Source of the DNA: Flavobacteriales bacterium ALC-1
GTDB lineage: Bacteria > Bacteroidota > Bacteroidia > Flavobacteriales > Flavobacteriaceae
Assembly: GCA_000171875.1 (NCBI GenBank)
Contig: ABHI01000002.1
Location: 124,001-188,000 of the forward strand
Direction of reading: 5' to 3'
Length of the DNA: 64,000 nucleotides
Shown: positions 1-64,000 of the stretch, in pieces
How the letters are laid out: each line of letters begins with the position of its first letter
Position numbering within the stretch: position 1 is the stretch's first letter
Notes under the pieces: model-generated
Databases searched by the model: none
What the model saw: only the letters and a program-made list of their open reading frames with translations
What the model was told of the DNA's origin: nothing
Made by a program: the position numbers and the translations under genes

Positions 1-1
1 T

Positions 2-79
2 GAGATTCCTAAAATTGTTGCAAACAAACTCTCTGATGAAGTTTCTGTGGCATTTAATTTTGAACTTGAGAAAAAGTAA
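2..79 (+). CDS. C-terminal fragment of an unidentified protein
   Basis: An open frame enters from the left edge and stops with TAA at 77-79, giving the last 25 residues of a protein ending in FNFELEKK. It is followed 15 bases later by a strong hairpin terminator, which supports it as a real gene end. The fragment is too short to name. The rest of the gene lies outside the window, and it converges on the slipin gene. Confidence 0.55.
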   Translation, partial: EIPKIVANKLSDEVSVAFNFELEKK

Positions 80-94
80 ATTTTGCTCCAAATC

Positions 95-128
95 AAAAAG
101 CGCTAGTTTACTAACTAGCGCTTTTTTT
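95..128. terminator. Bidirectional intrinsic terminator
   Basis: A perfect inverted repeat with 11-14 bp arms (core AAGCGCTAGTT / AACTAGCGCTT, 4-nt loop) is flanked by an A-run on the left and a T-run on the right. It can therefore stop transcription from both the partial plus-strand gene and the minus-strand slipin gene. Confidence 0.9.
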
Positions 129-136
129 ACACCCAC

Positions 137-1237
137 TTATTTTCCAGAGAAAATCTCCTTTAATTGTGTTACCATATTTCCATTACCTGAAACGGTGATC
201 TCGCCAATTTTATCAGCGATTTTTTCCACATATTCCATCTCTTTTAGCTTGTACAGCATGTCATTCTCTTCCATCAACTTTGCCGTATTTAGCAAGCTAC
301 GAGTAGAAGCTGTTTCTTCACGTCTCATAATAACATTAGCCTGTGCTTTCTTTTGTGCAACTAAAACCTGGTTCATAATCTCTTTCATTTCTCCGGTTAA
401 AATCACATCTCTAATACCGCAGTTTAAAACGGTTACCCCTAATTTAGACGCACTTGTTTTTACATCTTCAAATACCGCTTCTGCAATATTTTCCTTACGT
501 TCTAAAAGCTCATCTAAAGTGTAAGCACCAACATATGCACGCAATACTAATTGCATTGTAATGTATAATTGCTTTTCGTAATCCTTGTTATCCAAAAGTG
601 CTTTTTCAACGTCTGTAACTTTGTACTGTGTGTAAAAGTTAATACGGATTGCTGCTTTATCTTTAGTTAACAATTCTTGTCCGGCAATTTCTAATTGTAG
701 CTGACGCAAATCTGCCTTTGCAATTTTAATAGTTGTGTCATTTCTCCAGAAACGGTATGTACCACCTTCTAGAGTTTTTGTATATACATCATTGACTAAA
801 AGCACCGCTTTTTCGTAAACTGCAACCTCAAATGTTCTGATGTATTTGTTCACTTCATAATTGCTAAACAAAGATTTGTCAAAGCTTTCTGTAATATAGA
901 TTTTACTTAAATCTACTTTTACATATTCACGTTCAATTAGTCCTTTCCAGTGCACATAACGACCAGCGTTAAGAACCGTTTTAAAATTACCTTTTTCATA
1001 TAGTAAAACTAATTCTCCATCCTTTATTTCTAGCACGTCTAGCATAGCTGATAAAACCTCATCTTTTAGTAAGATTTCTAAGGCTATTGGTGCTACAAAA
1101 CTAGTTCCAAGATCGTATAAAGCTACACGTTCGTAAAACCCTATCCAGTGAATACCTTGAGTAATTACGCGAACGTAATCACCTCTTTTGAATACTAAAC
1201 CTACTTTTCCAACATTAATTCTTACTCGTTTCATCAT
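137..1237 (-). CDS. Slipin/SPFH (Band 7) domain protein
   Basis: A 366-residue protein with the slipin pattern: an N-terminal beta-rich segment, a central Band 7 (SPFH) core at about 95-300 (including KADLRQLQLEIAGQELLTKD and the helical region after AQKKAQANVIMRREE), and a helical C-terminus that would support oligomerisation. No transmembrane helix or signal peptide is evident, unlike most bacterial SPFH proteins. It is the last gene of the minus-strand locus that starts near 5.5 kb with leader ORFs, a TPR gene and a tRNA array. The start is one of two adjacent ATGs (1237 or 1234). From recollection, slipins recur near RNA-repair and tRNA-like genes in other bacteria; that link is established knowledge only in part, and its role here is inference. 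Confidence 0.85.
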   Translation of the reverse strand: MMKRVRINVGKVGLVFKRGDYVRVITQGIHWIGFYERVALYDLGTSFVAPIALEILLKDEVLSAMLDVLEIKDGELVLLYEKGNFKTVLNAGRYVHWKGLIEREYVKVDLSKIYITESFDKSLFSNYEVNKYIRTFEVAVYEKAVLLVNDVYTKTLEGGTYRFWRNDTTIKIAKADLRQLQLEIAGQELLTKDKAAIRINFYTQYKVTDVEKALLDNKDYEKQLYITMQLVLRAYVGAYTLDELLERKENIAEAVFEDVKTSASKLGVTVLNCGIRDVILTGEMKEIMNQVLVAQKKAQANVIMRREETASTRSLLNTAKLMEENDMLYKLKEMEYVEKIADKIGEITVSGNGNMVTQLKEIFSGK

Positions 1238-1704
1238 TTTGTTATTTAAAATTAAACTTCATTTTTTGCCTATTTAGGCGGACTGGTAATACGTGTAACG
1301 GATGGATTACCAACTTCAATAACCACTGACGAGTTCAGTAATTATCAAAGCATATTTTTGTTTTATTTATCTTATTTAAAAAATAGCAGATTGCAAATCA
1401 TCTCTTCCATACGGAATTACTCATAGTAACTACAGCCATAATCAGTGAAATGAGAGCCAGTTAAAAAGAAAAGAAAGTGCTCTTGCCTTTTAACCTTTAA
1501 TCAAAACAGTAATTACTTTTGAAATTACAAATCAGTAATTCTGGTATTTCTAAGATTGCTTATTATTGAACACTAATGAGTTACTATTAAAGCCAATTTA
1601 CAATCCACTATTTTGTCATTTTTATTGAGCAGTGTGACAGACTGCTTTTCTATCAGTTTAACAAGATGATAAGCTTTGGTGTTGATGGATTTTAAGTCCA
1701 TAAC
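1238..1704 (-). other. Non-coding stretch with hairpins between tRNA-like RNAs and slipin
   Basis: No credible coding frame is present. On the minus strand there are hairpins at about 1630-1646 (stem AGCAGT/ACTGCT), 1325-1339 (ACTGA/TCAGT), 1284-1309 (GGTAAT/ATTACC) and 1268-1279 (GCCTA/TAGGC, ending 31 nt before the slipin start). They may form the leader of the slipin mRNA or process the upstream RNA. A further stem with a 7-nt CTTAAAA loop (about 1686-1702) looks like an anticodon or T arm left behind. Confidence 0.4.
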
Positions 1705-1788
1705 CTACTTTAAAAGAGTAGTGCTCTAACCAAACTGAGCTACAATAGCCAAGGATTTATCCAAGCTACTGATCGGATTCGAACCGAC
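1705..1788 (-). ncRNA. Permuted tRNA-Lys(TTT)-like unit
   Basis: On the minus strand the T arm (1772-1788, GTCGG-TTCGAAT-CCGAT) and 3' acceptor strand CAGTAGC (1765-1771, discriminator T at 1764) come first. A 14-nt spacer follows, then the 5' acceptor strand GCTATTG (1743-1749), the D arm (1723-1740) and an anticodon arm CTACT-CTTTTAA-AGTAG (1705-1721, anticodon TTT). The two acceptor strands pair over all 7 positions (one G-U). This is the 3'-half-before-5'-half order of a permuted tRNA. The alternative is a decayed tandem array whose acceptor strands pair by chance. Confidence 0.55.
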
Positions 1789-1872
1789 GACAGCTACGAT
1801 CTATTGCTTCACCGCTAAGCTACTTCCCCTTGTTTTATTGTCTTTTGAGGGGAAGGTGAGATTCGAACTCAC
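1789..1872 (-). ncRNA. Permuted tRNA-like unit, anticodon reads CGT (Thr)
   Basis: Same order as its neighbour. The T arm GTGAG-TTCGAAT-CTCAC (1856-1872) and acceptor strand CTTCCCC (1849-1855, discriminator T at 1848) come first, then an 18-nt spacer, the acceptor strand GGGGAAG (1823-1829), D arm (1806-1820) and anticodon arm (1789-1805, loop ATCGTAG). GGGGAAG and CTTCCCC pair perfectly with each other, whereas GGGGAAG cannot pair with the acceptor strand that follows it (CAGTAGC). The anticodon arm abuts the next T arm with no variable loop, which also argues against a conventional tRNA spanning the two. The anticodon stem has only four good pairs. Confidence 0.55.
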
Positions 1873-2013
1873 GTACATAGAACTGGTGGTTTTTATTTTG
1901 GTAAAAAACCGTAACCTTCAAGTCTAGTTGTATATAAAAACATCATACATCTCTGCAACGTTTTACACAATAGTGCTATACCGAAACACCCAACAAGACC
2001 AGCTTGATATTTT

Positions 2014-2043
2014 AAAAAAAGCGTTCTGAGAATACCTCCGCTT
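2014..2043 (-). terminator. Possible intrinsic terminator inside the structured RNA
   Basis: On the minus strand AAGCG and CGCTT flank a smaller GAG/CTC stem and are followed by seven T residues. It could end the structured RNA, or it may simply be an internal hairpin, because downstream tRNA-like units and slipin are in the same direction. Confidence 0.4.
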
Positions 2044-2367
2044 GTAGATAAGCTTTCTTAGGATTATAGCCGTAGCCCTTCCCTAATTTTCCACACGCTT
2101 CTCATCGCTTAGAGAATTGTGTACTTACCTGATGCCTAATACATTATAGATGTTCAGCGACTTAGACTTGGCTTGCATAGTGGTATTAAAACCACGCTTT
2201 GCAATTACAAGGGTTGGCTCCCTCACCATTCATAGACGTCCTCTGTTGAGGCGGCCTACTAGAATGTTCACCGCACAGTATAGGCTTGCGACCTCTACTG
2301 TCCCATATATTGCAATGGGTTTAGGCAACTACTAACTGCTATAATGTTCGAAGTCTTGTGCCTTTCG

Positions 2368-2442
2368 CTGTATGAAAAATACAGTGCTCTACCAGTTGAA
2401 CTATATCCCCTTTTCGGTTGAGATACTAGGAATCGAACCTAG
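2368..2442 (-). ncRNA. Permuted tRNA-Lys(TTT)-like unit embedded in structured RNA
   Basis: On the minus strand the T arm CTAGG-TTCGATT-CCTAG (2426-2442) and acceptor strand TATCTCA (2419-2425, discriminator A at 2418) are followed after 7 nt by acceptor strand GGGGATA (2404-2410), the D arm (2386-2401) and anticodon arm CTGTA-TTTTTCA-TACAG (2368-2384, anticodon TTT). The acceptor strands pair at 6 of 7 positions including one G-U; the 1-72 pair is mismatched. C37 after the anticodon is unusual for tRNA-Lys. Confidence 0.45.
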
Positions 2443-2848
2443 ACTTCAAAACTTTGACCTAGGAGAAGGGCTTCGAAAATGGCTTCGTAGATTTTTGCCT
2501 ACAAAATACCAACCTTCTCCTTGTGTGTTTCCCAACACACGGTAAGTTAAGCTACCGAACCATTTCCTGTCGGGTAACTTTAATACTGCAATCAGCTCCG
2601 CTAGGTTGGATAACCTATACGTAACCTGTTACTACAACTTTTTCTTTTGATGTCTCCATCTCAAGCCTACTCAAAAAGCATTGGCTATAAATCCTTAATA
2701 TGCTTCAACGGTTGTCCCTAGCAGATAATGATTTATGTTAATTGCTTGCTTACCTGCACTATTTTCTAATGAAAACAGTCTCCACTTGCAGTGTCTGCAA
2801 ACAGATTTATCCTTGTTACCAAGTTTATCTAAGGACAATAAGCTGCCC

Positions 2849-2889
2849 CATCAGTCTTTAATCTCGATTAAAGACTGATGATTTTTTTA
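2849..2889 (+). terminator. Plus-strand intrinsic terminator-like hairpin
   Basis: A perfect 15-bp stem (CATCAGTCTTTAATC with its complement, 2-nt loop) is followed on the plus strand by ATTTTTTTAG, the classic terminator form. On the minus strand there is no following T-run. All other features here are on the minus strand, so it marks either an antisense transcript or a structural hairpin at the start of the structured RNA. Confidence 0.55.
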
Positions 2890-2939
2890 GTTATGAAACT
2901 CAATAATTGAATTTCATAAGATTTCAATGAACGTTATTG

Positions 2940-3012
2940 TGGAATAGACAGGATTCGAACCTATATCGCCAGATCTTCAATCTGGTGCATTGACCAACTT
3001 TGCTACTATTCC
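2940..3012 (-). tRNA. tRNA-Phe(GAA)
   Basis: Acceptor GGAATAG/CTATTCC, anticodon arm CCAGA-TTGAAGA-TCTGG, T arm ATAGG-TTCGAAT-CCTGT, discriminator A73 as expected for Phe. CCA is not encoded; the trailer is CAA. It is the last conventional member of the array. Confidence 0.9.
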
Positions 3013-3016
3013 GTTA

Positions 3017-3086
3017 AGTATCTATCAAGGGTCGAACTTGATCCTAGAGGATATATCTCTCGTGCGAGCCGTTACACTATAGACAC
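3017..3086 (-). tRNA. Degenerate tRNA, anticodon uncertain (ATA or TAT)
   Basis: The acceptor GTGTCTA/TAGATAC and T arm TCAAG-TTCGACC-CTTGA are good, and the D arm (GTG-TAACGGCTCG-CAC) resembles that of the neighbouring Arg tRNA. The anticodon arm is poor: only AGAG/CTCT pairs, with loop ATATATC, so the anticodon reads ATA with U33 in place, or TAT if shifted. The identity cannot be given by eye. Confidence 0.6.
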
Positions 3087-3091
3087 TTTTT

Positions 3092-3164
3092 GGGTGACTT
3101 CGGGATTCGAACCCTATTCTTCTCATTCACAGCGAGGCGTTTTACCACATAAACTAAAGACACC
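3092..3164 (-). tRNA. tRNA-His(GTG)
   Basis: The anticodon loop is CTGTGAA and the discriminator is C73, as expected for bacterial His. The acceptor GGTGTCT/AGTCACC has one mismatch, and the T and anticodon stems each have a mismatch. The base before G1 is T, so the usual G-1 identity element is not encoded. It looks partly degenerate. Confidence 0.8.
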
Positions 3165-3171
3165 ATTTTTG

Positions 3172-3242
3172 ATAATCTGAATGGATTTGAACCATTACCT
3201 CAAGAGTCAAAGTCTTGAATGCTGCCATTACACCACAGATTA
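3172..3242 (-). tRNA. tRNA-Gln(TTG)
   Basis: Acceptor TAATCTG/CAGATTA, anticodon arm CAAGA-CTTTGAC-TCTTG, T arm AATGG-TTCAAAT-CCATT, all fully paired. Discriminator T73; the trailer is CAA rather than CCA. Confidence 0.9.
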
Positions 3243-3247
3243 TTATT

Positions 3248-3320
3248 GTAAGCCTATAGGATTCAAACCCATACTCCAAGGTTCGTAACCTTGCGTGCTA
3301 TCCGTTACACCATAAGCTTA
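3248..3320 (-). tRNA. tRNA-Arg(ACG)
   Basis: Acceptor TAAGCTT/AGGCTTA (one U-G), anticodon arm CAAGG-TTACGAA-CCTTG, T arm ATGGG-TTTGAAT-CCTAT. A34 would need deamination to inosine by TadA to read all CGN codons. Discriminator C73 is unusual for Arg. Confidence 0.88.
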
Positions 3321-3324
3321 TTTG

Positions 3325-3398
3325 TACTCCACCCAAGATTCGAACTTGGACTTTACAGGGCTTAAACCTGTTGCCTCTCCCATTTGGGCTAGTGGAGC
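3325..3398 (-). tRNA. tRNA-Leu(TAA) with short variable loop
   Basis: Anticodon arm ACAGG-TTTAAGC-CCTGT, T arm CCAAG-TTCGAAT-CTTGG, acceptor GCTCCAC/GTGGAGT with a G1-U72 wobble, A73. Bacterial Leu tRNAs normally carry a long variable arm; this one has a short loop (AAAGT), so its charging by LeuRS is uncertain. Confidence 0.85.
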
Positions 3399-3402
3399 AT
3401 AG

Positions 3403-3475
3403 TACAGGAAGAGAGATTCGAACTCTCAGTTTCTCGATTCTAAGTCGAGTGCGTTTGCCATTTCGCCATTCCTGC
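3403..3475 (-). tRNA. tRNA-Leu(TAG) with short variable loop
   Basis: Anticodon arm CTCGA-CTTAGAA-TCGAG, T arm GAGAG-TTCGAAT-CTCTC, acceptor GCAGGAA/TTCCTGT (G1-U72), A73. The D arm (GGCGAAATGGCAAACGC) is of the Leu type, yet the long variable arm expected for Leu is replaced by five bases. Confidence 0.85.
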
Positions 3476-3480
3476 AATTG

Positions 3481-3552
3481 TTGAGGTACTAGGATTTGAA
3501 CCTAGGACTTTCGTCTTATCAGAACGATGCTCTACCACTGAGCTACACCTCA
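3481..3552 (-). tRNA. tRNA-Ile(GAT)
   Basis: Acceptor TGAGGTG/TACCTCA (one G-U), anticodon arm TCGTT-CTGATAA-GACGA, T arm CTAGG-TTCAAAT-CCTAG, A73; trailer CAA. The acceptor stem is nearly the same as in the neighbouring Lys, Val and Met genes, suggesting expansion by duplication and anticodon change. Confidence 0.9.
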
Positions 3553-3567
3553 TTAATTAATGTTTTG

Positions 3568-3640
3568 TTGAGGTATTAGGACTTGAACCTAAATCACCCG
3601 AGTTAAAAGCTCGGTGCTTTAACAATTAAGCTACACCTCA
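3568..3640 (-). tRNA. tRNA-Lys(TTT)
   Basis: Acceptor TGAGGTG/TACCTCA, anticodon arm CCGAG-CTTTTAA-CTCGG, T arm TTAGG-TTCAAGT-CCTAA, A73; trailer CAA. Confidence 0.9.
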
Positions 3641-3648
3641 AAATATAG

Positions 3649-3721
3649 TTGAGATATTAGGAGTCGAACCTAAACTTTTCGCCTTATGAGAGCGATGCTC
3701 TGCCAGTTAAGCTATATCTCA
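3649..3721 (-). tRNA. tRNA-Met(CAT)
   Basis: Acceptor TGAGATA/TATCTCA, anticodon arm TCGCT-CTCATAA-GGCGA, T arm TTAGG-TTCGACT-CCTAA, A73. It lacks the G-C triplets of initiator tRNA; an elongator Met or a lysidine-modified Ile2 cannot be told apart by eye. Confidence 0.88.
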
Positions 3722-3726
3722 ATTTG

Positions 3727-3798
3727 TTGAGGTAATAGAGATCGAACCTATGACTTTCACGATGTACGCGTGATGCTCTTCCACTGAGCTATACCTCA
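3727..3798 (-). tRNA. tRNA-Val(TAC) with G33
   Basis: Acceptor TGAGGTA/TACCTCA is perfect and the T arm ATAGG-TTCGATC-TCTAT is sound. The anticodon arm is TCACG-CGTACAT-CGTGA, which places G at position 33, where U is nearly universal. This would weaken the U-turn and decoding. A73, trailer CAA. Confidence 0.85.
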
Positions 3799-3801
3799 TT
3801 G

Positions 3802-3873
3802 TACTCCGTAAGAGAATCGAACTCTTAATTACTGATAGAAAGTCAGGCGTCTTAACCATTTGACCAACGGAGC
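3802..3873 (-). tRNA. tRNA-Glu(TTC)
   Basis: Acceptor GCTCCGT/ACGGAGT with a G1-U72 wobble, anticodon arm CCTGA-CTTTCTA-TCAGT (outer pair mismatched), T arm AAGAG-TTCGATT-CTCTT, A73; trailer CAA. Confidence 0.87.
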
Positions 3874-3880
3874 ATTTCCG

Positions 3881-3953
3881 CAGTACCGACGAGATTCGAA
3901 CTCGCAACTTCTCGGGAGACAACCGAGCACTCTAACCATTGAGCTACGATACT
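3881..3953 (-). tRNA. tRNA-Asp(GTC)
   Basis: Acceptor AGTATCG/CGGTACT, anticodon arm CTCGG-TTGTCTC-CCGAG, T arm GCGAG-TTCGAAT-CTCGT, discriminator G73 as expected for Asp. T at position 37 is unusual. Confidence 0.88.
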
Positions 3954-3958
3954 ATTTG

Positions 3959-4040
3959 TGGGAATCATAGGATTCGAACCTATTCAGCCAAGGCATCAGT
4001 TTTACAGACTGACTCCACTCTCCAACTTGGACGTATTCCC
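3959..4040 (-). tRNA. tRNA-Tyr(GTA)
   Basis: The anticodon arm is TCAGT-CTGTAAA-ACTGA, followed by a long variable arm (about 12 nt) typical of bacterial Tyr, T arm ATAGG-TTCGAAT-CCTAT, and acceptor GGGAAT/ATTCCC (sixth pair good, seventh mismatched). A73. At 82 nt it is the only class II member of the array. Confidence 0.9.
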
Positions 4041-4051
4041 TTACTAATTTG

Positions 4052-4124
4052 AGACAAGGATGAGGATCGAACTCATAAAAAACAGAGTTGCAGTCTGTTG
4101 CCTTAACCATTCAGCCACCTTGTC
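4052..4124 (-). tRNA. tRNA-Cys(GCA)
   Basis: Acceptor GACAAGG/CCTTGTC, anticodon arm ACAGA-CTGCAAC-TCTGT, T arm ATGAG-TTCGATC-CTCAT, discriminator U73, the main Cys identity element. It starts only 3 nt after tRNA-Asn. Confidence 0.9.
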
Positions 4125-4127
4125 TTG

Positions 4128-4199
4128 CGATATTGGAAAGACTCGAACTTTCAACCTAGTGCTTAACAGGCACTTGCTCTACCATTGAGCTACAATATC
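4128..4199 (-). tRNA. tRNA-Asn(GTT)
   Basis: First gene of the array. Acceptor GATATTG/CAATATC, anticodon arm AGTGC-CTGTTAA-GCACT, T arm GAAAG-TTCGAGT-CTTTC, discriminator G73 as for bacterial Asn. The AU-rich acceptor is unlike the GC-rich acceptor usual for housekeeping tRNA-Asn, so it is probably an extra gene. Confidence 0.9.
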
Positions 4200-4208
4200 T
4201 TTTGTTAT

Positions 4209-4236
4209 AAATCGGCAAACCTAGGTTTGCCGATTT
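4209..4236. terminator. Perfect palindrome between TPR gene and tRNA array
   Basis: A 28-nt palindrome (13-bp arms AAATCGGCAAACC, loop TA) stands between the TPR stop codon and tRNA-Asn. The T-run on the minus side is weak (TTTATAAC), so it may be a leaky terminator or an RNA-processing hairpin rather than a full stop. Confidence 0.6.
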
Positions 4237-4258
4237 GTTATTTCTCCTTTCTTTTTAA

Positions 4259-4840
4259 TTACAATAGATTATTAAGTCGATTTTGAAACCACTTTTTTGG
4301 TTCAGCTTCAACTTCTTTTTTAGCCTGATTTTCTATGATTCTATTTTCATTAGCTTGAATCTTTTTTTTCTTCTTTACTCGAGATAAAATGTCATCAACA
4401 TAACTGATGAAATCATTGTTCAGTCCTAATTGTTTTGCATCTTTTAAAGCCTTCTCTGCTTCAACAAACAATGTCATGCTTTCATAAAGTTGACCTTGTG
4501 CTAAAGCAACACCAGCTCGATCTATCCCTTTGACGGTTTTAGCAAAATCAATTAAACGTTGTGCTTCATTGTAATCGTGATTATTAATTAACAACCTGAT
4601 GTAATCTGGATATACATCTGGCATATCCAATCTACTCGCTAAAGCCCTTTCGAAATAGCTTTTAGCTGTTTCATTATCACCCAATTGTTCATAGTGTACT
4701 TTCGCCATTAAATGCAAGGCTTTTACATTTTCTGGGTCGTAAGACAACGCGTAATTTAATGCCTCTACTGCTTTTTCTAATTCCCAAGGATAGGCTTCCA
4801 TCGCTTTGAACAAATAGCTGTTATGTAAATTATTTTCCAT
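4259..4840 (-). CDS. TPR-repeat protein
   Basis: A 193-residue soluble protein. Helical TPR-like pairs cover about residues 15-135 (for instance ALNYALSYDPENVKALHLMA and AKSYFERALASRLDMPDVYP), followed by a lysine-rich helix (VKKKKKIQANENR) and an acidic/Lys tail. No signal peptide is visible. I chose the ATG at 4840; a longer frame begins with TTG at 4855. The gene lies between the second leader terminator and the 16-tRNA array and reads in the same direction, so it is probably co-transcribed with the array and the slipin gene. The basic tail would fit RNA contact, but that is inference. Confidence 0.85.
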   Translation of the reverse strand: MENNLHNSYLFKAMEAYPWELEKAVEALNYALSYDPENVKALHLMAKVHYEQLGDNETAKSYFERALASRLDMPDVYPDYIRLLINNHDYNEAQRLIDFAKTVKGIDRAGVALAQGQLYESMTLFVEAEKALKDAKQLGLNNDFISYVDDILSRVKKKKKIQANENRIIENQAKKEVEAEPKKWFQNRLNNLL

Positions 4841-4939
4841 GATAACTTTATTCAATAGTTCGTTACTGTTTTAAATGCAACACGTGATGTGATGCTCTTA
4901 AAACTGTTCAGATTTATGTACTCTTAAATTTTTTGAAAT

Positions 4940-4972
4940 AAAAAATCCGAAACAGTTTGTTTGCTTCGGATT
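4940..4972 (-). terminator. Leader terminator T2 (candidate attenuator)
   Basis: On the minus strand AATCCGAAGC and GTTTCGGATT form a 10-bp stem with a 9-nt loop, followed by six T residues. It lies after the 25-codon leader ORF and before the TPR gene. Its 5' arm CCGAAGC (4969-4963) is fully complementary to GCTTCGG inside the leader ORF (5012-5006), giving a 7-bp alternative antiterminator. Confidence 0.85.
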
Positions 4973-4993
4973 CTTCTCTGGGAAATAAATTAT

Positions 4994-5071
4994 CTACAGA
5001 AAATACCGAAGCCTTATAAATGACTCTAAGTCACTTAGTAAATTTTGAAATGCTACAATATGTTTTAGCAT
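4994..5071 (-). CDS. Leader peptide 2 (25 aa) before the TPR/tRNA array
   Basis: A 25-codon ORF starting at ATG 5071 and ending with TAG at 4996-4994, about 50 nt after a good promoter and 22 nt before terminator T2. It begins MLKHIVAF and ends RLRYFL. Its residue types are Met, Leu, Lys, His, Ile, Val, Ala, Phe, Gln, Asn, Ser, Asp, Glu, Arg and Tyr; 13 of these 15 have a tRNA in the downstream array, whose only absent member is Cys. It uses scarce codons (CTA, CTG, AGG, CGG, ATA). The antiterminator segment spans codons 20-22. This is the layout of a ribosome-controlled attenuation leader; translation is not proven. Confidence 0.6.
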   Translation of the reverse strand: MLKHIVAFQNLLSDLESFIRLRYFL

Positions 5072-5125
5072 GGCTTCTTATTTTGTTATTAATTATGTTA
5101 TTGCGAATTGTTTAATTCTGCGATG

Positions 5126-5156
5126 CAAAGATGGAAACTAATTTTAAAAAAACAAA
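5126..5156 (-). promoter_or_regulatory. Promoter P2 for leader 2, TPR gene and tRNA array
   Basis: Minus-strand TTTG (5156-5153), 19-nt spacer and CATCTTTG (5133-5126) match the Bacteroidetes -33/-7 pattern (TAnnTTTG) with one mismatch. Transcription would begin near 5119. Confidence 0.7.
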
Positions 5157-5340
5157 TAAAATTTAAATTTATTTTATTGATTATCAATTAGTTACATTAT
5201 TTTTGAGACATAACAATTCTTGTCCGCATTATGCAGATCCTAGAAGGTTTTTGGCAAGCGTCTGTCTCCCAATTGCTTAGTCTTCAATACGTGTTATTTT
5301 ATTTTTTAAAGTCTAGTTTCAAATTCTTTTAAATTTTTTC
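5157..5340 (-). other. AT-rich spacer between terminator T1 and promoter P2
   Basis: Only very short frames (10 codons or fewer) are present. Readthrough of T1 would carry transcription across this stretch into leader 2, so the two leaders could act in series. No other feature recognised. Confidence 0.4.
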
Positions 5341-5369
5341 ATAAAAAAAGCGTCCAATTTCTTGGACGC
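5341..5369 (-). terminator. Leader terminator T1
   Basis: Minus-strand GCGTCCAA-GAAA-TTGGACGC (GNRA-type loop) is followed by seven T residues. It lies 40 nt after the stop of the 38-codon ORF. Its 5' arm GGCGTCC (5370-5364) can pair with GGACGTT inside that ORF (5438-5432) through five Watson-Crick and two G-U pairs. Confidence 0.88.
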
Positions 5370-5408
5370 CTATACTATTTATAATTTTTGTGCTTAAATC
5401 ATCTGTTA

Positions 5409-5525
5409 TTAATGATTAAAAATAGATACATAACGTCCTTGTCGTTGAAATAATTCAATATTTCCACGATAATCCCACTGACACATCAGTGATTTAGGTG
5501 CTCTATGTACTATTGTTTTGATCAT
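5409..5525 (-). CDS. Leader peptide 1: 38-aa ORF containing all 20 amino acids
   Basis: ATG at 5525, TAA at 5411-5409. The peptide starts MIKTIVHRAP, continues through a CQWDYRGN segment at residues 15-22 and ends SIFNH. By residue 26 every one of the 20 amino acids has been used, with only six repeats (Ile twice more; Lys, Arg, Met and Leu once more). The candidate antiterminator segment follows at codons 30-32. It has its own promoter so close that the mRNA would be almost leaderless, and its own terminator. The start resembles leader 2 (M-I/L-K-x-I-V). It may be a sensor leader peptide or a conserved small protein; nothing in it suggests an enzyme or membrane role. Confidence 0.6.
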   Translation of the reverse strand: MIKTIVHRAPKSLMCQWDYRGNIELFQRQGRYVSIFNH

Positions 5526-5533
5526 TAGTGGTG

Positions 5534-5566
5534 CAAATATGATAAATTCTTCAATTAAAACCCAAA
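5534..5566 (-). promoter_or_regulatory. Promoter P1 for leader peptide 1
   Basis: Minus-strand TTTG (5566-5563), 21-nt spacer and CATATTTG (5541-5534), one mismatch from TAnnTTTG. The ATG lies only 8 nt after the -7 box, so the transcript would be leaderless or nearly so. Confidence 0.65.
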
Positions 5567-5659
5567 TATTTAAGTAATTATGTTTCTCTCAAAATTCATT
5601 ATTCATTAAAACTTTACCTCTTTTTGTAATGTTTATTGGACTATATAGACTTAGGTGTT

Positions 5660-6502
5660 ATGATTTACAATTTCAAAGAATTTTCTACCAACGCTATATT
5701 TAATATTGGCAATGAAACAAATTTAAAATCGTTTAGTAAAGCTAAGCAAACTGAATTATACACTTTTATTTGGGCAAATTTTGAAGCTATTGAAATCATT
5801 ATAGATAGTATTCCTTTTACTATTGAACCTCATAGTATTTTAGCTTTAACTCCTATTCAATATTTACAATATATAAAAGGAGGTGATGCCATTATTTATC
5901 AATTTAATAGAGAATTTTATTGTATTAAAGATCACGACCATGAAGTGAGTTGTGTAGGTATTCTATTTTTTGGTAATACTAATATTCCAGTTATTCATTT
6001 AGATAAAAAAGAGCAACAAAAATTTAAAACCCTCCATGAAGTTTTTATTGATGAATTAGAAACCGAAGATAACATCCAAGCCGAAATGCTTAGAATGTTA
6101 ATGGGAAGATTTATTATAAAAAGTACACGCCTATTAAAGGCTAAAGAGGGTATTGTTGAAACACCTAAGAGCACCAAAGTAGATTTGTTACGAGAATTTA
6201 ACTTCTTGGTAGAACAACATTTTAAAAAAGAGCATAGTGTTTCTTTTTATGCAGATATGTTGTTTCGTTCGCCTAAAACCTTATCCAATAATTTTGCTAA
6301 ACTTAATAGAAGTCCATTGCAAATTATACATGAACGAGTTGTCCTAGAAGCAAAACGTTTATTAACGTATTCAGATAAAACAGCAAAAGAAATTGCATAT
6401 GAAATTGGTTTTGATGATGCATCACACTTAAGCCGATTGTTTAAAAAGTATACGTCTCAGTCACCATCTGACTATAAAAAAGGTCTAAAAACTATAGGTT
6501 AG
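5660..6502 (+). CDS. AraC-family transcriptional regulator
   Basis: A 280-residue regulator. The N-terminal about 150 residues form a cupin-like sensing domain (MIYNFKEFSTNAIFNI at the start). The C-terminal about 100 residues carry the two AraC helix-turn-helix units: SVSFYADMLFRSPKTLSNNF and the diagnostic TAKEIAYEIGFDDASHLSRL followed by FKKYTSQSPSDYKK. I chose ATG 5660; a frame opening with TTG at 5636 adds eight residues. It sits at the head of a region with three identical-architecture operator/promoter copies (6502, 6749, 9575), whose most likely binder is this protein. The inducer is unknown. Confidence 0.92.
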   Translation: MIYNFKEFSTNAIFNIGNETNLKSFSKAKQTELYTFIWANFEAIEIIIDSIPFTIEPHSILALTPIQYLQYIKGGDAIIYQFNREFYCIKDHDHEVSCVGILFFGNTNIPVIHLDKKEQQKFKTLHEVFIDELETEDNIQAEMLRMLMGRFIIKSTRLLKAKEGIVETPKSTKVDLLREFNFLVEQHFKKEHSVSFYADMLFRSPKTLSNNFAKLNRSPLQIIHERVVLEAKRLLTYSDKTAKEIAYEIGFDDASHLSRLFKKYTSQSPSDYKKGLKTIG

Positions 6503-6566
6503 GAAAAATTGACAAGTCCTTGGGCAAATTATTCATTCTTTAATACCTGCTTCTACTCCATCTTTG
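6502..6566 (+). promoter_or_regulatory. Operator/promoter copy 1 of three
   Basis: GGAAAAATTGACAAGTCC at 6502-6519, then TTGGGCAAATTATTCATTC, and a -7 box CATCTTTG at 6559-6566. The G of GACAAG is exactly 48 nt before the -7 box, as in the copies at 6749 and 9575. It precedes the small ORF at 6593. Probable AraC-type activator site. Confidence 0.7.
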
Positions 6567-6592
6567 CATTGTAATACTAAAACAATAACAAG

Positions 6593-6745
6593 ATGAAAAT
6601 TAAAAACAAATCGATATTCAATCTTATTGAAATATTTAGAACCAGCCCTAAACGAATAGTGAACACAATTCTTCCAAAAACGCATTGTGAACATGAACAT
6701 ATTCACGATTTCTATTGTGATGCAGAAAAACCTCACATCAACTAA
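6593..6745 (+). CDS. Small Cys/His-rich protein (50 aa)
   Basis: A 50-codon ORF directly behind operator copy 1. The C-terminal half holds CEHEHIHDFYCDAEKPH, a cluster of two Cys and four His plus acidic residues that could bind metal. No signal peptide. A decayed relative lies at 9447 in front of the third operator. I do not recognise a family; expression is suggested only by the well-formed promoter. Confidence 0.5.
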   Translation: MKIKNKSIFNLIEIFRTSPKRIVNTILPKTHCEHEHIHDFYCDAEKPHIN

Positions 6746-6748
6746 TAA

Positions 6749-6813
6749 GGAAAAAATGACAAGCCATAGGGAATTATAATCATTTTATAAAACCCTAATC
6801 GGTCGCAACTTTG
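6749..6813 (+). promoter_or_regulatory. Operator/promoter copy 2 of three
   Basis: GGAAAAAATGACAAGCCATA (6749-6768) followed by GGGAATTATAATCATTTTAT, and -7 box CAACTTTG at 6806-6813. GACAAG again starts 48 nt before the -7 box. It drives the AhpD-like and cupredoxin-like genes. Confidence 0.75.
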
Positions 6814-6882
6814 TACCAACAAAAAATTCAAAATAAATAACAACGAAACGCTGAATAAAACTCAGTATAAAATTTAAAAATT

Positions 6883-7431
6883 ATGAACACATTTAATGTA
6901 CCAACAAGAGAAGAGGTTAGTCCTAACAATCAAGCAATTTTTGATAACCTTAATAAAGCTTTAGGTTTCGTTCCTAATCTTTATGCAGCTTACGCAAATA
7001 GTGATACAGCTTTAGAAAACTATCTAAACTTTGCTAATGCTAAAACATCGTTATCTGCAAAAGAAAAAGAGGCAGTAAACTTAGCTGTTAGTGAAGTAAA
7101 TAGCTGCATTTATTGCTTATCTGCTCACACAACAATAGGAAAAATGAACGGCTTTACAGACGAGCAAATCTTAGAATTAAGAGCAGGTTATTCTTCAGTA
7201 AATAACAAATTAGATGCATTAGCTAAATTGGCAAAAAACATTACTGAAAACAGAGGCCAAACAGATGAAGCTGTTTTAGAGAGTTTCTTTAATGCTGGTT
7301 ATACAAAAGGTAACTTAATTGATACGATTTCTTTAGTAGGAGATAAAACAATCTCTAACTATGTACACAGTACAACTCAGGTTCCTGTAGATTTCCCAGT
7401 AGCGCAACCTTTAGAATTAGAAACCATATAA
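6883..7431 (+). CDS. Carboxymuconolactone decarboxylase/AhpD-like protein
   Basis: A 182-residue soluble, all-helical protein of the AhpD/CMD family. The redox motif C75-IY-C78 followed by H82 (NSCIYCLSAHT) is the peroxidase-related signature: disulfide exchange with peroxiredoxin-type partners or direct peroxide reduction. Helix PNLYAAYANSDTALENYLNF precedes it, as in the family. It has an operator-linked promoter (copy 2) about 70 nt upstream, and the cupredoxin-like gene follows after 28 nt, so the two are probably one operon under the AraC regulator. The reaction is inferred from the motif; the substrate is unknown. Confidence 0.88.
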   Translation: MNTFNVPTREEVSPNNQAIFDNLNKALGFVPNLYAAYANSDTALENYLNFANAKTSLSAKEKEAVNLAVSEVNSCIYCLSAHTTIGKMNGFTDEQILELRAGYSSVNNKLDALAKLAKNITENRGQTDEAVLESFFNAGYTKGNLIDTISLVGDKTISNYVHSTTQVPVDFPVAQPLELETI

Positions 7432-7459
7432 TTAATAACAAACTATAAATTTTAAAATC

Positions 7460-7843
7460 ATGAAAAAAATCATTTTAATATTAGTAATCGCATTAACCTT
7501 TACATTAACTGGCAATGCACAAGACAAAATGAAAACTAAAGCAACTGTTGTTTCTTTAGAACAGACAAAAGGAGAATTTACTCAAAAAGAAATCTCTTTA
7601 AAAGAAGGAAATTATATTTTTGAAATCTCAAACAATAACGTAGGGCATCAAGTAGGCTTTGTTTTAGTCCCTAAAGGTAAAGATGCTTCTAAGCCAGAAA
7701 ACCATATTTCCACGGCTTATGTTACTAAAGCAGTAGAGAATAATACAAAAGAAACATCTAAAGTAACAGCATTAGTAAAAGGGGAGTATATTTATTTCTG
7801 TCCTTTGAACCCAACCCCTCAATATACTTTAATAGTGAAGTAA
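7460..7843 (+). CDS. Secreted cupredoxin-like protein
   Basis: A 127-residue exported protein: signal peptide ending at GNAQ (residues 1-20), then a single beta-sandwich with the plastocyanin-like pattern KGEYIYFCPLNP. H63 (VGHQVGF) and C114 occupy two places where type 1 copper ligands occur, but the second His and the Met that normally follow the Cys are not seen, so copper binding is doubtful. It is co-transcribed with the AhpD-like gene and ends at a strong terminator. Confidence 0.75.
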   Translation: MKKIILILVIALTFTLTGNAQDKMKTKATVVSLEQTKGEFTQKEISLKEGNYIFEISNNNVGHQVGFVLVPKGKDASKPENHISTAYVTKAVENNTKETSKVTALVKGEYIYFCPLNPTPQYTLIVK

Positions 7844-7876
7844 TTATTTTCGTATATATAGAGTACTAGTTTATAT

Positions 7877-7914
7877 TAAAAAGAGCGACTTTAACTTTAA
7901 GTCGCTCTTTTTAA
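7877..7914 (+). terminator. Intrinsic terminator
   Basis: AAAAAGAGCGACTT and AAGTCGCTCTTTTT form a 14-bp stem with a short loop and a terminal T-run, directly after the cupredoxin-like gene. Confidence 0.9.
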
Positions 7915-7990
7915 TAATTTAAATTGTAAGTTTATCTGATTATATTGACTAAGTATATTAACTTTCAACCCTAACCAAACATCATTTATC

Positions 7991-9328
7991 ATGAAGAAAA
8001 ATTACGCAATTAATGATTTTAATGGGAAAATTATAATGCTCTATGGTTTATTTTTATTACTATCGATATCCATTTATGGACAATCCCAAAGTTCTGAAAA
8101 TACAATAATTAATGTAGATTGGGATGTATGCAGGTATTACCCAAGCCCAAACAGCCATAAATCGACTATAAAAGCTCCTGACCATATTAGGCAAAAAATA
8201 GCTAATGGAGGAGGAGGCTGCTCTAATTTTATTGTTAATTACAATGGTTTTACTCCACAAGCAGAAGCGGCTTTTCAATTTGCCGTAGATATTTGGTCTA
8301 ATTCTATTGAGTCACCTGTACCAATTAGAGTTTCTGCTAACTTTGGGCCTCTTGGCGCTGGTGTATTGGGTGGTGCTGGTCCCGCAAGTTTTAGAACAGT
8401 ATCTGGATCAGGTTTTCCTGCTAATACTGCATTTCCGATTGCTTTAGCAGAAAAATTGACAGGCTCAGAAATAGCTAGCCCACCAGCAACGACCTCTACA
8501 GATATAATTGCAACATTTAGCAGTACAGCTAATTTTTATTTTGGTTTAGATGCTAATCCACCAATTAATCAAGTAGATTTTGTATCTGTAGTTTTGCACG
8601 AACTTGCTCATGGACTAGGTTTTCTCGGTTTTGGAACAGTACCAACTGACAATACGGGGACTCCAGATCCAAACCCACCTGTAGTAGGTGTGTTAAGAAA
8701 CCAAGGCTTTTTAAGCCCTTGGGATATTTTTATTGAAAATGGAACTCCAACAGCCATGACAAGTTTTGGGGATCCATCTGCTGCTTTACTATCAGAATTC
8801 ACAGGAAATAATTTATTTAGTAATGGACCTATTGCAACATCTCAAAATGGGGGTGTAAAACCATCTACATATGCTCCTGCAACATTTAGTGTTGGTTCTA
8901 GCTATAGTCATTGGGATAACTCTACGTTTCCTACGGGTAATCCTAATTCGTTAATGACTTCTTCTATCGCGCCAGGAGAAGCTATACACAACCCTGGATT
9001 AGTTACCCTTGGTTTTATGGAAGATATGGGTTGGTCTATTTGTGGGGGCTCACTTAGTGTTAAGGAATTAACATTAGATACTATTGAAGTAAGCCCTAAT
9101 CCGTTTAATTCTTCAATAACAATTAGAGTGTCTAATAATTTTAATGATGATTATAATATCTCAGTATTAGATATCAATGGACGTGTTATTTTTAATGAAA
9201 CTGAAAAACCAATTAATGGATCTATAGCTATTTCTAATTTAGATGAATTAGAAAGTGCACTTTACTTTATAAAGATTACGAATAAAAATAATGGTGCTAG
9301 TATCACTAAAAAAGTAATTAAGAATTAA
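7991..9328 (+). CDS. Secreted zinc metalloprotease-like protein with T9SS sorting domain
   Basis: A 445-residue exported protein. Signal peptide to about residue 31 (LLSISIYGQS), a central domain with H203-E-L-A-H207 (HELAHGLGF) typical of zincin peptidases, a downstream SYSHWDN segment that often supplies a further His, and a C-terminal type IX sorting domain (about the last 75 residues, VSPNPFNSSITIRV ... FIKITNKNNG ... KKVIKN). The third zinc ligand at the usual HExxHxxGxxH place is missing. The protein should cross the outer membrane through the T9SS. It has no operator copy and stands alone between terminators. Confidence 0.85.
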   Translation: MKKNYAINDFNGKIIMLYGLFLLLSISIYGQSQSSENTIINVDWDVCRYYPSPNSHKSTIKAPDHIRQKIANGGGGCSNFIVNYNGFTPQAEAAFQFAVDIWSNSIESPVPIRVSANFGPLGAGVLGGAGPASFRTVSGSGFPANTAFPIALAEKLTGSEIASPPATTSTDIIATFSSTANFYFGLDANPPINQVDFVSVVLHELAHGLGFLGFGTVPTDNTGTPDPNPPVVGVLRNQGFLSPWDIFIENGTPTAMTSFGDPSAALLSEFTGNNLFSNGPIATSQNGGVKPSTYAPATFSVGSSYSHWDNSTFPTGNPNSLMTSSIAPGEAIHNPGLVTLGFMEDMGWSICGGSLSVKELTLDTIEVSPNPFNSSITIRVSNNFNDDYNISVLDINGRVIFNETEKPINGSIAISNLDELESALYFIKITNKNNGASITKKVIKN

Positions 9329-9335
9329 CGAATTT

Positions 9336-9394
9336 TAATTATTAGTCAAAAAAAGAGCAACCAATTTGGTTGCTCTTTTTTTGACTAATAATTA
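9336..9394. terminator. Long bidirectional hairpin terminator
   Basis: Perfect 29-nt arms separated by one base. The core AAAAAGAGCAACCAA with its complement is shared with the terminators at 11178 and 23565, but the arms here extend far beyond the U-run. Confidence 0.88.
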
Positions 9395-9446
9395 TTTTAA
9401 TTTATAATATACTTCTAGGTCATCATTGTATTTTAATACTAAAACG

Positions 9447-9560
9447 ATGATGCGATTAAATTTAAAAGTAAATTATAAATATCATTGTTCACAAATTATG
9501 TTGTGTAGAAATACTTTTATGACTCCTAATATGATGCTGAAAAACCGTTTGTTAGCTTAA
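9447..9560 (+). pseudogene. Decayed relative of the small Cys/His ORF at 6593
   Basis: A 37-codon frame. The DNA around its start (TAATACTAAAAC..ATGA) resembles that around 6593, and it too sits before an operator copy, but its own operator is absent and most of the Cys/His pattern is lost. It is probably a remnant of a duplicated unit and not a working gene. Confidence 0.3.
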
Positions 9561-9574
9561 AATAGTTATCTAGG

Positions 9575-9639
9575 GGAAAAAAGGACAAGTCTTCGGGAAT
9601 TTCTATCATTTTTTAAAAGCCTTTTTGGTTGCAACTTTG
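9575..9639 (+). promoter_or_regulatory. Operator/promoter copy 3 of three
   Basis: GGAAAAAAGGACAAGTCTTC (9575-9594) followed by GGGAATTTCTATCATTTTTT, with -7 box CAACTTTG at 9632-9639. The distance from GACAAG to the box is again 48 nt. It drives the SusD gene, 20 nt downstream. Confidence 0.75.
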
Positions 9640-9659
9640 TTTTTACAAAAAAAAGCAAT

Positions 9660-11147
9660 ATGAAAAAAAATGTATTTAAATTTATGATGGTAACAGCTAT
9701 AATGTCAGTGGCATATAGTTGTGAAGAAGATTTTATTAACACGGAACCACAAGGGGGTCTAATAACCTTAGACCAGCTTGCAGATGCAGCAGCAGTAAAC
9801 CCCGAAATTGTTGCTGGTACTATGGATGGCGTATATACAACTACGTTTACCGTTGGAACAGGCGGAACAGGTGGTCATGATGATTTTGGTCATAAGGCCT
9901 ATGATATCTTCGGAGACATGTTATCTGGTGATGTAGCCCTTTCGCTAAGTACTTTTGGGTGGTATAGAGCTAGTATTACTGAATTACAGGCTACTCAAGA
10001 TTTTACTTTTGCAGATAATTTCCAAGTATGGAGACATTATTACAGAGTAATAAAGAATGCTAATATTGTAATTGCTACTGTAGGTGGTACAAATTCAGTG
10101 CCTGAAACTGAAGTTAACAGACATATTTTAGGGCAGGCATTGACAATGAGAGCTCATTCTTTGTGGTATTTAACACAGTATATGTCTAGAGATTATTTTC
10201 CTGATGCTGAAATCTTACCAATATATGATGAAACTACACCTCAAGGTCAACCAAAATCAACAACTAATGATGTGTTTGCGTTTATAGAAAGTGATCTAAA
10301 TACTGCGATTTCTCTTTTAGAAGGTTATAGTAGACCTAGTAAAACACAAGTTAATCAATCTGTAGCAAAAGCTACATTGGCTTATGTACTAGCGTCTAAA
10401 CGTAATGCTTGGCCAGAAGTTGCAGCTCTTACTGCAGATGTAATGGCTACAAATGGAGCAACGCTTATGAGTGCAGCAGAAGTTACAGGAGGTTTTAATA
10501 ATGTAGCAACACCAGGATGGTTTTGGGGTGTTGATATTACTGTAGATATCGGTTTAGGTTTAGTATCATGGTGGGGACAAATGGATTATTTTTCATACAG
10601 TTACCCAGCTTTTGGAGATTCTAAAGCCATAGATGAAAATTTATATAACGCAATTCCTGCAGATGATGTTCGTAAAGCTCAATTTTTTACAACTCCTGGT
10701 TCCTTATATTTAATGCCTCTTGACAAATTTTATGATCCAGCAAGACAACCAGCTGGTAGTGGACCAATGGTAAATGATTATGTATACATGCGTCAAGCTG
10801 AAATGGTTTTATTAAATGCTGAGGCTTTAGCAAAATCAGGACAAGATGCTCCTGCAAGAGAAATGTTAAGATCATTAATGGAGTTACGAGTTCCTGACAC
10901 TTCTTATTTGAATGCGCTTTCAGGTACAGCTTTACAAGATGAAATTTATTTACAAACGCGTATTGAGCTTTGGGGTGAAGGTAAATCTTATTTAGCATTG
11001 AAGAGAAACCAAGGTACCGTAAATAGAGGACCAAATCACTTATCTTTGACTGGAGTTCCGATTTCTTATGATGACGAGAGTCTAACTTTTGAAATTCCTG
11101 AGCAAGAATTACAAGATAATATTTTCATAAGTACCCAAAATCAATAA
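9660..11147 (+). CDS. SusD/RagB-family lipoprotein (orphan)
   Basis: A 495-residue outer-membrane lipoprotein: lipobox at C21 (SVAYSCEED), then the helical TPR-like SusD fold (VWRHYYRVIKNANIVI, RAHSLWYLTQYMSRDYFP) and the C-terminal RQAEMVLLNAEALAK ... RIELWGEGKSYLALKRN signature. SusD proteins close the nutrient-loading gate of a SusC TonB-dependent transporter and are nearly always encoded just after susC. No susC is present here, so the partner must lie elsewhere or has been lost. Expression is probably controlled by operator copy 3 and the nearby AraC regulator. Confidence 0.92.
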   Translation: MKKNVFKFMMVTAIMSVAYSCEEDFINTEPQGGLITLDQLADAAAVNPEIVAGTMDGVYTTTFTVGTGGTGGHDDFGHKAYDIFGDMLSGDVALSLSTFGWYRASITELQATQDFTFADNFQVWRHYYRVIKNANIVIATVGGTNSVPETEVNRHILGQALTMRAHSLWYLTQYMSRDYFPDAEILPIYDETTPQGQPKSTTNDVFAFIESDLNTAISLLEGYSRPSKTQVNQSVAKATLAYVLASKRNAWPEVAALTADVMATNGATLMSAAEVTGGFNNVATPGWFWGVDITVDIGLGLVSWWGQMDYFSYSYPAFGDSKAIDENLYNAIPADDVRKAQFFTTPGSLYLMPLDKFYDPARQPAGSGPMVNDYVYMRQAEMVLLNAEALAKSGQDAPAREMLRSLMELRVPDTSYLNALSGTALQDEIYLQTRIELWGEGKSYLALKRNQGTVNRGPNHLSLTGVPISYDDESLTFEIPEQELQDNIFISTQNQ

Positions 11148-11177
11148 TAATTAAAAAATTTAATTATTCTATAAAAG

Positions 11178-11206
11178 AAAGAGCAACCAATTTGGTTGCT
11201 CTTTTT
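11178..11206. terminator. Intrinsic terminator
   Basis: AAAGAGCAACCAA and its complement with a 1-nt loop, followed by TTTTTCTTT. Same core as the terminators at 9336 and 23565. It separates susD from the convergent methyltransferase. Confidence 0.88.
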
Positions 11207-11277
11207 CTTTATATCTAGCATAAAATAATTCGTTGAATACTAACTCTGTAATAAGAGGTTTTAGTTTTGAGAAAAAA

Positions 11278-11937
11278 CTAAAGCCTACGGATTTTAAATA
11301 TATAATTTCTTTCTGCAAAGCGAGTTCTCTCTAATTCTATATCTAATTGAAGGTGATTTTTTAAGGCCATATTTTTAATTTTATCTATCTCACAATCTTG
11401 AGATAAAATCATTAATATGGTTTTATCTTGGCGTTCAGCTAATTGTATAAAAAGGCTGTCGAAATATTCAAAATTTTCACCACAAAACCAAGCCTGCTCT
11501 TTTATATTATTAGGTGCTTTTGGATAATATGGGGGATTTATAAAAATATAATCATAGCTTGGATTGGTAATAACATCAAACAAATCTGAGTTAATAATAT
11601 CTAAAGTTATATTGTTTTTTAAAGAAGCTTCTTTTAATGCGTTTAGCGCACTAGGATTAATATCTGATGCGGTGACTTGTGCACCCTTTTTTGCTGCATA
11701 CAGTGCTACAATACCAGATCCACAACCCAATTCTAAGAGGGTTTTATCTTTAAGTTCTAAGTGTTTTATGTAATCTAATAGTATTTTAGTACTCAAGGTA
11801 TAATGTGGTGGAAAAACATCTGGCATTACCATAACTTCAATACCTTCATAAACATAAGCTCTAGGTTTTAAAAAATACTTCTGAGTTCCGTATTTTAAAA
11901 ATGGATGCGTTAATTTTTTAAGGAGTTGTCTAATCAT
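11278..11937 (-). CDS. Class I SAM-dependent methyltransferase (MTS/HemK type)
   Basis: A 219-residue enzyme with the SAM motif I LELGCGSGIVALYAA, acidic ribose-binding loop ASDINPSA, and the NPPYYP motif used by N-methylating enzymes such as HemK and RsmC. It is the last gene of the minus-strand run that starts at the flippase and overlaps the end of the radical SAM gene by 4 nt (ATGA type), so it is likely translated with it. The substrate is unknown; NPPY points to an amino or amide nitrogen. Confidence 0.85.
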   Translation of the reverse strand: MIRQLLKKLTHPFLKYGTQKYFLKPRAYVYEGIEVMVMPDVFPPHYTLSTKILLDYIKHLELKDKTLLELGCGSGIVALYAAKKGAQVTASDINPSALNALKEASLKNNITLDIINSDLFDVITNPSYDYIFINPPYYPKAPNNIKEQAWFCGENFEYFDSLFIQLAERQDKTILMILSQDCEIDKIKNMALKNHLQLDIELERTRFAERNYIFKIRRL

Positions 11938-13460
11938 TCTGAATAAAATCCTTGAATTTCGGGTTGCCTATATTTCCAAATCTTATGTAAAACCTTAATT
12001 TCATAAGGATATTTGTAAATTCCTGTCTTATAACGAACCTTAGAAATAGAACGAATTAATTTTTTCTTATAACCTTTAATTCTAAAGTCCGAAGCTGTAG
12101 GGTAATAACCATTTAAGACAGTTTCAAAATTCATAATTCGATCTACCATTTTTGGGGTAAGCCATGGTGTAAGTGGATTTTTTCTTAGGTCAAAATTTTC
12201 CCAAGCAGGATCTAACCAATCATCTAAATTTTTAGGAAAACTGAACCCTGCTTTTTGTATTTGTTCATATAGTTCAGAACCTTCAGTGGCTACAGGACTA
12301 TATAGATAAATAATGATTTCAGCATCAGGATTGATTTCCTTTATTTCCTTTATAAAGTTAATATCCCATTCTATTTGAGCCATAACCTGCTCTGGTGTAT
12401 CTGCTGGCATTCCTAAGACAAAAGAAAATTCGGGAATAATACCAATTGGATATAAACGTGCAGCAAAATCTTTAATACCTTGACCTGTTTGCGTTCCCCC
12501 TTTGTTCATTTGTTTTAGAATCTCATCATTACCTGTTTCAGCACCAAGAAATATCATTTTGCAACCTGCGTCTTTCATGAGTTTTAAATCAGCATCAGAA
12601 TACTTGTTAATGGTATCAATTCTCCCTTCTCCCCACCAAGTAATCTTATCATTCTTGATAAGTTCAGAGAATTCAATAACACGCTTTTTAGAAGTGAAGA
12701 AGTTGTTATCATGAAACTCTATAGCATCAATACCATAGTTATCTTTAAAGTATTTGACATCATTGTAAACGCTTTGCGCAGATTTTGCTTTCCAACGTCC
12801 ATTATAAATAGGCACAACGGCACAAAACGAACAAGTAAAAGGGCAGCCTAAACTAGAATGATAAGAGAATGTTTTACTACCTAAAAAAGTACGACTTAAA
12901 TAATTTTCTAAGTCATAAAATGAGTTGAGATGCGTATAAGGCAATTGTGGTAATGTATCTTGTTCTAGCAACTTTTCTTTTTTAGTACGTGTAATTGTAC
13001 CATCTTTTTCTTGATATATAAGATTTAAAATGTGAGGTAGTTCTTTTAAATCACCTGACTCTAACGTATTTAATAATTCTGGAAAAGTAATATCTCCAGG
13101 TCCATTTACAATATAATCCACATAAGGAGCTTCAATAGAAACTTTATATTGGTTAGAAGCAAAATAACCTCCCCAAATTGTAATAGTATTAGGATATTTT
13201 TCTTTTATTTTTTTGGTAAACGGAATAGCTTGACGTAATTGAGGGCCAGGCATTACTGTAGAACAGAAATATTTGAATTCACCTGTATTAAAATAATTAG
13301 AAATAGTTTGCCATGGATCTTTTTCTAAATTACCATCTACAAATACATAATCATATTTACCGTGTATAGCTGCGCCAACCTGCAATATAGAATTGGGTAT
13401 ACGATGCTTTGCATTAGCACTCCTTGGATTGAATATGATGATTTTATTCCTTTTAATCAT
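11934..13460 (-). CDS. Cobalamin-type radical SAM protein C
   Basis: A 508-residue member of the BchE/MiaB-like B12-binding radical SAM group. An N-terminal Rossmann-like region (about 1-150, IIIFNPRSANAKHRIP ... TIWGGYFAS) precedes the 4Fe-4S motif C206-PFT-C210-SF-C213. The radical SAM core continues with FLGAETGNDEILKQM. The start is ATG 13460, which overlaps the sulfotransferase stop as TAATG; a longer frame from 13487 would overlap that gene further. It is one of three related genes in the 11-23 kb cluster. Likely chemistry is methylation or rearrangement at an unactivated carbon; the substrate is unknown. Confidence 0.88.
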   Translation of the reverse strand: MIKRNKIIIFNPRSANAKHRIPNSILQVGAAIHGKYDYVFVDGNLEKDPWQTISNYFNTGEFKYFCSTVMPGPQLRQAIPFTKKIKEKYPNTITIWGGYFASNQYKVSIEAPYVDYIVNGPGDITFPELLNTLESGDLKELPHILNLIYQEKDGTITRTKKEKLLEQDTLPQLPYTHLNSFYDLENYLSRTFLGSKTFSYHSSLGCPFTCSFCAVVPIYNGRWKAKSAQSVYNDVKYFKDNYGIDAIEFHDNNFFTSKKRVIEFSELIKNDKITWWGEGRIDTINKYSDADLKLMKDAGCKMIFLGAETGNDEILKQMNKGGTQTGQGIKDFAARLYPIGIIPEFSFVLGMPADTPEQVMAQIEWDINFIKEIKEINPDAEIIIYLYSPVATEGSELYEQIQKAGFSFPKNLDDWLDPAWENFDLRKNPLTPWLTPKMVDRIMNFETVLNGYYPTASDFRIKGYKKKLIRSISKVRYKTGIYKYPYEIKVLHKIWKYRQPEIQGFYSE

Positions 13461-14200
13461 TAGTTTTTTGTTCGTAACAAAAGACATGTTTCTTTATATG
13501 AAGCATCAAGTTTAGCTTTAATAGCTTCATCAATTTCTATTGACCTCCTATTGGTTTTGATAATTGTTCCCGCTTTAATGTTCTTAGAAGTATCACCTAA
13601 CTTACCTGTTGTTTTTTTAATGTTATATTCTTTTTTAAGCGAGGTTTTTAAGTCTAAAAATGCAGTTAATTTTTTTAATGTGTTATCAGTTTCAGAAACT
13701 AGTTCTTTATAAGTTATGACTATTTGATTATCCTTTGGAATTTTAGTGCTTAAATTTACTAAATACTCTAGTCTATTAATGTAATATTCCGAAGAACTAA
13801 ATTCTTCTATTTCATTGACGCCATAAGGACCACCTAATTTTTCAATACTAGATATAGTCTCCGCTGGTGTTCTTATTAAGAAAACAACTTTAATTGAATT
13901 ACTCCTTATAAAATCTAAGTTAGGAGTGAATTTTTTATGTAAAACTTGATCTGCAATATATTTACAGGGCTTAAAGAGTCTTTTATTTACTCTTCTAATA
14001 AACAATTCTCCTTTTTTTAAGTCGTCATAGGTGTTGTAAACTCTACTTTGTTCTCCTGCTCCAAATATCTCCTCGTTAGAGGATAGTATATGTTCTAATA
14101 GTGAGCTTCCAGACCTCATATGTGCCATTATGAAAATGGGTTGCGAATTTGAAGTGATATTCTTCCAAACCTTAAACATAATATCTTTTATAAAACTCAT
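13460..14200 (-). CDS. Sulfotransferase
   Basis: A 246-residue PAPS-dependent sulfotransferase. The 5'-phosphosulfate loop is RSGSSLLEHIL with R29-S-G-S-S33, and the 3'-phosphate region is VVFLIRTPAETISSIEKLGG. Enzymes of this group transfer sulfate to hydroxyls of glycans, lipids or small metabolites. It is translationally coupled to the radical SAM gene (TAATG) and starts 3 nt after the flippase stop, which suggests that a surface glycan or lipid-linked product is sulfated before or during export. Confidence 0.88.
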   Translation of the reverse strand: MSFIKDIMFKVWKNITSNSQPIFIMAHMRSGSSLLEHILSSNEEIFGAGEQSRVYNTYDDLKKGELFIRRVNKRLFKPCKYIADQVLHKKFTPNLDFIRSNSIKVVFLIRTPAETISSIEKLGGPYGVNEIEEFSSSEYYINRLEYLVNLSTKIPKDNQIVITYKELVSETDNTLKKLTAFLDLKTSLKKEYNIKKTTGKLGDTSKNIKAGTIIKTNRRSIEIDEAIKAKLDASYKETCLLLRTKN

Positions 14201-14203
14201 AAT

Positions 14204-15346
14204 TTATTTTAGATTTTTTGTCTGTAATTTATACATTATTAGAAGGAAAAACTTAGAAATAGCTGTGCTTATTATAATTCCAATAACTTGATATTTTTCT
14301 ATTAAAATATACATGCATATAAGGTTTATTATTATCCCGACAGCTATGGTATATGTGACTTTTTTTTCAAAATTAAACTTATTTAAAATCATTATGTCTA
14401 TAATAAAAAATAGAGGGAAGAGAGATTTCACACCACTTAAATAATAATAATTGATATTAATATTTAAATGCAATAGCTTTTCCATTATAAACCAAATTGA
14501 AAGAGTACCAATTAGAAGATAAGGTAGGGCAATAAAATTGAGCTTAGTTTTAATTTTATTGACAGATGTCATAGGTAATCTATAAATATGCTTGCTAAAT
14601 GGTGAAATCATAAATGCGAACCCTGCATTAATAAGTATAAATGAATTGCTAATGATTTGATATTCAGAAACATCAACTTTACTGAGATTCATAGTGACAA
14701 TGTACATATCTATTTTGGTTGCTAACCAACCTAAAAATGCTACTATAAAGAAAGGTGTATAATATTTGAGCTCAGTTATTGAAAATTGATATGTTACCTT
14801 TTCTTTAAAGAGGTTTAGTTTGTAAAATAAAACTAATGTTTTTATAAAAGTACCAGTTATAAATGCGAATAGAATAGTGTTTAAGTTATAGTGAGAATTT
14901 AAGTATATAATAAGTAAAGTAGCACTAAAACTCATGATGTCTGATACGAGTTGAAGACCAAATTTTTGATGATAGATGATTAAACTATCAAGACTAGAAT
15001 AACAGTACATTAGTATAGATAGAATAATACAGAGTATAGCTGTATCCACTTTAAAGAATACAAAAAACAGTAATGACAAGAGAAGTAAAGGGCTTCTTGA
15101 AAGTGTGCTTTTAAAGTATAACGTGTAGATTTTAGAAGGCAATCTGCTATATGTTCTTATTAAATACTCTCTATTTCCCCAATTGGCAATTATTAAAATA
15201 AAATATACCCATAATAAAATATCAATTACTTCTCCCCAATTTTCTTTTCCAAAAAATTTGATGCCAATTATTGCAATAAAGAAATTAAATAGCGGTGTTA
15301 AAAAACCTCTTAAGGTATTTATTCCAACTATAATTAATCTTCGCAT
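14204..15346 (-). CDS. Oligosaccharide flippase-like membrane protein
   Basis: A 380-residue integral membrane protein with about 10-12 hydrophobic helices spread along its length, of the polysaccharide transporter (Wzx/MATE-like) type (opening GINTLRGFLTPLFNFFIAII, GWLATKIDMYIVTMNL). Such proteins flip lipid-linked glycans across the inner membrane. It heads the four-gene run with sulfotransferase, radical SAM and methyltransferase, and faces the divergent GT87 gene. Assignment rests on topology and a few motifs. Confidence 0.75.
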   Translation of the reverse strand: MRRLIIVGINTLRGFLTPLFNFFIAIIGIKFFGKENWGEVIDILLWVYFILIIANWGNREYLIRTYSRLPSKIYTLYFKSTLSRSPLLLLSLLFFVFFKVDTAILCIILSILMYCYSSLDSLIIYHQKFGLQLVSDIMSFSATLLIIYLNSHYNLNTILFAFITGTFIKTLVLFYKLNLFKEKVTYQFSITELKYYTPFFIVAFLGWLATKIDMYIVTMNLSKVDVSEYQIISNSFILINAGFAFMISPFSKHIYRLPMTSVNKIKTKLNFIALPYLLIGTLSIWFIMEKLLHLNININYYYLSGVKSLFPLFFIIDIMILNKFNFEKKVTYTIAVGIIINLICMYILIEKYQVIGIIISTAISKFFLLIMYKLQTKNLK

Positions 15347-15437
15347 TAAATAAACAGATTTAATAAGACCTCAATTTAAGTTATTTATAAAACAGTTTAA
15401 TATATATCGGTGATTAATCTTATTTTTAACCATAGCT

Positions 15438-17030
15438 ATGAAAAACTTAATTGAAAAGTATAAGGTAACATTGGTATACTTCTTACCATTGTTTCTGTTT
15501 TTAAGTTATTTATTATGGAATTCTTTATCGTTTCCATTACATGATTTTGCTAATAGTTATTTCCCTGCACATATCATATCGAATTCAAGCACACCAGAAT
15601 TTATTCTCTTTGATATCTATGAGTATAATAACTATATATGGGGTCTAGGCTACGAAGAGATCTTGGGGGATTTTTATTTAAATAGTCCCTTTAATACTAT
15701 TGCTTTTTATCCATTTACCTTTTTAGAGGATGCATATACCGCAAAATCTATTTTCAATATACTCAGTAGTTTGATATTTCTATTTGCTGTTTATGGTTTA
15801 GTAAAACATTATGGTAAGAAAACGTTATGGTTAGTTATTGCAATTCCTATTTTGTTTTATATACCTCTGAGAAATCAAATGTTATTTGGACAAACCTATT
15901 TCTTAGTTTTTGCACTAGTTGTCTTTAGTTTTTTATGGATAGAAAAGCATAATTATGTTATTGGATCAGGCGCACTCGTTGTTGCTGCATTATTAAAAGT
16001 ATTTCCCGTTGCATATGGTATACCACTGCTTTATAGAAAACAATGGAAACCTATTTTGTTAGCTATAATTATAGGGTTAACTATTTTGGGTTTATCTATT
16101 TGGTTTACTGGATATAACTTATGGGAAACCTATTTTTTTGAAGTGCTACCAAATGCTGTAAAAAATAAAAGCACTGTGAATTTTCAGTATAATGCACAAT
16201 CTATAGATGTGTTTTTAAAAACACTTTTCATACAAGATTCTTATTATAATCCAAAGGCATTTTTTGATAATGAACGTCTGTTTTTTATTATAAAATGGAT
16301 TATAAAATCTATTATCATTGGTATTGCTATAACCTTAAGCTTTTCAAATAAAAAGAAACTGTTTGTGTTACTCAGTATTTGGGTTGTCACCCTATTTTTA
16401 ATACAGTCTAGAACAGCAACCTATGCACAAATTTTATGGATAATACCTGGGTTTTATATGTTTATCTCAACAACTTCACTATCTAAAAAAATAGGATTTT
16501 TTACTGTTCTTTTTATTATGTGTAATCTACCTATTTCTAGCTTGGAAGAATTACCTCTGTTTTTTAAGTTTTCTAGACTTTGGTTAAGCATTGTTTTAGC
16601 ACTATTGTTTTATTCTAGTTTTAATAAAAAAGTAAATTATAAATATATAGGCCTAGGTTTTTTGATATTGATTCCTTTACATTTAGACATGTTTTCTAAA
16701 ATAGATGTAGATACCTCAGTTTATGTTTTAGAAGAACAAACACATTTTATGATTTATGATTTTGAAAAACAAGATAGCATACTAACATATAAAGCCCTTG
16801 GAAAAGGAGGGAAAATAACTGAAAGTACTGATGTTATAATCACTAAATTTGATAAAGATATTTGCCGCATAGAAGACAATCAAATAGTGTACAATGGTAT
16901 GCAAATAACAAATGACACGTCTTTAAAAAAGAAACCAGTTTTAGTTAATGATTGCGAAATTTATTACCTCACAGATTCAAAATCGAGACGCGGTGCTTTT
17001 ACCATAAAAAAGATACGCATATGCGATTAA
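15438..17030 (+). CDS. GT87-type polyprenol-linked glycosyltransferase
   Basis: A 530-residue membrane protein with about ten helices in the first 400 residues, an acidic luminal motif in the first loop (LHDFANSYFPAH) and the ALLKVFPVAYGIPLLYRKQWK loop typical of DUF2029/GT87 mannosyltransferases, followed by a soluble tail of about 110 residues. These enzymes transfer a sugar from a polyprenyl phosphate donor. It is the only plus-strand gene of the cluster and overlaps the GT2 gene tail to tail by 4 nt. The GT2 gene could make its donor. Confidence 0.8.
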   Translation: MKNLIEKYKVTLVYFLPLFLFLSYLLWNSLSFPLHDFANSYFPAHIISNSSTPEFILFDIYEYNNYIWGLGYEEILGDFYLNSPFNTIAFYPFTFLEDAYTAKSIFNILSSLIFLFAVYGLVKHYGKKTLWLVIAIPILFYIPLRNQMLFGQTYFLVFALVVFSFLWIEKHNYVIGSGALVVAALLKVFPVAYGIPLLYRKQWKPILLAIIIGLTILGLSIWFTGYNLWETYFFEVLPNAVKNKSTVNFQYNAQSIDVFLKTLFIQDSYYNPKAFFDNERLFFIIKWIIKSIIIGIAITLSFSNKKKLFVLLSIWVVTLFLIQSRTATYAQILWIIPGFYMFISTTSLSKKIGFFTVLFIMCNLPISSLEELPLFFKFSRLWLSIVLALLFYSSFNKKVNYKYIGLGFLILIPLHLDMFSKIDVDTSVYVLEEQTHFMIYDFEKQDSILTYKALGKGGKITESTDVIITKFDKDICRIEDNQIVYNGMQITNDTSLKKKPVLVNDCEIYYLTDSKSRRGAFTIKKIRICD

Positions 17031-17770
17031 CTTTTAAATAATTTAAAGCTATATAATTTACAGTTTTGTAAAGCATATTTTATAGATACTTTTAATACTC
17101 CCAACCCATATATAGTGCTTCGTCTAAAATTTATAGAAGAAGAGTCTTTTTCGTATTTTGCTGGACAAGATATTTCGCCAATTATAATACCCTTATAACA
17201 ACATTGTGCTAAGAGTTGATTATCAAAAATAAAATCGTTAGAATTATCTTGAAACGGAATAGATTTTAATACATCAGCATTAAAAGCGCGATAACCCGTA
17301 TGATATTCTGATAGCTTTTGATTCATAAATAAGTTTTGAATAAAAGTTAGTATTCTATTTGAAATATATTTATACAATGGCATACCACCAGAAAGAGCAT
17401 TCTTACCCAAAATACGAGAGCCTAAAACAACATCATAAACATTATTAGCTATTAAATCTACCATTGATGGTATTAGCTTTGGGTTATACTGATAATCTGG
17501 ATGCAGCATGATTATAACATCTGCACCTAAGTCAATAGCTTTAGAATAACAGCTTTTTTGATTTGCGCCATAACCTAAATTAACTTTATGCTCAATAATG
17601 TGCTTTATGCCTAAGCGCTTTGCTACATCAACGGTATTATCATTACTGTAATCATCAGTAAGTACAACATCATCAACAATACTATGAGGAATTTCATTGT
17701 AAGTTTTCTCTAATGTTTTTGCAGCATTGTAAGCAGGCAGAATTACAACGACTCTCTTTTGGTTAAGCAT
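17027..17770 (-). CDS. Family 2 glycosyltransferase (dolichyl-phosphate mannosyltransferase-like)
   Basis: A 247-residue soluble GT-A enzyme: VVVILPAYNAAKTLEKTY at the start, the metal-binding LHPDYQYNP where DxD usually sits (here HPD), and the acceptor region YHTGYRAF. The family makes polyprenyl-phosphate sugars or transfers sugars to glycans. Its start overlaps the stop of the haem-c lipoprotein gene by one base, making it the last gene of a tightly coupled operon that begins at the nucleotidyltransferase. Confidence 0.88.
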   Translation of the reverse strand: MLNQKRVVVILPAYNAAKTLEKTYNEIPHSIVDDVVLTDDYSNDNTVDVAKRLGIKHIIEHKVNLGYGANQKSCYSKAIDLGADVIIMLHPDYQYNPKLIPSMVDLIANNVYDVVLGSRILGKNALSGGMPLYKYISNRILTFIQNLFMNQKLSEYHTGYRAFNADVLKSIPFQDNSNDFIFDNQLLAQCCYKGIIIGEISCPAKYEKDSSSINFRRSTIYGLGVLKVSIKYALQNCKLYSFKLFKS

Positions 17771-18888
17771 TAGTGTAATAGATTTATTTCGTTGTTAGAT
17801 GCTTCTCTAATACTTTCAGGAACTTCAAGATATTTAATTGGAGCGAGTGCATCTATATCTTTTCTATGATAGAGGTTTCCTAAAAATGGAAATTCATGGT
17901 GTTGATGTGTTTTTAAATGTGCTAATTTTTGTTTTACATCTGCTAGAGATATATTCCATTCTTTAGAAATTCGCTCAATGTTAGGTTCCATAAATGAGAT
18001 GTAGAGTAGTTCTAATTCTTCGTGTAGGGTTTTGTCTAAAAGATTTTTGTCAGTCCATGTTGTATTTTGATAATTCTGAAGATTACGATTAAAATATTTT
18101 AAAGAATCATTAAAAGGTGTAATCTTTAAATAACCTAAATAATTTTGTTGAGGTTTAAACACTGGTAATATTTTTGTTTCATGACACCAAATACATTTTG
18201 AGGGTTTACCTGCTCTAGTAACATTGTTGTTAGCAGCTTCCTTTAAGGTTCCATCTACATCATATACCGCAAATTTTAATTGCCCATTTGCCATCCTCTG
18301 TAGAGTTTCAAACTCTAAAATATCTTTGCTTATTGAGTCAACCTCAGTAGAAATAAATCCTTGATTATTACTTTTTGATAATTCTGAAAACGAAATTACA
18401 CGGTGTACTTTAGAGACACTTGAGTTATCTATATAGCCTTTAATAGTATCGAAAGTATAAAGTGCCTCAATTTGATCCAATTTTTCAGGTACATCAACAA
18501 TTGCATAATAGTGATGAGAGTTTCCGAAAGTTAACGCTATATATCTCCCTAGATCAAATGCATTATTCTTTTTATATTCTTCAGAATTTCTGAAAACTTC
18601 ATGAAGTTTAGATAGGTTTTTAGCACTTTTTTTTGACAATCCTAATTCAAATGCGTTTAATAAAATTATGGAATCTTTTAACGTAATACCTTCTAAATAT
18701 GGGTCAGAAGTTACAGTAGAGCCTAAATAAGATAAAGCCCATTTTAAACCTGTAACACTTCTATCAAAAGTATCCTCACTAAAAGCTTTATTCCATTTAA
18801 GTCTTATACCTTGATGTTGTTTTTTTTCGACACAAGAATAGCTTAATGTACCAATAACAAGAATCAGAAAAACAACTAAATGTTTCAT
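17770..18888 (-). CDS. Lipoprotein with a single haem-c motif
   Basis: A 372-residue exported lipoprotein (lipobox ending at C19, GTLSYSC) with one CxxCH motif, C232-IW-C235-H236, in GKPSKCIWCHETKILPVF. No other recognised domain. The motif predicts covalent haem c after export, with the protein tethered to a membrane on the periplasmic or outer face. It sits 2 nt after the frameshifted radical SAM gene and 1 nt over the GT2 start, so it belongs to the cluster operon. It may supply electrons for, or oxidise, the cluster product; that is inference. I do not recognise the family. Confidence 0.75.
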   Translation of the reverse strand: MKHLVVFLILVIGTLSYSCVEKKQHQGIRLKWNKAFSEDTFDRSVTGLKWALSYLGSTVTSDPYLEGITLKDSIILLNAFELGLSKKSAKNLSKLHEVFRNSEEYKKNNAFDLGRYIALTFGNSHHYYAIVDVPEKLDQIEALYTFDTIKGYIDNSSVSKVHRVISFSELSKSNNQGFISTEVDSISKDILEFETLQRMANGQLKFAVYDVDGTLKEAANNNVTRAGKPSKCIWCHETKILPVFKPQQNYLGYLKITPFNDSLKYFNRNLQNYQNTTWTDKNLLDKTLHEELELLYISFMEPNIERISKEWNISLADVKQKLAHLKTHQHHEFPFLGNLYHRKDIDALAPIKYLEVPESIREASNNEINLLH

Positions 18889-18890
18889 AA

Positions 18891-20263
18891 TTATTTAGTG
18901 AGTTTCATTAAAGTACCAGCTAAGGTAGATTTTAACTTATAGCTTATCATTTTTTTGAAACTTTTATCACTATGTTTTTCCTTATTGTAGTTCACCTCAT
19001 TTACAATTTTTCTAACGGCATAATCATAAAATTTACGAGAATACGTTCTGCTAAAATCGATGTCTCTATCTGTTGAGGTTTCCCAGTTAGGTTGAATAGT
19101 TATTTGGTCTTCAATTTCATTATAAAGAGATGTGCCTTTTATAGGATAGGCTACAGTAATTGTAAAATGTGTTGGATTTGCAGCTTTTAAATACGTAATA
19201 GTTTCTTCTATGTCAGTTTCGTTTTCACCAGGATAACCAACCATAATAAAAGTGCCAGTTTCCATACCTAACTTATTAGTTTTTTGAATAGCTTCTTTAA
19301 CAACATCAACATCAACACGTCTGTCCATAGCATCTATAATTTTCTGTGACCCACTTTCTGCACCAATCCAAATTCTATAACAGCCTGCTTCTTTTAGCAG
19401 TTGTAGTACTTCATCGTTTAGTCGTTCTGCTCTAGTGATACATTCAAAAGGAATAATAGCATCTTGTTTTATCACTTCTTCATGAAAGCTTTTAATCCAT
19501 TTATGACTTACAGTAAATACATCATCTACAAACCAAACGGTGTCAGGATTATATGTGTTTTTTAACATCAATAACTCTGAAGCTACCAAATCTGCTGGTC
19601 GCCTTCTATAACTTTGTCCATATACTGCAGTACTGCACCATTTACAAGTGTAAGGACACCACGTTGCGTACTAACAGTCATTGAGCTTTTACCATGATTG
19701 TTTCCAACCTCAAGGTATTTTTCATAGGATTGCATTTCTATTTGGTAAAGGCAATCCGAAAGGTCTTTCATCTTTGTTCTCGGAGGTGTTTTTTTTACAT
19801 TGTCATTCTCTAAATAGGCAATACCAGTAATAGTACTAAAATCTCTTTCAGAAACTATGGCTTCGTAGAGCTCTAATGTAGTTTCTTCTCCTTCTCCGAT
19901 AATAAGAAAATCGACTCCAGTATTAAGATATTTTTCGCAATTATAAGTTATGTCAGGACCACCTAAAATAAGTTTTGGGTAACCATATTTTGAATCATTT
20001 TTTAAAATTTTAACAAGCTTAATAACATTAATTTTTGTCATTAAATTGGTGTAAATAGCAACAACTTTTGGTTGCTTCTCTTCTATAAACTGCAGTTGTT
20101 TTTCCTTTGAAAAAAATGTTGAATCGTAAATGTGATTTTCTACTTTATGCGCATTCAAATAACCAGAAATATAGAGTAACCCTAATGGTGGGTAAGGTTT
20201 CATTATGGCTTGTTCTTTAACATCGTCATATAAATAATAGGTATGTGTAAGTACAATGCTCAT
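18891..20263 (-). pseudogene. Cobalamin-type radical SAM gene B, frameshifted in the cluster-binding motif
   Basis: Two frames join into one protein of about 457 residues if a single base is restored near 19658. The upstream part (19583-20263) holds the B12-binding domain and ends in STQRG; the downstream part (18891-19589 in the other frame) carries the radical SAM core (VWFVDDVFT, RIWIGAESGSQKI, TGTFIMVGYPGENETDI). Adding one T to the run GGT-GT gives TQRG-C-PYT-C-KW-C, the expected CxxxCxxC motif. The lesion thus removes exactly the first cluster Cys. It overlaps the methyltransferase start by 1 nt. It could be a true null mutation or a sequencing error. Confidence 0.85.
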
Positions 20264-21045
20264 TACTTTTTTATTAATTCAATTAAAAAGTGATCTGCAT
20301 ATTTAGCCCAAAATGACCCCGTGATTACACTATCAATACTTTTAAAAGTTGATAAAAGTGGTTTTTTTGCTAAAAATGAATTCTCAAGATAAGAAGGAGG
20401 TATGGTTAAACCTATAGGTTTTATATTTTTTATGCTAAAAATGGTTTCAGTTAAAGTGCTAATATCCTTTGGGTTGTAATACCAAGTATTAACGTTTATA
20501 CCATCAACATTTGCAATAACAGCTTCTTTATTTTGTCTTCTTTTAGCGTTTTTAAAATCGCCTTTTAGAGTAAAGTAAAGACGTTCCCAAAAACATTTTT
20601 TAGGCATTAATACCACAACTATTTTCCCGTTAGGTTCTAATAGGTCTTTTGCATTTTCAAAAAATGTTTCAAGTTGTGTTTTAGATAGGCAATTAAAACC
20701 TCCAAAATTTGAAAAGATAAAATCAAACTTCTTTTCAAATTTTGCCGTATTTATTTTATTAATATCTAATACAGAAAATTCTAGATTCTTAAGTTGAGTT
20801 TTCGACTTCGCAACAGATATCATACCTTCAGAAATATCAGTAGCTATAACATTATGCCCTAATTCAGCAAAATGTTTAGCGTCCTCACCAGTACCACAAT
20901 TTAATTCTAAAACCGATAGTTTTTTGTCTTGAACTATAGTGTCGTATAAATATTTGTAAACGATTTCTCGTTGCGCTTTACCAACATTAGAAAATGTAAA
21001 CGTAGCATCGTAATTTTTAGAAGCGATATCAAAATCCTTAGGCAT
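20263..21045 (-). CDS. Class I SAM-dependent methyltransferase
   Basis: A 260-residue methyltransferase (Methyltransf_11/25 type) with SAM motif I VLELNCGTGEDAKHFAELGH, acidic loop ATDISEGMI and motif IV FDFIFSNFGGFNC. The C-terminal 100 residues contain hydrophobic patches. It overlaps radical SAM gene A by 8 nt and radical SAM gene B by 1 nt, so it is translated with both. Such small-molecule methyltransferases often accompany B12 radical SAM enzymes in lipid or pigment pathways; the substrate is unknown. Confidence 0.87.
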   Translation of the reverse strand: MPKDFDIASKNYDATFTFSNVGKAQREIVYKYLYDTIVQDKKLSVLELNCGTGEDAKHFAELGHNVIATDISEGMISVAKSKTQLKNLEFSVLDINKINTAKFEKKFDFIFSNFGGFNCLSKTQLETFFENAKDLLEPNGKIVVVLMPKKCFWERLYFTLKGDFKNAKRRQNKEAVIANVDGINVNTWYYNPKDISTLTETIFSIKNIKPIGLTIPPSYLENSFLAKKPLLSTFKSIDSVITGSFWAKYADHFLIELIKK

Positions 21046-22501
21046 TGGTCTGTTCCATAGTTTTAAGTTGAAGCTTATCTAAAAAGGCAGACGGCACATA
21101 ATAGCCTAACAACAACATGGATCTCCATTGTTGTTGCGATACTTTTAATGGATTTTTAAATAGCATTTTAATATTCTGAAATGCCTGACTTTTTCTATAT
21201 TCCTTATGCACATAGCGTTGCAATTTTTTATAAAATTTAGAGCTATAAGTGCCTTTGAAAAGCATAGCCAAATCATCCGAATCTGTCCAGTTGGCTTTTA
21301 ACTTTAGATCATCTTTTACCTTGTCATAAAATTTAGTGCCTGGTAATGGATATGAAACAGAGACACCTAAATTATCTGGCACTAACGCTTTAATCATAGC
21401 CACAGTTTTGGCGATATCTTCTTTGGTTTCGTTTAAATATCCAAACTGAATAAAGAAAGCCACGCGTACAAATTTTTCTTTAAGCAGACGAGTAGCTTTA
21501 TAGATTTGCTCTACAGTTGTGTCCTTGTCCATAGCATCTAAAATTTTCTGAGAGCCACTTTCTGCACCTACCCAAACCTCTTCTAGTCCACTTTCAGCTA
21601 AGGCATCAATAGTATCCTCTTTTAATAATAAATCTACACGACTTTGAATGTAATACGAAATGGAAAGCTGTTCTTTTTTAAGTGCTTTATTAAAATTTTG
21701 AACCCAGTTTGGTTTTAAACCAAAAATATCGTCGCACATCCAAAAGCGGTTCACTCCATAAGTCTCAGATAAATATTTAATATGTTTTGTAATATATTCT
21801 GGAGAATGAGAATTGTAACGGTTACCATAAATTGGTTTTGCACACCAATTACATTTAAAAGGGCAACCTCTTGTTGTAGCAATATTTAAGGTAAATTCAT
21901 TTCCGCCACTTGCCCAAATTTGTTTGTAAGGCTCAATATCAATTAAATCCCATGCTGGTAATGGCAATTCATCTAAATTACGTAGAACTGGACGTTTAGG
22001 ATTTTTAATAATGCCGTCCTCTTTTTTAAAAATTAAGCCTTTAATATCTGAGGTTTCGTCTTTATTTTTAAGAGCATCAATAAGCACTTTTAATGCAATT
22101 TCACCTTCACCCTGAATCACAAAATCTGCTCCAGCATTTAAGTATTTTTCGTAATGGTCAGTAGAGTCAGAACTACAAACGACAACTGTGCAATTCAGCT
22201 TTTTTGCTATTTTAATCATCTCAAAAGCAGCTTCACGCATTGTGGTTAAGCACATCTTTGTGAGATAGTTAAATCCATCATCATAGAGCACAAATATTTT
22301 AGGTTTTTGAGCTTCTAAATAAGGCTTTATTTCAATAGGATTATCTAAAAGATTAGCATCGAACACACCAACTTTATAATTGTTTTCTCTTAAGTATGAA
22401 GCGGCATATAAAGTGCCTAATGGAGGATAAGGGGTTTTGTTGCTCCATTGTTTAGGATCAAATTTATAGTAATATGAATGAGAGAATACAACATCAAGCA
22501 T
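21038..22501 (-). CDS. Cobalamin-type radical SAM protein A
   Basis: A 487-residue BchE-like enzyme. The N-terminal about 150 residues are B12-binding-like (PYPPLGTLYAASYLRENNYK ... GADFVIQGEGE), then the 4Fe-4S motif C213-PFK-C217-NW-C220, and EEVWVGAESGSQKILDAMD and FGYLNETKEDI of the TIM-barrel core. Its sequence is close to that of gene B downstream, so the two arose by duplication. Overlaps of 8 nt on both sides with the nucleotidyltransferase and methyltransferase genes show a coupled operon. Confidence 0.9.
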   Translation of the reverse strand: MLDVVFSHSYYYKFDPKQWSNKTPYPPLGTLYAASYLRENNYKVGVFDANLLDNPIEIKPYLEAQKPKIFVLYDDGFNYLTKMCLTTMREAAFEMIKIAKKLNCTVVVCSSDSTDHYEKYLNAGADFVIQGEGEIALKVLIDALKNKDETSDIKGLIFKKEDGIIKNPKRPVLRNLDELPLPAWDLIDIEPYKQIWASGGNEFTLNIATTRGCPFKCNWCAKPIYGNRYNSHSPEYITKHIKYLSETYGVNRFWMCDDIFGLKPNWVQNFNKALKKEQLSISYYIQSRVDLLLKEDTIDALAESGLEEVWVGAESGSQKILDAMDKDTTVEQIYKATRLLKEKFVRVAFFIQFGYLNETKEDIAKTVAMIKALVPDNLGVSVSYPLPGTKFYDKVKDDLKLKANWTDSDDLAMLFKGTYSSKFYKKLQRYVHKEYRKSQAFQNIKMLFKNPLKVSQQQWRSMLLLGYYVPSAFLDKLQLKTMEQTNA

Positions 22502-23399
22502 TTTCCATAGTTAGGTTAAGATTAAATGCTTTGTTTTTATCGTCATAACGCTCATTTAGAGAGCCAATAACTTTGGTTTGAAAATCTTGCGGATGGTGTT
22601 TAGACACATCGTTGGTAGATTTCATAGCAATTTCAAATTCTTTTTTCTTAAGGTGTTTAAACTTAGATTTCCACTTTTTGAGTGTTATTTTTTTAAACTT
22701 ATGATTTAAATCACTACCTAATTTAGTGTTAAATAAGACTTGTAAAACCCTACTCCAAATAGGTTTTTTAGGGCTCTTAGATAATAGTGTAGTGTTTATC
22801 GTTTTGTTTGGATAAAATTTTGAAGCCCAATTATTTTCTGCTACAAACTTATGAAACACCGTTTCGCCATATATTGGAATAAGCGTCATGAGCTCTGTGG
22901 CTGTAAATTTATTTTGTTCGGCTATTTTTAAACGGTCAGAGCTAATAAAATAATTGACACAGAAATATTTTTTTGAGTTTAGTAAAAACAATTTTTTGTA
23001 TGCCACTAAAAGTGTTCTAGCTAACCATAATTGCTTAGGCTTTGTGATAATGAAGAAGTCTATATCTCCATCATTATCGTGATACCCTTTGGCCAATGCT
23101 CCAGAAATTGAAACTGATTCTATATAAGGGAAAGACATTATAAGTTTTGCCCTTTTTAATGCTTTAGGCATAATATCTTCTGCCATTTTATTTCCGTTAA
23201 GTCGTCTTTTTACTAAAGATGCATCATTAACATCAGAGTAGTATTTTCCAAACTTAAAAACAATATTGTTATCGATTAACTTTTGGAGTTCCTTTTTAGT
23301 GTTATCAATATTACATGCAGAAGAAAACGAGAATATTTCCTCTATAGTTAAAGGGTACTTAAAGATAGAAAAGTAGATTATAACTTTTAAGGCGTTCAT
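22494..23399 (-). CDS. Nucleotidyltransferase-fold protein
   Basis: A 301-residue protein. Residues 1-75 form a winged-helix-like segment; residues 92-118 hold the Pol-beta-type motif SG(99-100)ALAKGYHDNDGDID with the catalytic acidic pair D112/D114. The C-terminal part is Lys-rich and helical. Related proteins are annotated only as nucleotidyltransferase-domain proteins, and the transferred group is unknown. It is the first gene of the operon that includes radical SAM A, methyltransferase, radical SAM B, haem-c lipoprotein and GT2, so a role in activating or tagging the substrate is plausible. Confidence 0.75.
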   Translation of the reverse strand: MNALKVIIYFSIFKYPLTIEEIFSFSSACNIDNTKKELQKLIDNNIVFKFGKYYSDVNDASLVKRRLNGNKMAEDIMPKALKRAKLIMSFPYIESVSISGALAKGYHDNDGDIDFFIITKPKQLWLARTLLVAYKKLFLLNSKKYFCVNYFISSDRLKIAEQNKFTATELMTLIPIYGETVFHKFVAENNWASKFYPNKTINTTLLSKSPKKPIWSRVLQVLFNTKLGSDLNHKFKKITLKKWKSKFKHLKKKEFEIAMKSTNDVSKHHPQDFQTKVIGSLNERYDDKNKAFNLNLTMENA

Positions 23400-23564
23400 A
23401 TTTTTTCTGCTATTGCACCAACGATGATTTGTAATTTTGGCATTGTTCTTTTTATATAAAACAACTCAATTACATAAATTACTGATATAAAATTAAAAAT
23501 AATATATATTTATGTATAACATCGGTAAAACATTGATAAAAACCTATCCAAAACATAATAAACT

Positions 23565-23600
23565 AAAAAGAGCAACCATATTATATGGTTGCTCTTTTTT
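23565..23600. terminator. Intrinsic terminator after ssb
   Basis: AAAAAGAGCAACCATA and its complement with a 3-nt loop, with A- and T-runs on both sides. Shares the GAGCAACC core with the terminators at 9336 and 11178. Confidence 0.9.
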
Positions 23601-23618
23601 GTAAGTAAATGTTTATCT

Positions 23619-23951
23619 CTATTTTCCTAACATTAATAGCTCGCTACAAACCACTTCTGTGATATAACGTTTCATACCATCTTTATCTTCCCAAGAACGT
23701 GTTGTTAATTTGCCTTCTATGGCTACTTCCTTTCCTTTGGTAATATACTTTTCTACAATTTGAGCTGTTTTTCCCCAAGCAACAATATTATGCCATTGCG
23801 TATCTGTTACTTTTTCGCCTTGTGCATTTTTATAGCTTTCATTTGTAGCTATTGCAAATTTTGCTAACGTTTTACCTGATTCAAAATTGGTGATTTCTGG
23901 GTCATTACCTAAGTTACCAATCAACTGTACTTTGTTTCTTAATGTGTTCAT
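23619..23951 (-). CDS. ssb: Single-stranded DNA-binding protein
   Basis: A 110-residue OB-fold SSB (NKVQLIGNLGNDPEI, TQWHNIVAWGKTAQIVEKYI, KGKEVAIEGKLTTRSWEDKD). It lacks the Gly/Pro-rich linker and the acidic DDxIPF tail that recruits repair proteins, so it is probably a secondary SSB and not the essential one. A perfect -7 box TAGCTTTG stands on the minus strand at 24019-24012. It borders an accessory island, which fits an SSB carried with mobile DNA. Confidence 0.9.
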   Translation of the reverse strand: MNTLRNKVQLIGNLGNDPEITNFESGKTLAKFAIATNESYKNAQGEKVTDTQWHNIVAWGKTAQIVEKYITKGKEVAIEGKLTTRSWEDKDGMKRYITEVVCSELLMLGK

Positions 23952-24515
23952 GTGTTCTAAATTTTATGTGTTAAACAGTTAATACTATCGAGTTCTTATG
24001 TTTCGACACTGCAAAGCTATGGTGACTCACAAATGTTATTCGGTAGTTACCTATTTAAATTCGTTTGTAAATGTTTGTAGTCGTTTGTAATTGATTAAAA
24101 GCTTATATTTATTGGCATCTATATACAACTTACCACAACTATCTTAAGAAAATTCATTAGCGAAGAAAATCGCTTTTTTTAATGTGAAGTACGCAATTCA
24201 TTTAACCGTCTTTCCTTATGCATATAGGAGGTAAAAGCGATGCTTAAAACGCATAAACAATAGCTGATAAAAGAACATTCAACCCACTTAGAGTTTCGTT
24301 TTTTTATTTAATTACAATTTTGAATCAGCAATGTGTTTAGTTATATTTTAAGAATATATAAAAAAGGTTGTAACAAAATCCCATTGAATGCTACAAGTAA
24401 TTTCGTAAGTAAATTTTTTATTCTAATTCTAAAAGTGTAAATTTCGCTATCGGAAAGAGGCGGAATTTACCCATACACACATACTTTCTTTTTTTAATTT
24501 TTAAAATGGTGTGCT
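23952..24515. other. Intergenic region with ssb promoter and left palindromic end
   Basis: Contains the ssb -7 box (24012-24019, minus strand) and the left copy of a 23-bp sequence (24114-24136) repeated inverted at 25202-25224. Short repeats of TCGTTTGTAA occur at 24061 and 24081. No coding frame supported. Confidence 0.45.
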
Positions 24516-24650
24516 ATGGGAAATATACAGGACAACTTCAACGGAACAATCGCCTTTATCGCTTTATTGACTGCATTAGTATTATTGGTTACAGCTATTA
24601 TTAAATTATTTCGTGAAATTAACCGAGACAAACATGATAAAGAGAAGTGA
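24516..24650 (+). CDS. Small single-span membrane protein (44 aa)
   Basis: ATG 24516 to TGA 24650. It starts MGNIQDNFNG, has one hydrophobic helix (about residues 11-32, IAFIALLTALVLLVTAIIKL) and a charged cytosolic tail FREINRDKHDKEK. Positive-inside rule predicts the C-terminus in the cytosol. No family recognised. It converges on the coiled-coil gene at 24695 inside the inverted-repeat segment. Confidence 0.5.
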   Translation: MGNIQDNFNGTIAFIALLTALVLLVTAIIKLFREINRDKHDKEK

Positions 24651-24694
24651 TAAACCCTATTTTCACTAGGATTGTCGTAAATTATATATATGCC

Positions 24695-25093
24695 TTAAAA
24701 GTGTACCGCTTTAGATAAATCGTAAGACAAAACCTTAATAGAACCATTAATAGTCTCAAGATCTTTTAAATCTCTGCCTATTTCTTGTGCTATTTTCTTA
24801 GCATCATCACACTTATTTATTTCATTTTCCCATTTAATAAATTTAGCATCTATCGAATCCTTTTTTATTTCAGCCAACTGTATTTCGAAAGATTGCTTTT
24901 TAATAATATCTTCTAAGGAATCTGTTACTCTTATCAATTCAGCTCTTTCTGACTTTCTAAAAGTAAATTCAGAACCTAAAAATGTCATTTTATCACTTCT
25001 TAATAAAAGCTCTTTTAAAGGTTCTCTTAAAATAAAAACTACTATAACAATTGAAGCAGCAACAATAAGTCTAGTGTAAGGAAAATTATTCAT
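24695..25093 (-). CDS. Membrane-anchored coiled-coil hypothetical protein
   Basis: A 132-residue protein: one N-terminal transmembrane helix (about 8-23, LIVAASIVIVVFIL), then a short linker (MTFLGSEFTFRKS) and a long charged helix likely to form a coiled coil (about 50-115). Not recognised. It lies alone between the inverted repeats, so it is probably accessory DNA. Confidence 0.65.
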   Translation of the reverse strand: MNNFPYTRLIVAASIVIVVFILREPLKELLLRSDKMTFLGSEFTFRKSERAELIRVTDSLEDIIKKQSFEIQLAEIKKDSIDAKFIKWENEINKCDDAKKIAQEIGRDLKDLETINGSIKVLSYDLSKAVHF

Positions 25094-25302
25094 AATTATA
25101 CAGATTAGTTAAACTTAGTTTTTAGCTAATAATATAATTCTAGGAGGATTATTGTAAATATAGTAAATATCACAATACCAATAAGTTAAAATTCATATTT
25201 AGTGGTAAGTTGTATATAGATGCCTATTTGTTGGCTTGTACTAATTTTTAGTATATTTAACAACTATGCGTATATATACGTGTTGTGAGTAATCAAACAA
25301 AA

Positions 25303-25605
25303 ATGGGATATATAGAATGTAAAATTCACGGGGGGAATGTTGCTGGTCTAATATCTGAATATCACACTAAGAGAATAAATAAAATGGAGGAATCTATTGA
25401 TTCTAAGATTTTGAATATTGAGGTATTGGATAAAAAAGGGCTTTTCAATGGACGCTATATTGTAGACCCTATTTTGGTAAACGAAATAGGAATTAAAGAA
25501 TCAAAAATTGACGTGGAATCGGAGTTTGAAAAATATGAAATGATGTTTGATAAACTGTCCCCTATTTGTCCGAAATGCCTAAATAATTATTTAAAAAAAG
25601 AATAA
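25303..25605 (+). CDS. Hypothetical protein with Cys pairs
   Basis: A 100-residue soluble protein from ATG 25303 (a GTG at 25285 would add six residues). ECKIHG near the start and CPKCLNNY at the end form a possible zinc site (C, H, C-x-x-C), as in small immunity or zinc-ribbon proteins. Preceded by the palindrome GCGTATATATACG and followed by a cassette-like end. No function recognised. Confidence 0.55.
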   Translation: MGYIECKIHGGNVAGLISEYHTKRINKMEESIDSKILNIEVLDKKGLFNGRYIVDPILVNEIGIKESKIDVESEFEKYEMMFDKLSPICPKCLNNYLKKE

Positions 25606-25673
25606 AACTACTCAAGGCAATTATCTATACACAAGCACGTTAGTGACAAAGAAGAAAAACTTAGATTGAAAAA

Positions 25674-26021
25674 ATGAATATTCTAAAAATAATAACTGCA
25701 ATATGCAGTGTGCTTTTTTTTATGGTTGGGTTCGATAAGTTTTTTCCATTTATGGAACCACCATGCTCATTGATAGATAATATATCGACAACTCTTTGGA
25801 AAGGGCTTGGGGGTATACAACTAGCAGCTGGTATTCTTATTTGGTTTTCTAAGCTAAGAAGGTACGTGGCAGGATTCTTCGTAATTATTTTGTTATTCTT
25901 TACAATTTATCATCTCAAAGAGAATACCTACGACATTGGAGGTTCAACTTTTATGGCAGTATTGTTAGGAATATTAGTATGGAATCCAACATTTTTACAA
26001 GGAAAAAGAAATAACCTTTGA
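25674..26021 (+). CDS. DoxX-like four-helix membrane protein
   Basis: A 115-residue integral membrane protein with four hydrophobic helices and the DoxX-like pattern (MVGFDKFFPFMEPP, LGGIQLAAGILIWF, ending WNPTFLQGKR). Function of this family is not settled; some members act in redox or as quinol-oxidase subunits. It is flanked on both sides by cassette-like ends. Confidence 0.65.
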   Translation: MNILKIITAICSVLFFMVGFDKFFPFMEPPCSLIDNISTTLWKGLGGIQLAAGILIWFSKLRRYVAGFFVIILLFFTIYHLKENTYDIGGSTFMAVLLGILVWNPTFLQGKRNNL

Positions 26022-26054
26022 GTGACTATATTTAAATATAGCAAATTAGATTGA

Positions 26055-26205
26055 AAAAAGTCAACTACTAACTACGTGTATAGTTCATTGCTAGTAAAGG
26101 CTTACTTAAGAAAATCTTCATGGGTTTTCTATTCGGTTTGTATTTGCTGAATTAGTTGTTGAAACACGCAACAAAATTATACACAAGACCGTTACCCATA
26201 AGCTC
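26055..26205 (+). repeat. Imperfect palindromic cassette-like element
   Basis: About 150 bp between two accessory genes. The left end AACTACGTGTATAGTTCATTGC can base-pair with the right end GCAACAAAATTATACACAAG through GTGTATA/TATACAC and TTGC/GCAA. The same right-end motif recurs at 25629 (TATACACAAGCACGTTA) and, in altered form, at 24121. It does not match the integron attC R' core. Confidence 0.5.
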
Positions 26206-26214
26206 AACTAATTA

Positions 26215-27006
26215 TTGAAAATACTACTTCACATAATAATTGTCGTTTTTTTGACTGCTGTCACTCAAATAGGTGGAATAATATATTTGATTACAATTTT
26301 GTTGGTTAAGAAAAGTGTGGAAAAGAAACGATTAAAGCGGATTGGAATTTTCACAGTTCTATATTTGGTTGCAACATTTTTAATCGTTCCAAATGTATCA
26401 CCGTTTTTTGGGCGCGAAAAAATAAAAGAAACGGAATTTTTAAAAGCTCATTCTTTCTTTTATAAACTTACGAACAGAAATTATGTTAGACCAGAATTGA
26501 ACAATGCTATCGGACAAATCGCAACCGAATTTGAGAGACAAAACAGAGGGATAAAGATGGTTTATCTCGATGCCAATTTTCCTTTTATAAATAAATTTCC
26601 GCTGTTACCTCATTTAAGTCACAATGACGGAAAGAAAATTGATGTTTCTCTGATTTACGAAAGAGACGGCAAATTATCAAATAAAAAGCCATCAGTTAGT
26701 GGATATGGAGTTTATGAAGCACCTACAGAAAAAGAATATGACCAAAATGTTGTTTGTAAGGCAAAAGGAAATTGGCAATATGATTTTCCAAAATACCTGA
26801 CTTTAGGCACATTTAACAAAGACATAGAGTTTTCCGAAAAAGGAACACGACAATTAGCTGAACTGATTTTAAAACAAAAAAATGTTGATAAACTATTTAT
26901 CGAACCACATTTAAAAACCCGACTGAATTTAAACAACGGAAAAGTAAGATTTCATGGATGTCAAGCCGTTAGACACGATGATCACATACATTTTCAACTA
27001 AAATAA
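26215..27006 (+). CDS. Membrane-anchored LAS-type (MepA/M15-like) peptidase
   Basis: A 263-residue protein starting at TTG 26215, since no in-frame ATG precedes residue 115. Two N-terminal transmembrane helices (about 5-30 and 43-62), then a periplasmic domain with H136-NDGKKI-D143 (HxxGxxxD) and a C-terminal H257-I-H259, the zinc ligands of LAS metallopeptidases that cut murein cross-links or D-Ala ends. Preceded by the palindromic element, so probably horizontally acquired. Substrate inferred from the motif only. Confidence 0.7.
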   Translation: MKILLHIIIVVFLTAVTQIGGIIYLITILLVKKSVEKKRLKRIGIFTVLYLVATFLIVPNVSPFFGREKIKETEFLKAHSFFYKLTNRNYVRPELNNAIGQIATEFERQNRGIKMVYLDANFPFINKFPLLPHLSHNDGKKIDVSLIYERDGKLSNKKPSVSGYGVYEAPTEKEYDQNVVCKAKGNWQYDFPKYLTLGTFNKDIEFSEKGTRQLAELILKQKNVDKLFIEPHLKTRLNLNNGKVRFHGCQAVRHDDHIHFQLK

Positions 27007-27124
27007 GGAAGAAATTGTAAAACATTGTCTGAATAAAAAACAGTTATAACAAGTTTACCAATAAATTTTACTGAAAACATGCATAGAGTTTATATTTTAG
27101 CACTCAGAACATCATACTAGTTTC

Positions 27125-28372
27125 ATGGATTACTACTCAATAGCCACCATTTTAATCATTTTGTCTGCCATCTTTGGCTATATAAATGTTCGTTTTTTAA
27201 AACTACCGATTACAATTGGTTTAATGCTAATTACTATTGTATTTACAGTAGTAATAGTTGGTATTGCTCAATTTGATGACACCTTACTTTTAAGAGAACG
27301 AGAGTTTATTGGCATGATAGATTTTGAAACTGTCTTACTGGATATAATGCTTAGTTTTCTGCTATTTGCAGGTGCTTTACACACTAACTTTAATCAATTG
27401 AAAATTCAAAGAGGTCCTATTTTGGCCTTTGCTACTTTAGGTGTTTTAGTATCTACATTTTTAGTTGGTATTGTTATGTTTTATGTTTTACAATGGATGA
27501 GTTTAGAAGTTAATTTTATCTATTGTTTATTGTTTGGTGCTTTAATATCACCAACAGATCCGATTGCAGTGCTTGGCATTCTTAAAAAAGCAGGAGCTCC
27601 CAAAAAACTCGAAACCAAAATCGTTGGGGAATCTTTATTTAATGATGGTGTAGGCGTTGTAGTATTCTTAACCATTTTTGCTATAGCTGCAAAACCAGAT
27701 GCAGCGATTGAATTTTCGGATATAGCCACCTTATTTGGACAAGAAGTTATAGGTGGTATTGTGTTAGGACTTTTATTAGGCTGGATCACTTATCGTTTAA
27801 TGAAATCTATTGACAATTACGAAATTGAAGTCATTTTAACCTTAGCAACAGTAATGGGAGGCACCATGTTAGCACATGAGCTTCATTTGTCTGCTCCTTT
27901 AGCAATGGTAACCGCTGGACTTATTGTTGGTAATGATACATTAAGAAATACAGCGATGTCTGAAACCACTGAAGCTTACGTCGATAAATTTTGGGAGCTC
28001 ATTGATGTGCTTTTAAATACAGTATTATTTGTTATGATAGGTATGGAAATGCTCGTACTTACTTTAGAAGGTAAATATATTTATGCAGGTTTATTAGCCA
28101 TACCAATAATTTTAATGTGTCGTTATATTTCGTTGTGGTTGCCTATTAAATTTTTTGCTAAGCGATTAGATTTTGTACCTAAAACCAATTTAATTATGAC
28201 TTGGGGAGGTTTACGAGGAGGTATTTCTATTGCATTAGCACTTAGTCTTACTCAAGAAATGCACAGAGAATTATTTTTGGTAATTACGTATGTGGTAGTA
28301 GTGGTATCTATTGTCGGTCAAGGATTAACCGTAGGACCTATTATAAAGCGACTCACAAAGAAAGATAATTAA
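27125..28372 (+). CDS. Sodium/proton antiporter, CPA1 family
   Basis: A 415-residue protein with about 12 transmembrane helices. The ion-binding signature ALISPTDPIAVLGILKKAG and ESLFNDGVGVVVFL match NhaP-type CPA1 exchangers, as does TWGGLRGGISIALAL late in the sequence. It exchanges Na+ (or K+) for H+ across the inner membrane, useful in sea water. It has a short C-terminus with no regulatory domain. Overlaps the convergent DUF3298 gene by 4 nt. Confidence 0.92.
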   Translation: MDYYSIATILIILSAIFGYINVRFLKLPITIGLMLITIVFTVVIVGIAQFDDTLLLREREFIGMIDFETVLLDIMLSFLLFAGALHTNFNQLKIQRGPILAFATLGVLVSTFLVGIVMFYVLQWMSLEVNFIYCLLFGALISPTDPIAVLGILKKAGAPKKLETKIVGESLFNDGVGVVVFLTIFAIAAKPDAAIEFSDIATLFGQEVIGGIVLGLLLGWITYRLMKSIDNYEIEVILTLATVMGGTMLAHELHLSAPLAMVTAGLIVGNDTLRNTAMSETTEAYVDKFWELIDVLLNTVLFVMIGMEMLVLTLEGKYIYAGLLAIPIILMCRYISLWLPIKFFAKRLDFVPKTNLIMTWGGLRGGISIALALSLTQEMHRELFLVITYVVVVVSIVGQGLTVGPIIKRLTKKDN

Positions 28373-29112
28373 TTAACCTTCAAATAAGGTTCTAATTCAT
28401 CAAACGGAATAGCAAATTCGGTGTAACCTTGGTCAAAAGAAGCTATTTCATAAACATTGTAAAGCATAACTAAGCCTTCTTCACTGAAGCCTATATTTTC
28501 AGGTAATTGAAAGGGTTTGCCAAAAAATAAATCTTCCATTTTTAGATTATCTTCTTCAGTTTCTAATGATTTTATAAAATGAGTTTGAGCTAACTTTTTA
28601 AACTCAGCTAAGTTATCAATGATGTCATTTTGATTTAGAATGTTTCCTGTTTTAGCATCTAGATTGAGAAATTGAATTTTGTCATTACCATGTGCGCCTC
28701 CTTTAAATTCGTATGTACTAATTGCTATGGTAATAATGGCTTCAGACTGATAGGTTTTTTCTGTTTCAATATGGAGTTCCCATATAGGTTCTTTGGCCTC
28801 AGGAATATCGTTTTTAAAGTTGAGGTATTCAGAATTGAAATCTTGTAACACAGCTTCAAGATTCGTTTTCTTTGCCGCATCACTGAGTGTGGCGATTATA
28901 GCTTTTTCAACATTAAAATTAATGGTTTTGCTGAGTTGATTATTTTCAATGGCTTTGTCGTAAGTGACTGTTATATCAGCTTCAAATTCAGTGTCAATAG
29001 AGTTTATTTCAAAAACAACAGACTTAAATTCTGAGGTACATGAGCTTAAAGTGAATGCAAAAATTAAAAATGGGATAATTCGATTCAATGTAGATGAGGT
29101 TATGTTGAACAT
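28369..29112 (-). CDS. DUF4163/DUF3298 (RsiV/PdaC-like) lipoprotein
   Basis: A 247-residue exported lipoprotein (lipobox ending LSSCTSE at about residue 25). A first domain with DUF4163 features (about 40-130) is followed by a DUF3298 domain with the typical YEFKGGAHGND motif and FSEEGLVMLYNVYEIASFDQGYT near the end. The architecture is shared with the ECF anti-sigma factor RsiV and deacetylase PdaC, but no sigma factor or catalytic domain is present here. Confidence 0.85.
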   Translation of the reverse strand: MFNITSSTLNRIIPFLIFAFTLSSCTSEFKSVVFEINSIDTEFEADITVTYDKAIENNQLSKTINFNVEKAIIATLSDAAKKTNLEAVLQDFNSEYLNFKNDIPEAKEPIWELHIETEKTYQSEAIITIAISTYEFKGGAHGNDKIQFLNLDAKTGNILNQNDIIDNLAEFKKLAQTHFIKSLETEEDNLKMEDLFFGKPFQLPENIGFSEEGLVMLYNVYEIASFDQGYTEFAIPFDELEPYLKVN

Positions 29113-29229
29113 TTTAATAAAGATATTATATAGATTTGAATAGAACGAATTATCATTAAGTTTGTTATTATAATAGTCTTATTTAGTTGTTTATATAATT
29201 CATCTAAAGCACTTTAATTTATATTAAAC

Positions 29230-30369
29230 ATGAAATTTAATACAAAAACAATACATGGCGGTCAAGAACATGATCTTGCCTTTGGATCAGTAATGCCTCC
29301 AATTTATCAAACATCAACCTATGCACAATCCACTCCTGGTGGCCATAAAGGTTACGAATATTCTAGAACACATAATCCAACACGTCATGCTTTAGAAAAG
29401 GCTTTTGCAAGTATAGAAAACGGGAATCATGGCTTAGCTTTTGCTTCTGGTTTAGCAGCTATTGATGCGATTTTAAAATTATTACAATCTGGGGATGAAG
29501 TGATTTCTACAAACGATTTGTATGGAGGAACGTACCGTTTATTTACCAAAATCTATGAGGATTTTGGTATAAAATTTCATTTTATCGGAATGGAAAACGC
29601 TGAACATATAGAAGATTATATTAATGAAAACACAAAACTGATTTGGGTAGAAACACCAACCAATCCAATGCTAAATATTATTGATATTGTTACAACAGCT
29701 CAAATTGCAAAAAAACATAATGTTCTCTTAGGAGTTGATAATACATTTGCGACTCCATATTTACAACAGCCCTTAGATTTGGGTGCAGATATTGTAATGC
29801 ACTCTGCAACGAAGTACCTTGGGGGTCATAGTGATCTAGTAATGGGAGCATTAGTTGTTAAAGATAATGGTTTAGCTGAGCGTTTATATTTTATTCAGAA
29901 TGCAAGTGGAGCAGTTTGTGGTCCACAAGATGCTTTTTTAGCATTAAGGGGTATTAAGACGCTTCATATTCGTATGCAACGCCATTGTGAAAACGGAAAA
30001 GCAGTAGCAACATACTTAGTTAATCACCCAAAAATTGAAAACGTGTATTGGCCAGGTTTAGAGAATCACCCTAATCATGAGGTAGCAAAATCACAGATGA
30101 ATGATTTTGGTGGTATGGTTTCTTTTACAACCAAAGGAAATAATTATGAGGAAGCTATTAAAATTGTGGAAAACTTTAAAATATTCACTTTGGCAGAATC
30201 TTTAGGCGGAGTAGAATCATTAGCTGGACATCCGGCAAGTATGACACATGCAAGTATTCCTAAAGAAAATCGCGAAAAGACAGGTATTGTAGATTCGCTA
30301 ATAAGATTGAGTGTTGGTATTGAAGATGAGACAGATTTAATTGCTGATTTAAAACAAGCTATAGATTAA
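29230..30369 (+). CDS. metB: Cystathionine gamma-synthase (trans-sulfuration PLP enzyme)
   Basis: A 379-residue Cys/Met metabolism PLP enzyme. PLP lysine K195 in HSATKYLGGHSD, phosphate-binding YSRTHNPTRHALE and GLAAIDA, and the terminal LIRLSVGIEDETDLI motif. It most likely condenses an activated homoserine with cysteine to cystathionine; cystathionine gamma-lyase is very similar and cannot be excluded. Monocistronic. Confidence 0.88.
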   Translation: MKFNTKTIHGGQEHDLAFGSVMPPIYQTSTYAQSTPGGHKGYEYSRTHNPTRHALEKAFASIENGNHGLAFASGLAAIDAILKLLQSGDEVISTNDLYGGTYRLFTKIYEDFGIKFHFIGMENAEHIEDYINENTKLIWVETPTNPMLNIIDIVTTAQIAKKHNVLLGVDNTFATPYLQQPLDLGADIVMHSATKYLGGHSDLVMGALVVKDNGLAERLYFIQNASGAVCGPQDAFLALRGIKTLHIRMQRHCENGKAVATYLVNHPKIENVYWPGLENHPNHEVAKSQMNDFGGMVSFTTKGNNYEEAIKIVENFKIFTLAESLGGVESLAGHPASMTHASIPKENREKTGIVDSLIRLSVGIEDETDLIADLKQAID

Positions 30370-30383
30370 CTTATATACAGTTT

Positions 30384-31199
30384 TTAATCCAAGTAGTATA
30401 TATAACCAAGATTCAACCATACTAACCAGTCATTGGTTTTATTTGATGATAACTGGTGGTTTAGACCATCAGTAAAGTCATTAAAAAAGTATTGAAACCT
30501 TAAATCTATCATTAAATCTGAAAGAATACTTAATTTATATCTCGTACCAACGCTACTTACAATAGACCACGTAGACCCATTTGAAGCGTTTATAGAACCT
30601 GGATCCCATCTTGAATAAAAATTATTAGGGTCCTCAATGTTTCCAACATCATTTGGGTTTAAAGGATCTCCATTATTATAAGTTGTAAATACACTTGGAC
30701 GGTAAGATACATAGTGAGCCCCTAGACTAACAAAAGGAGCAAAAGAATAAACACCAGCCGCAAAGCCTCTTATGCTTCTTGGGAAAAATTCTAATTGCAT
30801 ACCAATGTCCCAGTTTTCAGCTTCACCTGAATGTGTTCTCAACTTGTCTGCATCTGTTGTAGTTTGACTTGGGTCAACAAATTCTCCAAAATGTTCAAGT
30901 TTTGTTTTATTCCAAGAAATTTCACTTCTTAATTTAAAGTGATCATTAAAATATTTGTCTGTAGTATAACAGTTACAATCGGCACGATAAGCAAAATTGA
31001 TATAGTGTACAATACCAATACCGATACCTGCATTTCCAGCATTAGTTTCAAAATCTGAGCGGACACCAAAATCAGATTGGTATGCAACAGGTCCGAAAAT
31101 AACGCCTAACTCATGAGAAAAGCCTAACTGCGAATAGCTTAATTGCATTGATAAAAGCAATGCAAAGGGAATAATTAATTTTTTAATATTTATTGCCAT
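30384..31199 (-). CDS. Flavobacterial outer-membrane protein (THC0290_0291 family)
   Basis: A 271-residue protein with a signal peptide (LLSMQLSYSQ) and alternating beta strands ending in an aromatic/YLD terminus, the pattern of an outer-membrane beta-barrel. It contains GIVHYINFAYRADCNCYTTD, which I associate with the THC0290_0291 family found in Flavobacteriaceae. Function unknown. Confidence 0.75.
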   Translation of the reverse strand: MAINIKKLIIPFALLLSMQLSYSQLGFSHELGVIFGPVAYQSDFGVRSDFETNAGNAGIGIGIVHYINFAYRADCNCYTTDKYFNDHFKLRSEISWNKTKLEHFGEFVDPSQTTTDADKLRTHSGEAENWDIGMQLEFFPRSIRGFAAGVYSFAPFVSLGAHYVSYRPSVFTTYNNGDPLNPNDVGNIEDPNNFYSRWDPGSINASNGSTWSIVSSVGTRYKLSILSDLMIDLRFQYFFNDFTDGLNHQLSSNKTNDWLVWLNLGYIYYLD

Positions 31200-31351
31200 C
31201 TAATTCTAATTAATTGATATGCTTATCGAGCAAATATATAAAAACTCGATGAAATACCAAATAAAACGGATAAAATGCATATTTATTATTTTTTTAAGAT
31301 TTAAATAATTTAAGACGTACTAAAAAATAATTGAGAATTTAAAAAAAATAA

Positions 31352-32761
<1,410 letters not shown>

Positions 32762-32785
32762 TAGATTCGTTTATATAATAGTATT

Positions 32786-32816
32786 AAGCTTCCGAAATTT
32801 TCGGAAGCTTTTTTTA
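32786..32816 (+). terminator. Intrinsic terminator after gdhA
   Basis: AAGCTTCCGAAA and TTTCGGAAGCTT stem with T-run (TTTTTTT). Confidence 0.92.
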
Positions 32817-32859
32817 TGACTTAATATATGAATCTCTCAATATTATCGTTACTATTAAA

Positions 32860-32867
32860 TATCTTTG
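32860..32867 (+). promoter_or_regulatory. -7 box of porZ-recO promoter
   Basis: TATCTTTG, perfect TAnnTTTG, 15 nt before the porZ ATG, implying a short leader. Confidence 0.6.
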
Positions 32868-32882
32868 AACAAACATTTATTA

Positions 32883-35270
32883 ATGCATAAAATTGTTTTT
32901 AAAATTTTTATATTGACTTTTGGCTTGTCTTTTTCTTGTTATAGTCAAGAAGTGTCATCACTATGGCAAGGGCATTTTTCTTATAATAATATCGTTGACG
33001 TTGTAAGCGGTGAAAATAAAATATATGCCGCTGCAGAAAATACAATTTTCGAGTATGATGTATTAACTACTGAATTAAATACAATATCTACAGTTGAAGG
33101 ACTTTCAGGAGGGCAAATAACTACAATATATTACAGTCAATTTTATCAATATTTACTCATAGGCTATGAAACTGGTCTAATCGAAGTATATTCTGAAACA
33201 GACCAATCTGTTTTAACCGTTGTAGATATTCTAGAAAAACAGAATATAACACCTGCGAATAAGCGTATTAATGATTTTTATGAAGATGACGGAGAAATTT
33301 ATATTTCTACAGATTTTGGTATATCAATATATGATTTAGAGGGATTAGAATTTGGGGACACTTATTTTTTAGGTAATGGTGGATCTCAAATTACAGTAAG
33401 TCAGGTTTCGATTTTAAATAATGAAATCTATGCTGCGTGTTTAAATGGTAATGGCATAAAAAAAGCTGATTTAAACAATCCTAACTTAATAGATTTTCAG
33501 CAATGGCAGACAGTTATTCCAGGGGATTATTACACAATGAGTACTATAAACAATAACTTATATTCTGTAAGATCTAATAGAGTTCTTTATCAAATAAATG
33601 GGGCTTCAGTTACTACATTACTTACGTTACCATTATTACCTTTAGATGCAAACGTAACTAATTCTAACCTAATTTTTTCAACAACAAATACGGTTTATGT
33701 ATATGACGAAAACATACAGTTGGTTAATAGTTTTCAGCCTACGATAGATTTTAATACAAATTTTACTTCTGCAGTTGTGCTAAACGAATTTATATACATT
33801 GGTACAGAAGATTTTGGTGTATTAAGCAATCAAATTTCGGATAATAGTTCATATGTAGATATTAAACCTAATGGACCTTTGTTTAATAGTGCGTATAGAG
33901 TTAATACAGATTCTGAAACCGTTTGGGTCTCTTTTGGGGATTACACTTCTACAATCAACCCTTCGCCGATAAGAAATAGAGGGCTCAGTTATTTTAATGA
34001 TGATGAATGGAAAAACATACCCTTTGATAGTGTTTTAGGTGCAAGAAATTTATCTGAGATTTCTGTTAATAATTTTAATCCAAATCAAGTATTTATCAGT
34101 TCTGTTCAAGATGGAATTTTAGAGATTAATGATTTTGTACCTACGATTTTATACAATCAAAACAATAGTGGGCTAGAATCGTTAATTCTTCCAGGTTCAC
34201 CAAATTTTGTCAGTATTAGAGTTACTGATAAAAAGTTTGATAGTAATGGCTTGCTTTGGTCTATAACAAGTAGAGTAGATAGAGCGTTAAAGTCGTACAA
34301 TCCTATTACTGGTAATTGGCAAGGCTATAGCTTTTCTAATTTAATTGAAGATCCATTAAATGATGAAGATGGTTTTTTTGATTTGCAAATAGGTAATGAT
34401 GGAACAAAATGGATTGGGTCCTACAATAATGGCTTAATCGCGTTTAATGAAAATATTGCGACTAACCCGTTACGTAATATAAGTACTGAAGCGCAAAATG
34501 TACTCCCATTTACAAGATTTACAGCTTTAGCTTTAGATGACAGAAACCAACTTTGGATTGGTACAACAAAAGGATTACGAGTATTATTTAATACTACCGG
34601 GTTTTATGATAATCCTAATCCAACACTCAACCAAATTATCATTTTAGAAGATGGTATTCCAAAAGAATTGTTAGAGAATCAATCTATTTCAGATATTGAA
34701 GTAGATGGCTCAAATAATAAATGGATTGCAACAGCAGATTCTGGTGCGTTTTATTTTTCATCAGATGGTCAAAATACAATTTATCACTTCACAACAGATA
34801 ATTCGCCTTTGCCGTCAAATCGAATTAATGATATCGCTTTAGATTCTGATAATGGAATTGTTTATATCGCAACAAATAGGGGGTTAATGTCCTTTAAAGC
34901 TGGTGGCTCTAAACCAGAGGAAACCTTAGAAAATGCGTTTGCTTATCCTAATCCTGTACGACCAGAATATAACGTGCTTGGATTTAACGATTTAAAGGAT
35001 ATTAATAAAGGTGTAAAAGTTAGTGGTTTAACAGATCGTGTTAATATTAAAATAACGGATATTGAAGGCAATCTAGTTGCAGAAGCTCAATCTAATGTTA
35101 ACCAACGATCTTCTAATACCAATTATAATTTTGCTATTGATGGAGGCACAGCGATATGGAATGGTAAAAATTTAGCTAATTCTGTTGTTAGGAGTGGTGT
35201 TTATTTAATAATGATTTCAGATTTAGATTCTTTTGAAACTAAAGTAATAAAAGTTTTAATAGTTAGGTAA
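32883..35270 (+). CDS. porZ: T9SS component PorZ (two beta-propellers)
   Basis: A 795-residue exported protein with signal peptide to about residue 22 (LSFSCYSQ). Repeated propeller blades of about 40-50 residues run along it (DRNQLWIGTTKGLRVL, SNNKWIATADSGAFYFS, NGIVYIATNRGLMSF), and a C-terminal sandwich begins at AYPNPVRPEYNVLG. PorZ is part of the T9SS attachment complex that delivers A-LPS-type anchors to secreted cargo. ATG 32883 is chosen; an upstream TTG lies in the promoter. recO follows after 3 nt, the usual Bacteroidetes arrangement. Confidence 0.88.
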   Translation: MHKIVFKIFILTFGLSFSCYSQEVSSLWQGHFSYNNIVDVVSGENKIYAAAENTIFEYDVLTTELNTISTVEGLSGGQITTIYYSQFYQYLLIGYETGLIEVYSETDQSVLTVVDILEKQNITPANKRINDFYEDDGEIYISTDFGISIYDLEGLEFGDTYFLGNGGSQITVSQVSILNNEIYAACLNGNGIKKADLNNPNLIDFQQWQTVIPGDYYTMSTINNNLYSVRSNRVLYQINGASVTTLLTLPLLPLDANVTNSNLIFSTTNTVYVYDENIQLVNSFQPTIDFNTNFTSAVVLNEFIYIGTEDFGVLSNQISDNSSYVDIKPNGPLFNSAYRVNTDSETVWVSFGDYTSTINPSPIRNRGLSYFNDDEWKNIPFDSVLGARNLSEISVNNFNPNQVFISSVQDGILEINDFVPTILYNQNNSGLESLILPGSPNFVSIRVTDKKFDSNGLLWSITSRVDRALKSYNPITGNWQGYSFSNLIEDPLNDEDGFFDLQIGNDGTKWIGSYNNGLIAFNENIATNPLRNISTEAQNVLPFTRFTALALDDRNQLWIGTTKGLRVLFNTTGFYDNPNPTLNQIIILEDGIPKELLENQSISDIEVDGSNNKWIATADSGAFYFSSDGQNTIYHFTTDNSPLPSNRINDIALDSDNGIVYIATNRGLMSFKAGGSKPEETLENAFAYPNPVRPEYNVLGFNDLKDINKGVKVSGLTDRVNIKITDIEGNLVAEAQSNVNQRSSNTNYNFAIDGGTAIWNGKNLANSVVRSGVYLIMISDLDSFETKVIKVLIVR

Positions 35271-35273
35271 AAG

Positions 35274-35993
35274 ATGCTTACAACAAATAATAGCATTGTT
35301 CTTTCAAAACTAAAATATAGAGATTACGATCTTATTGTTAAGTGCTATACCCAACAAAGAGGTGTAGTCAGTTACATTTTAAGAGGTGTTTTAAAATCTA
35401 AAAAAGGGCAAACAAAAACAGTGTACTTTCAAGCCTTATCTCAGCTTCAAATCGAAGAAAATTATAAACCTAATCAATCACTACATTCTATAAAAGAAGT
35501 CAAACTAAATTACATTTATAAAAGTCTTCACACTAATATTTATAAAAGTGCTATTGTTTTATTCTTATCCGAAATTCTTTCAAATGTTTTAAAAGAAGAA
35601 GAAAAGAATGAAGATTTGTTTAATTATATAAAAACGGCACTTCAGTATTTAGACAGTGAAGATAATTTTTCAAATTTTCATTTGTTATTTCTTTTAAAAT
35701 TAACTCGTTATTTAGGATTTCAGCCTGAAAATTTAAATGACAGTTACCCTTATTTTAATCTAGAATCAGGTGTTTTTGAAGCTTCAAACCAAGGAATTCA
35801 TTCTATTTTTGGCGCAAATTTAACACTGTTAAAACGCTTGTTGGGCACAAATTTTGATGCATTAGACTCTATAAAGATAAATGCAAAACAACGACATGAG
35901 TTTTTAAATATGTTATTGTATTATTTTGAATTACATTTGGGCAATTTTAAAAAACCCAAATCTTTACAAGTGCTTAACGATGTATTTCATTAA
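35274..35993 (+). CDS. recO: DNA repair protein RecO
   Basis: A 239-residue RecO: N-terminal OB fold (SIVLSKLKYRDYDLIVKCYT, VSYILRGVLKSKKG) and a helical C-terminal domain (FLLKLTRYLGFQP). The zinc-binding Cys of many RecO proteins are not seen. RecO loads RecA on SSB-coated DNA. Co-transcribed with porZ. Confidence 0.92.
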   Translation: MLTTNNSIVLSKLKYRDYDLIVKCYTQQRGVVSYILRGVLKSKKGQTKTVYFQALSQLQIEENYKPNQSLHSIKEVKLNYIYKSLHTNIYKSAIVLFLSEILSNVLKEEEKNEDLFNYIKTALQYLDSEDNFSNFHLLFLLKLTRYLGFQPENLNDSYPYFNLESGVFEASNQGIHSIFGANLTLLKRLLGTNFDALDSIKINAKQRHEFLNMLLYYFELHLGNFKKPKSLQVLNDVFH

Positions 35994-36016
35994 GCCAACT
36001 TTTAAGAAACGATTTA

Positions 36017-38452
36017 ATGATTATTAGTATAAAGGTGAAGTATAATATCATTTTTAGTATTTTTTTATTTTTCTTTCTGCAGTTAAGTTCTGCCCAAACT
36101 GTTACGGTTTTAGATGAGGAAACCAATGCACCAATTCCTGGTGTGGCTTTATACAATTTTAAAAAGAGTAAATCTTTAGTAACTGATTCTAATGGAAAGG
36201 CTTCATTAGATAGTTTTAGTATTAACGAAACTATTTATTTTCAAGATTTTCTATATGAAAAGCGACAATTTAAAAAATCTGAAATAGCTAAAAGCAATAA
36301 TGTAGTTTACTTAAAACTTAAAGTAGAAGGTTTAAGCCAAATTGTTATTTCTGCTTCTAAATTTGAACAAAGTAAACGGGATATACCTCAAACTATAGTC
36401 AGTATTGATGCTAAAGAAATTGCTTTGTCTAATCCGCAAACAAGTGCAGATTTACTAGAAAATTCGGGTAATATTTATATTCAAAAAAGCCAATTAGGTG
36501 GGGGAAGCCCTATGATTAGAGGTTTTTCTACAAATAGACTTTTAATTTCAGTTGATGGTGTTCGCATGAATAATGCCATTTTTAGAGGGGGTAATCTTCA
36601 AAATGTAATTTCTATAGACCCTTTTGCAATTAAAAACACTGAAGTCACTTTAGGTGCTGGTTCTGTAGTATATGGTAGTGATGCTATTGGAGGTGTAATG
36701 AGTTTTTACACTAAAAAACCACAATTATCTTATAAAGATGAATTGTTTCTTAATGGGAATGCATTAGTAAGATATGCTACTGCCAACAAAGAAAGAACGG
36801 GACATTTTGATATTAATCTAGGTTATAAAAAATGGGCATTTTTAACTAGTGTAAGTTATACTGATTTTGATGATTTAAGAATGGGTAGTAACGGTCCAAT
36901 AGATTATATAAGGTCAGAATATGTGGTTAGAGAAAATGGCGAAGATGTTATAGTTGAAAACCCAAATCCTTTAGTACAAATACCAACAGCTTATGACCAA
37001 ATCAACCTTATGCAAAAAGTAAGGTATGAGCCATCAGATAACCTTAACTTTGATTTAGGAATGTACTACTCTTCTACTTCGGATTATTCTCGGTATGATA
37101 GATTGTTACGATATAGAGGAGATAATTTACGCTCGGCAGAATGGAATTATGGACCACAGCAATGGTTTATGGGAAATTTTCAAGTAACAAAATTAAGTAG
37201 CAATTCTAATCTTTATGATAAGATACAAGCAACTGTAGCCTATCAAAATTTTAAAGAAAGTAGAGAAGATAGAGATTTTCAATCTTCAATAAGAGATATT
37301 GGAGAAGAATCCGTTGATGCGATATCTCTCAATGTGGATTTAGAGAAAAAAATAAACACTAAATCTAGTGTTTTCTATGGCATAGAATATCTTCATAATA
37401 CTGTAGATTCAGAAGGTTTTGAAGAAAATATTGAAACTGATCAAAGTATGCCAGATGTAACACGATATCCAGATGGGTCAACCTGGCAATCTATGGCAGC
37501 TTATGCGAGTTTAAAGTATAAACCTAATTCAAAATTTGTGTTTCAATCTGGGCTTCGATTTAATCAAGTTATTGCTAAAGCAGATTTTGTAGATAATAAT
37601 GTGTTTTTAAACCTTCCCTTTGATGATGCCGAAGTTAATACAGGTGCATTAACCGGTACGGCTGGTATCACATGGTTACCGAGTGACATGATACAATGGA
37701 AGTTAAATGCTTCAACGGCGTTTAGAGCACCTAATATAGATGATATAGGAAAAGTTTTTGATAGTGAACCTGGTTCTGTAGTAGTACCCAATAAAAATCT
37801 TGAAGCAGAATATGCTTATAGTGGAGAATTGGGCTTAAAGCTAAATTTTGATGATAAGTTTATTTTAGATATGGCAACCTATTACACCTTTCTTGATAAT
37901 GCCTTAATACGAAGAGATTTTGAATTAAATGGTGAAACTGAAATTATGTACAATGGTGAATTAAGTACAGTTCAAGCTATACAAAATGCCTCAAAAGCTT
38001 GGATTTATGGTTTTGAGGTAGGTTTAGAAATCAATTTTTCAGAACAATTAAAATTACACTCTCAATATAATATTATTGGCGGCACAGAAGATAATAATGG
38101 AGTAGAAGAACCAATAAGACATGTAGCCCCAAACTTTGGGCGCACCCATTTTACTTGGCAAAATAAAAAATTTCTAGTCGATGCGTTTTTAGTCTATAAT
38201 AATGAGCTGTCGTTTAATCAATTAGCAGTGTCAGAAACGTCAAAAGACTACTTATATGCTAAAGACGAAAACGGAAACCCTTATGCACCTTCATGGTATA
38301 CGCTGAACTTAAGAACGCAATATCAATGGAATGATAAACTGAGTATTACGGCTAGTTTAGAAAATATAACGGACCAGCGTTACAGACCTTATTCATCAGG
38401 TATATCATCTGCTGGTAGAAACTTGATAGTAGCTATAAAATACACATTATAA
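36017..38452 (+). CDS. TonB-dependent outer-membrane receptor
   Basis: An 811-residue receptor: signal peptide to about residue 26 (FLQLSSAQ), an N-terminal CarboxypepD_reg-like domain (about 27-100, VTVLDEETNAPIPGVALYNF), plug domain with SPMIRGFSTNRLLISVDGVR and GAGSVVYGSDAIGGV, and a 22-strand barrel ending in IVAIKYTL. The plug resembles haem/haemoglobin-type receptors, which is a weak hint at the ligand. It starts 23 nt after recO; recX follows. Confidence 0.9.
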   Translation: MIISIKVKYNIIFSIFLFFFLQLSSAQTVTVLDEETNAPIPGVALYNFKKSKSLVTDSNGKASLDSFSINETIYFQDFLYEKRQFKKSEIAKSNNVVYLKLKVEGLSQIVISASKFEQSKRDIPQTIVSIDAKEIALSNPQTSADLLENSGNIYIQKSQLGGGSPMIRGFSTNRLLISVDGVRMNNAIFRGGNLQNVISIDPFAIKNTEVTLGAGSVVYGSDAIGGVMSFYTKKPQLSYKDELFLNGNALVRYATANKERTGHFDINLGYKKWAFLTSVSYTDFDDLRMGSNGPIDYIRSEYVVRENGEDVIVENPNPLVQIPTAYDQINLMQKVRYEPSDNLNFDLGMYYSSTSDYSRYDRLLRYRGDNLRSAEWNYGPQQWFMGNFQVTKLSSNSNLYDKIQATVAYQNFKESREDRDFQSSIRDIGEESVDAISLNVDLEKKINTKSSVFYGIEYLHNTVDSEGFEENIETDQSMPDVTRYPDGSTWQSMAAYASLKYKPNSKFVFQSGLRFNQVIAKADFVDNNVFLNLPFDDAEVNTGALTGTAGITWLPSDMIQWKLNASTAFRAPNIDDIGKVFDSEPGSVVVPNKNLEAEYAYSGELGLKLNFDDKFILDMATYYTFLDNALIRRDFELNGETEIMYNGELSTVQAIQNASKAWIYGFEVGLEINFSEQLKLHSQYNIIGGTEDNNGVEEPIRHVAPNFGRTHFTWQNKKFLVDAFLVYNNELSFNQLAVSETSKDYLYAKDENGNPYAPSWYTLNLRTQYQWNDKLSITASLENITDQRYRPYSSGISSAGRNLIVAIKYTL

Positions 38453-38500
38453 GTATAACATTGTAATGTTATATTAAAACTATATTAGGCTGAGTTAATC

Positions 38501-38971
38501 ATGAATATTAGTAAAACATATACAGTTGATGAGGCGCAAAAAAAGCTAGAAGGTTATTGTGCTTACCAAGAGCGATGCCATAAAGAAGTGAGAACTAAGT
38601 TGAAAGAAATGAAGATGATTCCTGAGGCTATTGATAAGATTGTGGTACATCTAATTCAGAATAACTATCTTAATGAAGAGCGTTTTGCTAAAGCCTTCGT
38701 TAGAGGAAAATTTAGGATTAAGAAATGGGGGAAAAATAGATTAATTAGAGAATTAAAGTTTAGAGAGGTTTCAAAGTATAGTATTGATACTGCGCTTAAA
38801 GAAATAGATTTAGAGGACTATCATAAAACCTTAGATGAATTGACAAAAAAGCGTATAGTACAAGTCAAAGAAAAGAATAGCTATAAAAAGAAAAAAAAGG
38901 TTGCCGATTATTTATTGTATCGAGGTTGGGAGTCTCATCTGGTCTATGAGAAACTTAATGAATACCTATAA
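38501..38971 (+). CDS. recX: RecX regulatory protein
   Basis: A 156-residue helical protein with RecX repeats: AQKKLEGYCAYQERCHKEVR, NNYLNEERFAKAFVRGKF, KWGKNRLIRELKFR, and a final YLLYRGWESHLVYEKLNEYL. It modulates RecA filaments. recA is not in the window. Followed by a strong terminator. Confidence 0.9.
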   Translation: MNISKTYTVDEAQKKLEGYCAYQERCHKEVRTKLKEMKMIPEAIDKIVVHLIQNNYLNEERFAKAFVRGKFRIKKWGKNRLIRELKFREVSKYSIDTALKEIDLEDYHKTLDELTKKRIVQVKEKNSYKKKKKVADYLLYRGWESHLVYEKLNEYL

Positions 38972-39016
38972 AAAAGCCTTTTCAGTCCCAATAGTAATCG
39001 AAAGAAAAGGCTTTTA
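38972..39016. terminator. Intrinsic terminator after recX
   Basis: AAAAGCCTTTTC and GAAAAGGCTTTT arms around a 20-nt loop, with A- and T-runs; serves both convergent genes. Confidence 0.8.
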
Positions 39017-39035
39017 ATTATTTTATATAAATAGA

Positions 39036-39527
39036 CTACAAATTAAACGTAGCTCCAATATTTACAGCAAACTGATTGTGGATATAATACCCAATATCTG
39101 TTTTATCATTACTATATTTTGCTAATGGAAAGGTGGCCTCTGCAAATATACCGAAACCTTCAGAAAAGAAATAGCGAGCACCTGTATGACCACCAAAGTT
39201 TTTTAAGCTTAGACTAAGACCAGGGTAAAAATCAAAATTTTCATCAATATTTAGTACACTACCTAAATTAGCATTAAATCTAGCTTTTAGATCAAAACGA
39301 TCTCCGAAATCTGCATCTAATTTTTCATCAATGCCTAAAGCATATGATGAAGATACACCTACGGATATATTATCTCCTAAACCATAATCAAAGCTCACAT
39401 TAATACCTGTTGCTTCATCTTGAAAATTAGCTCCAATCTGAAATTTTTGATCACCTTTTCCTTCAAATGCCTGTGCATTGACAAGAGAAACTGACACTAT
39501 TGCAATAATTAAAAATAAATTTTTCAT
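39036..39527 (-). CDS. Outer-membrane beta-barrel protein (DUF6646-like)
   Basis: A 163-residue exported protein: signal peptide MKNLFLIIAIVSVSLVNAQ, then beta strands with FQIGANFQDEATGINVSFDY and a terminal FAVNIGATFNL typical of a small porin-like barrel. I chose ATG 39527; the frame extends 10 codons upstream without support. Function unknown. Confidence 0.75.
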   Translation of the reverse strand: MKNLFLIIAIVSVSLVNAQAFEGKGDQKFQIGANFQDEATGINVSFDYGLGDNISVGVSSSYALGIDEKLDADFGDRFDLKARFNANLGSVLNIDENFDFYPGLSLSLKNFGGHTGARYFFSEGFGIFAEATFPLAKYSNDKTDIGYYIHNQFAVNIGATFNL

Positions 39528-39592
39528 AATTTTTTGTTCTAAAATTTGAGAAGGCAAATATATTACAAGTTTTTAAAATGAAAATTAATTTT

Positions 39593-40453
39593 CTAAAAAC
39601 TCTCGTTGGTGTTTGTTATAGCTTTTTCATTTTTCCAATCAATCCATTTTTGTCCTTTAATTCTGCGCATTAGGTTATCGTAATTTCGCATTAAAAACAC
39701 ATTATAAATGGCTTTACTTAGGTTTTTAGGGTTTCTAGCTATAGCTCTTAAGCTCATAGAAAAACCAGGGGTAATATACTTCATATAATGCCAATAGCCT
39801 TCTGGCATATAGAGTATTTCTCCATGATTTAAATTACAAATCCATCCTTTAGCATGTTTAAGTGCTGGCCATTTATCAAAATCTGGATTAGAAAAATCTA
39901 TATCTTCTCTAGTAATTAGAGAGTGTGGTACTTTATATAAATATTTATTTTGTTTTTGATCGAATAGGATACATTGTTTTTTACCTTCAAAGTGAAAATG
40001 AAAAATATTGGCTAAATCTATATCATAATGCATAAAAGTGTGCGAATTAGTGCCACCAAAAAATAACATTGGTAAACCTTTCATAAGCTTGAGCCCAAAA
40101 TCTGGATATCTAAAGTCTTTTTGAAGTTGTGGTATTTCCTTTAAAATATTCCAAAGAAAAATACGATATTTAGTAGGTTTTTGTTTTAGTAAATCTACAT
40201 ATTCACTCATTTTCATGGTGGCATGTGCTTCATTAAAACCGTCTTTATAATCTACTGGTCGATCATCATAAAGTGGTACTATTTTATCACCAGCCACTTC
40301 TTTCATATAGTCTAAACTCCATTTAGAATAGGCAGGCCAATCTTCTATAAAATGCTCTATGACCACAGGTTTTTGTGGTTTAAAATAGTGCTTTATAAAA
40401 TCGGCTTTCGTGATCGTTTTAACACGAGGAATGTCTTGTAGATTTAATTGCAA
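39593..40453 (-). CDS. JmjC/cupin-like 2-oxoglutarate oxygenase
   Basis: A 286-residue protein with a JmjC-type double-stranded beta helix. The iron site is H142-Y-D144 (FMHYDIDL) and H222 (PEGYWHYM), and FEGKKQCILFDQKQNKYLY matches cupin_8 enzymes. Such proteins hydroxylate amino acid side chains of proteins; the target is unknown. The start is TTG 40453; no ATG precedes residue 50. Confidence 0.85.
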   Translation of the reverse strand: MQLNLQDIPRVKTITKADFIKHYFKPQKPVVIEHFIEDWPAYSKWSLDYMKEVAGDKIVPLYDDRPVDYKDGFNEAHATMKMSEYVDLLKQKPTKYRIFLWNILKEIPQLQKDFRYPDFGLKLMKGLPMLFFGGTNSHTFMHYDIDLANIFHFHFEGKKQCILFDQKQNKYLYKVPHSLITREDIDFSNPDFDKWPALKHAKGWICNLNHGEILYMPEGYWHYMKYITPGFSMSLRAIARNPKNLSKAIYNVFLMRNYDNLMRRIKGQKWIDWKNEKAITNTNESF

Positions 40454-40528
40454 TATCCAAATGTTTAGTAAGTCGAAGTTAATAAAACGTTACCAAAATC
40501 TAAATATTGTCAAATGAATTTTAACAGA

Positions 40529-41623
40529 TTACTTTAAAATTTTAGCTTTTTGTTTAGCTTCTTCGTTACGTTCTATTTTATGGTCTGGTCGTGACCATTT
40601 AGGTTTTTCTCCTAAAGACTGATATTCAGAGTCTTTAGCCTCAACGGTTTCAGGCTGCATTTTTTTAATGAATGGCTTTTGAGGGTTTAAACCAAGAAGT
40701 TTAAACATTTCCATATCTTCATTAACATCTGGATTTGGTGTTGTTAAGAGTTTATCGCCAGCAAAAATAGAATTTGCACCAGCAAAGAAACACATGGCTT
40801 GACCTTCGCGAGTCATTTGCGTTCTTCCAGCTGATAAACGTACTTGTGTTTCTGGCATAACAATACGAGTAGTTGCTACCATACGTACCATATCCCAAAT
40901 AGAAACAGGTTTCTCTTCTTCTAAAGGTGTACCTTCAACAGCAACTAAAGCATTAATTGGTACAGATTCTGGTTGAGGATTTAAAGTTGATAAAGCCACT
41001 AACATTCCTCCTCTATCTTCTTCTTTTTCTCCCATGCCTATAATTCCGCCAGAACAAACAGTTACATTCGTTTTACGAACATTATCAATCGTTTCTAATC
41101 GGTCTTCAAAACCACGAGTAGAAATCACCTCTTTATAATATTCTTCAGATGAATCTAAATTATGATTGTAAGCATACAAACCTGCTTCAGCTAAACGCTG
41201 TGCTTGATTTTCTGTCACCATACCAAGAGTACAGCATACTTCCATATCGAGTTTATTAATAGTCCGTACCATTTCTAAAACTTGATCGAATTCTGGACCA
41301 TCTTTTACATTTCTCCATGCTGCTCCCATGCATACTCTAGAACTTCCTGAAGATTTAGCACGCAAAGCTTGCGCCTTAACTTGTTGAACACTCATTAAGT
41401 CATTACCTTCAATATCTGTGTGGTAGCGAGCCGCTTGTGGACAATAACCACAATCTTCAGGACAACCACCGGTTTTAATAGATAATAGGGTAGATACCTG
41501 AACCGTATTTGGATCGTGATGTTCTCTATGTGTTGTTGCTGCTTCGTAAAGCAATTCCATTAGAGGTTTGTTGTATATCTCTAGAATTTCTTCTTTAGTC
41601 CAGTTATGTCTTACTTCGCTCAT
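40529..41623 (-). CDS. bioB: Biotin synthase
   Basis: A 364-residue radical SAM enzyme that inserts sulfur into dethiobiotin. 4Fe-4S motif C54-PED-C58-GY-C61, followed by VCMGAAWRNVKDGPEFDQVL, YAYNHNLDSSEEYYKEVIST, and SAGRTQMTREGQAMCFFAGANSIF near the 2Fe-2S site. It lies 8 kb from bioA/D/F on the same strand, separated by unrelated genes. Confidence 0.96.
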   Translation of the reverse strand: MSEVRHNWTKEEILEIYNKPLMELLYEAATTHREHHDPNTVQVSTLLSIKTGGCPEDCGYCPQAARYHTDIEGNDLMSVQQVKAQALRAKSSGSSRVCMGAAWRNVKDGPEFDQVLEMVRTINKLDMEVCCTLGMVTENQAQRLAEAGLYAYNHNLDSSEEYYKEVISTRGFEDRLETIDNVRKTNVTVCSGGIIGMGEKEEDRGGMLVALSTLNPQPESVPINALVAVEGTPLEEEKPVSIWDMVRMVATTRIVMPETQVRLSAGRTQMTREGQAMCFFAGANSIFAGDKLLTTPNPDVNEDMEMFKLLGLNPQKPFIKKMQPETVEAKDSEYQSLGEKPKWSRPDHKIERNEEAKQKAKILK

Positions 41624-41654
41624 ATAGGTTAATGTCTTCGTGAAACAAAAATAG

Positions 41655-42128
41655 TTATAACCATTTAGATTCTCGTTCTGTGGCGTCTAAAATATCAATA
41701 TTTAATATTGATGCTATTTCTTTTGCTTTTTTAAAAGCGTCATCGATATTGTATGTATTATAAGCCTCAATTTTTTGATTGGTATTATAGAATAAATTAA
41801 GCTTAATAATTTCGTTAGACACATTAGCCTCAGCAGTCCTAGAGCGAAGAGTTGTAGTTTCATTTGTTCTAAATACGGAAACATATTCTATATTTGGAAT
41901 CGGTTTCCACTTACCAATTGAGATTCCTAAGATTGATTTTATTTCTCGATACTTTTGATTTTTAAAATCGAATTCTGAACCTTCAACCAAAAGAATAAAA
42001 ATTCCCATACCAATTAAAATGAAACCTTTAAAACTAGAGAATAGTGATATTACACCAACAATTAAAGCCATAAAGCCAAGGATTAATTTCCATATAGGAA
42101 GCTTTCTTTTAAATGTGAATTTAGTCAT
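41655..42128 (-). CDS. Hypothetical membrane protein
   Basis: A 157-residue protein with two transmembrane helices in residues 10-45 (LILGFMALIVGVISLF, GFILIGMGIFILLVE), then a PH-like beta-rich cytosolic domain (about 50-155). Not recognised. It stands between bioB (31 nt gap) and the flotillin terminator. Confidence 0.65.
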   Translation of the reverse strand: MTKFTFKRKLPIWKLILGFMALIVGVISLFSSFKGFILIGMGIFILLVEGSEFDFKNQKYREIKSILGISIGKWKPIPNIEYVSVFRTNETTTLRSRTAEANVSNEIIKLNLFYNTNQKIEAYNTYNIDDAFKKAKEIASILNIDILDATERESKWL

Positions 42129-42144
42129 TATATAATATTAATGT

Positions 42145-42178
42145 AAAAAGTCCACTCTAAATTAAAGTGGACTTTTTG
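42145..42178 (-). terminator. Intrinsic terminator after flotillin
   Basis: Minus-strand AAAAAGTCCACT and AGTGGACTTTTT stem with T-run, 6 nt after the flotillin stop. Confidence 0.9.
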
Positions 42179-42183
42179 TTTTT

Positions 42184-43617
42184 TTATTTCTCTTCAGACT
42201 TTTCGATTTCAGCATCATCTGCTTCAATCTCTTTTTTGTCTTTACCTTTTAAGTACTCAGGTAAATCCATACCAGCCATATTAAACATTTCCTGTAAAGG
42301 TGGTACTGACTTATACATGCCAGAAAGGAAGTTTGCAGTCGAAGATTTTCCATCCTCACCATTGCCTCCATTATCCCAAACGGTTACTTTATCAATTTTA
42401 ATATTCTTTATGGCATCTGCTTGAGTTTTCACCAATTCAGGTAATTTATCAGCAATTAATAACAATACTGCATCTCTACTACTATTACCAGCAGCTTTTA
42501 CAATTTCTTGTAAACCAGCAGCCTGTTTTGTTAAGACTTCGAACTGTCCCTGAGCCTCAGCTTGTGCTTTAAAAAGTATCGCATCTGCCTCACCTTTTGC
42601 ACGTCTTCTTATACGCTCAGCTTCGGCTTCAGCATCAATTTCAACTTTACGTTTGTCAATTTCTGCAGGTACAATAACATCAGCCATTTGAGACGAACGT
42701 TCGCGTTCAGCTCTTGCAATCTCAGCATCTTTCTCAGCAGCATAAGACTCTTCTAATGCCTTTGCGGATTGTACTTTTTCTGATGCAATTGCCACACGCT
42801 CAGCTTCAGCTTCTCTTTGACGACGTAACGAATCTGAGTTTGCTACCGAAATTTTCGCTGAGTTTTCACCTTCAACAGCTTGTGCATTTGCAGCAGCAAC
42901 CTGAGTTCTTTCATCTTGTACTGCGTTTGCTTCACCAATAGAACCATCTCTAGTTTTTTCTGCAACCGATTTACGAGCTGCGTTAATAGCATGTGCAGCA
43001 GCTTCTTTACCAAGAGCTTCAATGTAACCAGATTCATCAACAATATCTGTAATGTTTACGTTGATTAATTTAAGTCCTACTTTCTTTAATTCCGATTCCA
43101 CTGATTGCGAAATATTAGTCAAAAACTTGTCACGGTCATTATTAATTTCTTCAATATCCATTGAAGCAACGACTAAACGTAATTGACCAAAAATAATTTC
43201 TTGTGCTAATTCTTGAATCTCATTTTGCCCTAAGCCTAATAAACGCTCAGCAGCATTTTGCATAATGCCAGGTTCTGTAGAAATACCAATGGTAAATCGA
43301 GAAGGCACGTTAACACGAATATTCTGTTTCGATAAGGCGTTAATCAGATTAACTTCTATAGATATAGGTGTTAAATCTAAAAATTCATAATCTTGAATCA
43401 CAGGCATTATAAATGCTGCACCACCATGAATACACTTGGCAGATTGTCCCCCTCCAACTTTTCCGTAAACTACTAATATGCGATCCGAAGGACAACGCTT
43501 ATAACGTTTTATGAGGATGATTAATGTTAATATTATAAATAAGGCCACAAATATGAGTAGCATCGGTCCGCCGAAGCCTTCCATATTAATTGAATCTTGT
43601 ATACTGAGTAATTTCAT
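42184..43617 (-). CDS. Flotillin-like SPFH protein
   Basis: A 477-residue membrane scaffold: one N-terminal transmembrane helix (about 17-37), SPFH domain (about 45-230), then a long Ala/Glu-rich coiled coil (about 230-400, AEAEAERIRRRAKGEADAIL) and a C-terminal NFLSGMYKSVPPLQEMFNMA segment typical of YuaG/FloT. It would form membrane microdomains. It is preceded by an NfeD-like gene, the conserved partner. Confidence 0.92.
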   Translation of the reverse strand: MKLLSIQDSINMEGFGGPMLLIFVALFIILTLIILIKRYKRCPSDRILVVYGKVGGGQSAKCIHGGAAFIMPVIQDYEFLDLTPISIEVNLINALSKQNIRVNVPSRFTIGISTEPGIMQNAAERLLGLGQNEIQELAQEIIFGQLRLVVASMDIEEINNDRDKFLTNISQSVESELKKVGLKLINVNITDIVDESGYIEALGKEAAAHAINAARKSVAEKTRDGSIGEANAVQDERTQVAAANAQAVEGENSAKISVANSDSLRRQREAEAERVAIASEKVQSAKALEESYAAEKDAEIARAERERSSQMADVIVPAEIDKRKVEIDAEAEAERIRRRAKGEADAILFKAQAEAQGQFEVLTKQAAGLQEIVKAAGNSSRDAVLLLIADKLPELVKTQADAIKNIKIDKVTVWDNGGNGEDGKSSTANFLSGMYKSVPPLQEMFNMAGMDLPEYLKGKDKKEIEADDAEIEKSEEK

Positions 43618-43657
43618 AGCGTAAATTTTTAAAGGTTAGTATTGAGTTATTTTAAGT

Positions 43658-44302
43658 TTAATCATTGCTTAATAAACGGTTTTTTCCTGCTTCTAACTGT
43701 TCACTTTCTAGGTGAGAAGCTTCTATGGGTTTTCGTGTTTGATCTACGATGAGTATGCCATTAGAAGTGACATCGACGACTTTTATTATGGTTCCGGATT
43801 TTAATTCAGTTAAGGAATCTGTCAATGCATCAAGCTCTCGCATGGTGCCTTGTACGCTTACAGTGACTTTGCCCATTTTAGAACGATCTGATCCAATAGT
43901 TAGATAAACCTCACCAACTGCATCAATTGCATTTTTATACTTAAGTGTTCCACTATCTGCAAGTTTATGAATGAAGTAAAATAGTGCTGCCATAATAAGC
44001 ATCATTAATAAACCACAAATTACTGATATTAGTATAGTCATTGGTTTTGATAAACCTGCATCGATACATGCAATGCCACTCCAACCAAAAATGGTAAAAA
44101 AGCCAATTAAATTTTTAAAGGATATAAACTGAAAACCTGCCCCTACATCTCCATCAAAATCGCTGTCCACGTCGCCAATATCATCAGCATCTCCACCAGC
44201 GAATGCCATAATCATGACTATTGAGAAGACTATTGAACCAATAATAGCAACAAGCCAATACACTTTTGAAAAAAATTCTAAATTTGAAAACCAGTCTAAC
44301 AT
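43658..44302 (-). CDS. NfeD-like membrane protein
   Basis: A 214-residue protein with three to four transmembrane helices, an acidic Asp/Gly loop (GGDADDIGDVDSDFDGDVG) and a C-terminal OB-fold NfeD domain (about 140-200, GKVTVSVQGTMRELDALTDS). Matches YuaF, the partner of flotillin YuaG. The pair forms an operon with a 40-nt gap. Confidence 0.85.
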   Translation of the reverse strand: MLDWFSNLEFFSKVYWLVAIIGSIVFSIVMIMAFAGGDADDIGDVDSDFDGDVGAGFQFISFKNLIGFFTIFGWSGIACIDAGLSKPMTILISVICGLLMMLIMAALFYFIHKLADSGTLKYKNAIDAVGEVYLTIGSDRSKMGKVTVSVQGTMRELDALTDSLTELKSGTIIKVVDVTSNGILIVDQTRKPIEASHLESEQLEAGKNRLLSND

Positions 44303-44345
44303 AACTAATAGAATTAAAGGTTAAACAATAGATATACGTTCATAA

Positions 44346-45485
44346 TTATTTTGAAAGTATAACAGACACAGCATTACCACCAAAGCCGACGGCATTAATC
44401 ATAATTTTTGAAATCTTTTTTGGATGCGATTGCTCCAAATATGGAATGTCAATAAATGTTTGATGGTTAAGCATAAGTATGGCCATTTCTATACTGAGCA
44501 ATCCGGAAGCTCCTAAACTATGACCTACTTGTATTTTATTAGTAGTCAAAGAAGGAATTTTGTTACAAAAAATCTTATTTATTGCATTATACTCAGCTAC
44601 ATCTCCTTTAATTGTACCTGGTGTATGTGTGACTATAATGTCTATGTCATCTGGGTTTGAATCGCCTAAAGCCATGGTCATTGAGCGTTGAAAACAGTCT
44701 GCATTTGTAGAAAGTGATGCGTTATGTTCTAAAAGTTCTGTACCATAGCCTATACCTTCAATATAAGCCAAGGCCTTTTTGGTTTTTCCTTTTTCTAAGC
44801 ATGCTGTTGCTGCAGCTTCACTTAATATCATGGTGTTTTCAGTTTTATCGAAGTCTAAAGCACGACAAGGAAAGTCGTCATTTTTTCTGGCATAGATTTT
44901 TAAAGCTTGCATTTGTGCAATTGTAAAAGGTGTCAAAGGAGCTTCACTACCACCAACTAAAAACTTATCACACATACCAGAATTTAACCAAGCAACTCCA
45001 TTAAGGATAGCATGTAATGCTGTTGAACAGGTTATAGAATGCGAAATCTCAGGACCTTTGGTTTGAAGGTCATGAGCAATCCAAGAGGAAATATTACCTA
45101 ATGTTGTTGTTGGTGAGCTTAAAGTTTCAGCTTTGTTTTTATCTAAAAAGCTTTCAAAATAGGTTTCAAATAAACCTGTTGCACCACGAGAGGAACCAAC
45201 ATTAATTCCAAAGTTATCTTTTGCAGACCATCCAGCTTGTTTAATAGCTTCTCTTGCAGAGAAAATTCCGAATAAAACGGAATCATCAAGTTGTTTATAT
45301 TTTGAGTTTGATTGTCTTAATTTTTCAATTTCTTGTTTTGCATTTGTAGGTAATTGCGCTACTAGATTACCATCCTTTTCTGTAAAAAAATGAGATTTAG
45401 AGATATAGTTTTTCCAAATATCTTCTTTGTTAAAACCTAAAGGTGAAATAGATGAAATAGCTGTTATAGAAATGGGTTGGTTCAA
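44346..45485 (-). CDS. Beta-ketoacyl synthase (FabF-like)
   Basis: A 379-residue condensing enzyme with catalytic C153 (SITCSTALHAI) and the two His motifs VTHTPGT and VGHSLGASG. It starts at TTG 45485. It is shorter than FabF (about 410). Its place between bioA/D/F and bioB on the same strand suggests a role in making the pimeloyl chain for biotin, but it could equally serve another fatty acid pathway. No ACP is nearby. Confidence 0.85.
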   Translation of the reverse strand: MNQPISITAISSISPLGFNKEDIWKNYISKSHFFTEKDGNLVAQLPTNAKQEIEKLRQSNSKYKQLDDSVLFGIFSAREAIKQAGWSAKDNFGINVGSSRGATGLFETYFESFLDKNKAETLSSPTTTLGNISSWIAHDLQTKGPEISHSITCSTALHAILNGVAWLNSGMCDKFLVGGSEAPLTPFTIAQMQALKIYARKNDDFPCRALDFDKTENTMILSEAAATACLEKGKTKKALAYIEGIGYGTELLEHNASLSTNADCFQRSMTMALGDSNPDDIDIIVTHTPGTIKGDVAEYNAINKIFCNKIPSLTTNKIQVGHSLGASGLLSIEMAILMLNHQTFIDIPYLEQSHPKKISKIMINAVGFGGNAVSVILSK

Positions 45486-45613
45486 TGGAAATTTTATTTA
45501 AAACAAAAGTAAGATTTAAACCCTAGTCTAAAAACGAACATTTAGAATTTATTATCAATTTGTAACATAATTTTGTTTTAGTTGACTTACATTTAGGAAT
45601 CAATTAATATAAT

Positions 45614-46024
45614 ATGGAAGAACAAAGACAAAAAAGTTGGTTTGCTAGGAATTGGGGATGGGTACTTGGAGGTGGTTGCTTGACAATAATTATAATAGTA
45701 GTTCTAGCTGTAGGAGGTTTGATTTATAAAGTTTCAGATACTATAAAGGAGTCTGAACCATACAAACATGCGTTGGCTGAAACTATAGACAATGAAAATG
45801 TTATTGAATTTTTAGGAACTCCAATTGAGACCAATGGTTTGGGAAGTACTAATTATACTTACAAAAATGGATCCACTACTGCAGAATTAACGATACCAAT
45901 TAAAGGCCCTAAAGACGAAGGTAGTATTATTGTTAGTGCAGAAAAGATAAATGATGAATGGGCTTATAGCTTACTTTATGTGAAAATTGATGGGGAAACG
46001 GAAGCCATTAATTTATTAGATTAA
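45614..46024 (+). CDS. Coa1/Tim21-like small membrane protein
   Basis: A 136-residue protein with one transmembrane helix (about 17-37) and a domain resembling the cytochrome c oxidase assembly factor 1 family: SEPYKHALAETIDNENVIEF, LGTPIE, IPIKGPKDEGSI, NDEWAYSLLYV. The family name reflects eukaryotic members; the bacterial role is not established. Confidence 0.7.
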   Translation: MEEQRQKSWFARNWGWVLGGGCLTIIIIVVLAVGGLIYKVSDTIKESEPYKHALAETIDNENVIEFLGTPIETNGLGSTNYTYKNGSTTAELTIPIKGPKDEGSIIVSAEKINDEWAYSLLYVKIDGETEAINLLD

Positions 46025-46034
46025 ACATTAAAAG

Positions 46035-46070
46035 ATAATTAGGGCAAGCAATTTAACCTGCCCTAATTAT
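46035..46070. terminator. Bidirectional intrinsic terminator
   Basis: ATAATTAGGGCA and TGCCCTAATTAT arms, 12-nt loop, between convergent genes. Confidence 0.85.
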
Positions 46071-46074
46071 TTAT

Positions 46075-48951
46075 TTAAAACTTTAAATAGATTTGATAGC
46101 CTAATTGTATTTCACTATAACCATTAGTTTCCCATTCAGAGGTGTTAGTATAACGATATCTAAAGAAGAACTTATTATCGCTATCTGCTGAAGGAGTATA
46201 AAATGCACCTAATTCATATCGCTGTAACCATCTCTGATCTTTTAAAGCATCTGGTCTATCATTAGGATTATCTAAGAATTCATCTTCGGAGTATATAGTA
46301 TAGAATTCGTCATTATCTGGGACGATAGTCTTAAAGGGCCTAAAACGTAGATAACCACCAAAACGTTCTTCAGGTCTAATTCTTAAAATAACATCTGGAT
46401 ACATGCGAATCATATTAACATCTTTCTCAAAGATATTAGAAGTACTTTCAGCACCTTGATCATCTGTAGTTGTAATTTCATCTACGACTTTAACTCTTCC
46501 ATAATGTATACCACCATTAAGTTCTACTCGTGTTTTAATAAGTGGAAAATCAAAAGATGCTACATTTAAATCTACTCCTACAGATACATTTTCAAAGCGT
46601 ATTAAATCTAAGTAGGTAATATAATTATCAATCTGGGATTCGTTATTAACAAAGTTCTCAGCTTTTAAGACTTGTAATTCCCTATCCTCTTCATTGAGTT
46701 TAGCCCAAGTTAAGTTAAAAGTTGCATAATTGGCAAAACCGAAATTTGAACTTCTGCCAGCACCTAATTCCATTCTTTTGGTCCAAAGGGGAATTTGTTT
46801 TTCAACTTCAAATTGAACCAGGCCATTGGGTTCACTCTCTTTTAACCCATTAAAATCGGTAAATATTTTGGCATTCAAAATTTTAGAAGATTTTTCTTTT
46901 TTTAGTTCTACTTCTTTATTTTTATCTATATCATGTAACGGAAGTCTAACCACTTGATTTTTAGGACTAAAATCTAGACGATCGTTTTGATGTCTTTGTA
47001 CATATAAATTAATAACATTAGTTAATGGCAGCGAGAAGATTTTCTCATTTCCTTTAAAGGAATATAAGTCGTAATTGTCAAAGTCGGCAAAATCTGTTTT
47101 AGAGCTAAAACCGATTGGGAATTCATTCTCAAATTTTAATTCTTTCCCTAATTCTTTTAAGACTTCTTTTACATAGGGTTCTTCAAAAAAATCACTGATA
47201 ACCTCCTCTATATTAACACTCTGATAGTATTGTTTTCGCTCGGTTTTTATTGAATTAAGAATAGCAATTTTATCAATTTTTGGTTTAATTATTTCACCAG
47301 TAACAGTAATATGCTCAATAAAACCATTATTAATATCCAGTTCTATATCATTTATTTTGAAATTCCACAGAGGGACTTTAGCTATATGCTCATAATAATG
47401 TGCTATTAGGAAGTTAATGTCATTTTGGTGTTTTTTTGTATCTAAATTAAAATAAGATTTTTCTAATTTCATTTTTGAAATAGAAGAGTTTAAACTGTTA
47501 ATATAAATTTGAGCAGCTTTAATTTCTATATCAATCAACTCAATACCCTCCTTGTATTCTTTCTCTTTATTTTCTAAATGGACTAAAACATTATTAGTTT
47601 TCTTTACTTTTTGGTCATTTAATTTATTAATATCTATTTTATTTTCTGCTACTCTTCTTTTTATAGAATCCTTTTTTGCTTTGAAAAAGGTTATTTTTTT
47701 ATTTTTTTGACTTATTAAGTCGTTAAATGAGTTAATTTCGTTTGACAATTTTTTTATACATCTATTACTAGCAGTTTTACGATTTTTAAATTTGAAATAC
47801 ATATTAGCAAAACTCTCTTTTTCATTTCCTTTAACGAATTTTGACATTTCGTAATTATTGTACCAGATTTTTAATTGTTTATTTATATGATGTTTAAGTT
47901 CAGATCTGGCTTTACGGTTGTTACTTTTTTTTGAGTTTTGATAAAATTCTAATAAGCTCCATATATAAGAGTTTTCATTTACAATTAATGTTTGATATAT
48001 ACTCTTAGAGCTTTTGGTCACTTTTTTAGTAGGATCACTTACATCTACATCTACATCTATATCTATATTCAATTGAATGTTGGTGCTTTTTTTATTACTC
48101 TCGTTGGATTTTTCTCGTTGACAATTATTAGTTAAAGTTTTATATAAATCAGATGTTTTTTCTGTATTTACAAAGAATCGCTCACTCGACACATCTCGTT
48201 TTTCTGCAAGAAACCTAATAAAATCATCAAGCTTTATATGTTGGTATTTTCCTCTTGATATTTTTAGAGTAATAGGGTTAGAGTCAGATAAATCATAATC
48301 TTTATCTTTTGGTTCTGGATTATAAATAAGTTTTCTAATTACTTTAGATTGTCTGTTAAAATAATCATCTGTATCTAAACCATTGATGGTTTTTTTAGTG
48401 ATAACAGCTAGGTCATTATATTTTAATATACCAGCAACAGGCTCATTATCATACTGAAATGCTGTAATTGCTAATGCATCAAAAAATTGAAAAATATTTC
48501 TAACATCTTGTACAGCGTTCTTCCTTTTACTCAATTGGCTTGCAAGTTTCTCCTTTGATTCATCATCATCTTTCTTTTCATCCTCTTCTTCCAATTTTTT
48601 AAGCGGAGCAAGTGTTGTTTTGAAAATAGCGTATTCTTTATTTGATTCATCTTTTTCAACAATACTATTAATAGCATCCACTAAGTGACTTCTAAAAGAA
48701 TTTTCAGTAAAAGGAAACACTTTAAACGTAATATCTATCTCTTCGCTATTATCTTTTTTTGTTTTTAGAGTTTCGTTTTTTTCATTTTTTAAGGTAAAGG
48801 TGATACTGTTTACAGATTCAGCAGAAGCATATATCATTATAGTTTCTGTTTTCCCATTATCAGATAAAGAAAAATTATAAGGCTGTAATTCTTTTTGCGC
48901 GTGTATACCTAACGTAACAAATAATAGTATTATGGTCAGCTTTAGTTTCAT
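46075..48951 (-). CDS. Large exported protein with coiled coil and beta-rich C-terminus, unknown
   Basis: A 958-residue protein with signal peptide (IILLFVTLGIHAQ). Residues about 25-330 are mixed and charged, with an acidic run near 300-316 (NIDIDVDVDVSDPTKK); about 390-510 are a Lys/Glu/Asn-rich coiled coil; about 540-958 are beta-rich, ending in YSEIQLGYQIYLKF like an outer-membrane barrel. No family recognised. It follows the lipoprotein gene at 48956 by 4 nt, so the two probably form a surface complex. Its position inside the biotin locus looks like an insertion. Confidence 0.75.
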   Translation of the reverse strand: MKLKLTIILLFVTLGIHAQKELQPYNFSLSDNGKTETIMIYASAESVNSITFTLKNEKNETLKTKKDNSEEIDITFKVFPFTENSFRSHLVDAINSIVEKDESNKEYAIFKTTLAPLKKLEEEDEKKDDDESKEKLASQLSKRKNAVQDVRNIFQFFDALAITAFQYDNEPVAGILKYNDLAVITKKTINGLDTDDYFNRQSKVIRKLIYNPEPKDKDYDLSDSNPITLKISRGKYQHIKLDDFIRFLAEKRDVSSERFFVNTEKTSDLYKTLTNNCQREKSNESNKKSTNIQLNIDIDVDVDVSDPTKKVTKSSKSIYQTLIVNENSYIWSLLEFYQNSKKSNNRKARSELKHHINKQLKIWYNNYEMSKFVKGNEKESFANMYFKFKNRKTASNRCIKKLSNEINSFNDLISQKNKKITFFKAKKDSIKRRVAENKIDINKLNDQKVKKTNNVLVHLENKEKEYKEGIELIDIEIKAAQIYINSLNSSISKMKLEKSYFNLDTKKHQNDINFLIAHYYEHIAKVPLWNFKINDIELDINNGFIEHITVTGEIIKPKIDKIAILNSIKTERKQYYQSVNIEEVISDFFEEPYVKEVLKELGKELKFENEFPIGFSSKTDFADFDNYDLYSFKGNEKIFSLPLTNVINLYVQRHQNDRLDFSPKNQVVRLPLHDIDKNKEVELKKEKSSKILNAKIFTDFNGLKESEPNGLVQFEVEKQIPLWTKRMELGAGRSSNFGFANYATFNLTWAKLNEEDRELQVLKAENFVNNESQIDNYITYLDLIRFENVSVGVDLNVASFDFPLIKTRVELNGGIHYGRVKVVDEITTTDDQGAESTSNIFEKDVNMIRMYPDVILRIRPEERFGGYLRFRPFKTIVPDNDEFYTIYSEDEFLDNPNDRPDALKDQRWLQRYELGAFYTPSADSDNKFFFRYRYTNTSEWETNGYSEIQLGYQIYLKF

Positions 48952-48955
48952 GATA

Positions 48956-49732
48956 TTAGTTTTGTTTGGTTAGATTGAATTTTAAAAGGCGAACGTCATT
49001 ATTATCTGTATAATTAATATAGCCTTTTAGGTTAGTCCCATCAAGTTCTAAAGTGTCTTGAGGGCTATTAATTACAGAAGAAAAACTTGATGCAGTTCTA
49101 TTTAAAATATTTCCAGAAATTAAGTTATCCGAATTAAAACTACCTTTTAATCGTACAATATTATCCTCATCTTCATCCTCAATAAATAGATTAAATTTTC
49201 CTTGATAATCAATAAAACCAGTACATGTTATACTTCTTTGAAAGGTAGTGTCGATTTCAGTTGGTACTAACACATTGAGTTCTCCATTATATAATCCATT
49301 AAATTGATGATCATTCGTATCATCGTTGAAGCTTAATATACTAGTGATTAAATTATTATCAGTAAAAACTATATTAGACTGTTCTAACATTATCGAATCT
49401 GTTACACTACCAATTGAGACATCTGTAAATGCATGTTTTATGAATCCGAGGTTATCATAGTTTAAAATGTCATTCTCAAACGAGAATATTACATAATCAA
49501 TTAGTAAAACATCATTACTAATATTTTTTATATTCAATGTATTAGAATATGGAATAATAGATTCTCTATTCTCAGAGAGTTGAGAAAAATTAAAACTTAC
49601 CTTATTTGGTATACTAAAAGAATACGTTTTAGGTTTTAATTCAGGTTCTTCATAGCTATCTTGCTCACAAGATATTGTCATAAAACAGATGCCCATACCT
49701 ATAAACAAGGCATAGAAATGATTTTTGATCAT
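48956..49732 (-). CDS. Lipoprotein of unknown function
   Basis: A 258-residue lipoprotein from ATG 49732, with lipobox ICFMTISCEQDS (Cys at about residue 22). The mature part is beta-rich with several acidic stretches (FIEDEDEDNIVRLKG) and ends in RLLKFNLTKQN. A longer frame begins at 49798, but the signal sequence supports the internal ATG. Not recognised. Partner of the 958-residue protein. Confidence 0.7.
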   Translation of the reverse strand: MIKNHFYALFIGMGICFMTISCEQDSYEEPELKPKTYSFSIPNKVSFNFSQLSENRESIIPYSNTLNIKNISNDVLLIDYVIFSFENDILNYDNLGFIKHAFTDVSIGSVTDSIMLEQSNIVFTDNNLITSILSFNDDTNDHQFNGLYNGELNVLVPTEIDTTFQRSITCTGFIDYQGKFNLFIEDEDEDNIVRLKGSFNSDNLISGNILNRTASSFSSVINSPQDTLELDGTNLKGYINYTDNNDVRLLKFNLTKQN

Positions 49733-49860
49733 AGTTTTGTTAGTTAGGGTTAGTATATAACTTGTTAATGCTTTCTTAATAGAAAACAGGGTCAACAAAA
49801 ACTATAATAATTCTTAAGGGGAATTATTTAAAGTTATAAAAAAACTTAAGGACTTAAAAA

Positions 49861-51126
49861 TTATACGATGTTAAGGCTGTTTTCTATGACGAAATACACT
49901 TTCTCTAATTCTTTTTTAGAAATAACATAAGGTACTTGAATGTAAATCGTATTTCCAAGAGGTCTTAGAAATACGCCTCTATCCATAAAGAATTTTAATA
50001 GTTTATCTCGTAAATCACCATAACGTTCCATTTTGGTGTTGAGGTCTAAAGCGAAAATGACACCTATATGTCGTGTAGATTTTACTTTAGGATGTGCTTT
50101 TATACGTTCATTAAATTCTTGATGAGAACCTATAATCCGTTTTATATTATTCTGAATAGCTTCAGATTGTAAAAGTTCTATGGCTGCAATAGCTGTTGCA
50201 CAAGCAATAGGATTACCAGAATAGGTATGGCAATGAAAAAAACCCTTTACCATCTCATCGCTCAAAAATGCATTGTAGATATTTTGAGTACATGAGGTTA
50301 TTGCCATAGGAAGTAAACCTGCTGTTAAAGCTTTACTTAAGCATATAATGTCTGGTTTTGTTTCAATATAATCTGAAGCAAAGTGCTTTCCTGTTTTTCC
50401 AAAGCCAGTCATCACTTCATCAGCAATGGTTAGAATGTTATTTGCTTTACAAAACTTAAGAATGGCATTTAAACCCTCAGCATCATGAATTTTCATTCCG
50501 GCTGCACCTTGTACTAAAGGCTCGTAGATAAATCCAGCTATACTATAATTAGAGGCAAAGTTCTCTAATTGCTTAAGGATATCTTGATGGTTTGTTCCAT
50601 TTGGTGTTGGAATTCGCTTAACATCAATTAAAAATTCTTCAAAAGGGCCATTGTAAACGGATAAACCAGACACACTCATGGCTCCAAAAGTATCACCATG
50701 AAATCCATTTTCAAACGCTATAAATGTTGAACGCTTTTCTCCTTTATTAAAGTAGTATTGCAGTGCCATTTTTATACCTGCTTCTACTGCTGTAGAGCCA
50801 TTGTCATTAAAGAAGATTTTGTTCTGTCCTTCGGGTAAAATCTTAATGAGTTCTTCAGAGAGTTTAATAGCAGGTTCATGTGTAAAGTCACTAAACATTA
50901 CTTGATCTAGCTGTTGCATTTGCTGATACGTCTTTTCAACAATATAATCGTTGCAATGACCAAACATACACGTGTACCAAGATGAAATAGCATCGATATA
51001 GTCATTACCATCTTCATCAGTAAGGACACAACCTTTAGCCTTTATTATTGCTGTACTTTCAGGTTGAAGCTGATGTTGTTTTAGCGGGTGCCAGAGGTGT
51101 TTTTTATCGCGCTCTTTTAAACTCAT
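49861..51126 (-). CDS. bioA: Adenosylmethionine-8-amino-7-oxononanoate aminotransferase
   Basis: A 421-residue class III PLP aminotransferase: HLWHPLKQHQ and SWYTCMFGHCNDYI at the substrate side, FFNDNGSTAVEAGIKMALQY, the aspartate TIADEVMTGFGKTG and PLP lysine in CLSKALTAGLLPMAIT. Makes 7,8-diaminopelargonate with SAM as amino donor. It overlaps bioD by 4 nt (ATGA). Confidence 0.95.
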   Translation of the reverse strand: MSLKERDKKHLWHPLKQHQLQPESTAIIKAKGCVLTDEDGNDYIDAISSWYTCMFGHCNDYIVEKTYQQMQQLDQVMFSDFTHEPAIKLSEELIKILPEGQNKIFFNDNGSTAVEAGIKMALQYYFNKGEKRSTFIAFENGFHGDTFGAMSVSGLSVYNGPFEEFLIDVKRIPTPNGTNHQDILKQLENFASNYSIAGFIYEPLVQGAAGMKIHDAEGLNAILKFCKANNILTIADEVMTGFGKTGKHFASDYIETKPDIICLSKALTAGLLPMAITSCTQNIYNAFLSDEMVKGFFHCHTYSGNPIACATAIAAIELLQSEAIQNNIKRIIGSHQEFNERIKAHPKVKSTRHIGVIFALDLNTKMERYGDLRDKLLKFFMDRGVFLRPLGNTIYIQVPYVISKKELEKVYFVIENSLNIV

Positions 51127-51731
51127 AGTCTATTTTTAAACTTTTCTGCATATTCCTTAATCACATTCTTATCAAAATAAGGCTCATCATTTATGTTTCC
51201 AAGAACTTCAACTCCAGTCATTTTTTCAATAATAGTTTCAGTTGATTTATGTTCGTTACCACTATAAATCAAAGCAATATTAACCCCTTTTTCCTTTAAA
51301 GTATTAATAGTTAAAAGTGTATGGTTAATACTTCCTAAATAATGTCGAGAGACAATAATCACCTTGTCTTTTGGTTGAATTAAATCTAAAATAGTTTCAG
51401 AGTCATTTAGTGGCACCATCAGTCCACCAGCACCTTCAATTACTAGGTTGTTCTTTGTTTTTGGTCGTTTGATGTTTTTAATATCAATAGTTAGCCCATC
51501 TAATTCTGCTGCACCATGAGGACTCATAGGTGTTTTTAATGCATAACTGTTAGGGTGAAAAACGGATTTAGTGTTTGAAACTAGGCTTTGAACCTTTTTT
51601 GTGTCACAGTTATCTAACTCACCAGCTTGCACAGGTTTAAAATAATCGGCTTTTAAAGCTTCAACTAAAATGGCTGATACTATTGTTTTTCCAACATCTG
51701 TTGATATTCCGGTGACGAAGTAGGTGTTCAT
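51123..51731 (-). CDS. bioD: Dethiobiotin synthetase
   Basis: A 202-residue P-loop enzyme: FVTGISTDVGKTIVSAILVE, KPVQAGE, and EGAGGLMVPLND. It closes the ureido ring of dethiobiotin with CO2 and ATP. Overlaps DUF2007 upstream and bioA downstream by 4 nt each. Confidence 0.95.
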   Translation of the reverse strand: MNTYFVTGISTDVGKTIVSAILVEALKADYFKPVQAGELDNCDTKKVQSLVSNTKSVFHPNSYALKTPMSPHGAAELDGLTIDIKNIKRPKTKNNLVIEGAGGLMVPLNDSETILDLIQPKDKVIIVSRHYLGSINHTLLTINTLKEKGVNIALIYSGNEHKSTETIIEKMTGVEVLGNINDEPYFDKNVIKEYAEKFKNRL

Positions 51732-52141
51732 TTTACAGGGAATTCGGTTTTACAATCTTCACATTTATATTGGTAACGTGTACTAAATGGTAATGTGCCA
51801 AATAAGAAACCAATTAAAAATGACATGAACGATTTAAAGTCTGTTATCGTAGAGTATAATTCTACATGCTGATTATTACAGTTAGGACAGCTAATAGCGT
51901 TTCCATTATCATCGAGAGAATACACTTTTATTGACCTTAATATTTCTCTTGCATTAGTTACATCTTTAGCTAAAACTTTGAGTTTAACACCACCAATAGC
52001 ATTGCTCACCAATGGATCAGTATCTATAGTGATATTATCTCGTAAAAAGACGGTAATGCCATCTGCTTCTAATCGTCCTTTTACGATTTGAGCTTCTGAT
52101 GAATACTGATACCTAGCTATTGTAACAAAAGTTTGACTCAT
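51728..52141 (-). CDS. DUF2007 domain protein
   Basis: A 137-residue protein: an N-terminal DUF2007 fold (about 5-75, TIARYQYSSEAQIVKGRLEA, VLAKDVTNAREIL), a CPNCNNQHVE zinc-ribbon half and a C-terminal YQYKCEDCKTEF half around a hydrophobic segment. It overlaps bioF by 1 nt and bioD by 4 nt. The link to biotin is by position only. Confidence 0.8.
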   Translation of the reverse strand: MSQTFVTIARYQYSSEAQIVKGRLEADGITVFLRDNITIDTDPLVSNAIGGVKLKVLAKDVTNAREILRSIKVYSLDDNGNAISCPNCNNQHVELYSTITDFKSFMSFLIGFLFGTLPFSTRYQYKCEDCKTEFPVK

Positions 52142-53292
52142 TATTTAACAAAGGTAGCTAACAAGCTTAAGACTTCCGAGATTTCTTCTTTAGAATTATA
52201 ACTGTGTAAACAAAACCTTAAACGCTCTTTGTTTTTTGGAACTGTAGGTGATAAAATCGGTTTTACATTAAATCCTTTGTTTTTAAGTTTTTGCGCCACT
52301 GATTTCACGTTGTCGTTTCCAGAAATAACACAGCAATGTATTGCAGAGCTACTTTTTATAAACCTATCGTGAAGGTGTAATCTCTTATATTCAGATAAAA
52401 AGAAGGAAATGTTTTTCTCAAGCTTTTTAATTTGAGATTCTTTGCTATCGCTCTGAGTGACAAGTTCTTGATAAGCTGTTGCTATCGTAGCTAAAGAATG
52501 TGGAGGTAAAGCAGTTGTGTAAATAAAAGGACGAGAAAAATTAATGAGGTAATCTTTTAAATTCTGAGCACCTAAAATAGTGGCTCCATGACATCCTAAA
52601 CCTTTTCCAAAAGTGATTATTCTTGCAAAAACAACATCTTCAAGATGGTGCATTTGTACTAACCCATTTCCAAAAACACCTAAAGCATGCGCTTCGTCAA
52701 TAATAAGGTGTGCATTATAGGTTGTGCATATTTGAGTTAATCTTAAAATATCTGGTGAATCGCCATCCATTGAAAATACGGATTCAGTAACAACATATAG
52801 TTCAGTCTCGCTTTGGTTTTTACTTCGTTCTACTTGACATTTTTCTTCAAGATGGTCTAAATCATTATGTTTAAACTTATAATTTTTGGCATTACTAATA
52901 TTAATACCATCTCTTATCGATGCATGTGCAAATTCATCATAAAAAATAACATCACCTCGCTGAGGGACTGAAGACAATAAACCTACATTGGCATCGTAAC
53001 CCGAATTAAAAACTAAGGCTGCTTCACTATTATTAATTGTAGAAATATCTGCCTCTACTTTAATATACAAATCAGTATTTCCAGATAATAATCTAGAGCC
53101 AGTTGCTCCATTCTGTTTTAGATTGTTGTCTACTACATATTGATGCGCTTTATCAAAAATGACTTCAGATTTTGAAAAACCGAGATAGTCATTAGATGAA
53201 AAATCTACTAGACTTGAATCTGCACTCAATTGTCTAAATGCATTGTTTGCGTTTCGGTTTTCTAGTTTTTTATGTAGTTTTTTTGGTAGCAT
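52141..53292 (-). CDS. bioF: 8-amino-7-oxononanoate synthase
   Basis: A 383-residue alpha-oxoamine synthase: DFSSNDYLGFSKS, NGATGSRLLSGNTDLY, IIDEAHALGVFGN and PLP lysine in ITFGKGLGCHGATI. Condenses pimeloyl-ACP or -CoA with alanine. It is the first gene of the coupled bioF-DUF2007-bioD-bioA operon. No bioC or bioH is present nearby. Confidence 0.94.
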   Translation of the reverse strand: MLPKKLHKKLENRNANNAFRQLSADSSLVDFSSNDYLGFSKSEVIFDKAHQYVVDNNLKQNGATGSRLLSGNTDLYIKVEADISTINNSEAALVFNSGYDANVGLLSSVPQRGDVIFYDEFAHASIRDGINISNAKNYKFKHNDLDHLEEKCQVERSKNQSETELYVVTESVFSMDGDSPDILRLTQICTTYNAHLIIDEAHALGVFGNGLVQMHHLEDVVFARIITFGKGLGCHGATILGAQNLKDYLINFSRPFIYTTALPPHSLATIATAYQELVTQSDSKESQIKKLEKNISFFLSEYKRLHLHDRFIKSSSAIHCCVISGNDNVKSVAQKLKNKGFNVKPILSPTVPKNKERLRFCLHSYNSKEEISEVLSLLATFVK

Positions 53293-53346
53293 TGGTCAAA
53301 GATACAAACTGTGTAAAGATTTAAAAATTATCTTTTTTCAATAAAA

Positions 53347-53396
53347 AATTATTGTTTTTCAATAATTTTTATATATTTGTTATCGTAAAACAATAA
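53347..53396 (+). promoter_or_regulatory. Promoter with two operator palindromes for the DUF2975/XRE operon
   Basis: Op1 AATTATTG-TTTTT-CAATAATT (53347-53367) and Op2 TTATCG-TAAAA-CAATAA (53380-53396) share TTATyG-N5-CAATAA. A perfect -7 box TATATTTG (53372-53379) lies between them and the TTG of Op1 (53352-53354) is 17 nt before it, so a bound repressor would cover both promoter elements. The XRE protein at 54552 is the likely binder. Confidence 0.75.
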
Positions 53397-53400
53397 TTAT

Positions 53401-53961
53401 ATGACAACAATTAAACTATTAAAAAATTTAATAAACATTCTTTTTTGGGGAATGATTGTATTTTCAGTAGTAAGTTTTATTCTATTTATCGTGCTACTAT
53501 TTTTTCCAGAATCACTTCCTGAAATTTTTCAACTTTTTGGAGTGTTCTTTAATGGTACTTTTCCTTGGCAAGTCTGGATTATACCATTTTCTAATATTTT
53601 AGGTTTTCTACTTTTTATAGTTTCTATTTATTATCTAAGAAAATGTATTAAACCATTAGAGGAGCAGAGGTTTTACTCTGATGAAGTTATAGTAAACCTA
53701 AAAAAGACAGGACGATTATTTATTGTAATTAGTATTGTTACGACTCTGCTCAGGATAATTGGTCTATTTGTGTTTAATGGTTTAACAAATAATATGATAG
53801 TTGGCTCTAAATTTGGTTTTTGGGCAATATGTAGCGCTGTTGTATCAGCGGTAGGTGCTATCAATTTTTTCCTTTTAATAATAGGTCTATTTCTATTAGT
53901 ATTTAGTAATGTTTTTAATAATGGAAAGCTATTGAAACAAGAAAATGATTTAACAATATAG
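53401..53961 (+). CDS. DUF2975 membrane protein, copy 1
   Basis: A 186-residue membrane protein with four helices and the DUF2975 pattern (YYLRKCIKPLEEQRFYSDEVIVNLKKTGRL), ending KQENDLTI. Such proteins are nearly always followed by a small XRE regulator, as here. Function unknown; 3-nt gap to the second copy. Confidence 0.8.
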   Translation: MTTIKLLKNLINILFWGMIVFSVVSFILFIVLLFFPESLPEIFQLFGVFFNGTFPWQVWIIPFSNILGFLLFIVSIYYLRKCIKPLEEQRFYSDEVIVNLKKTGRLFIVISIVTTLLRIIGLFVFNGLTNNMIVGSKFGFWAICSAVVSAVGAINFFLLIIGLFLLVFSNVFNNGKLLKQENDLTI

Positions 53962-53964
53962 GTT

Positions 53965-54549
53965 ATGACAAAAAATACACTCTTAAATATAGCTATTATA
54001 ATCTCTAGAATTGTTAAAGTACTATTTGTAATTACCGCAATAGCTATTACGAGCTTATATATTTATGTTCAACTAGACAATAATTTGTTTGCAGAAAAAC
54101 AAATAATGATAAGTAAACCTGTTATTAGCAATAATTATTTTAGTTATTTTATCAGTGGTTCTGAAACTTATCAAGGATTGGAAAAAGGGGAGAATCCTTT
54201 TACGGTAAGTCAAATAGAAGCATTATCTCTATTTATTTATTACATCAAAATTTTGATAGTATTGTTGTTATCTTTTATTGCACTAAATTCATTTGAAAAA
54301 ATCATACTATCTGTTAAGAAACTAGAAACATTTTCTCTTAAAAACGTAAAGCGTTTTCGGAAAATAGGTTTCTGTATACTAATACTGTTTTTTTTAGAAG
54401 GTTATACAGTAATAAGATTTGAGTATGGTATGCAAAAAGCAATTGCTTTTAATTATTCTTCTTTAATTTACGTGCTCATAATATTTATTGTAGCTGAAAT
54501 TTTTAAAGAAGGATATGCACTTCAACAAGAAAACGAACTAACTATATAA
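53965..54549 (+). CDS. DUF2975-like membrane protein, copy 2
   Basis: A 194-residue paralogue of the upstream gene: four helices, the KKLETFSLKNVKRFRKIGFC loop and the same tail (QQENELTI). The extracytoplasmic loop is longer (about residues 38-75). A tandem duplication before one regulator gene. Confidence 0.75.
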   Translation: MTKNTLLNIAIIISRIVKVLFVITAIAITSLYIYVQLDNNLFAEKQIMISKPVISNNYFSYFISGSETYQGLEKGENPFTVSQIEALSLFIYYIKILIVLLLSFIALNSFEKIILSVKKLETFSLKNVKRFRKIGFCILILFFLEGYTVIRFEYGMQKAIAFNYSSLIYVLIIFIVAEIFKEGYALQQENELTI

Positions 54550-54551
54550 TT

Positions 54552-54758
54552 ATGCCAATAGTAGTCAACTTAGACATAATGTTAGTAAAGCGAGGTATGA
54601 AAAGCAAAGAACTCGCCGAGATTATTGGTATAACTACGGCTAATATGTCAATCTTAAAATCTGGGAAAGCAAAGGCTGTTCGATTCTCAACATTAGAAGC
54701 CATATGCAAAGCTTTAGATTGTCAACCAAGTGATATTTTAGAATACGTTGAAGATTAA
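54552..54758 (+). CDS. XRE-family (YozG-like) transcriptional regulator
   Basis: A 68-residue single HTH domain: MLVKRGMKSKELAEIIGITT-ANMSILKSGKAKAVRFSTLE and CKALDCQPSDILEYVED. It is the typical partner of DUF2975 proteins, starts 2 nt after the second copy and probably represses its own operon through the palindromes at 53347-53396. Confidence 0.9.
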   Translation: MPIVVNLDIMLVKRGMKSKELAEIIGITTANMSILKSGKAKAVRFSTLEAICKALDCQPSDILEYVED

Positions 54759-54793
54759 AAAATAGTATCTTGGGTTTCTAAAATTGTAACAAC

Positions 54794-56590
54794 ATGCGAA
54801 ACCTAATTTTATTACTATTCTTTTTATTTCTAGTTAACTGTAAAGAAGAAACAACATCGAAGCAAGAATCATTAAATAATGAATATTCAAGCTACACCAT
54901 TTCATTTGAAAATGCTAATCATCACGAAGCAGAAATCAATGTCGTTTTTAAAGGTTTAAAATCTGGTGAAGCAGAGTTTAGAATGTCTAGAACGTCGCCA
55001 GGACGCTATGCCATTCACGAATTTGCAAAAAACGTTTACAATGTAAAAGTAACAGACAGCAAAGGCAATAGTTTAGAGGCTACACGACCAGATCCATATT
55101 CTTGGAAAGTAAAAGATCATGATGGTACTATAAATGTAAGTTATACGCTATATGCAAATCATGGTGATGGTACGTATGCACAAGTCGATGAAACCCATGC
55201 ACATCTTAATATACCAGCAACATTTATGTATGCGCCAAGTTTGGCTGATAGCGAAATTGAGATTAAATTCAATGTACGCGAAGATCTAGGTTGGAAAGTC
55301 GCGACACAATTAAAACCACTAGAAGGAAATACGTATTACGCTAAAAACCTTCAGTATTTTATGGATAGTCCGACTGAGATAAGTAATCATATGGTACGCT
55401 CGTTTGATGTTGATGGTCAAAAGGTGAGTTTTGCATTACACCATAACGGAACAGAAGCGGAATTTGATGACTATTTTGAAAAAGTAAAGAAAACAGTTTT
55501 ACAGCAAAAGGCAGTTTTTGGTGAATTACCAACATATGATCATGGTGAATACACATTTTTAGGCTGTTACATACTTAACGCTACAGGAGATGGTATGGAG
55601 CACAGGAACTCAACTATTGTAACAAGTACACGTAGTTTAGCAAATGGAGCAGATCGTAATATAGGAACGGTGTCTCATGAGTTTTTCCATTGCTGGAATG
55701 TTGAGCGTATTAGACCACAAAGTTTAGAACCTTTTGATTTTGAGGAAGCTAACATGAGTGGCGAACTTTGGTTTGCTGAAGGTTTTACAAGTTATTACAC
55801 CAATTTAATGTTATGTCGTGCTGGTTTAATCGAACAAAACGATTATATAAAAGGCTTAACAGGCACTTTTAATTATGTCTGGAATTCACCAGGACGACAG
55901 TTCTTTAATCCTATCGAAATGAGCTACCAAGCTCCATTTGTAGATGCAGCACGTTCGGTAGATGAGGTAAATCGTAGCAACACATTTATTTCGTATTACT
56001 CTTATGGCAGTATGTTAGGTTTGGCTTTAGATTTATCGCTTAGAGCCCAAGACTTAAATCTAGATGATTACATGAAATTAGTTTGGAATACTTACGGAAA
56101 AGTAGAAAAGTATTATACCATTGATGATTTACATCAAACGTTAAACAGCTATGCTGGAGCAGAATTTGGAGATACATTTTTTAATAGCTATATCTATAAA
56201 AGTAAGATGCCAGATTTTAAAACTTTATTTAGAACTGTAGGGGTAGAGTTAAAACAGAATACAGATAAACCAGCTTTTGGTTTGCGTTTAAGAAATCAGG
56301 TGATTGCAAGTAATACTCAAGTTGGTTCTTCAGCTTATAAAGCTGGTCTCGAAAAAGGAGATAAGTTAATTAAAATCGGAAGTGTTGAAATTAATGAAAC
56401 TTCGGATTTAAATAAAATACTTACTGATGCAAAACTGAACCAAACCATAGAAGTTGTTTACGAAAGATTTGGTAAACAACAATCTACTAAAATGACTTTA
56501 GATGCAGATAGATCATATGATATTACGAGCTCAGAAAATATATCTGAAAAAGTTAAAGTTAATCGCAACGCATGGTTAGGCGCTAAGTAA
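54794..56590 (+). CDS. M61-family glycyl aminopeptidase-like metalloprotease with PDZ domain
   Basis: A 598-residue exported lipoprotein (lipobox at C16, LFLVNCKEE). N-terminal beta domain (about 30-240), catalytic domain with H295-EFF-H299 and E329 (WFAEGFTSYY) as zinc ligands, and a C-terminal PDZ domain (about 500-575, VGSSAYKAGLEKGDKLIKIG). M61 enzymes remove N-terminal Gly/Ala-type residues. Stands alone with its own terminator. Confidence 0.92.
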   Translation: MRNLILLLFFLFLVNCKEETTSKQESLNNEYSSYTISFENANHHEAEINVVFKGLKSGEAEFRMSRTSPGRYAIHEFAKNVYNVKVTDSKGNSLEATRPDPYSWKVKDHDGTINVSYTLYANHGDGTYAQVDETHAHLNIPATFMYAPSLADSEIEIKFNVREDLGWKVATQLKPLEGNTYYAKNLQYFMDSPTEISNHMVRSFDVDGQKVSFALHHNGTEAEFDDYFEKVKKTVLQQKAVFGELPTYDHGEYTFLGCYILNATGDGMEHRNSTIVTSTRSLANGADRNIGTVSHEFFHCWNVERIRPQSLEPFDFEEANMSGELWFAEGFTSYYTNLMLCRAGLIEQNDYIKGLTGTFNYVWNSPGRQFFNPIEMSYQAPFVDAARSVDEVNRSNTFISYYSYGSMLGLALDLSLRAQDLNLDDYMKLVWNTYGKVEKYYTIDDLHQTLNSYAGAEFGDTFFNSYIYKSKMPDFKTLFRTVGVELKQNTDKPAFGLRLRNQVIASNTQVGSSAYKAGLEKGDKLIKIGSVEINETSDLNKILTDAKLNQTIEVVYERFGKQQSTKMTLDADRSYDITSSENISEKVKVNRNAWLGAK

Positions 56591-56620
56591 ATTATAAATT
56601 CACGTTAAATATTATTTTTT

Positions 56621-56656
56621 AGACCTGCTAAAGTATAAAAACTTAGTAGGTCTTTG
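56621..56656 (+). terminator. Intrinsic terminator
   Basis: AGACCTGCTAA and TTAGTAGGTCT stem followed by TTTG, after the M61 gene. Confidence 0.75.
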
Positions 56657-56670
56657 TATTTTTATAGTCT

Positions 56671-57927
56671 ATGTATGCCTTAGTAGATTGTAATAACTTT
56701 TATACCTCATGTGAGCGTGTTTTTAATCCTAATTTAGAAGGACAACCTGTTGCTATTTTGAGTAATAATGATGGTTGTGTGATTTCTATGAGCGATGAAG
56801 CTAAAGCCATACCCTTACCATTTGGAGCACCAATTTTTAAGTGGGAAGGCTTCTGTAAAGCAAATAATATTAAGGTGCTTTCTTCTAATTATCCATTATA
56901 TGGTGATATGAGTAGCCGTGTAATGAGAATTCTAGAACAATTTACACCTGATGTTGAAGTATATAGTATTGATGAGGCTTTTCTTCAATTTAAAGGATTT
57001 GAAAATTACAATTTTGAAGATTACGGAGAGCAAATTAGAAAGCGTATTCTAAGGTGGACTGGCATTCCAACATGTGTAGGTGTAGCACCAACAAAAGCAT
57101 TGAGTAAAGTTGCAAATAAGATTGCTCGTAAATTTCCAAAAGAAACCAAAGGGGTTTATGTTATAGATTCAGACGAGTCTAGAATTAAAGCCTTAAAATG
57201 GATAAAACTAGAAGATGTTTGGGGGATAGGTCGTGGTTTGCAAAAACGATTAAAGTACAAAGGCTGCAAAACGGCTTTTGACTTTATTCAACTTGATGAT
57301 GAATGGGTGAGGAAGACTTTTTCAATTACGGAGTGGAAACTCAAAAAGGATTTAGAGGGTATTTCTAAAATAGAGTTAGATGAACCTTCTCGCAAACGTG
57401 CTATTGCTACAACGCGAAGTTTCGATTATACGTACGATGATATCAATTACATTAAAGAACGTGTATCTACTTTTGCAGTGAGTTGTGCGGAGAAGTTGCG
57501 TAAGCAAGGCTCTAGTTGCCATATGATTATTATAACATTAAGTAGTAATAGACATAAAAAAGACGAGGAGCAACATCGCGCAAGTAAAATAGTGAGTTTT
57601 CCGTATCCTACAGACTCGTCATTATTAATTAGTAAGGCTGCTGTTAATGCTGTTGAATTAATTTATAAGAAAGGTGTTAAATATAAAAGAGCAGGTGTTA
57701 TTGTTACCGGCTTAGTGCCTACAGATAATTATCAGTTAGATATGTTTAATAAAGAAGATCCAAAGCACAAACCTTTAATGTCTGCGATAGATATTATAAA
57801 TAGAAAGTATAAAAGCGATAAAATAAAAATAGGAAATCAAGATTTAGAACGTACTTGGAAAATGCGCCAAGAGCGTTTGTCTCCAAGATATACTACAAAT
57901 ATCAATGATATTATTGTTGTGAAGTAG
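56671..57927 (+). CDS. Y-family DNA polymerase (UmuC-like)
   Basis: A 418-residue translesion polymerase: catalytic D6 (MYALVDCNNFYTSCE) and D101-E102 (VYSIDEAFLQF), a helix-hairpin-helix region (VWGIGRGLQKRL), little-finger domain and a UmuC-type C-terminus (SPRYTTNINDIIVV). It matches UmuC of Pol V better than DinB. No umuD-like gene adjoins it, and no LexA box was recognised. Confidence 0.9.
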   Translation: MYALVDCNNFYTSCERVFNPNLEGQPVAILSNNDGCVISMSDEAKAIPLPFGAPIFKWEGFCKANNIKVLSSNYPLYGDMSSRVMRILEQFTPDVEVYSIDEAFLQFKGFENYNFEDYGEQIRKRILRWTGIPTCVGVAPTKALSKVANKIARKFPKETKGVYVIDSDESRIKALKWIKLEDVWGIGRGLQKRLKYKGCKTAFDFIQLDDEWVRKTFSITEWKLKKDLEGISKIELDEPSRKRAIATTRSFDYTYDDINYIKERVSTFAVSCAEKLRKQGSSCHMIIITLSSNRHKKDEEQHRASKIVSFPYPTDSSLLISKAAVNAVELIYKKGVKYKRAGVIVTGLVPTDNYQLDMFNKEDPKHKPLMSAIDIINRKYKSDKIKIGNQDLERTWKMRQERLSPRYTTNINDIIVVK

Positions 57928-57961
57928 TATAGGTGAACAAAACTTGAAAGCCTAAAGAGGT

Positions 57962-58921
57962 CTAAATATCATTCAATAATCTAGAAATCTCATCTAGCTT
58001 AGGTGTTAAAACTACTTCAATGCGTCTATTTTTAGCTTTACCTTCTGCGGTACTGTTGGTTGCTATTGGAGCAAATTCTCCCCGACCTGCAGCTGTTAAA
58101 TTCTCTGGGCTTATAGCACTATTCTCTCTAAGAATATTAACGATAGCAGTAGCTCGTTTCGCCGATAAATCCCAATTACCACTTAATTGCGCGTTTCCTT
58201 TATATGGTACATTATCTGTATGGCCTTCAATTAAAACTGAGATTTCTGGGTTTTCAGCTAAAACACTTCCCAGTTGCTGTACAGCCTTACGACCTTCTGT
58301 TCCTACCGACCAACTTCCAGATTGAAATAATAGTTTATTTTCCATTGAGACATAAACCTTACCATCACGTTGTTCAACAGTTAGACCTTTGCCTTCAAAA
58401 TTGGTTAAAGCTTTAGAAATGGCATCTTTTAACGCACGCATATTAGCATCTTTAGCAGCAATAACATTTTCTAATTCAGCAACACGTTTAGAACGACTTT
58501 CTAATTCTTTTTTTAAGGTATTTAGACGTTCACTTTCTGTTGCTAATGCTTGTTCTTTGGCTTCGAGTTGCGCCAACAACTCTCTATTCTTTTTAGAATT
58601 TGCAGCAATTGATGCAGAACTATTTTCTTCTAAAGCTTTGTAAGATGCTTTTAGAGTTTCAAGATTAGATTTTGCAGCAGCATAATCACTTTGTAATTTA
58701 TCGCGTTTAGCAACTGCTTCATCATAGGCTGACTGCAGTTTATCTAAATCATTACTAAGTTGCGTTTTATCATTTGAAAGTGATTCAACTTCATCTGTTA
58801 AGCTGCGGTTTTCCTTTTTTAAATTGGCATATTTATCTTCAAGATCTGTGTATATTTTTTTTGAAACACAAGAAGTAAATAATGTAAATGTTACTACTAT
58901 TAATGAAAGTTTTTTAATCAT
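57962..58921 (-). CDS. OmpA-family lipoprotein with coiled-coil spacer
   Basis: A 319-residue lipoprotein (lipobox FTLFTSCVSK, Cys at 18). A coiled coil (about 22-170, KLQSAYDEAVAKRDKLQSDY) is followed by an OmpA peptidoglycan-binding domain (about 190-305) with VLIEGHTDNVPYKG and NRRIEVVLTP. It would tether the outer membrane to the cell wall. The next gene upstream (xth) ends 11 nt before it. Confidence 0.9.
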   Translation of the reverse strand: MIKKLSLIVVTFTLFTSCVSKKIYTDLEDKYANLKKENRSLTDEVESLSNDKTQLSNDLDKLQSAYDEAVAKRDKLQSDYAAAKSNLETLKASYKALEENSSASIAANSKKNRELLAQLEAKEQALATESERLNTLKKELESRSKRVAELENVIAAKDANMRALKDAISKALTNFEGKGLTVEQRDGKVYVSMENKLLFQSGSWSVGTEGRKAVQQLGSVLAENPEISVLIEGHTDNVPYKGNAQLSGNWDLSAKRATAIVNILRENSAISPENLTAAGRGEFAPIATNSTAEGKAKNRRIEVVLTPKLDEISRLLNDI

Positions 58922-58931
58922 GATTTGGGTT

Positions 58932-59693
58932 TTAAAATTCTAGTTCTAATAAAATTGGACAATGATCACTGTGCACTGCTTCAGTGAGTATAACGCTTCG
59001 TTTAATGTTTTCTTGTAAAGGTTTACTAGCCATAGCATAATCTAACCTCCAACCTTTGTTATTAGCTCTAGAGTTTGCTCTGTAACTCCACCAAGAGTAC
59101 TCTTGTCGTTTTGGGTGTAAATACCTAAAACTATCAATAAAACCACTATCTATAAAGTTACCTAGCCATTCACGTTCTTCTGGTAAAAATCCCGATACAC
59201 CTTTCATTTTTGGATTATGAATATCTATAGCTTCATGACAAATGTTATAATCACCAACAACTACTAGGTTAGATTTTTCTTTCTGCAAGTTGTTAAGATA
59301 TTCATGAATTAAATCCATATACTCAAACTTATGCGCTAATCGAGCATCATTAGTTCCAGATGGTAAATACATGCTCATTACAGAAACGTTATCGTAATCT
59401 ACCCTAATATTTCTGCCTTCAAAATCCATAGATTCTATTCCTGTACCATATTCTATATGATTAGGTTTAGATTTGCACAAAATAGCAACTCCGCTATAGC
59501 CTTTTTTTTGTGCGCTAAACCAATAATTGTAACCATAACCAGCATCAGAGAATAAACTAAGGTCTAGTTGCTCTTCCATAGCTTTAATTTCTTGAAGACA
59601 AATCACATCTGGGTCTGTGGCTTTTAACCAGTCTATAAACCCTCTATTTATGGCAGCTCTAATGCCATTTACGTTGTATGATACAATTTTCAT
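58932..59693 (-). CDS. xth: Exodeoxyribonuclease III
   Basis: A 253-residue endonuclease/exonuclease/phosphatase-fold repair enzyme: YNVNGIRAAI, CLQEIKA with the metal-binding Glu, VVGDYNICHEAIDIHNPK and the terminal AVHSDHCPILLEL with the catalytic Asp-His. It cleaves at abasic sites. Co-directional with the OmpA gene. Confidence 0.94.
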   Translation of the reverse strand: MKIVSYNVNGIRAAINRGFIDWLKATDPDVICLQEIKAMEEQLDLSLFSDAGYGYNYWFSAQKKGYSGVAILCKSKPNHIEYGTGIESMDFEGRNIRVDYDNVSVMSMYLPSGTNDARLAHKFEYMDLIHEYLNNLQKEKSNLVVVGDYNICHEAIDIHNPKMKGVSGFLPEEREWLGNFIDSGFIDSFRYLHPKRQEYSWWSYRANSRANNKGWRLDYAMASKPLQENIKRSVILTEAVHSDHCPILLELEF

Positions 59694-59828
59694 GATGCAA
59701 ATTTATTAATTAGTTTAAGCCTATTGCCGATTATCGCCCTAAATTAAATAATACCCTACTTTTACACTATTATTTTGCACCTATTTTAACAATAAAATAT
59801 TTCAGGCTTTAAATAGTTATTATTCTAC

Positions 59829-62800
59829 ATGAAGCATATATTACTTCTTCTTTTAATTCTATGTTCTTTTTTGGGTTTTTCCCAAGAGATTTCTGGTAAT
59901 TATAAGAAGAAACGTATAGCCGTTAAAGATTCTATTCGTATTGATTCCGTGAGTATAAATCCTTCAAGGTTTGTTATAAAATCTAAAACTGGTAAAGTAA
60001 TAGATTCTAAACATTACACTATAGATTTTGCGAAAGCGATTTTGAGATTTAAACAACCTATTGATTTAGATACGATCCAAGTTGAATATTTGCAATATCC
60101 TAAATTTTTAACCAAGGTTTACAAACAATTAGATGATAAAGTTATTGTAGATCGCTCTTCTGGATCGCAACAATTATATAAACTTGAAAACACCAACAAA
60201 AGAAACACATTTACACCTTTTGATGGTTTAACCACATCTGGTAGTATATCTAGAGGTGTTACTATAGGAAACAACCAAAACTCAGTTTTAAATAGCGAAT
60301 TAGATTTACAGATCTCAGGAAAATTGAGCGATAAGGTTTCGCTTAGAGCATCGATACAAGATGCTAATATTCCATTGCAAGAAAGTGGCTATTCACAGCG
60401 ATTAGATGAGTTTGATCAAGTGTTTATTGAATTGTTTAGTGATGATTGGAATATTAGAGCAGGTGATATAGATTTAGTAAATACTAATAGTTATTTCGCT
60501 AACTTTTCTAAACGTGTACAAGGTCTTTCGGTTAATGCTAATTTAAGTGAAAAGACGTCTATTTTTGCCTCAGGAGCTTTGGTAAGAGGACAATTTACAA
60601 CGACACAGTTTACAGCGCAAGAAGGAAACCAAGGACCATATAAATTGCGAGGACCAAATAACGAATTGTTTGTACTCATTGTATCTGGTAGTGAAACCGT
60701 TTATGTAAATGGAGTGCCTTTAGAGCGTGGTGAAAACAATGATTATATCATAGATTATAATGCTGGGGAGCTAATTTTTAACTCCACATTTCCGATTACG
60801 TCCGAAATGCGAATCACAGTAGATTATCAATTTAGTGAACGTAATTATTCTAGGTTTACCGTTTTTGGAGGTGGAAATTATAATACTGAAAAACTAAGTT
60901 TAAATGTCTCTGTATATTCTGAAAGTGACGCCAAAAATCAACCCTTACAACAAAATTTATCTACTGAACAAACACAGATTTTAGCAGATGCTGGTGATGA
61001 CATGAGCTTAATGGTAGCTCCCTCTGCAACTGCTGAATCGTTTTCTGAAAATCGGATTTTATATCGAAAAGAATTTGTCGGTGTAGAAGAGGTTTTTGTG
61101 TTTTCTCAAAACCCTGAAGACGAACTATTCAGTGTACGTTTTACTTTGGTTGGTGCTAATCAAGGAAATTATATTTTGAGTAATGATAATGCTGTATCCA
61201 ATATTTTTGAATATGTAGCACCTGTAGGAGGAGTGCTTCAAGGAAATTACGAGCCTATTACACAATTAGTGGCGCCTGAGCGTTTGCAAATCGCTGTGTT
61301 GAATGGTCGCTATAAACCAACAGAAAGAACAGATGTATTTTTTGAATTGGCTGGAAGTAAAAATGATGCAAACCTATTTTCTAGTATAGACGATGATGAT
61401 AATGATGGTTTTGCAGGGAAATTAACATTGAAACAAAACATCATTCAATCCGATAGCCTCTGGAATTTGTCTGCTTTAGTTGATGCCGATTTTATTCAAG
61501 AAGATTTTAGAACGATACAACGTTTGTATAGAGCAGAATTTAATAGAGATTGGAATTTAGACACTCAGCAAACCAATCAAATGAATCTCAATTTTGGAAA
61601 CCAGCTCTTATTGACTTCAGGATTGCAATTATCGCATTCAAAAAAAGGGACAGCGACTTACAATTTTGAATACCTTGATTTTTCTAAAAATTTTAACGGT
61701 AACAGGCATAATATTACTACTGATTTACGTTTGGGTGATTTTAGTATTTTTTCTAATTCTAGTTTTTTAGATAGTGAAAGCACTATTAATCGTTCAACAT
61801 TTTTAAGGTCTTTTAATCGTGTGGTTTATAAAAAAAACAACAAATGGGTTGGTGCAAAATTTGCGATTGAAGATAATGAGCAACGTGTTATTACAACGGA
61901 TTCTTTAACACCTTTAAGTCAAAAATATAAAGCTTACGAAGCCTTTGTAGGTATAGGAGATAGTACCAAGGTTTTTGCAGAAGTTGGTTATATAAAACGC
62001 TTTAATGATAGTTTGCGATTCAATAATTTAGAACGTGTTAATAGCTCTAATACCTATTATATCAAATCGCGATTAATTCAGAATAAAAACACAAACTTAC
62101 AATTATTTCTAAATTACAGAGATTTAAAATCAGAGAATGAAACCTCTCAAAATGAGCAAAGTTTAAACAGTAGATTAAGTTACAACCAGAAGTTGTTTAA
62201 TAACTTAATCCTTTGGAATACTAGCTTTGAAACCAATTCGGGAACTTTACCTCAGCAAGATTTCACCTATGTAGAAGTTGAGGCAGGACAAGGAACTTAC
62301 ACTTGGATAGATTACAATGAAAATGGTATTCAAGAACTTAACGAATTTGAAATTGCTCAGTTTACAGATCAGGGCAATTATATAAGGGTACTTTTACCTA
62401 ATCAGGTTTTTGTACGTACACATCAAAATCGATTGAGCCAAACTTTGACGATTAACCCACAGCAATGGGGCACGTCTAAAAACAAAACTAAAAAGTTCTT
62501 TTCGCATTTCTATAATCAGACATCCTATTTAATTGATCGAAAAATTAAACGCGAAGGCAATAACTTTAATCTCAACCCATTTAAAGAAAATGAGGAAAAC
62601 CAATTAGCATTAAATAATAGTGTAAGAAATGTATTGTTTTACAATAGAGGTAAGCAACGTTATACAACATCATATACTTTTTTAACAAATACAAGTCGTA
62701 ATTTATTGTCTATTGGTTTTCAAGAAAATAAATTAACCAGTCATCAATTAAACTTTAATCATAAGTTTGCCACTAATTGGTTATTAAATTCACTTGCAAG

Positions 62801-63254
62801 TATTGGAACTGATGAAAGTTTAAGTGAAAACTTTGTTAATCGAAATTTCAATATTGACGAAACTAAATTTCAACCAAAACTCTCTTATTTATTTAACGAA
62901 AATGCTCAGTTTGATGTGTTTTATCAATACACTTTAAAGGAAAATACTATTGGTAGTTTAGAGTCATTGACTCAAAACAATTATGGTCTATCTTTTACAT
63001 ATAACAATACGCAAAAGATAGCCTTAACTGGTGAGTTTAACTTTTTTCAGAACGATTATGAAGGCAATGCAAATACACCTGTGGCATACCAAATGTTAGA
63101 AGGCTTGCAACCGGGTGAAAATTTCACTTGGAGTTTATTAGCACAAAAGAAACTTACCAAATTTTTAGATTTGAATCTCAATTATTTTGGCAGAAAAACA
63201 GAAACATCTAAAACAATCCATACTGGAAATATTCAGTTAAAAGCTTATTTTTAA
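59829..63254 (+). CDS. Very large outer-membrane beta-barrel protein, SprA-like in part
   Basis: A 1141-residue exported protein (signal peptide LILCSFLGFSQ). The N-terminal about 130 residues are a beta domain (VDSIRIDS..., DLDTIQVEYLQYP). Then comes GLTTSGSISRGVTIGNNQNS and a long series of amphipathic strands (LSDKVSLRASIQDANIPL, WNIRAGDIDLVNTNSYF) to the final IQLKAYF. The TSGSISRG segment and the strand pattern recall the SprA translocon protein, but the length is about half of SprA and homology is unproven. Function unknown. Confidence 0.7.
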   Translation: MKHILLLLLILCSFLGFSQEISGNYKKKRIAVKDSIRIDSVSINPSRFVIKSKTGKVIDSKHYTIDFAKAILRFKQPIDLDTIQVEYLQYPKFLTKVYKQLDDKVIVDRSSGSQQLYKLENTNKRNTFTPFDGLTTSGSISRGVTIGNNQNSVLNSELDLQISGKLSDKVSLRASIQDANIPLQESGYSQRLDEFDQVFIELFSDDWNIRAGDIDLVNTNSYFANFSKRVQGLSVNANLSEKTSIFASGALVRGQFTTTQFTAQEGNQGPYKLRGPNNELFVLIVSGSETVYVNGVPLERGENNDYIIDYNAGELIFNSTFPITSEMRITVDYQFSERNYSRFTVFGGGNYNTEKLSLNVSVYSESDAKNQPLQQNLSTEQTQILADAGDDMSLMVAPSATAESFSENRILYRKEFVGVEEVFVFSQNPEDELFSVRFTLVGANQGNYILSNDNAVSNIFEYVAPVGGVLQGNYEPITQLVAPERLQIAVLNGRYKPTERTDVFFELAGSKNDANLFSSIDDDDNDGFAGKLTLKQNIIQSDSLWNLSALVDADFIQEDFRTIQRLYRAEFNRDWNLDTQQTNQMNLNFGNQLLLTSGLQLSHSKKGTATYNFEYLDFSKNFNGNRHNITTDLRLGDFSIFSNSSFLDSESTINRSTFLRSFNRVVYKKNNKWVGAKFAIEDNEQRVITTDSLTPLSQKYKAYEAFVGIGDSTKVFAEVGYIKRFNDSLRFNNLERVNSSNTYYIKSRLIQNKNTNLQLFLNYRDLKSENETSQNEQSLNSRLSYNQKLFNNLILWNTSFETNSGTLPQQDFTYVEVEAGQGTYTWIDYNENGIQELNEFEIAQFTDQGNYIRVLLPNQVFVRTHQNRLSQTLTINPQQWGTSKNKTKKFFSHFYNQTSYLIDRKIKREGNNFNLNPFKENEENQLALNNSVRNVLFYNRGKQRYTTSYTFLTNTSRNLLSIGFQENKLTSHQLNFNHKFATNWLLNSLASIGTDESLSENFVNRNFNIDETKFQPKLSYLFNENAQFDVFYQYTLKENTIGSLESLTQNNYGLSFTYNNTQKIALTGEFNFFQNDYEGNANTPVAYQMLEGLQPGENFTWSLLAQKKLTKFLDLNLNYFGRKTETSKTIHTGNIQLKAYF

Positions 63255-63355
63255 AATAAAGGTATTTCTTACGCAACCTTTTTTATTAATCTGCATCTAT
63301 ATGGTACGATTGTTGTTTATTAAACAGCAATCAAAAAATCAATTAAACAATTAAT

Positions 63356-63940
63356 ATGAAAAAATCTCTATTAGCAGTAGTAATGCTGTTTGCAGTATTC
63401 AACATGAATGCGCAAGAACCCTCAGATGATGATTTATCTAAAACATCAGAAATCTCTACAAACCTTTTAGACTTAGTTGTCGCAGGAACATTAAATGTAA
63501 ATTATGAGCGCTTGTTCGACAAAAATCAATCACTTTTTTTAAGTGCAAATTTCTTTGATACTTACGGCTATTACGATGCTGGATATTTAGAAGAAAGCAC
63601 AGCTCTAAGTTTTAAGGCTGCATATAACATATACTTTTCAAAAGAGAAAGACCACGCAGGTTTTTTCTTTTACCCTCAATTAAAGGTTAGAACAGGTGAA
63701 GTAACCGTTAGAGATTATTATTACTATGATAGTGAAATAGATAGTACAGTTGAAGAAGAATTTAAATATGATGTTGGAGGCTTTTCAGCAGGTTTTGGTA
63801 TTGGTCACAAATGGATGTTTAGTAATAAATTCACCTTAACACTTAATGGTGATATTGCTAGAAACTTAGGAAATTTTGACACCGACTATTTAGATAATAT
63901 TGAGCTAAGGTTCGGTGTTAATTTTGGATATAGATTCTAA
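63356..63940 (+). CDS. Small outer-membrane beta-barrel protein
   Basis: A 194-residue exported protein (signal peptide ending FNMNAQ) with repeated amphipathic strands (GTLNVNYERLFDKNQSLFLS, GFSAGFGIGHKWMF) and a terminal LRFGVNFGYRF, the aromatic end expected for insertion by BamA. DUF3575-like in general look. Function unknown. Confidence 0.75.
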   Translation: MKKSLLAVVMLFAVFNMNAQEPSDDDLSKTSEISTNLLDLVVAGTLNVNYERLFDKNQSLFLSANFFDTYGYYDAGYLEESTALSFKAAYNIYFSKEKDHAGFFFYPQLKVRTGEVTVRDYYYYDSEIDSTVEEEFKYDVGGFSAGFGIGHKWMFSNKFTLTLNGDIARNLGNFDTDYLDNIELRFGVNFGYRF

Positions 63941-63952
63941 ATATAGAACATG

Positions 63953-64000
63953 ACATAACTAAAAACCCCAAGCTTTTAAGCTTGGGGTTTTTAGTTATGT
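63953..64000. terminator. 48-nt perfect palindromic terminator at the right edge
   Basis: 23-nt arms around a TT loop; core AAAAACCCCAAGCTT with its complement. The arms extend beyond the A/T-runs in the same way as at 9336-9394. Bidirectional. Confidence 0.92.

What the first reader, a model, noticed from the sequence alone, without database searches (positions are those of the whole stretch)
5341..5566. A 38-codon leader ORF whose first 26 codons use all 20 amino acids, followed by an attenuator-like terminator
Seen: a minus-strand ORF (5525-5409) with its own Bacteroidetes promoter, almost leaderless, in which Met, Ile, Lys, Thr, Val, His, Arg, Ala, Pro, Ser, Leu, Cys, Gln, Trp, Asp, Tyr, Gly, Asn, Glu and Phe all occur by residue 26 with just six repeats. 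Right after that, codons 30-32 contain GGACGTT, which can pair with GGCGTCC in the 5' arm of the intrinsic terminator 40 nt past the stop. Known: amino-acid biosynthetic operons use leader peptides rich in one residue, where a stalled ribosome frees an antiterminator. Inference: this leader is a general sensor that responds to loss of any charged tRNA. Such an all-amino-acid leader would be a new kind of attenuator. Weak points: a ribosome at the stop codon would only partly cover the pairing segment, and the antiterminator includes two G-U pairs.
Basis: partly seen in the sequence, partly recalled or inferred. Interest (0 to 1): 0.95.

Follow-up and report, generated by a model that had tools for sequence, protein, structure and literature searches.

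The report
All-twenty-amino-acid leader guarding spare tRNAs
A tiny gene that uses nearly every one of the 20 amino acids, most of them once or twice, seems to act as an alarm: if the cell runs short of any kind of charged tRNA, a ribosome would stall on it and the cell would switch on a block of spare tRNA genes just downstream.

Summary
The ORF (5525-5409, minus) opens a locus shared by some Flavobacteriaceae (here Winogradskyella): promoter, leader ORF1, terminator T1, second promoter, ORF2, T2, TPR gene, 16 tRNAs, slipin. Of 52 distinct ORF1 leaders collected, 27 hold all 20 amino acids and 13 hold 19 (mean 19.2; 39-residue stretches of ordinary ORFs average 15.5). The set is kept while positions differ; Trp occurs once in 40 and never twice. 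Independent-site evolution simulated on the leaders' tree never reached this completeness (0 of 1000, five settings). A second leader in 13 loci averages 18.2 of 20. Of 48 loci, 39 have tRNA genes downstream. Best reading: a ribosome-mediated attenuator that senses shortage of any aminoacyl-tRNA and induces spare tRNAs. Against: 25 of 52 leaders lack at least one amino acid (Trp in 12), a second promoter bypasses T1, and readthrough was not measured.

The parts
5534..5566 (-). Promoter P1, Bacteroidetes-like: TTTG at 5566-5563, CATATTTG at 5541-5534; start codon 8 nt after the last G
   Evidence: Read. In the family 49 of 52 leaders have TTTG within 22 nt of the ATG (8 nt in 33) and 41 of 52 also have TTG/TTTG 20-32 nt further up. 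That this is the Bacteroidetes promoter type is recalled.
5409..5525 (-). Leader ORF1, 38 codons, all 20 amino acids within 26 residues
   Evidence: homologues
5476..5491 (-). Hairpin A inside ORF1 (CACTG-N6-CAGTG, codons 12-17), possibly a pause hairpin for RNA polymerase
   Evidence: 98.5% of cells paired in 39 sequences, two of five pairs with a change on both sides; role inferred
5442..5469 (-). Hairpin B inside ORF1 (TCGT..ACGA), just before the antiterminator strand
   Evidence: Predicted fold; similar hairpins seen by eye among the 17 folds; not counted formally
5419..5438 (-). 5' strand of the antiterminator (GGACGTTATGTATCTATTTT), codons 30-36
   Evidence: the segment starts in frame 0 in 28, frame 1 in 18 and frame 2 in 3 of 49 leaders
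5364..5380 (-). 3' strand of the antiterminator (AAATAGTATAGGCGTCC), overlapping the 5' arm of T1
5342..5371 (-). Intrinsic terminator T1 with T-run
   Evidence: consensus fold of 39 leaders
5220..5292 (-). Conserved element between T1 and P2 (GCAATTGGGAGACAGAC..TTGCC and TCTGC..GCGGACA), role unknown
   Evidence: Same motifs by eye in other genera; no Rfam match over gathering and none on this stretch at E up to 5
5126..5156 (-). Second promoter P2 (TTTG 27 nt before that of CATCTTTG)
   Evidence: Read; similar arrangement by eye in other genera
4994..5071 (-). Second leader ORF2, 25 codons, with GCTTCGG near its end
   Evidence: 15 different amino acids, not a complete set
4940..4971 (-). 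Terminator T2, whose 5' arm CCGAAGC is complementary to GCTTCGG in ORF2
   Evidence: Read; the pattern with an ORF2 was found in 73 locus records, some of them the same genome
4259..4840 (-). TPR protein, 193 aa
   Evidence: TPR_19, E 1.3e-8; relatives
2939..4199 (-). Array of 16 tRNA genes
   Evidence: 15 of 16 compared, 49-71% identical to the nearest recovered housekeeping tRNA for the same amino acid; 14 of 16 anticodons also found outside the array
137..1237 (-). Slipin-like SPFH/band-7 protein, 366 aa
   Evidence: PF01145, E 4.8e-30; a relative lies downstream of the leader in 31 of 48 loci

Best explanation
ORF1 with T1 is a ribosome-mediated transcription attenuator whose regulatory codons are the whole amino-acid alphabet. 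Transcription starts at or just before the ATG, and a ribosome follows RNA polymerase through about 30 codons that call for (nearly) every amino acid. If all tRNAs are charged and intact, the ribosome reaches the stop codon in time, covers about half of the antiterminator's 5' strand (codons 30-37), and T1 forms: transcription stops. If any one aminoacyl-tRNA is short (starvation, synthetase inhibition, anticodon nuclease, ribosome damage), the ribosome stalls upstream, the free segment pairs over about 18 pairs with the region up to and into T1's 5' arm, T1 cannot form, and RNA polymerase reads on towards the TPR gene and the block of spare tRNAs (and slipin), through a second leader/terminator stage. 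Supported by comparison: the set-of-20 constraint, the conserved and co-evolving antiterminator, the leaderless start, the tRNA arrays. Inferred: stalling, readthrough, induction of the array, and its use as replacement tRNA.
For: Completeness: 27 of 52 leaders with 20 amino acids, 13 with 19, mean 19.17; 39-aa windows of 94 longer ORFs average 15.45 with 0.09% complete; nucleotide-shuffled leader ORFs average 16.5 with 0.7% complete. Beyond shared ancestry: column permutation 0/300, chimeras 2/300, tree simulations 0/1000 in each of five settings, 5-7% complete against 52%. Trp occurs once in 40 leaders, never twice, at residue 17, 11, 21/22, 25 or 27 (alignment). Second leader: ORF2' of 13 loci, with no blastp match to ORF1 better than E 0.33, averages 18.2 of 20 in about 41 residues. 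Antiterminator: helix score of at least 14 in 49 of 51 leaders against a mean of 8.9 of 51 after codon shuffling; predicted mean 17.8 pairs and -16.4 kcal/mol against T1 -14.3, more stable than T1 in 38 of 49; strands co-evolve. Context: tRNA genes downstream on the same strand in 39 of 48 loci, up to 21 tRNAs for 18 amino acids.
Against: No transcription or readthrough data. 25 of 52 leaders lack one or more amino acids (Trp 12, Thr 5, Cys 5); a later-found 53rd (L158) lacks Thr and Trp. Only 19 of 49 have all 20 before the antiterminator strand, and 6 of 49 four codons before it. P2 lies between T1 and the operon, so P1-T1 is not the only entry, and T2 must also be passed. 9 of 48 loci have no tRNA downstream; L052 has no T1, TPR or tRNA left but a complete leader; six TPR loci keep T1, the middle element and P2 without ORF1. 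In 16 of 17 folds the antiterminator strand is not sequestered by an upstream hairpin, so an untranslated leader is predicted to read through too: the element would report any failure to translate it, not charging alone. Thr tRNA is in none of 29 arrays of five or more, so sensor set and array content do not match one to one. The covariation of the inner helix is weak (58% of cells paired). ORF2' leaders are mostly one related family, and no tree-based null was run for them.
Confidence: 0.75

Rival explanations
1. General ribosome-stall sensor: the leader reports any slow or damaged ribosome (antibiotics, ribotoxins), in the manner of the P. aeruginosa PA5471.1 leader; the amino-acid content is incidental.
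For: The same structure would respond to any stall. Genes nearby point to translation damage: slipin in 31 and a PrfH-like protein in 8 of 48 loci, RtcB in two of ten neighbouring proteins tested. PA5471.1 is described as proposed transcriptional attenuation with impaired or stalled ribosomes (passages of PMC12057347).
Against: It does not predict selection for a complete amino-acid set, which is seen for ORF1 and, without a tree-based test, for ORF2'.
Confidence: 0.15
2. ORF1 encodes a conserved microprotein or arrest peptide, and T1 is an ordinary terminator of its short mRNA.
For: Some residues are invariant in the 22 peptides of A1 (M1, H7, L13, Q16, Y19), and synonymous changes exceed random expectation (0.28-0.41 against 0.19-0.20).
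Against: The C-terminal part is read in different frames in different species while its DNA is kept; the codons of L13 and Q16 lie in hairpin A; KQ-type peptides share little with the window's peptide yet keep the set.
Confidence: 0.05
3. The element is a structured RNA or small RNA ended by T1; the open frame and its composition are by-products of RNA structure.
For: Hairpin A is 98.5% paired across 39 sequences.
Against: Nucleotide-shuffled ORFs reach a mean of only 16.5 amino acids, and 50 of 52 leaders exceed their own shuffled mean; the frame is open over 34-43 codons in the 52 leaders; the near-leaderless ATG is common (33 of 49 at 8 nt).
Confidence: 0.05

Closest known systems
Ribosome-mediated transcription attenuators of amino-acid operons (trp, his leaders)
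   Same: Short leader ORF, mutually exclusive antiterminator and terminator, readout by ribosome position (abstract of PMC1183508; details recalled).
   Different: Those leaders use codons of the amino acid whose synthesis they control; here nearly every amino acid appears, mostly once or twice, and tRNA genes lie downstream. No protective hairpin over the antiterminator strand was seen in 16 of 17 folds.
PA5471.1 leader of armZ, Pseudomonas aeruginosa
   Same: Leader ORF proposed to relay ribosome stalling by transcriptional attenuation (passages of PMC12057347).
   Different: The passages seen name ribosome-targeting drugs and impaired ribosomes as inducers and say nothing of an all-amino-acid composition; it controls an antirepressor of an efflux pump.
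Anabaena trn array / TrcR regulon
   Same: Silent array of 26 spare tRNA genes activated by translational stress; an rtcB and a slipin-family gene are raised in the trcR mutant (abstract and passages of PMC10272220).
   Different: There a DNA-binding repressor (TrcR) controls the array; 'attenuat' and 'leader' occur 0 times in that text.
PrfH-RtcB RNA-repair neighbourhoods
   Same: Genes for PrfH, RtcB and a TPR protein together are described (passages of PMC6514570); similar genes stand near some of the leaders here.
   Different: 'tRNA gene', 'slipin' and 'leader' occur 0 times in that main text. The window's genome has no RtcB match.

Membership tests
Ribosome-mediated transcription attenuator | Short translated leader ORF with its own promoter | tested here: met
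   ORF, promoter-like motifs and constrained codons; translation itself not measured
Ribosome-mediated transcription attenuator | Mutually exclusive antiterminator and intrinsic terminator | tested here: met
   Predicted, conserved and co-varying; not probed experimentally
Ribosome-mediated transcription attenuator | Regulatory codons for the amino acid made by the operon | tested here: not met
   27 of 52 leaders hold all 20 amino acids, Trp once at most; tRNA genes lie downstream
Ribosome-mediated transcription attenuator | Protective hairpin that frees the terminator when the leader is not translated (recalled) | tested here: inconclusive
   In 16 of 17 folds the antiterminator strand pairs with the T1 arm region and not with hairpins A or B; L144 is the exception. 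Minimum-energy folds only
Ribosome-mediated transcription attenuator | Readthrough rises on starvation | not testable with these tools
   Needs transcript mapping under starvation
Known Rfam leader families (e.g. Phe_leader) and T-boxes | Match over the gathering score | tested here: not met
   Only tRNAs reach gathering in the window; the weak Phe_leader hit over T1 has 24.1 bits against 55
Spare tRNA array of the Anabaena trn kind | Array redundant with housekeeping tRNAs | tested here: met
   14 of 16 anticodons duplicated among 29 tRNAs recovered outside the array
Spare tRNA array of the Anabaena trn kind | Controlled by a TrcR-type repressor | not tested
   No search for TrcR was made
PrfH-RtcB RNA-repair system | RtcB and PrfH encoded with the array | tested here: not met
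   Own genome has no RtcB match and no PrfH match within the first 20 kb of the window; a PrfH-like protein is near 8 of 48 leaders, RtcB confirmed by Pfam in L222 and L220

The most novel reading that the evidence does not exclude
Flavobacteria carry a universal aminoacyl-tRNA sensor: leader ORFs, in some loci two in tandem, selected to contain every amino acid about once, so that loss of any single charged tRNA stalls a ribosome, flips an antiterminator and induces a divergent spare set of tRNAs. This would be a self-contained tRNA-insurance circuit, possibly against anticodon nucleases of phages and competitors.
Probability: 0.7. Interest if true: 0.95.

Novelty: new variant of a known kind. 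Interest (0 to 1): 0.9.

Why it matters
The attenuators I know of (recalled) each watch one or a few amino acids. A leader selected to hold the whole alphabet would be a one-molecule detector for failure of any tRNA, wired to replacement tRNAs. It would explain how cells could notice tRNA destruction that the amino-acid pool does not report, make the role of spare tRNA arrays directly testable, and offer a ready-made reporter for translation stress. It also points to an unusual form of selection: on the set of residues in a peptide rather than on their order.

Tried and rejected
Leader as an ordinary conserved protein: judged unlikely because its end changes reading frame while the DNA stays. 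T1 as part of a known riboswitch or leader: no Rfam match over gathering other than tRNAs. RtcB in the window genome: none found. Viral carriers of the TPR gene: none (viral contigs only). Wider reach: profile A1 matched 2 of 148 genomes of the order, the own genome and one weak hit with stops inside. ORF2 as another all-20 leader at the TPR-type loci: not supported; means 15.0 and 14.8 different residues in about 25, though that is above the 13.1-13.3 of ordinary 25-26-residue windows, and three long ORF2s of 39 aa (L123, L126, L129) have 18, 19 and 18. My terminator helix was misplaced by three columns and is disregarded; one search places T1 correctly. mis-set the antiterminator strand for L060; its row is inside the means quoted.

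Rows dropped before the counts: weak matches without the leader layout (L012, L013, L015-L018; L112-L114; L116; L217-L219; a second weak hit in L118), L199 (cut by a contig end), L124/L200 (frame broken), and second copies of the same leader (L136, L176, L181, L184, L228, L234 and the small loci that repeat them). L158 was found after the statistics and is not in the 52. L052 has no terminator and is not in the pairing counts. Alignment A5 holds 39 of the 51 leaders with a terminator: eight KQ-type leaders, L106, L137, L144 and L163 were left out because they align poorly. For L058 the script preferred a longer ORF2' start (54 aa, 17 different); one search used a shorter start chosen by me (37 aa, 16). 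Leaders were collected by profile, by sequence motif and from regions near the TPR gene; no step selected on completeness, but the seed leader was complete.

Literature: ten searches (full text of CC-licensed PubMed Central only) listed no paper that by title or abstract start describes an all-amino-acid leader or an attenuated tRNA array; long lists were cut (20 of 67 shown). Seen of papers: PMC10272220 abstract and passages, PMC12057347 and PMC6514570 passages, PMC1183508 and PMC9223846 abstract and outline. Burroughs and Aravind 2016 is not held and was not read.

Full report
WHAT IS THERE. The minus-strand ORF 5525-5409 reads MIKTIVHRAPKSLMCQWDYRGNIELFQRQGRYVSIFNH. Its first 26 residues contain all 20 amino acids. 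At this composition that has a chance of about 7.5e-6 (about 3 in 400,000 draws), and none of 34,969 26-residue windows from 94 ORFs of at least 200 aa shows it. The start codon lies 8 nt behind a CATATTTG element with TTTG 29 nt further up (sequence). T1 is the only intrinsic terminator that the simple scan finds in 4800-5700; it misses T2, whose loop is longer.

WHERE IT LIES. Downstream on the same strand follow a conserved element, a second promoter, ORF2 (4994-5071), terminator T2, a 193-aa TPR protein, 16 tRNA genes (2939-4199) and a slipin-like protein. Record titles place the window in Winogradskyella: the closest TPR match, 97%, is an uncultured Winogradskyella, and a contig of the same length belongs to a same-genus genome. 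Of the 16 array tRNAs, 15 could be compared: they are 49-71% identical to the nearest recovered housekeeping tRNA for the same amino acid. 14 of 16 anticodons also occur among 29 tRNAs recovered outside the array. They are spare and divergent.

FAMILY. Profile A1 finds the leader in 25 of 397 genomes of the family at E up to 0.01, three of them hits without the leader layout, in 19 of 68 of the genus and in 2 of 148 of the order, one of them the own genome: a patchy distribution. I assembled 52 distinct leaders (list). Divergent ones (MNTKQIHKQPMSRFNECGDYRWAVILLSTITGRFVSNFKC in L222) share little with the window's peptide, yet are complete.

SET KEPT, POSITIONS DIFFER. 27 of 52 leaders have 20 amino acids, 13 have 19, 8 have 18, 4 fewer; mean 19.17 at mean length 39. 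Controls: 39-residue windows average 15.45, with 0.09% complete; nucleotide-shuffled leader ORFs average 16.5, with 0.7% complete. Because relatives resemble each other, further nulls were used. Permuting each alignment column gives 8% complete (0 of 300 reach the observed mean); chimeras of two leaders give 29% (2 of 300). With one leader per cluster: at 60% identity (14 clusters) the means are 18.43 observed, 17.26 column-permuted (0 of 300) and 17.92 chimeric (12 of 300); at 50% (6 clusters) 8 of 300 and 65 of 300 reach the observed mean, so power is gone there. Simulating independent sites on the leaders' midpoint-rooted tree gives means of 17.7-17.9 and 5-7% complete; 0 of 1000 reach the observed values in each of five settings, including one whose mean identity (0.39) equals the observed one. 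Examples: where QWDY reads QCDY, Trp may stand at residue 11 (APWSL), 21 (DYRWI) or 27 (L059); L120 and L121 lack the usual Pro and have one in DYPGN; L125 lacks Cys and Val at the usual sites and has both in its tail. The direction of these changes was not reconstructed. Trp occurs once in 40 leaders, never twice, and not at all in 12.

A SECOND LEADER. In 12 of the 13 loci examined (KQ-type and a few others) the leader stands closer to the array and a second leader, ORF2', with its own terminator follows; L163 is a more divergent case. Its peptide shows no blastp match to ORF1 better than E 0.33. In these 13 loci it averages 18.2 different residues in about 41 (one has all 20), where 40-residue windows average 15.6 and 9.8% reach 18. 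In 9 of 13 the two leaders are jointly complete, in five of these because ORF1 alone is. Limits: most of the 13 are related to each other, no tree-based null was run, my pattern found no promoter for four (L224, L227, L230, L231), and the ORF was chosen by promoter, pairing score and length, not by composition. Their best pairing with the terminator arm is weaker than ORF1's in most (scores 9-16.5). By contrast ORF2 of TPR-type loci (window included) averages 15.0 (34 loci with ORF1) and 14.8 (39 without) in about 25 residues, somewhat above the 13.1-13.3 of ordinary windows of that length but far from complete.

ANTITERMINATOR. GGACGTT or a variant in the ORF pairs with T1's 5' arm with a helix score of at least 14 in 49 of 51 leaders (misses L106, L127), against a mean of 8.9 of 51 after codon shuffling. 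Inward, TGTA.CTATTT of the last codons pairs with AAATAG.TACA before T1 in the window's relatives. Predicted means: 17.8 pairs, -16.4 kcal/mol against -14.3 for T1, more stable in 38 of 49 (one of these, L060, was mis-set). From the start of one strand to the end of the other is 63-77 nt. Own strands pair better than strands swapped between clusters in 43 of 51 (inner part alone 34 of 51); 1 of 2000 cluster-level permutations reaches the observed mean, for the whole and for the inner part (16 clusters, one of them with 23 leaders). On 39 aligned leaders 82.7% of cells of hairpin A plus antiterminator pair, against 30-47% when partners are slid; the covariation score is 0.130 against 0.095 +/- 0.007 (0 of 500 shuffles), pairs with changes on both sides 9 against 5.4 (2 of 500); slid versions reach up to 7 such pairs, and the innermost helix pairs in only 58% of cells. 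In the outer helix the third pair is G-C in 2 of 51 against A-U in 42 (L137 and L229). The segment starts in different frames in different leaders (28, 18 and 3 of 49), so it is kept as nucleic acid. Assuming 15 nt of ribosome cover upstream of the P site, a ribosome at the stop masks on average 9.4 of the pairs.

CONTEXT ELSEWHERE. Of 48 loci long enough (52 less four short ones), 39 have tRNA genes downstream on the same strand, up to 21 for 18 amino acids (L220); 9 have none; a slipin relative follows in 31, and a protein like the one I call PrfH (name recalled; Pfam gives an RF-1 domain) lies upstream in 8. Pfam confirms RtcB in L222 and L220, and an exoribonuclease-like and a ribonuclease-H-like protein in L222. 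Among 29 arrays of five or more, Asp, Leu, Arg, Glu, Tyr, Phe, Lys and Gln tRNAs are commonest and Thr does not appear.

MECHANISM. Near-leaderless start with a ribosome on the mRNA (inferred from promoter spacing); near-complete amino-acid set before the antiterminator strand (mean 18.6, 19 of 49 complete; 18.0 and 6 of 49 four codons earlier); a stall upstream frees the strand (inferred); the antiterminator blocks T1 (predicted); the array is induced (inferred). With no protective hairpin in 16 of 17 folds, an untranslated leader should also read through, so the device would report any failure to translate a sampler of all amino acids. P2-ORF2-T2 looks like a second gate of similar design; why a promoter sits between the gates is not explained.

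KNOWN OR NEW. It works like the ribosome-mediated attenuators of trp and his, but fails their defining use of the codons of one amino acid and does not stand before genes of amino-acid synthesis. The nearest ideas are the PA5471.1 leader (stalled ribosomes in general; passages) and the Anabaena trn array (spare tRNAs under a repressor). Ten literature searches, judged from their listings, showed no all-amino-acid leader and no attenuated tRNA array. Hence: a new variant of a known kind, with strong comparative support and no experiment yet.

Noticed in passing
window 1787-1892 and 2369-2462 (minus strand), between the tRNA array and slipin: tRNA-like sequences in which the 3' half precedes the 5' half, as in circularly permuted tRNA genes (one with acceptor GGGGAAG/CTTCCCC, one GGGATA/TATCTC). 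Joined in rotated order, 184 of 36,150 joins of 1238-2938 are called tRNA by ARAGORN, many of them the same few places and some without a clear anticodon, against 0 of 22,632 and 0 of 22,155 in two control stretches; a third cluster of calls near 1685-1808 overlaps an ordinary tRNA.
   Followed up: partly
window 1238-2938: Long non-coding stretch between array and slipin (motif TCAAGCTGGTCTTGTTGGGTGTTTCGGTAT..ACAACTAGACTTGAAGG, seen also in L059), with no Rfam match at gathering apart from one tRNA.
   Followed up: no
window 5220-5292; L226 3700-3860; L220 3900-4060: Conserved element between T1 and P2 (GAGACAGAC and GGACAG motifs, then a TTGATTATCAATAAATTAA-like stretch before P2); role unknown.
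   Followed up: no
L133, L134, L135, L138, L139, L140: TPR loci without ORF1 in which T1 directly follows another upstream gene while the middle element, P2, ORF2 and T2 are kept.
   Followed up: no
window 4940-5071 and 73 locus records: ORF2 of about 25 codons with GCTTCG near its stop and T2 with a complementary arm: a second, simpler attenuator-like unit without the 20-residue property.
   Followed up: partly
L124 (upstream of its TPR gene): A leader whose frame is broken although the terminator remains: a decayed copy.
   Followed up: no
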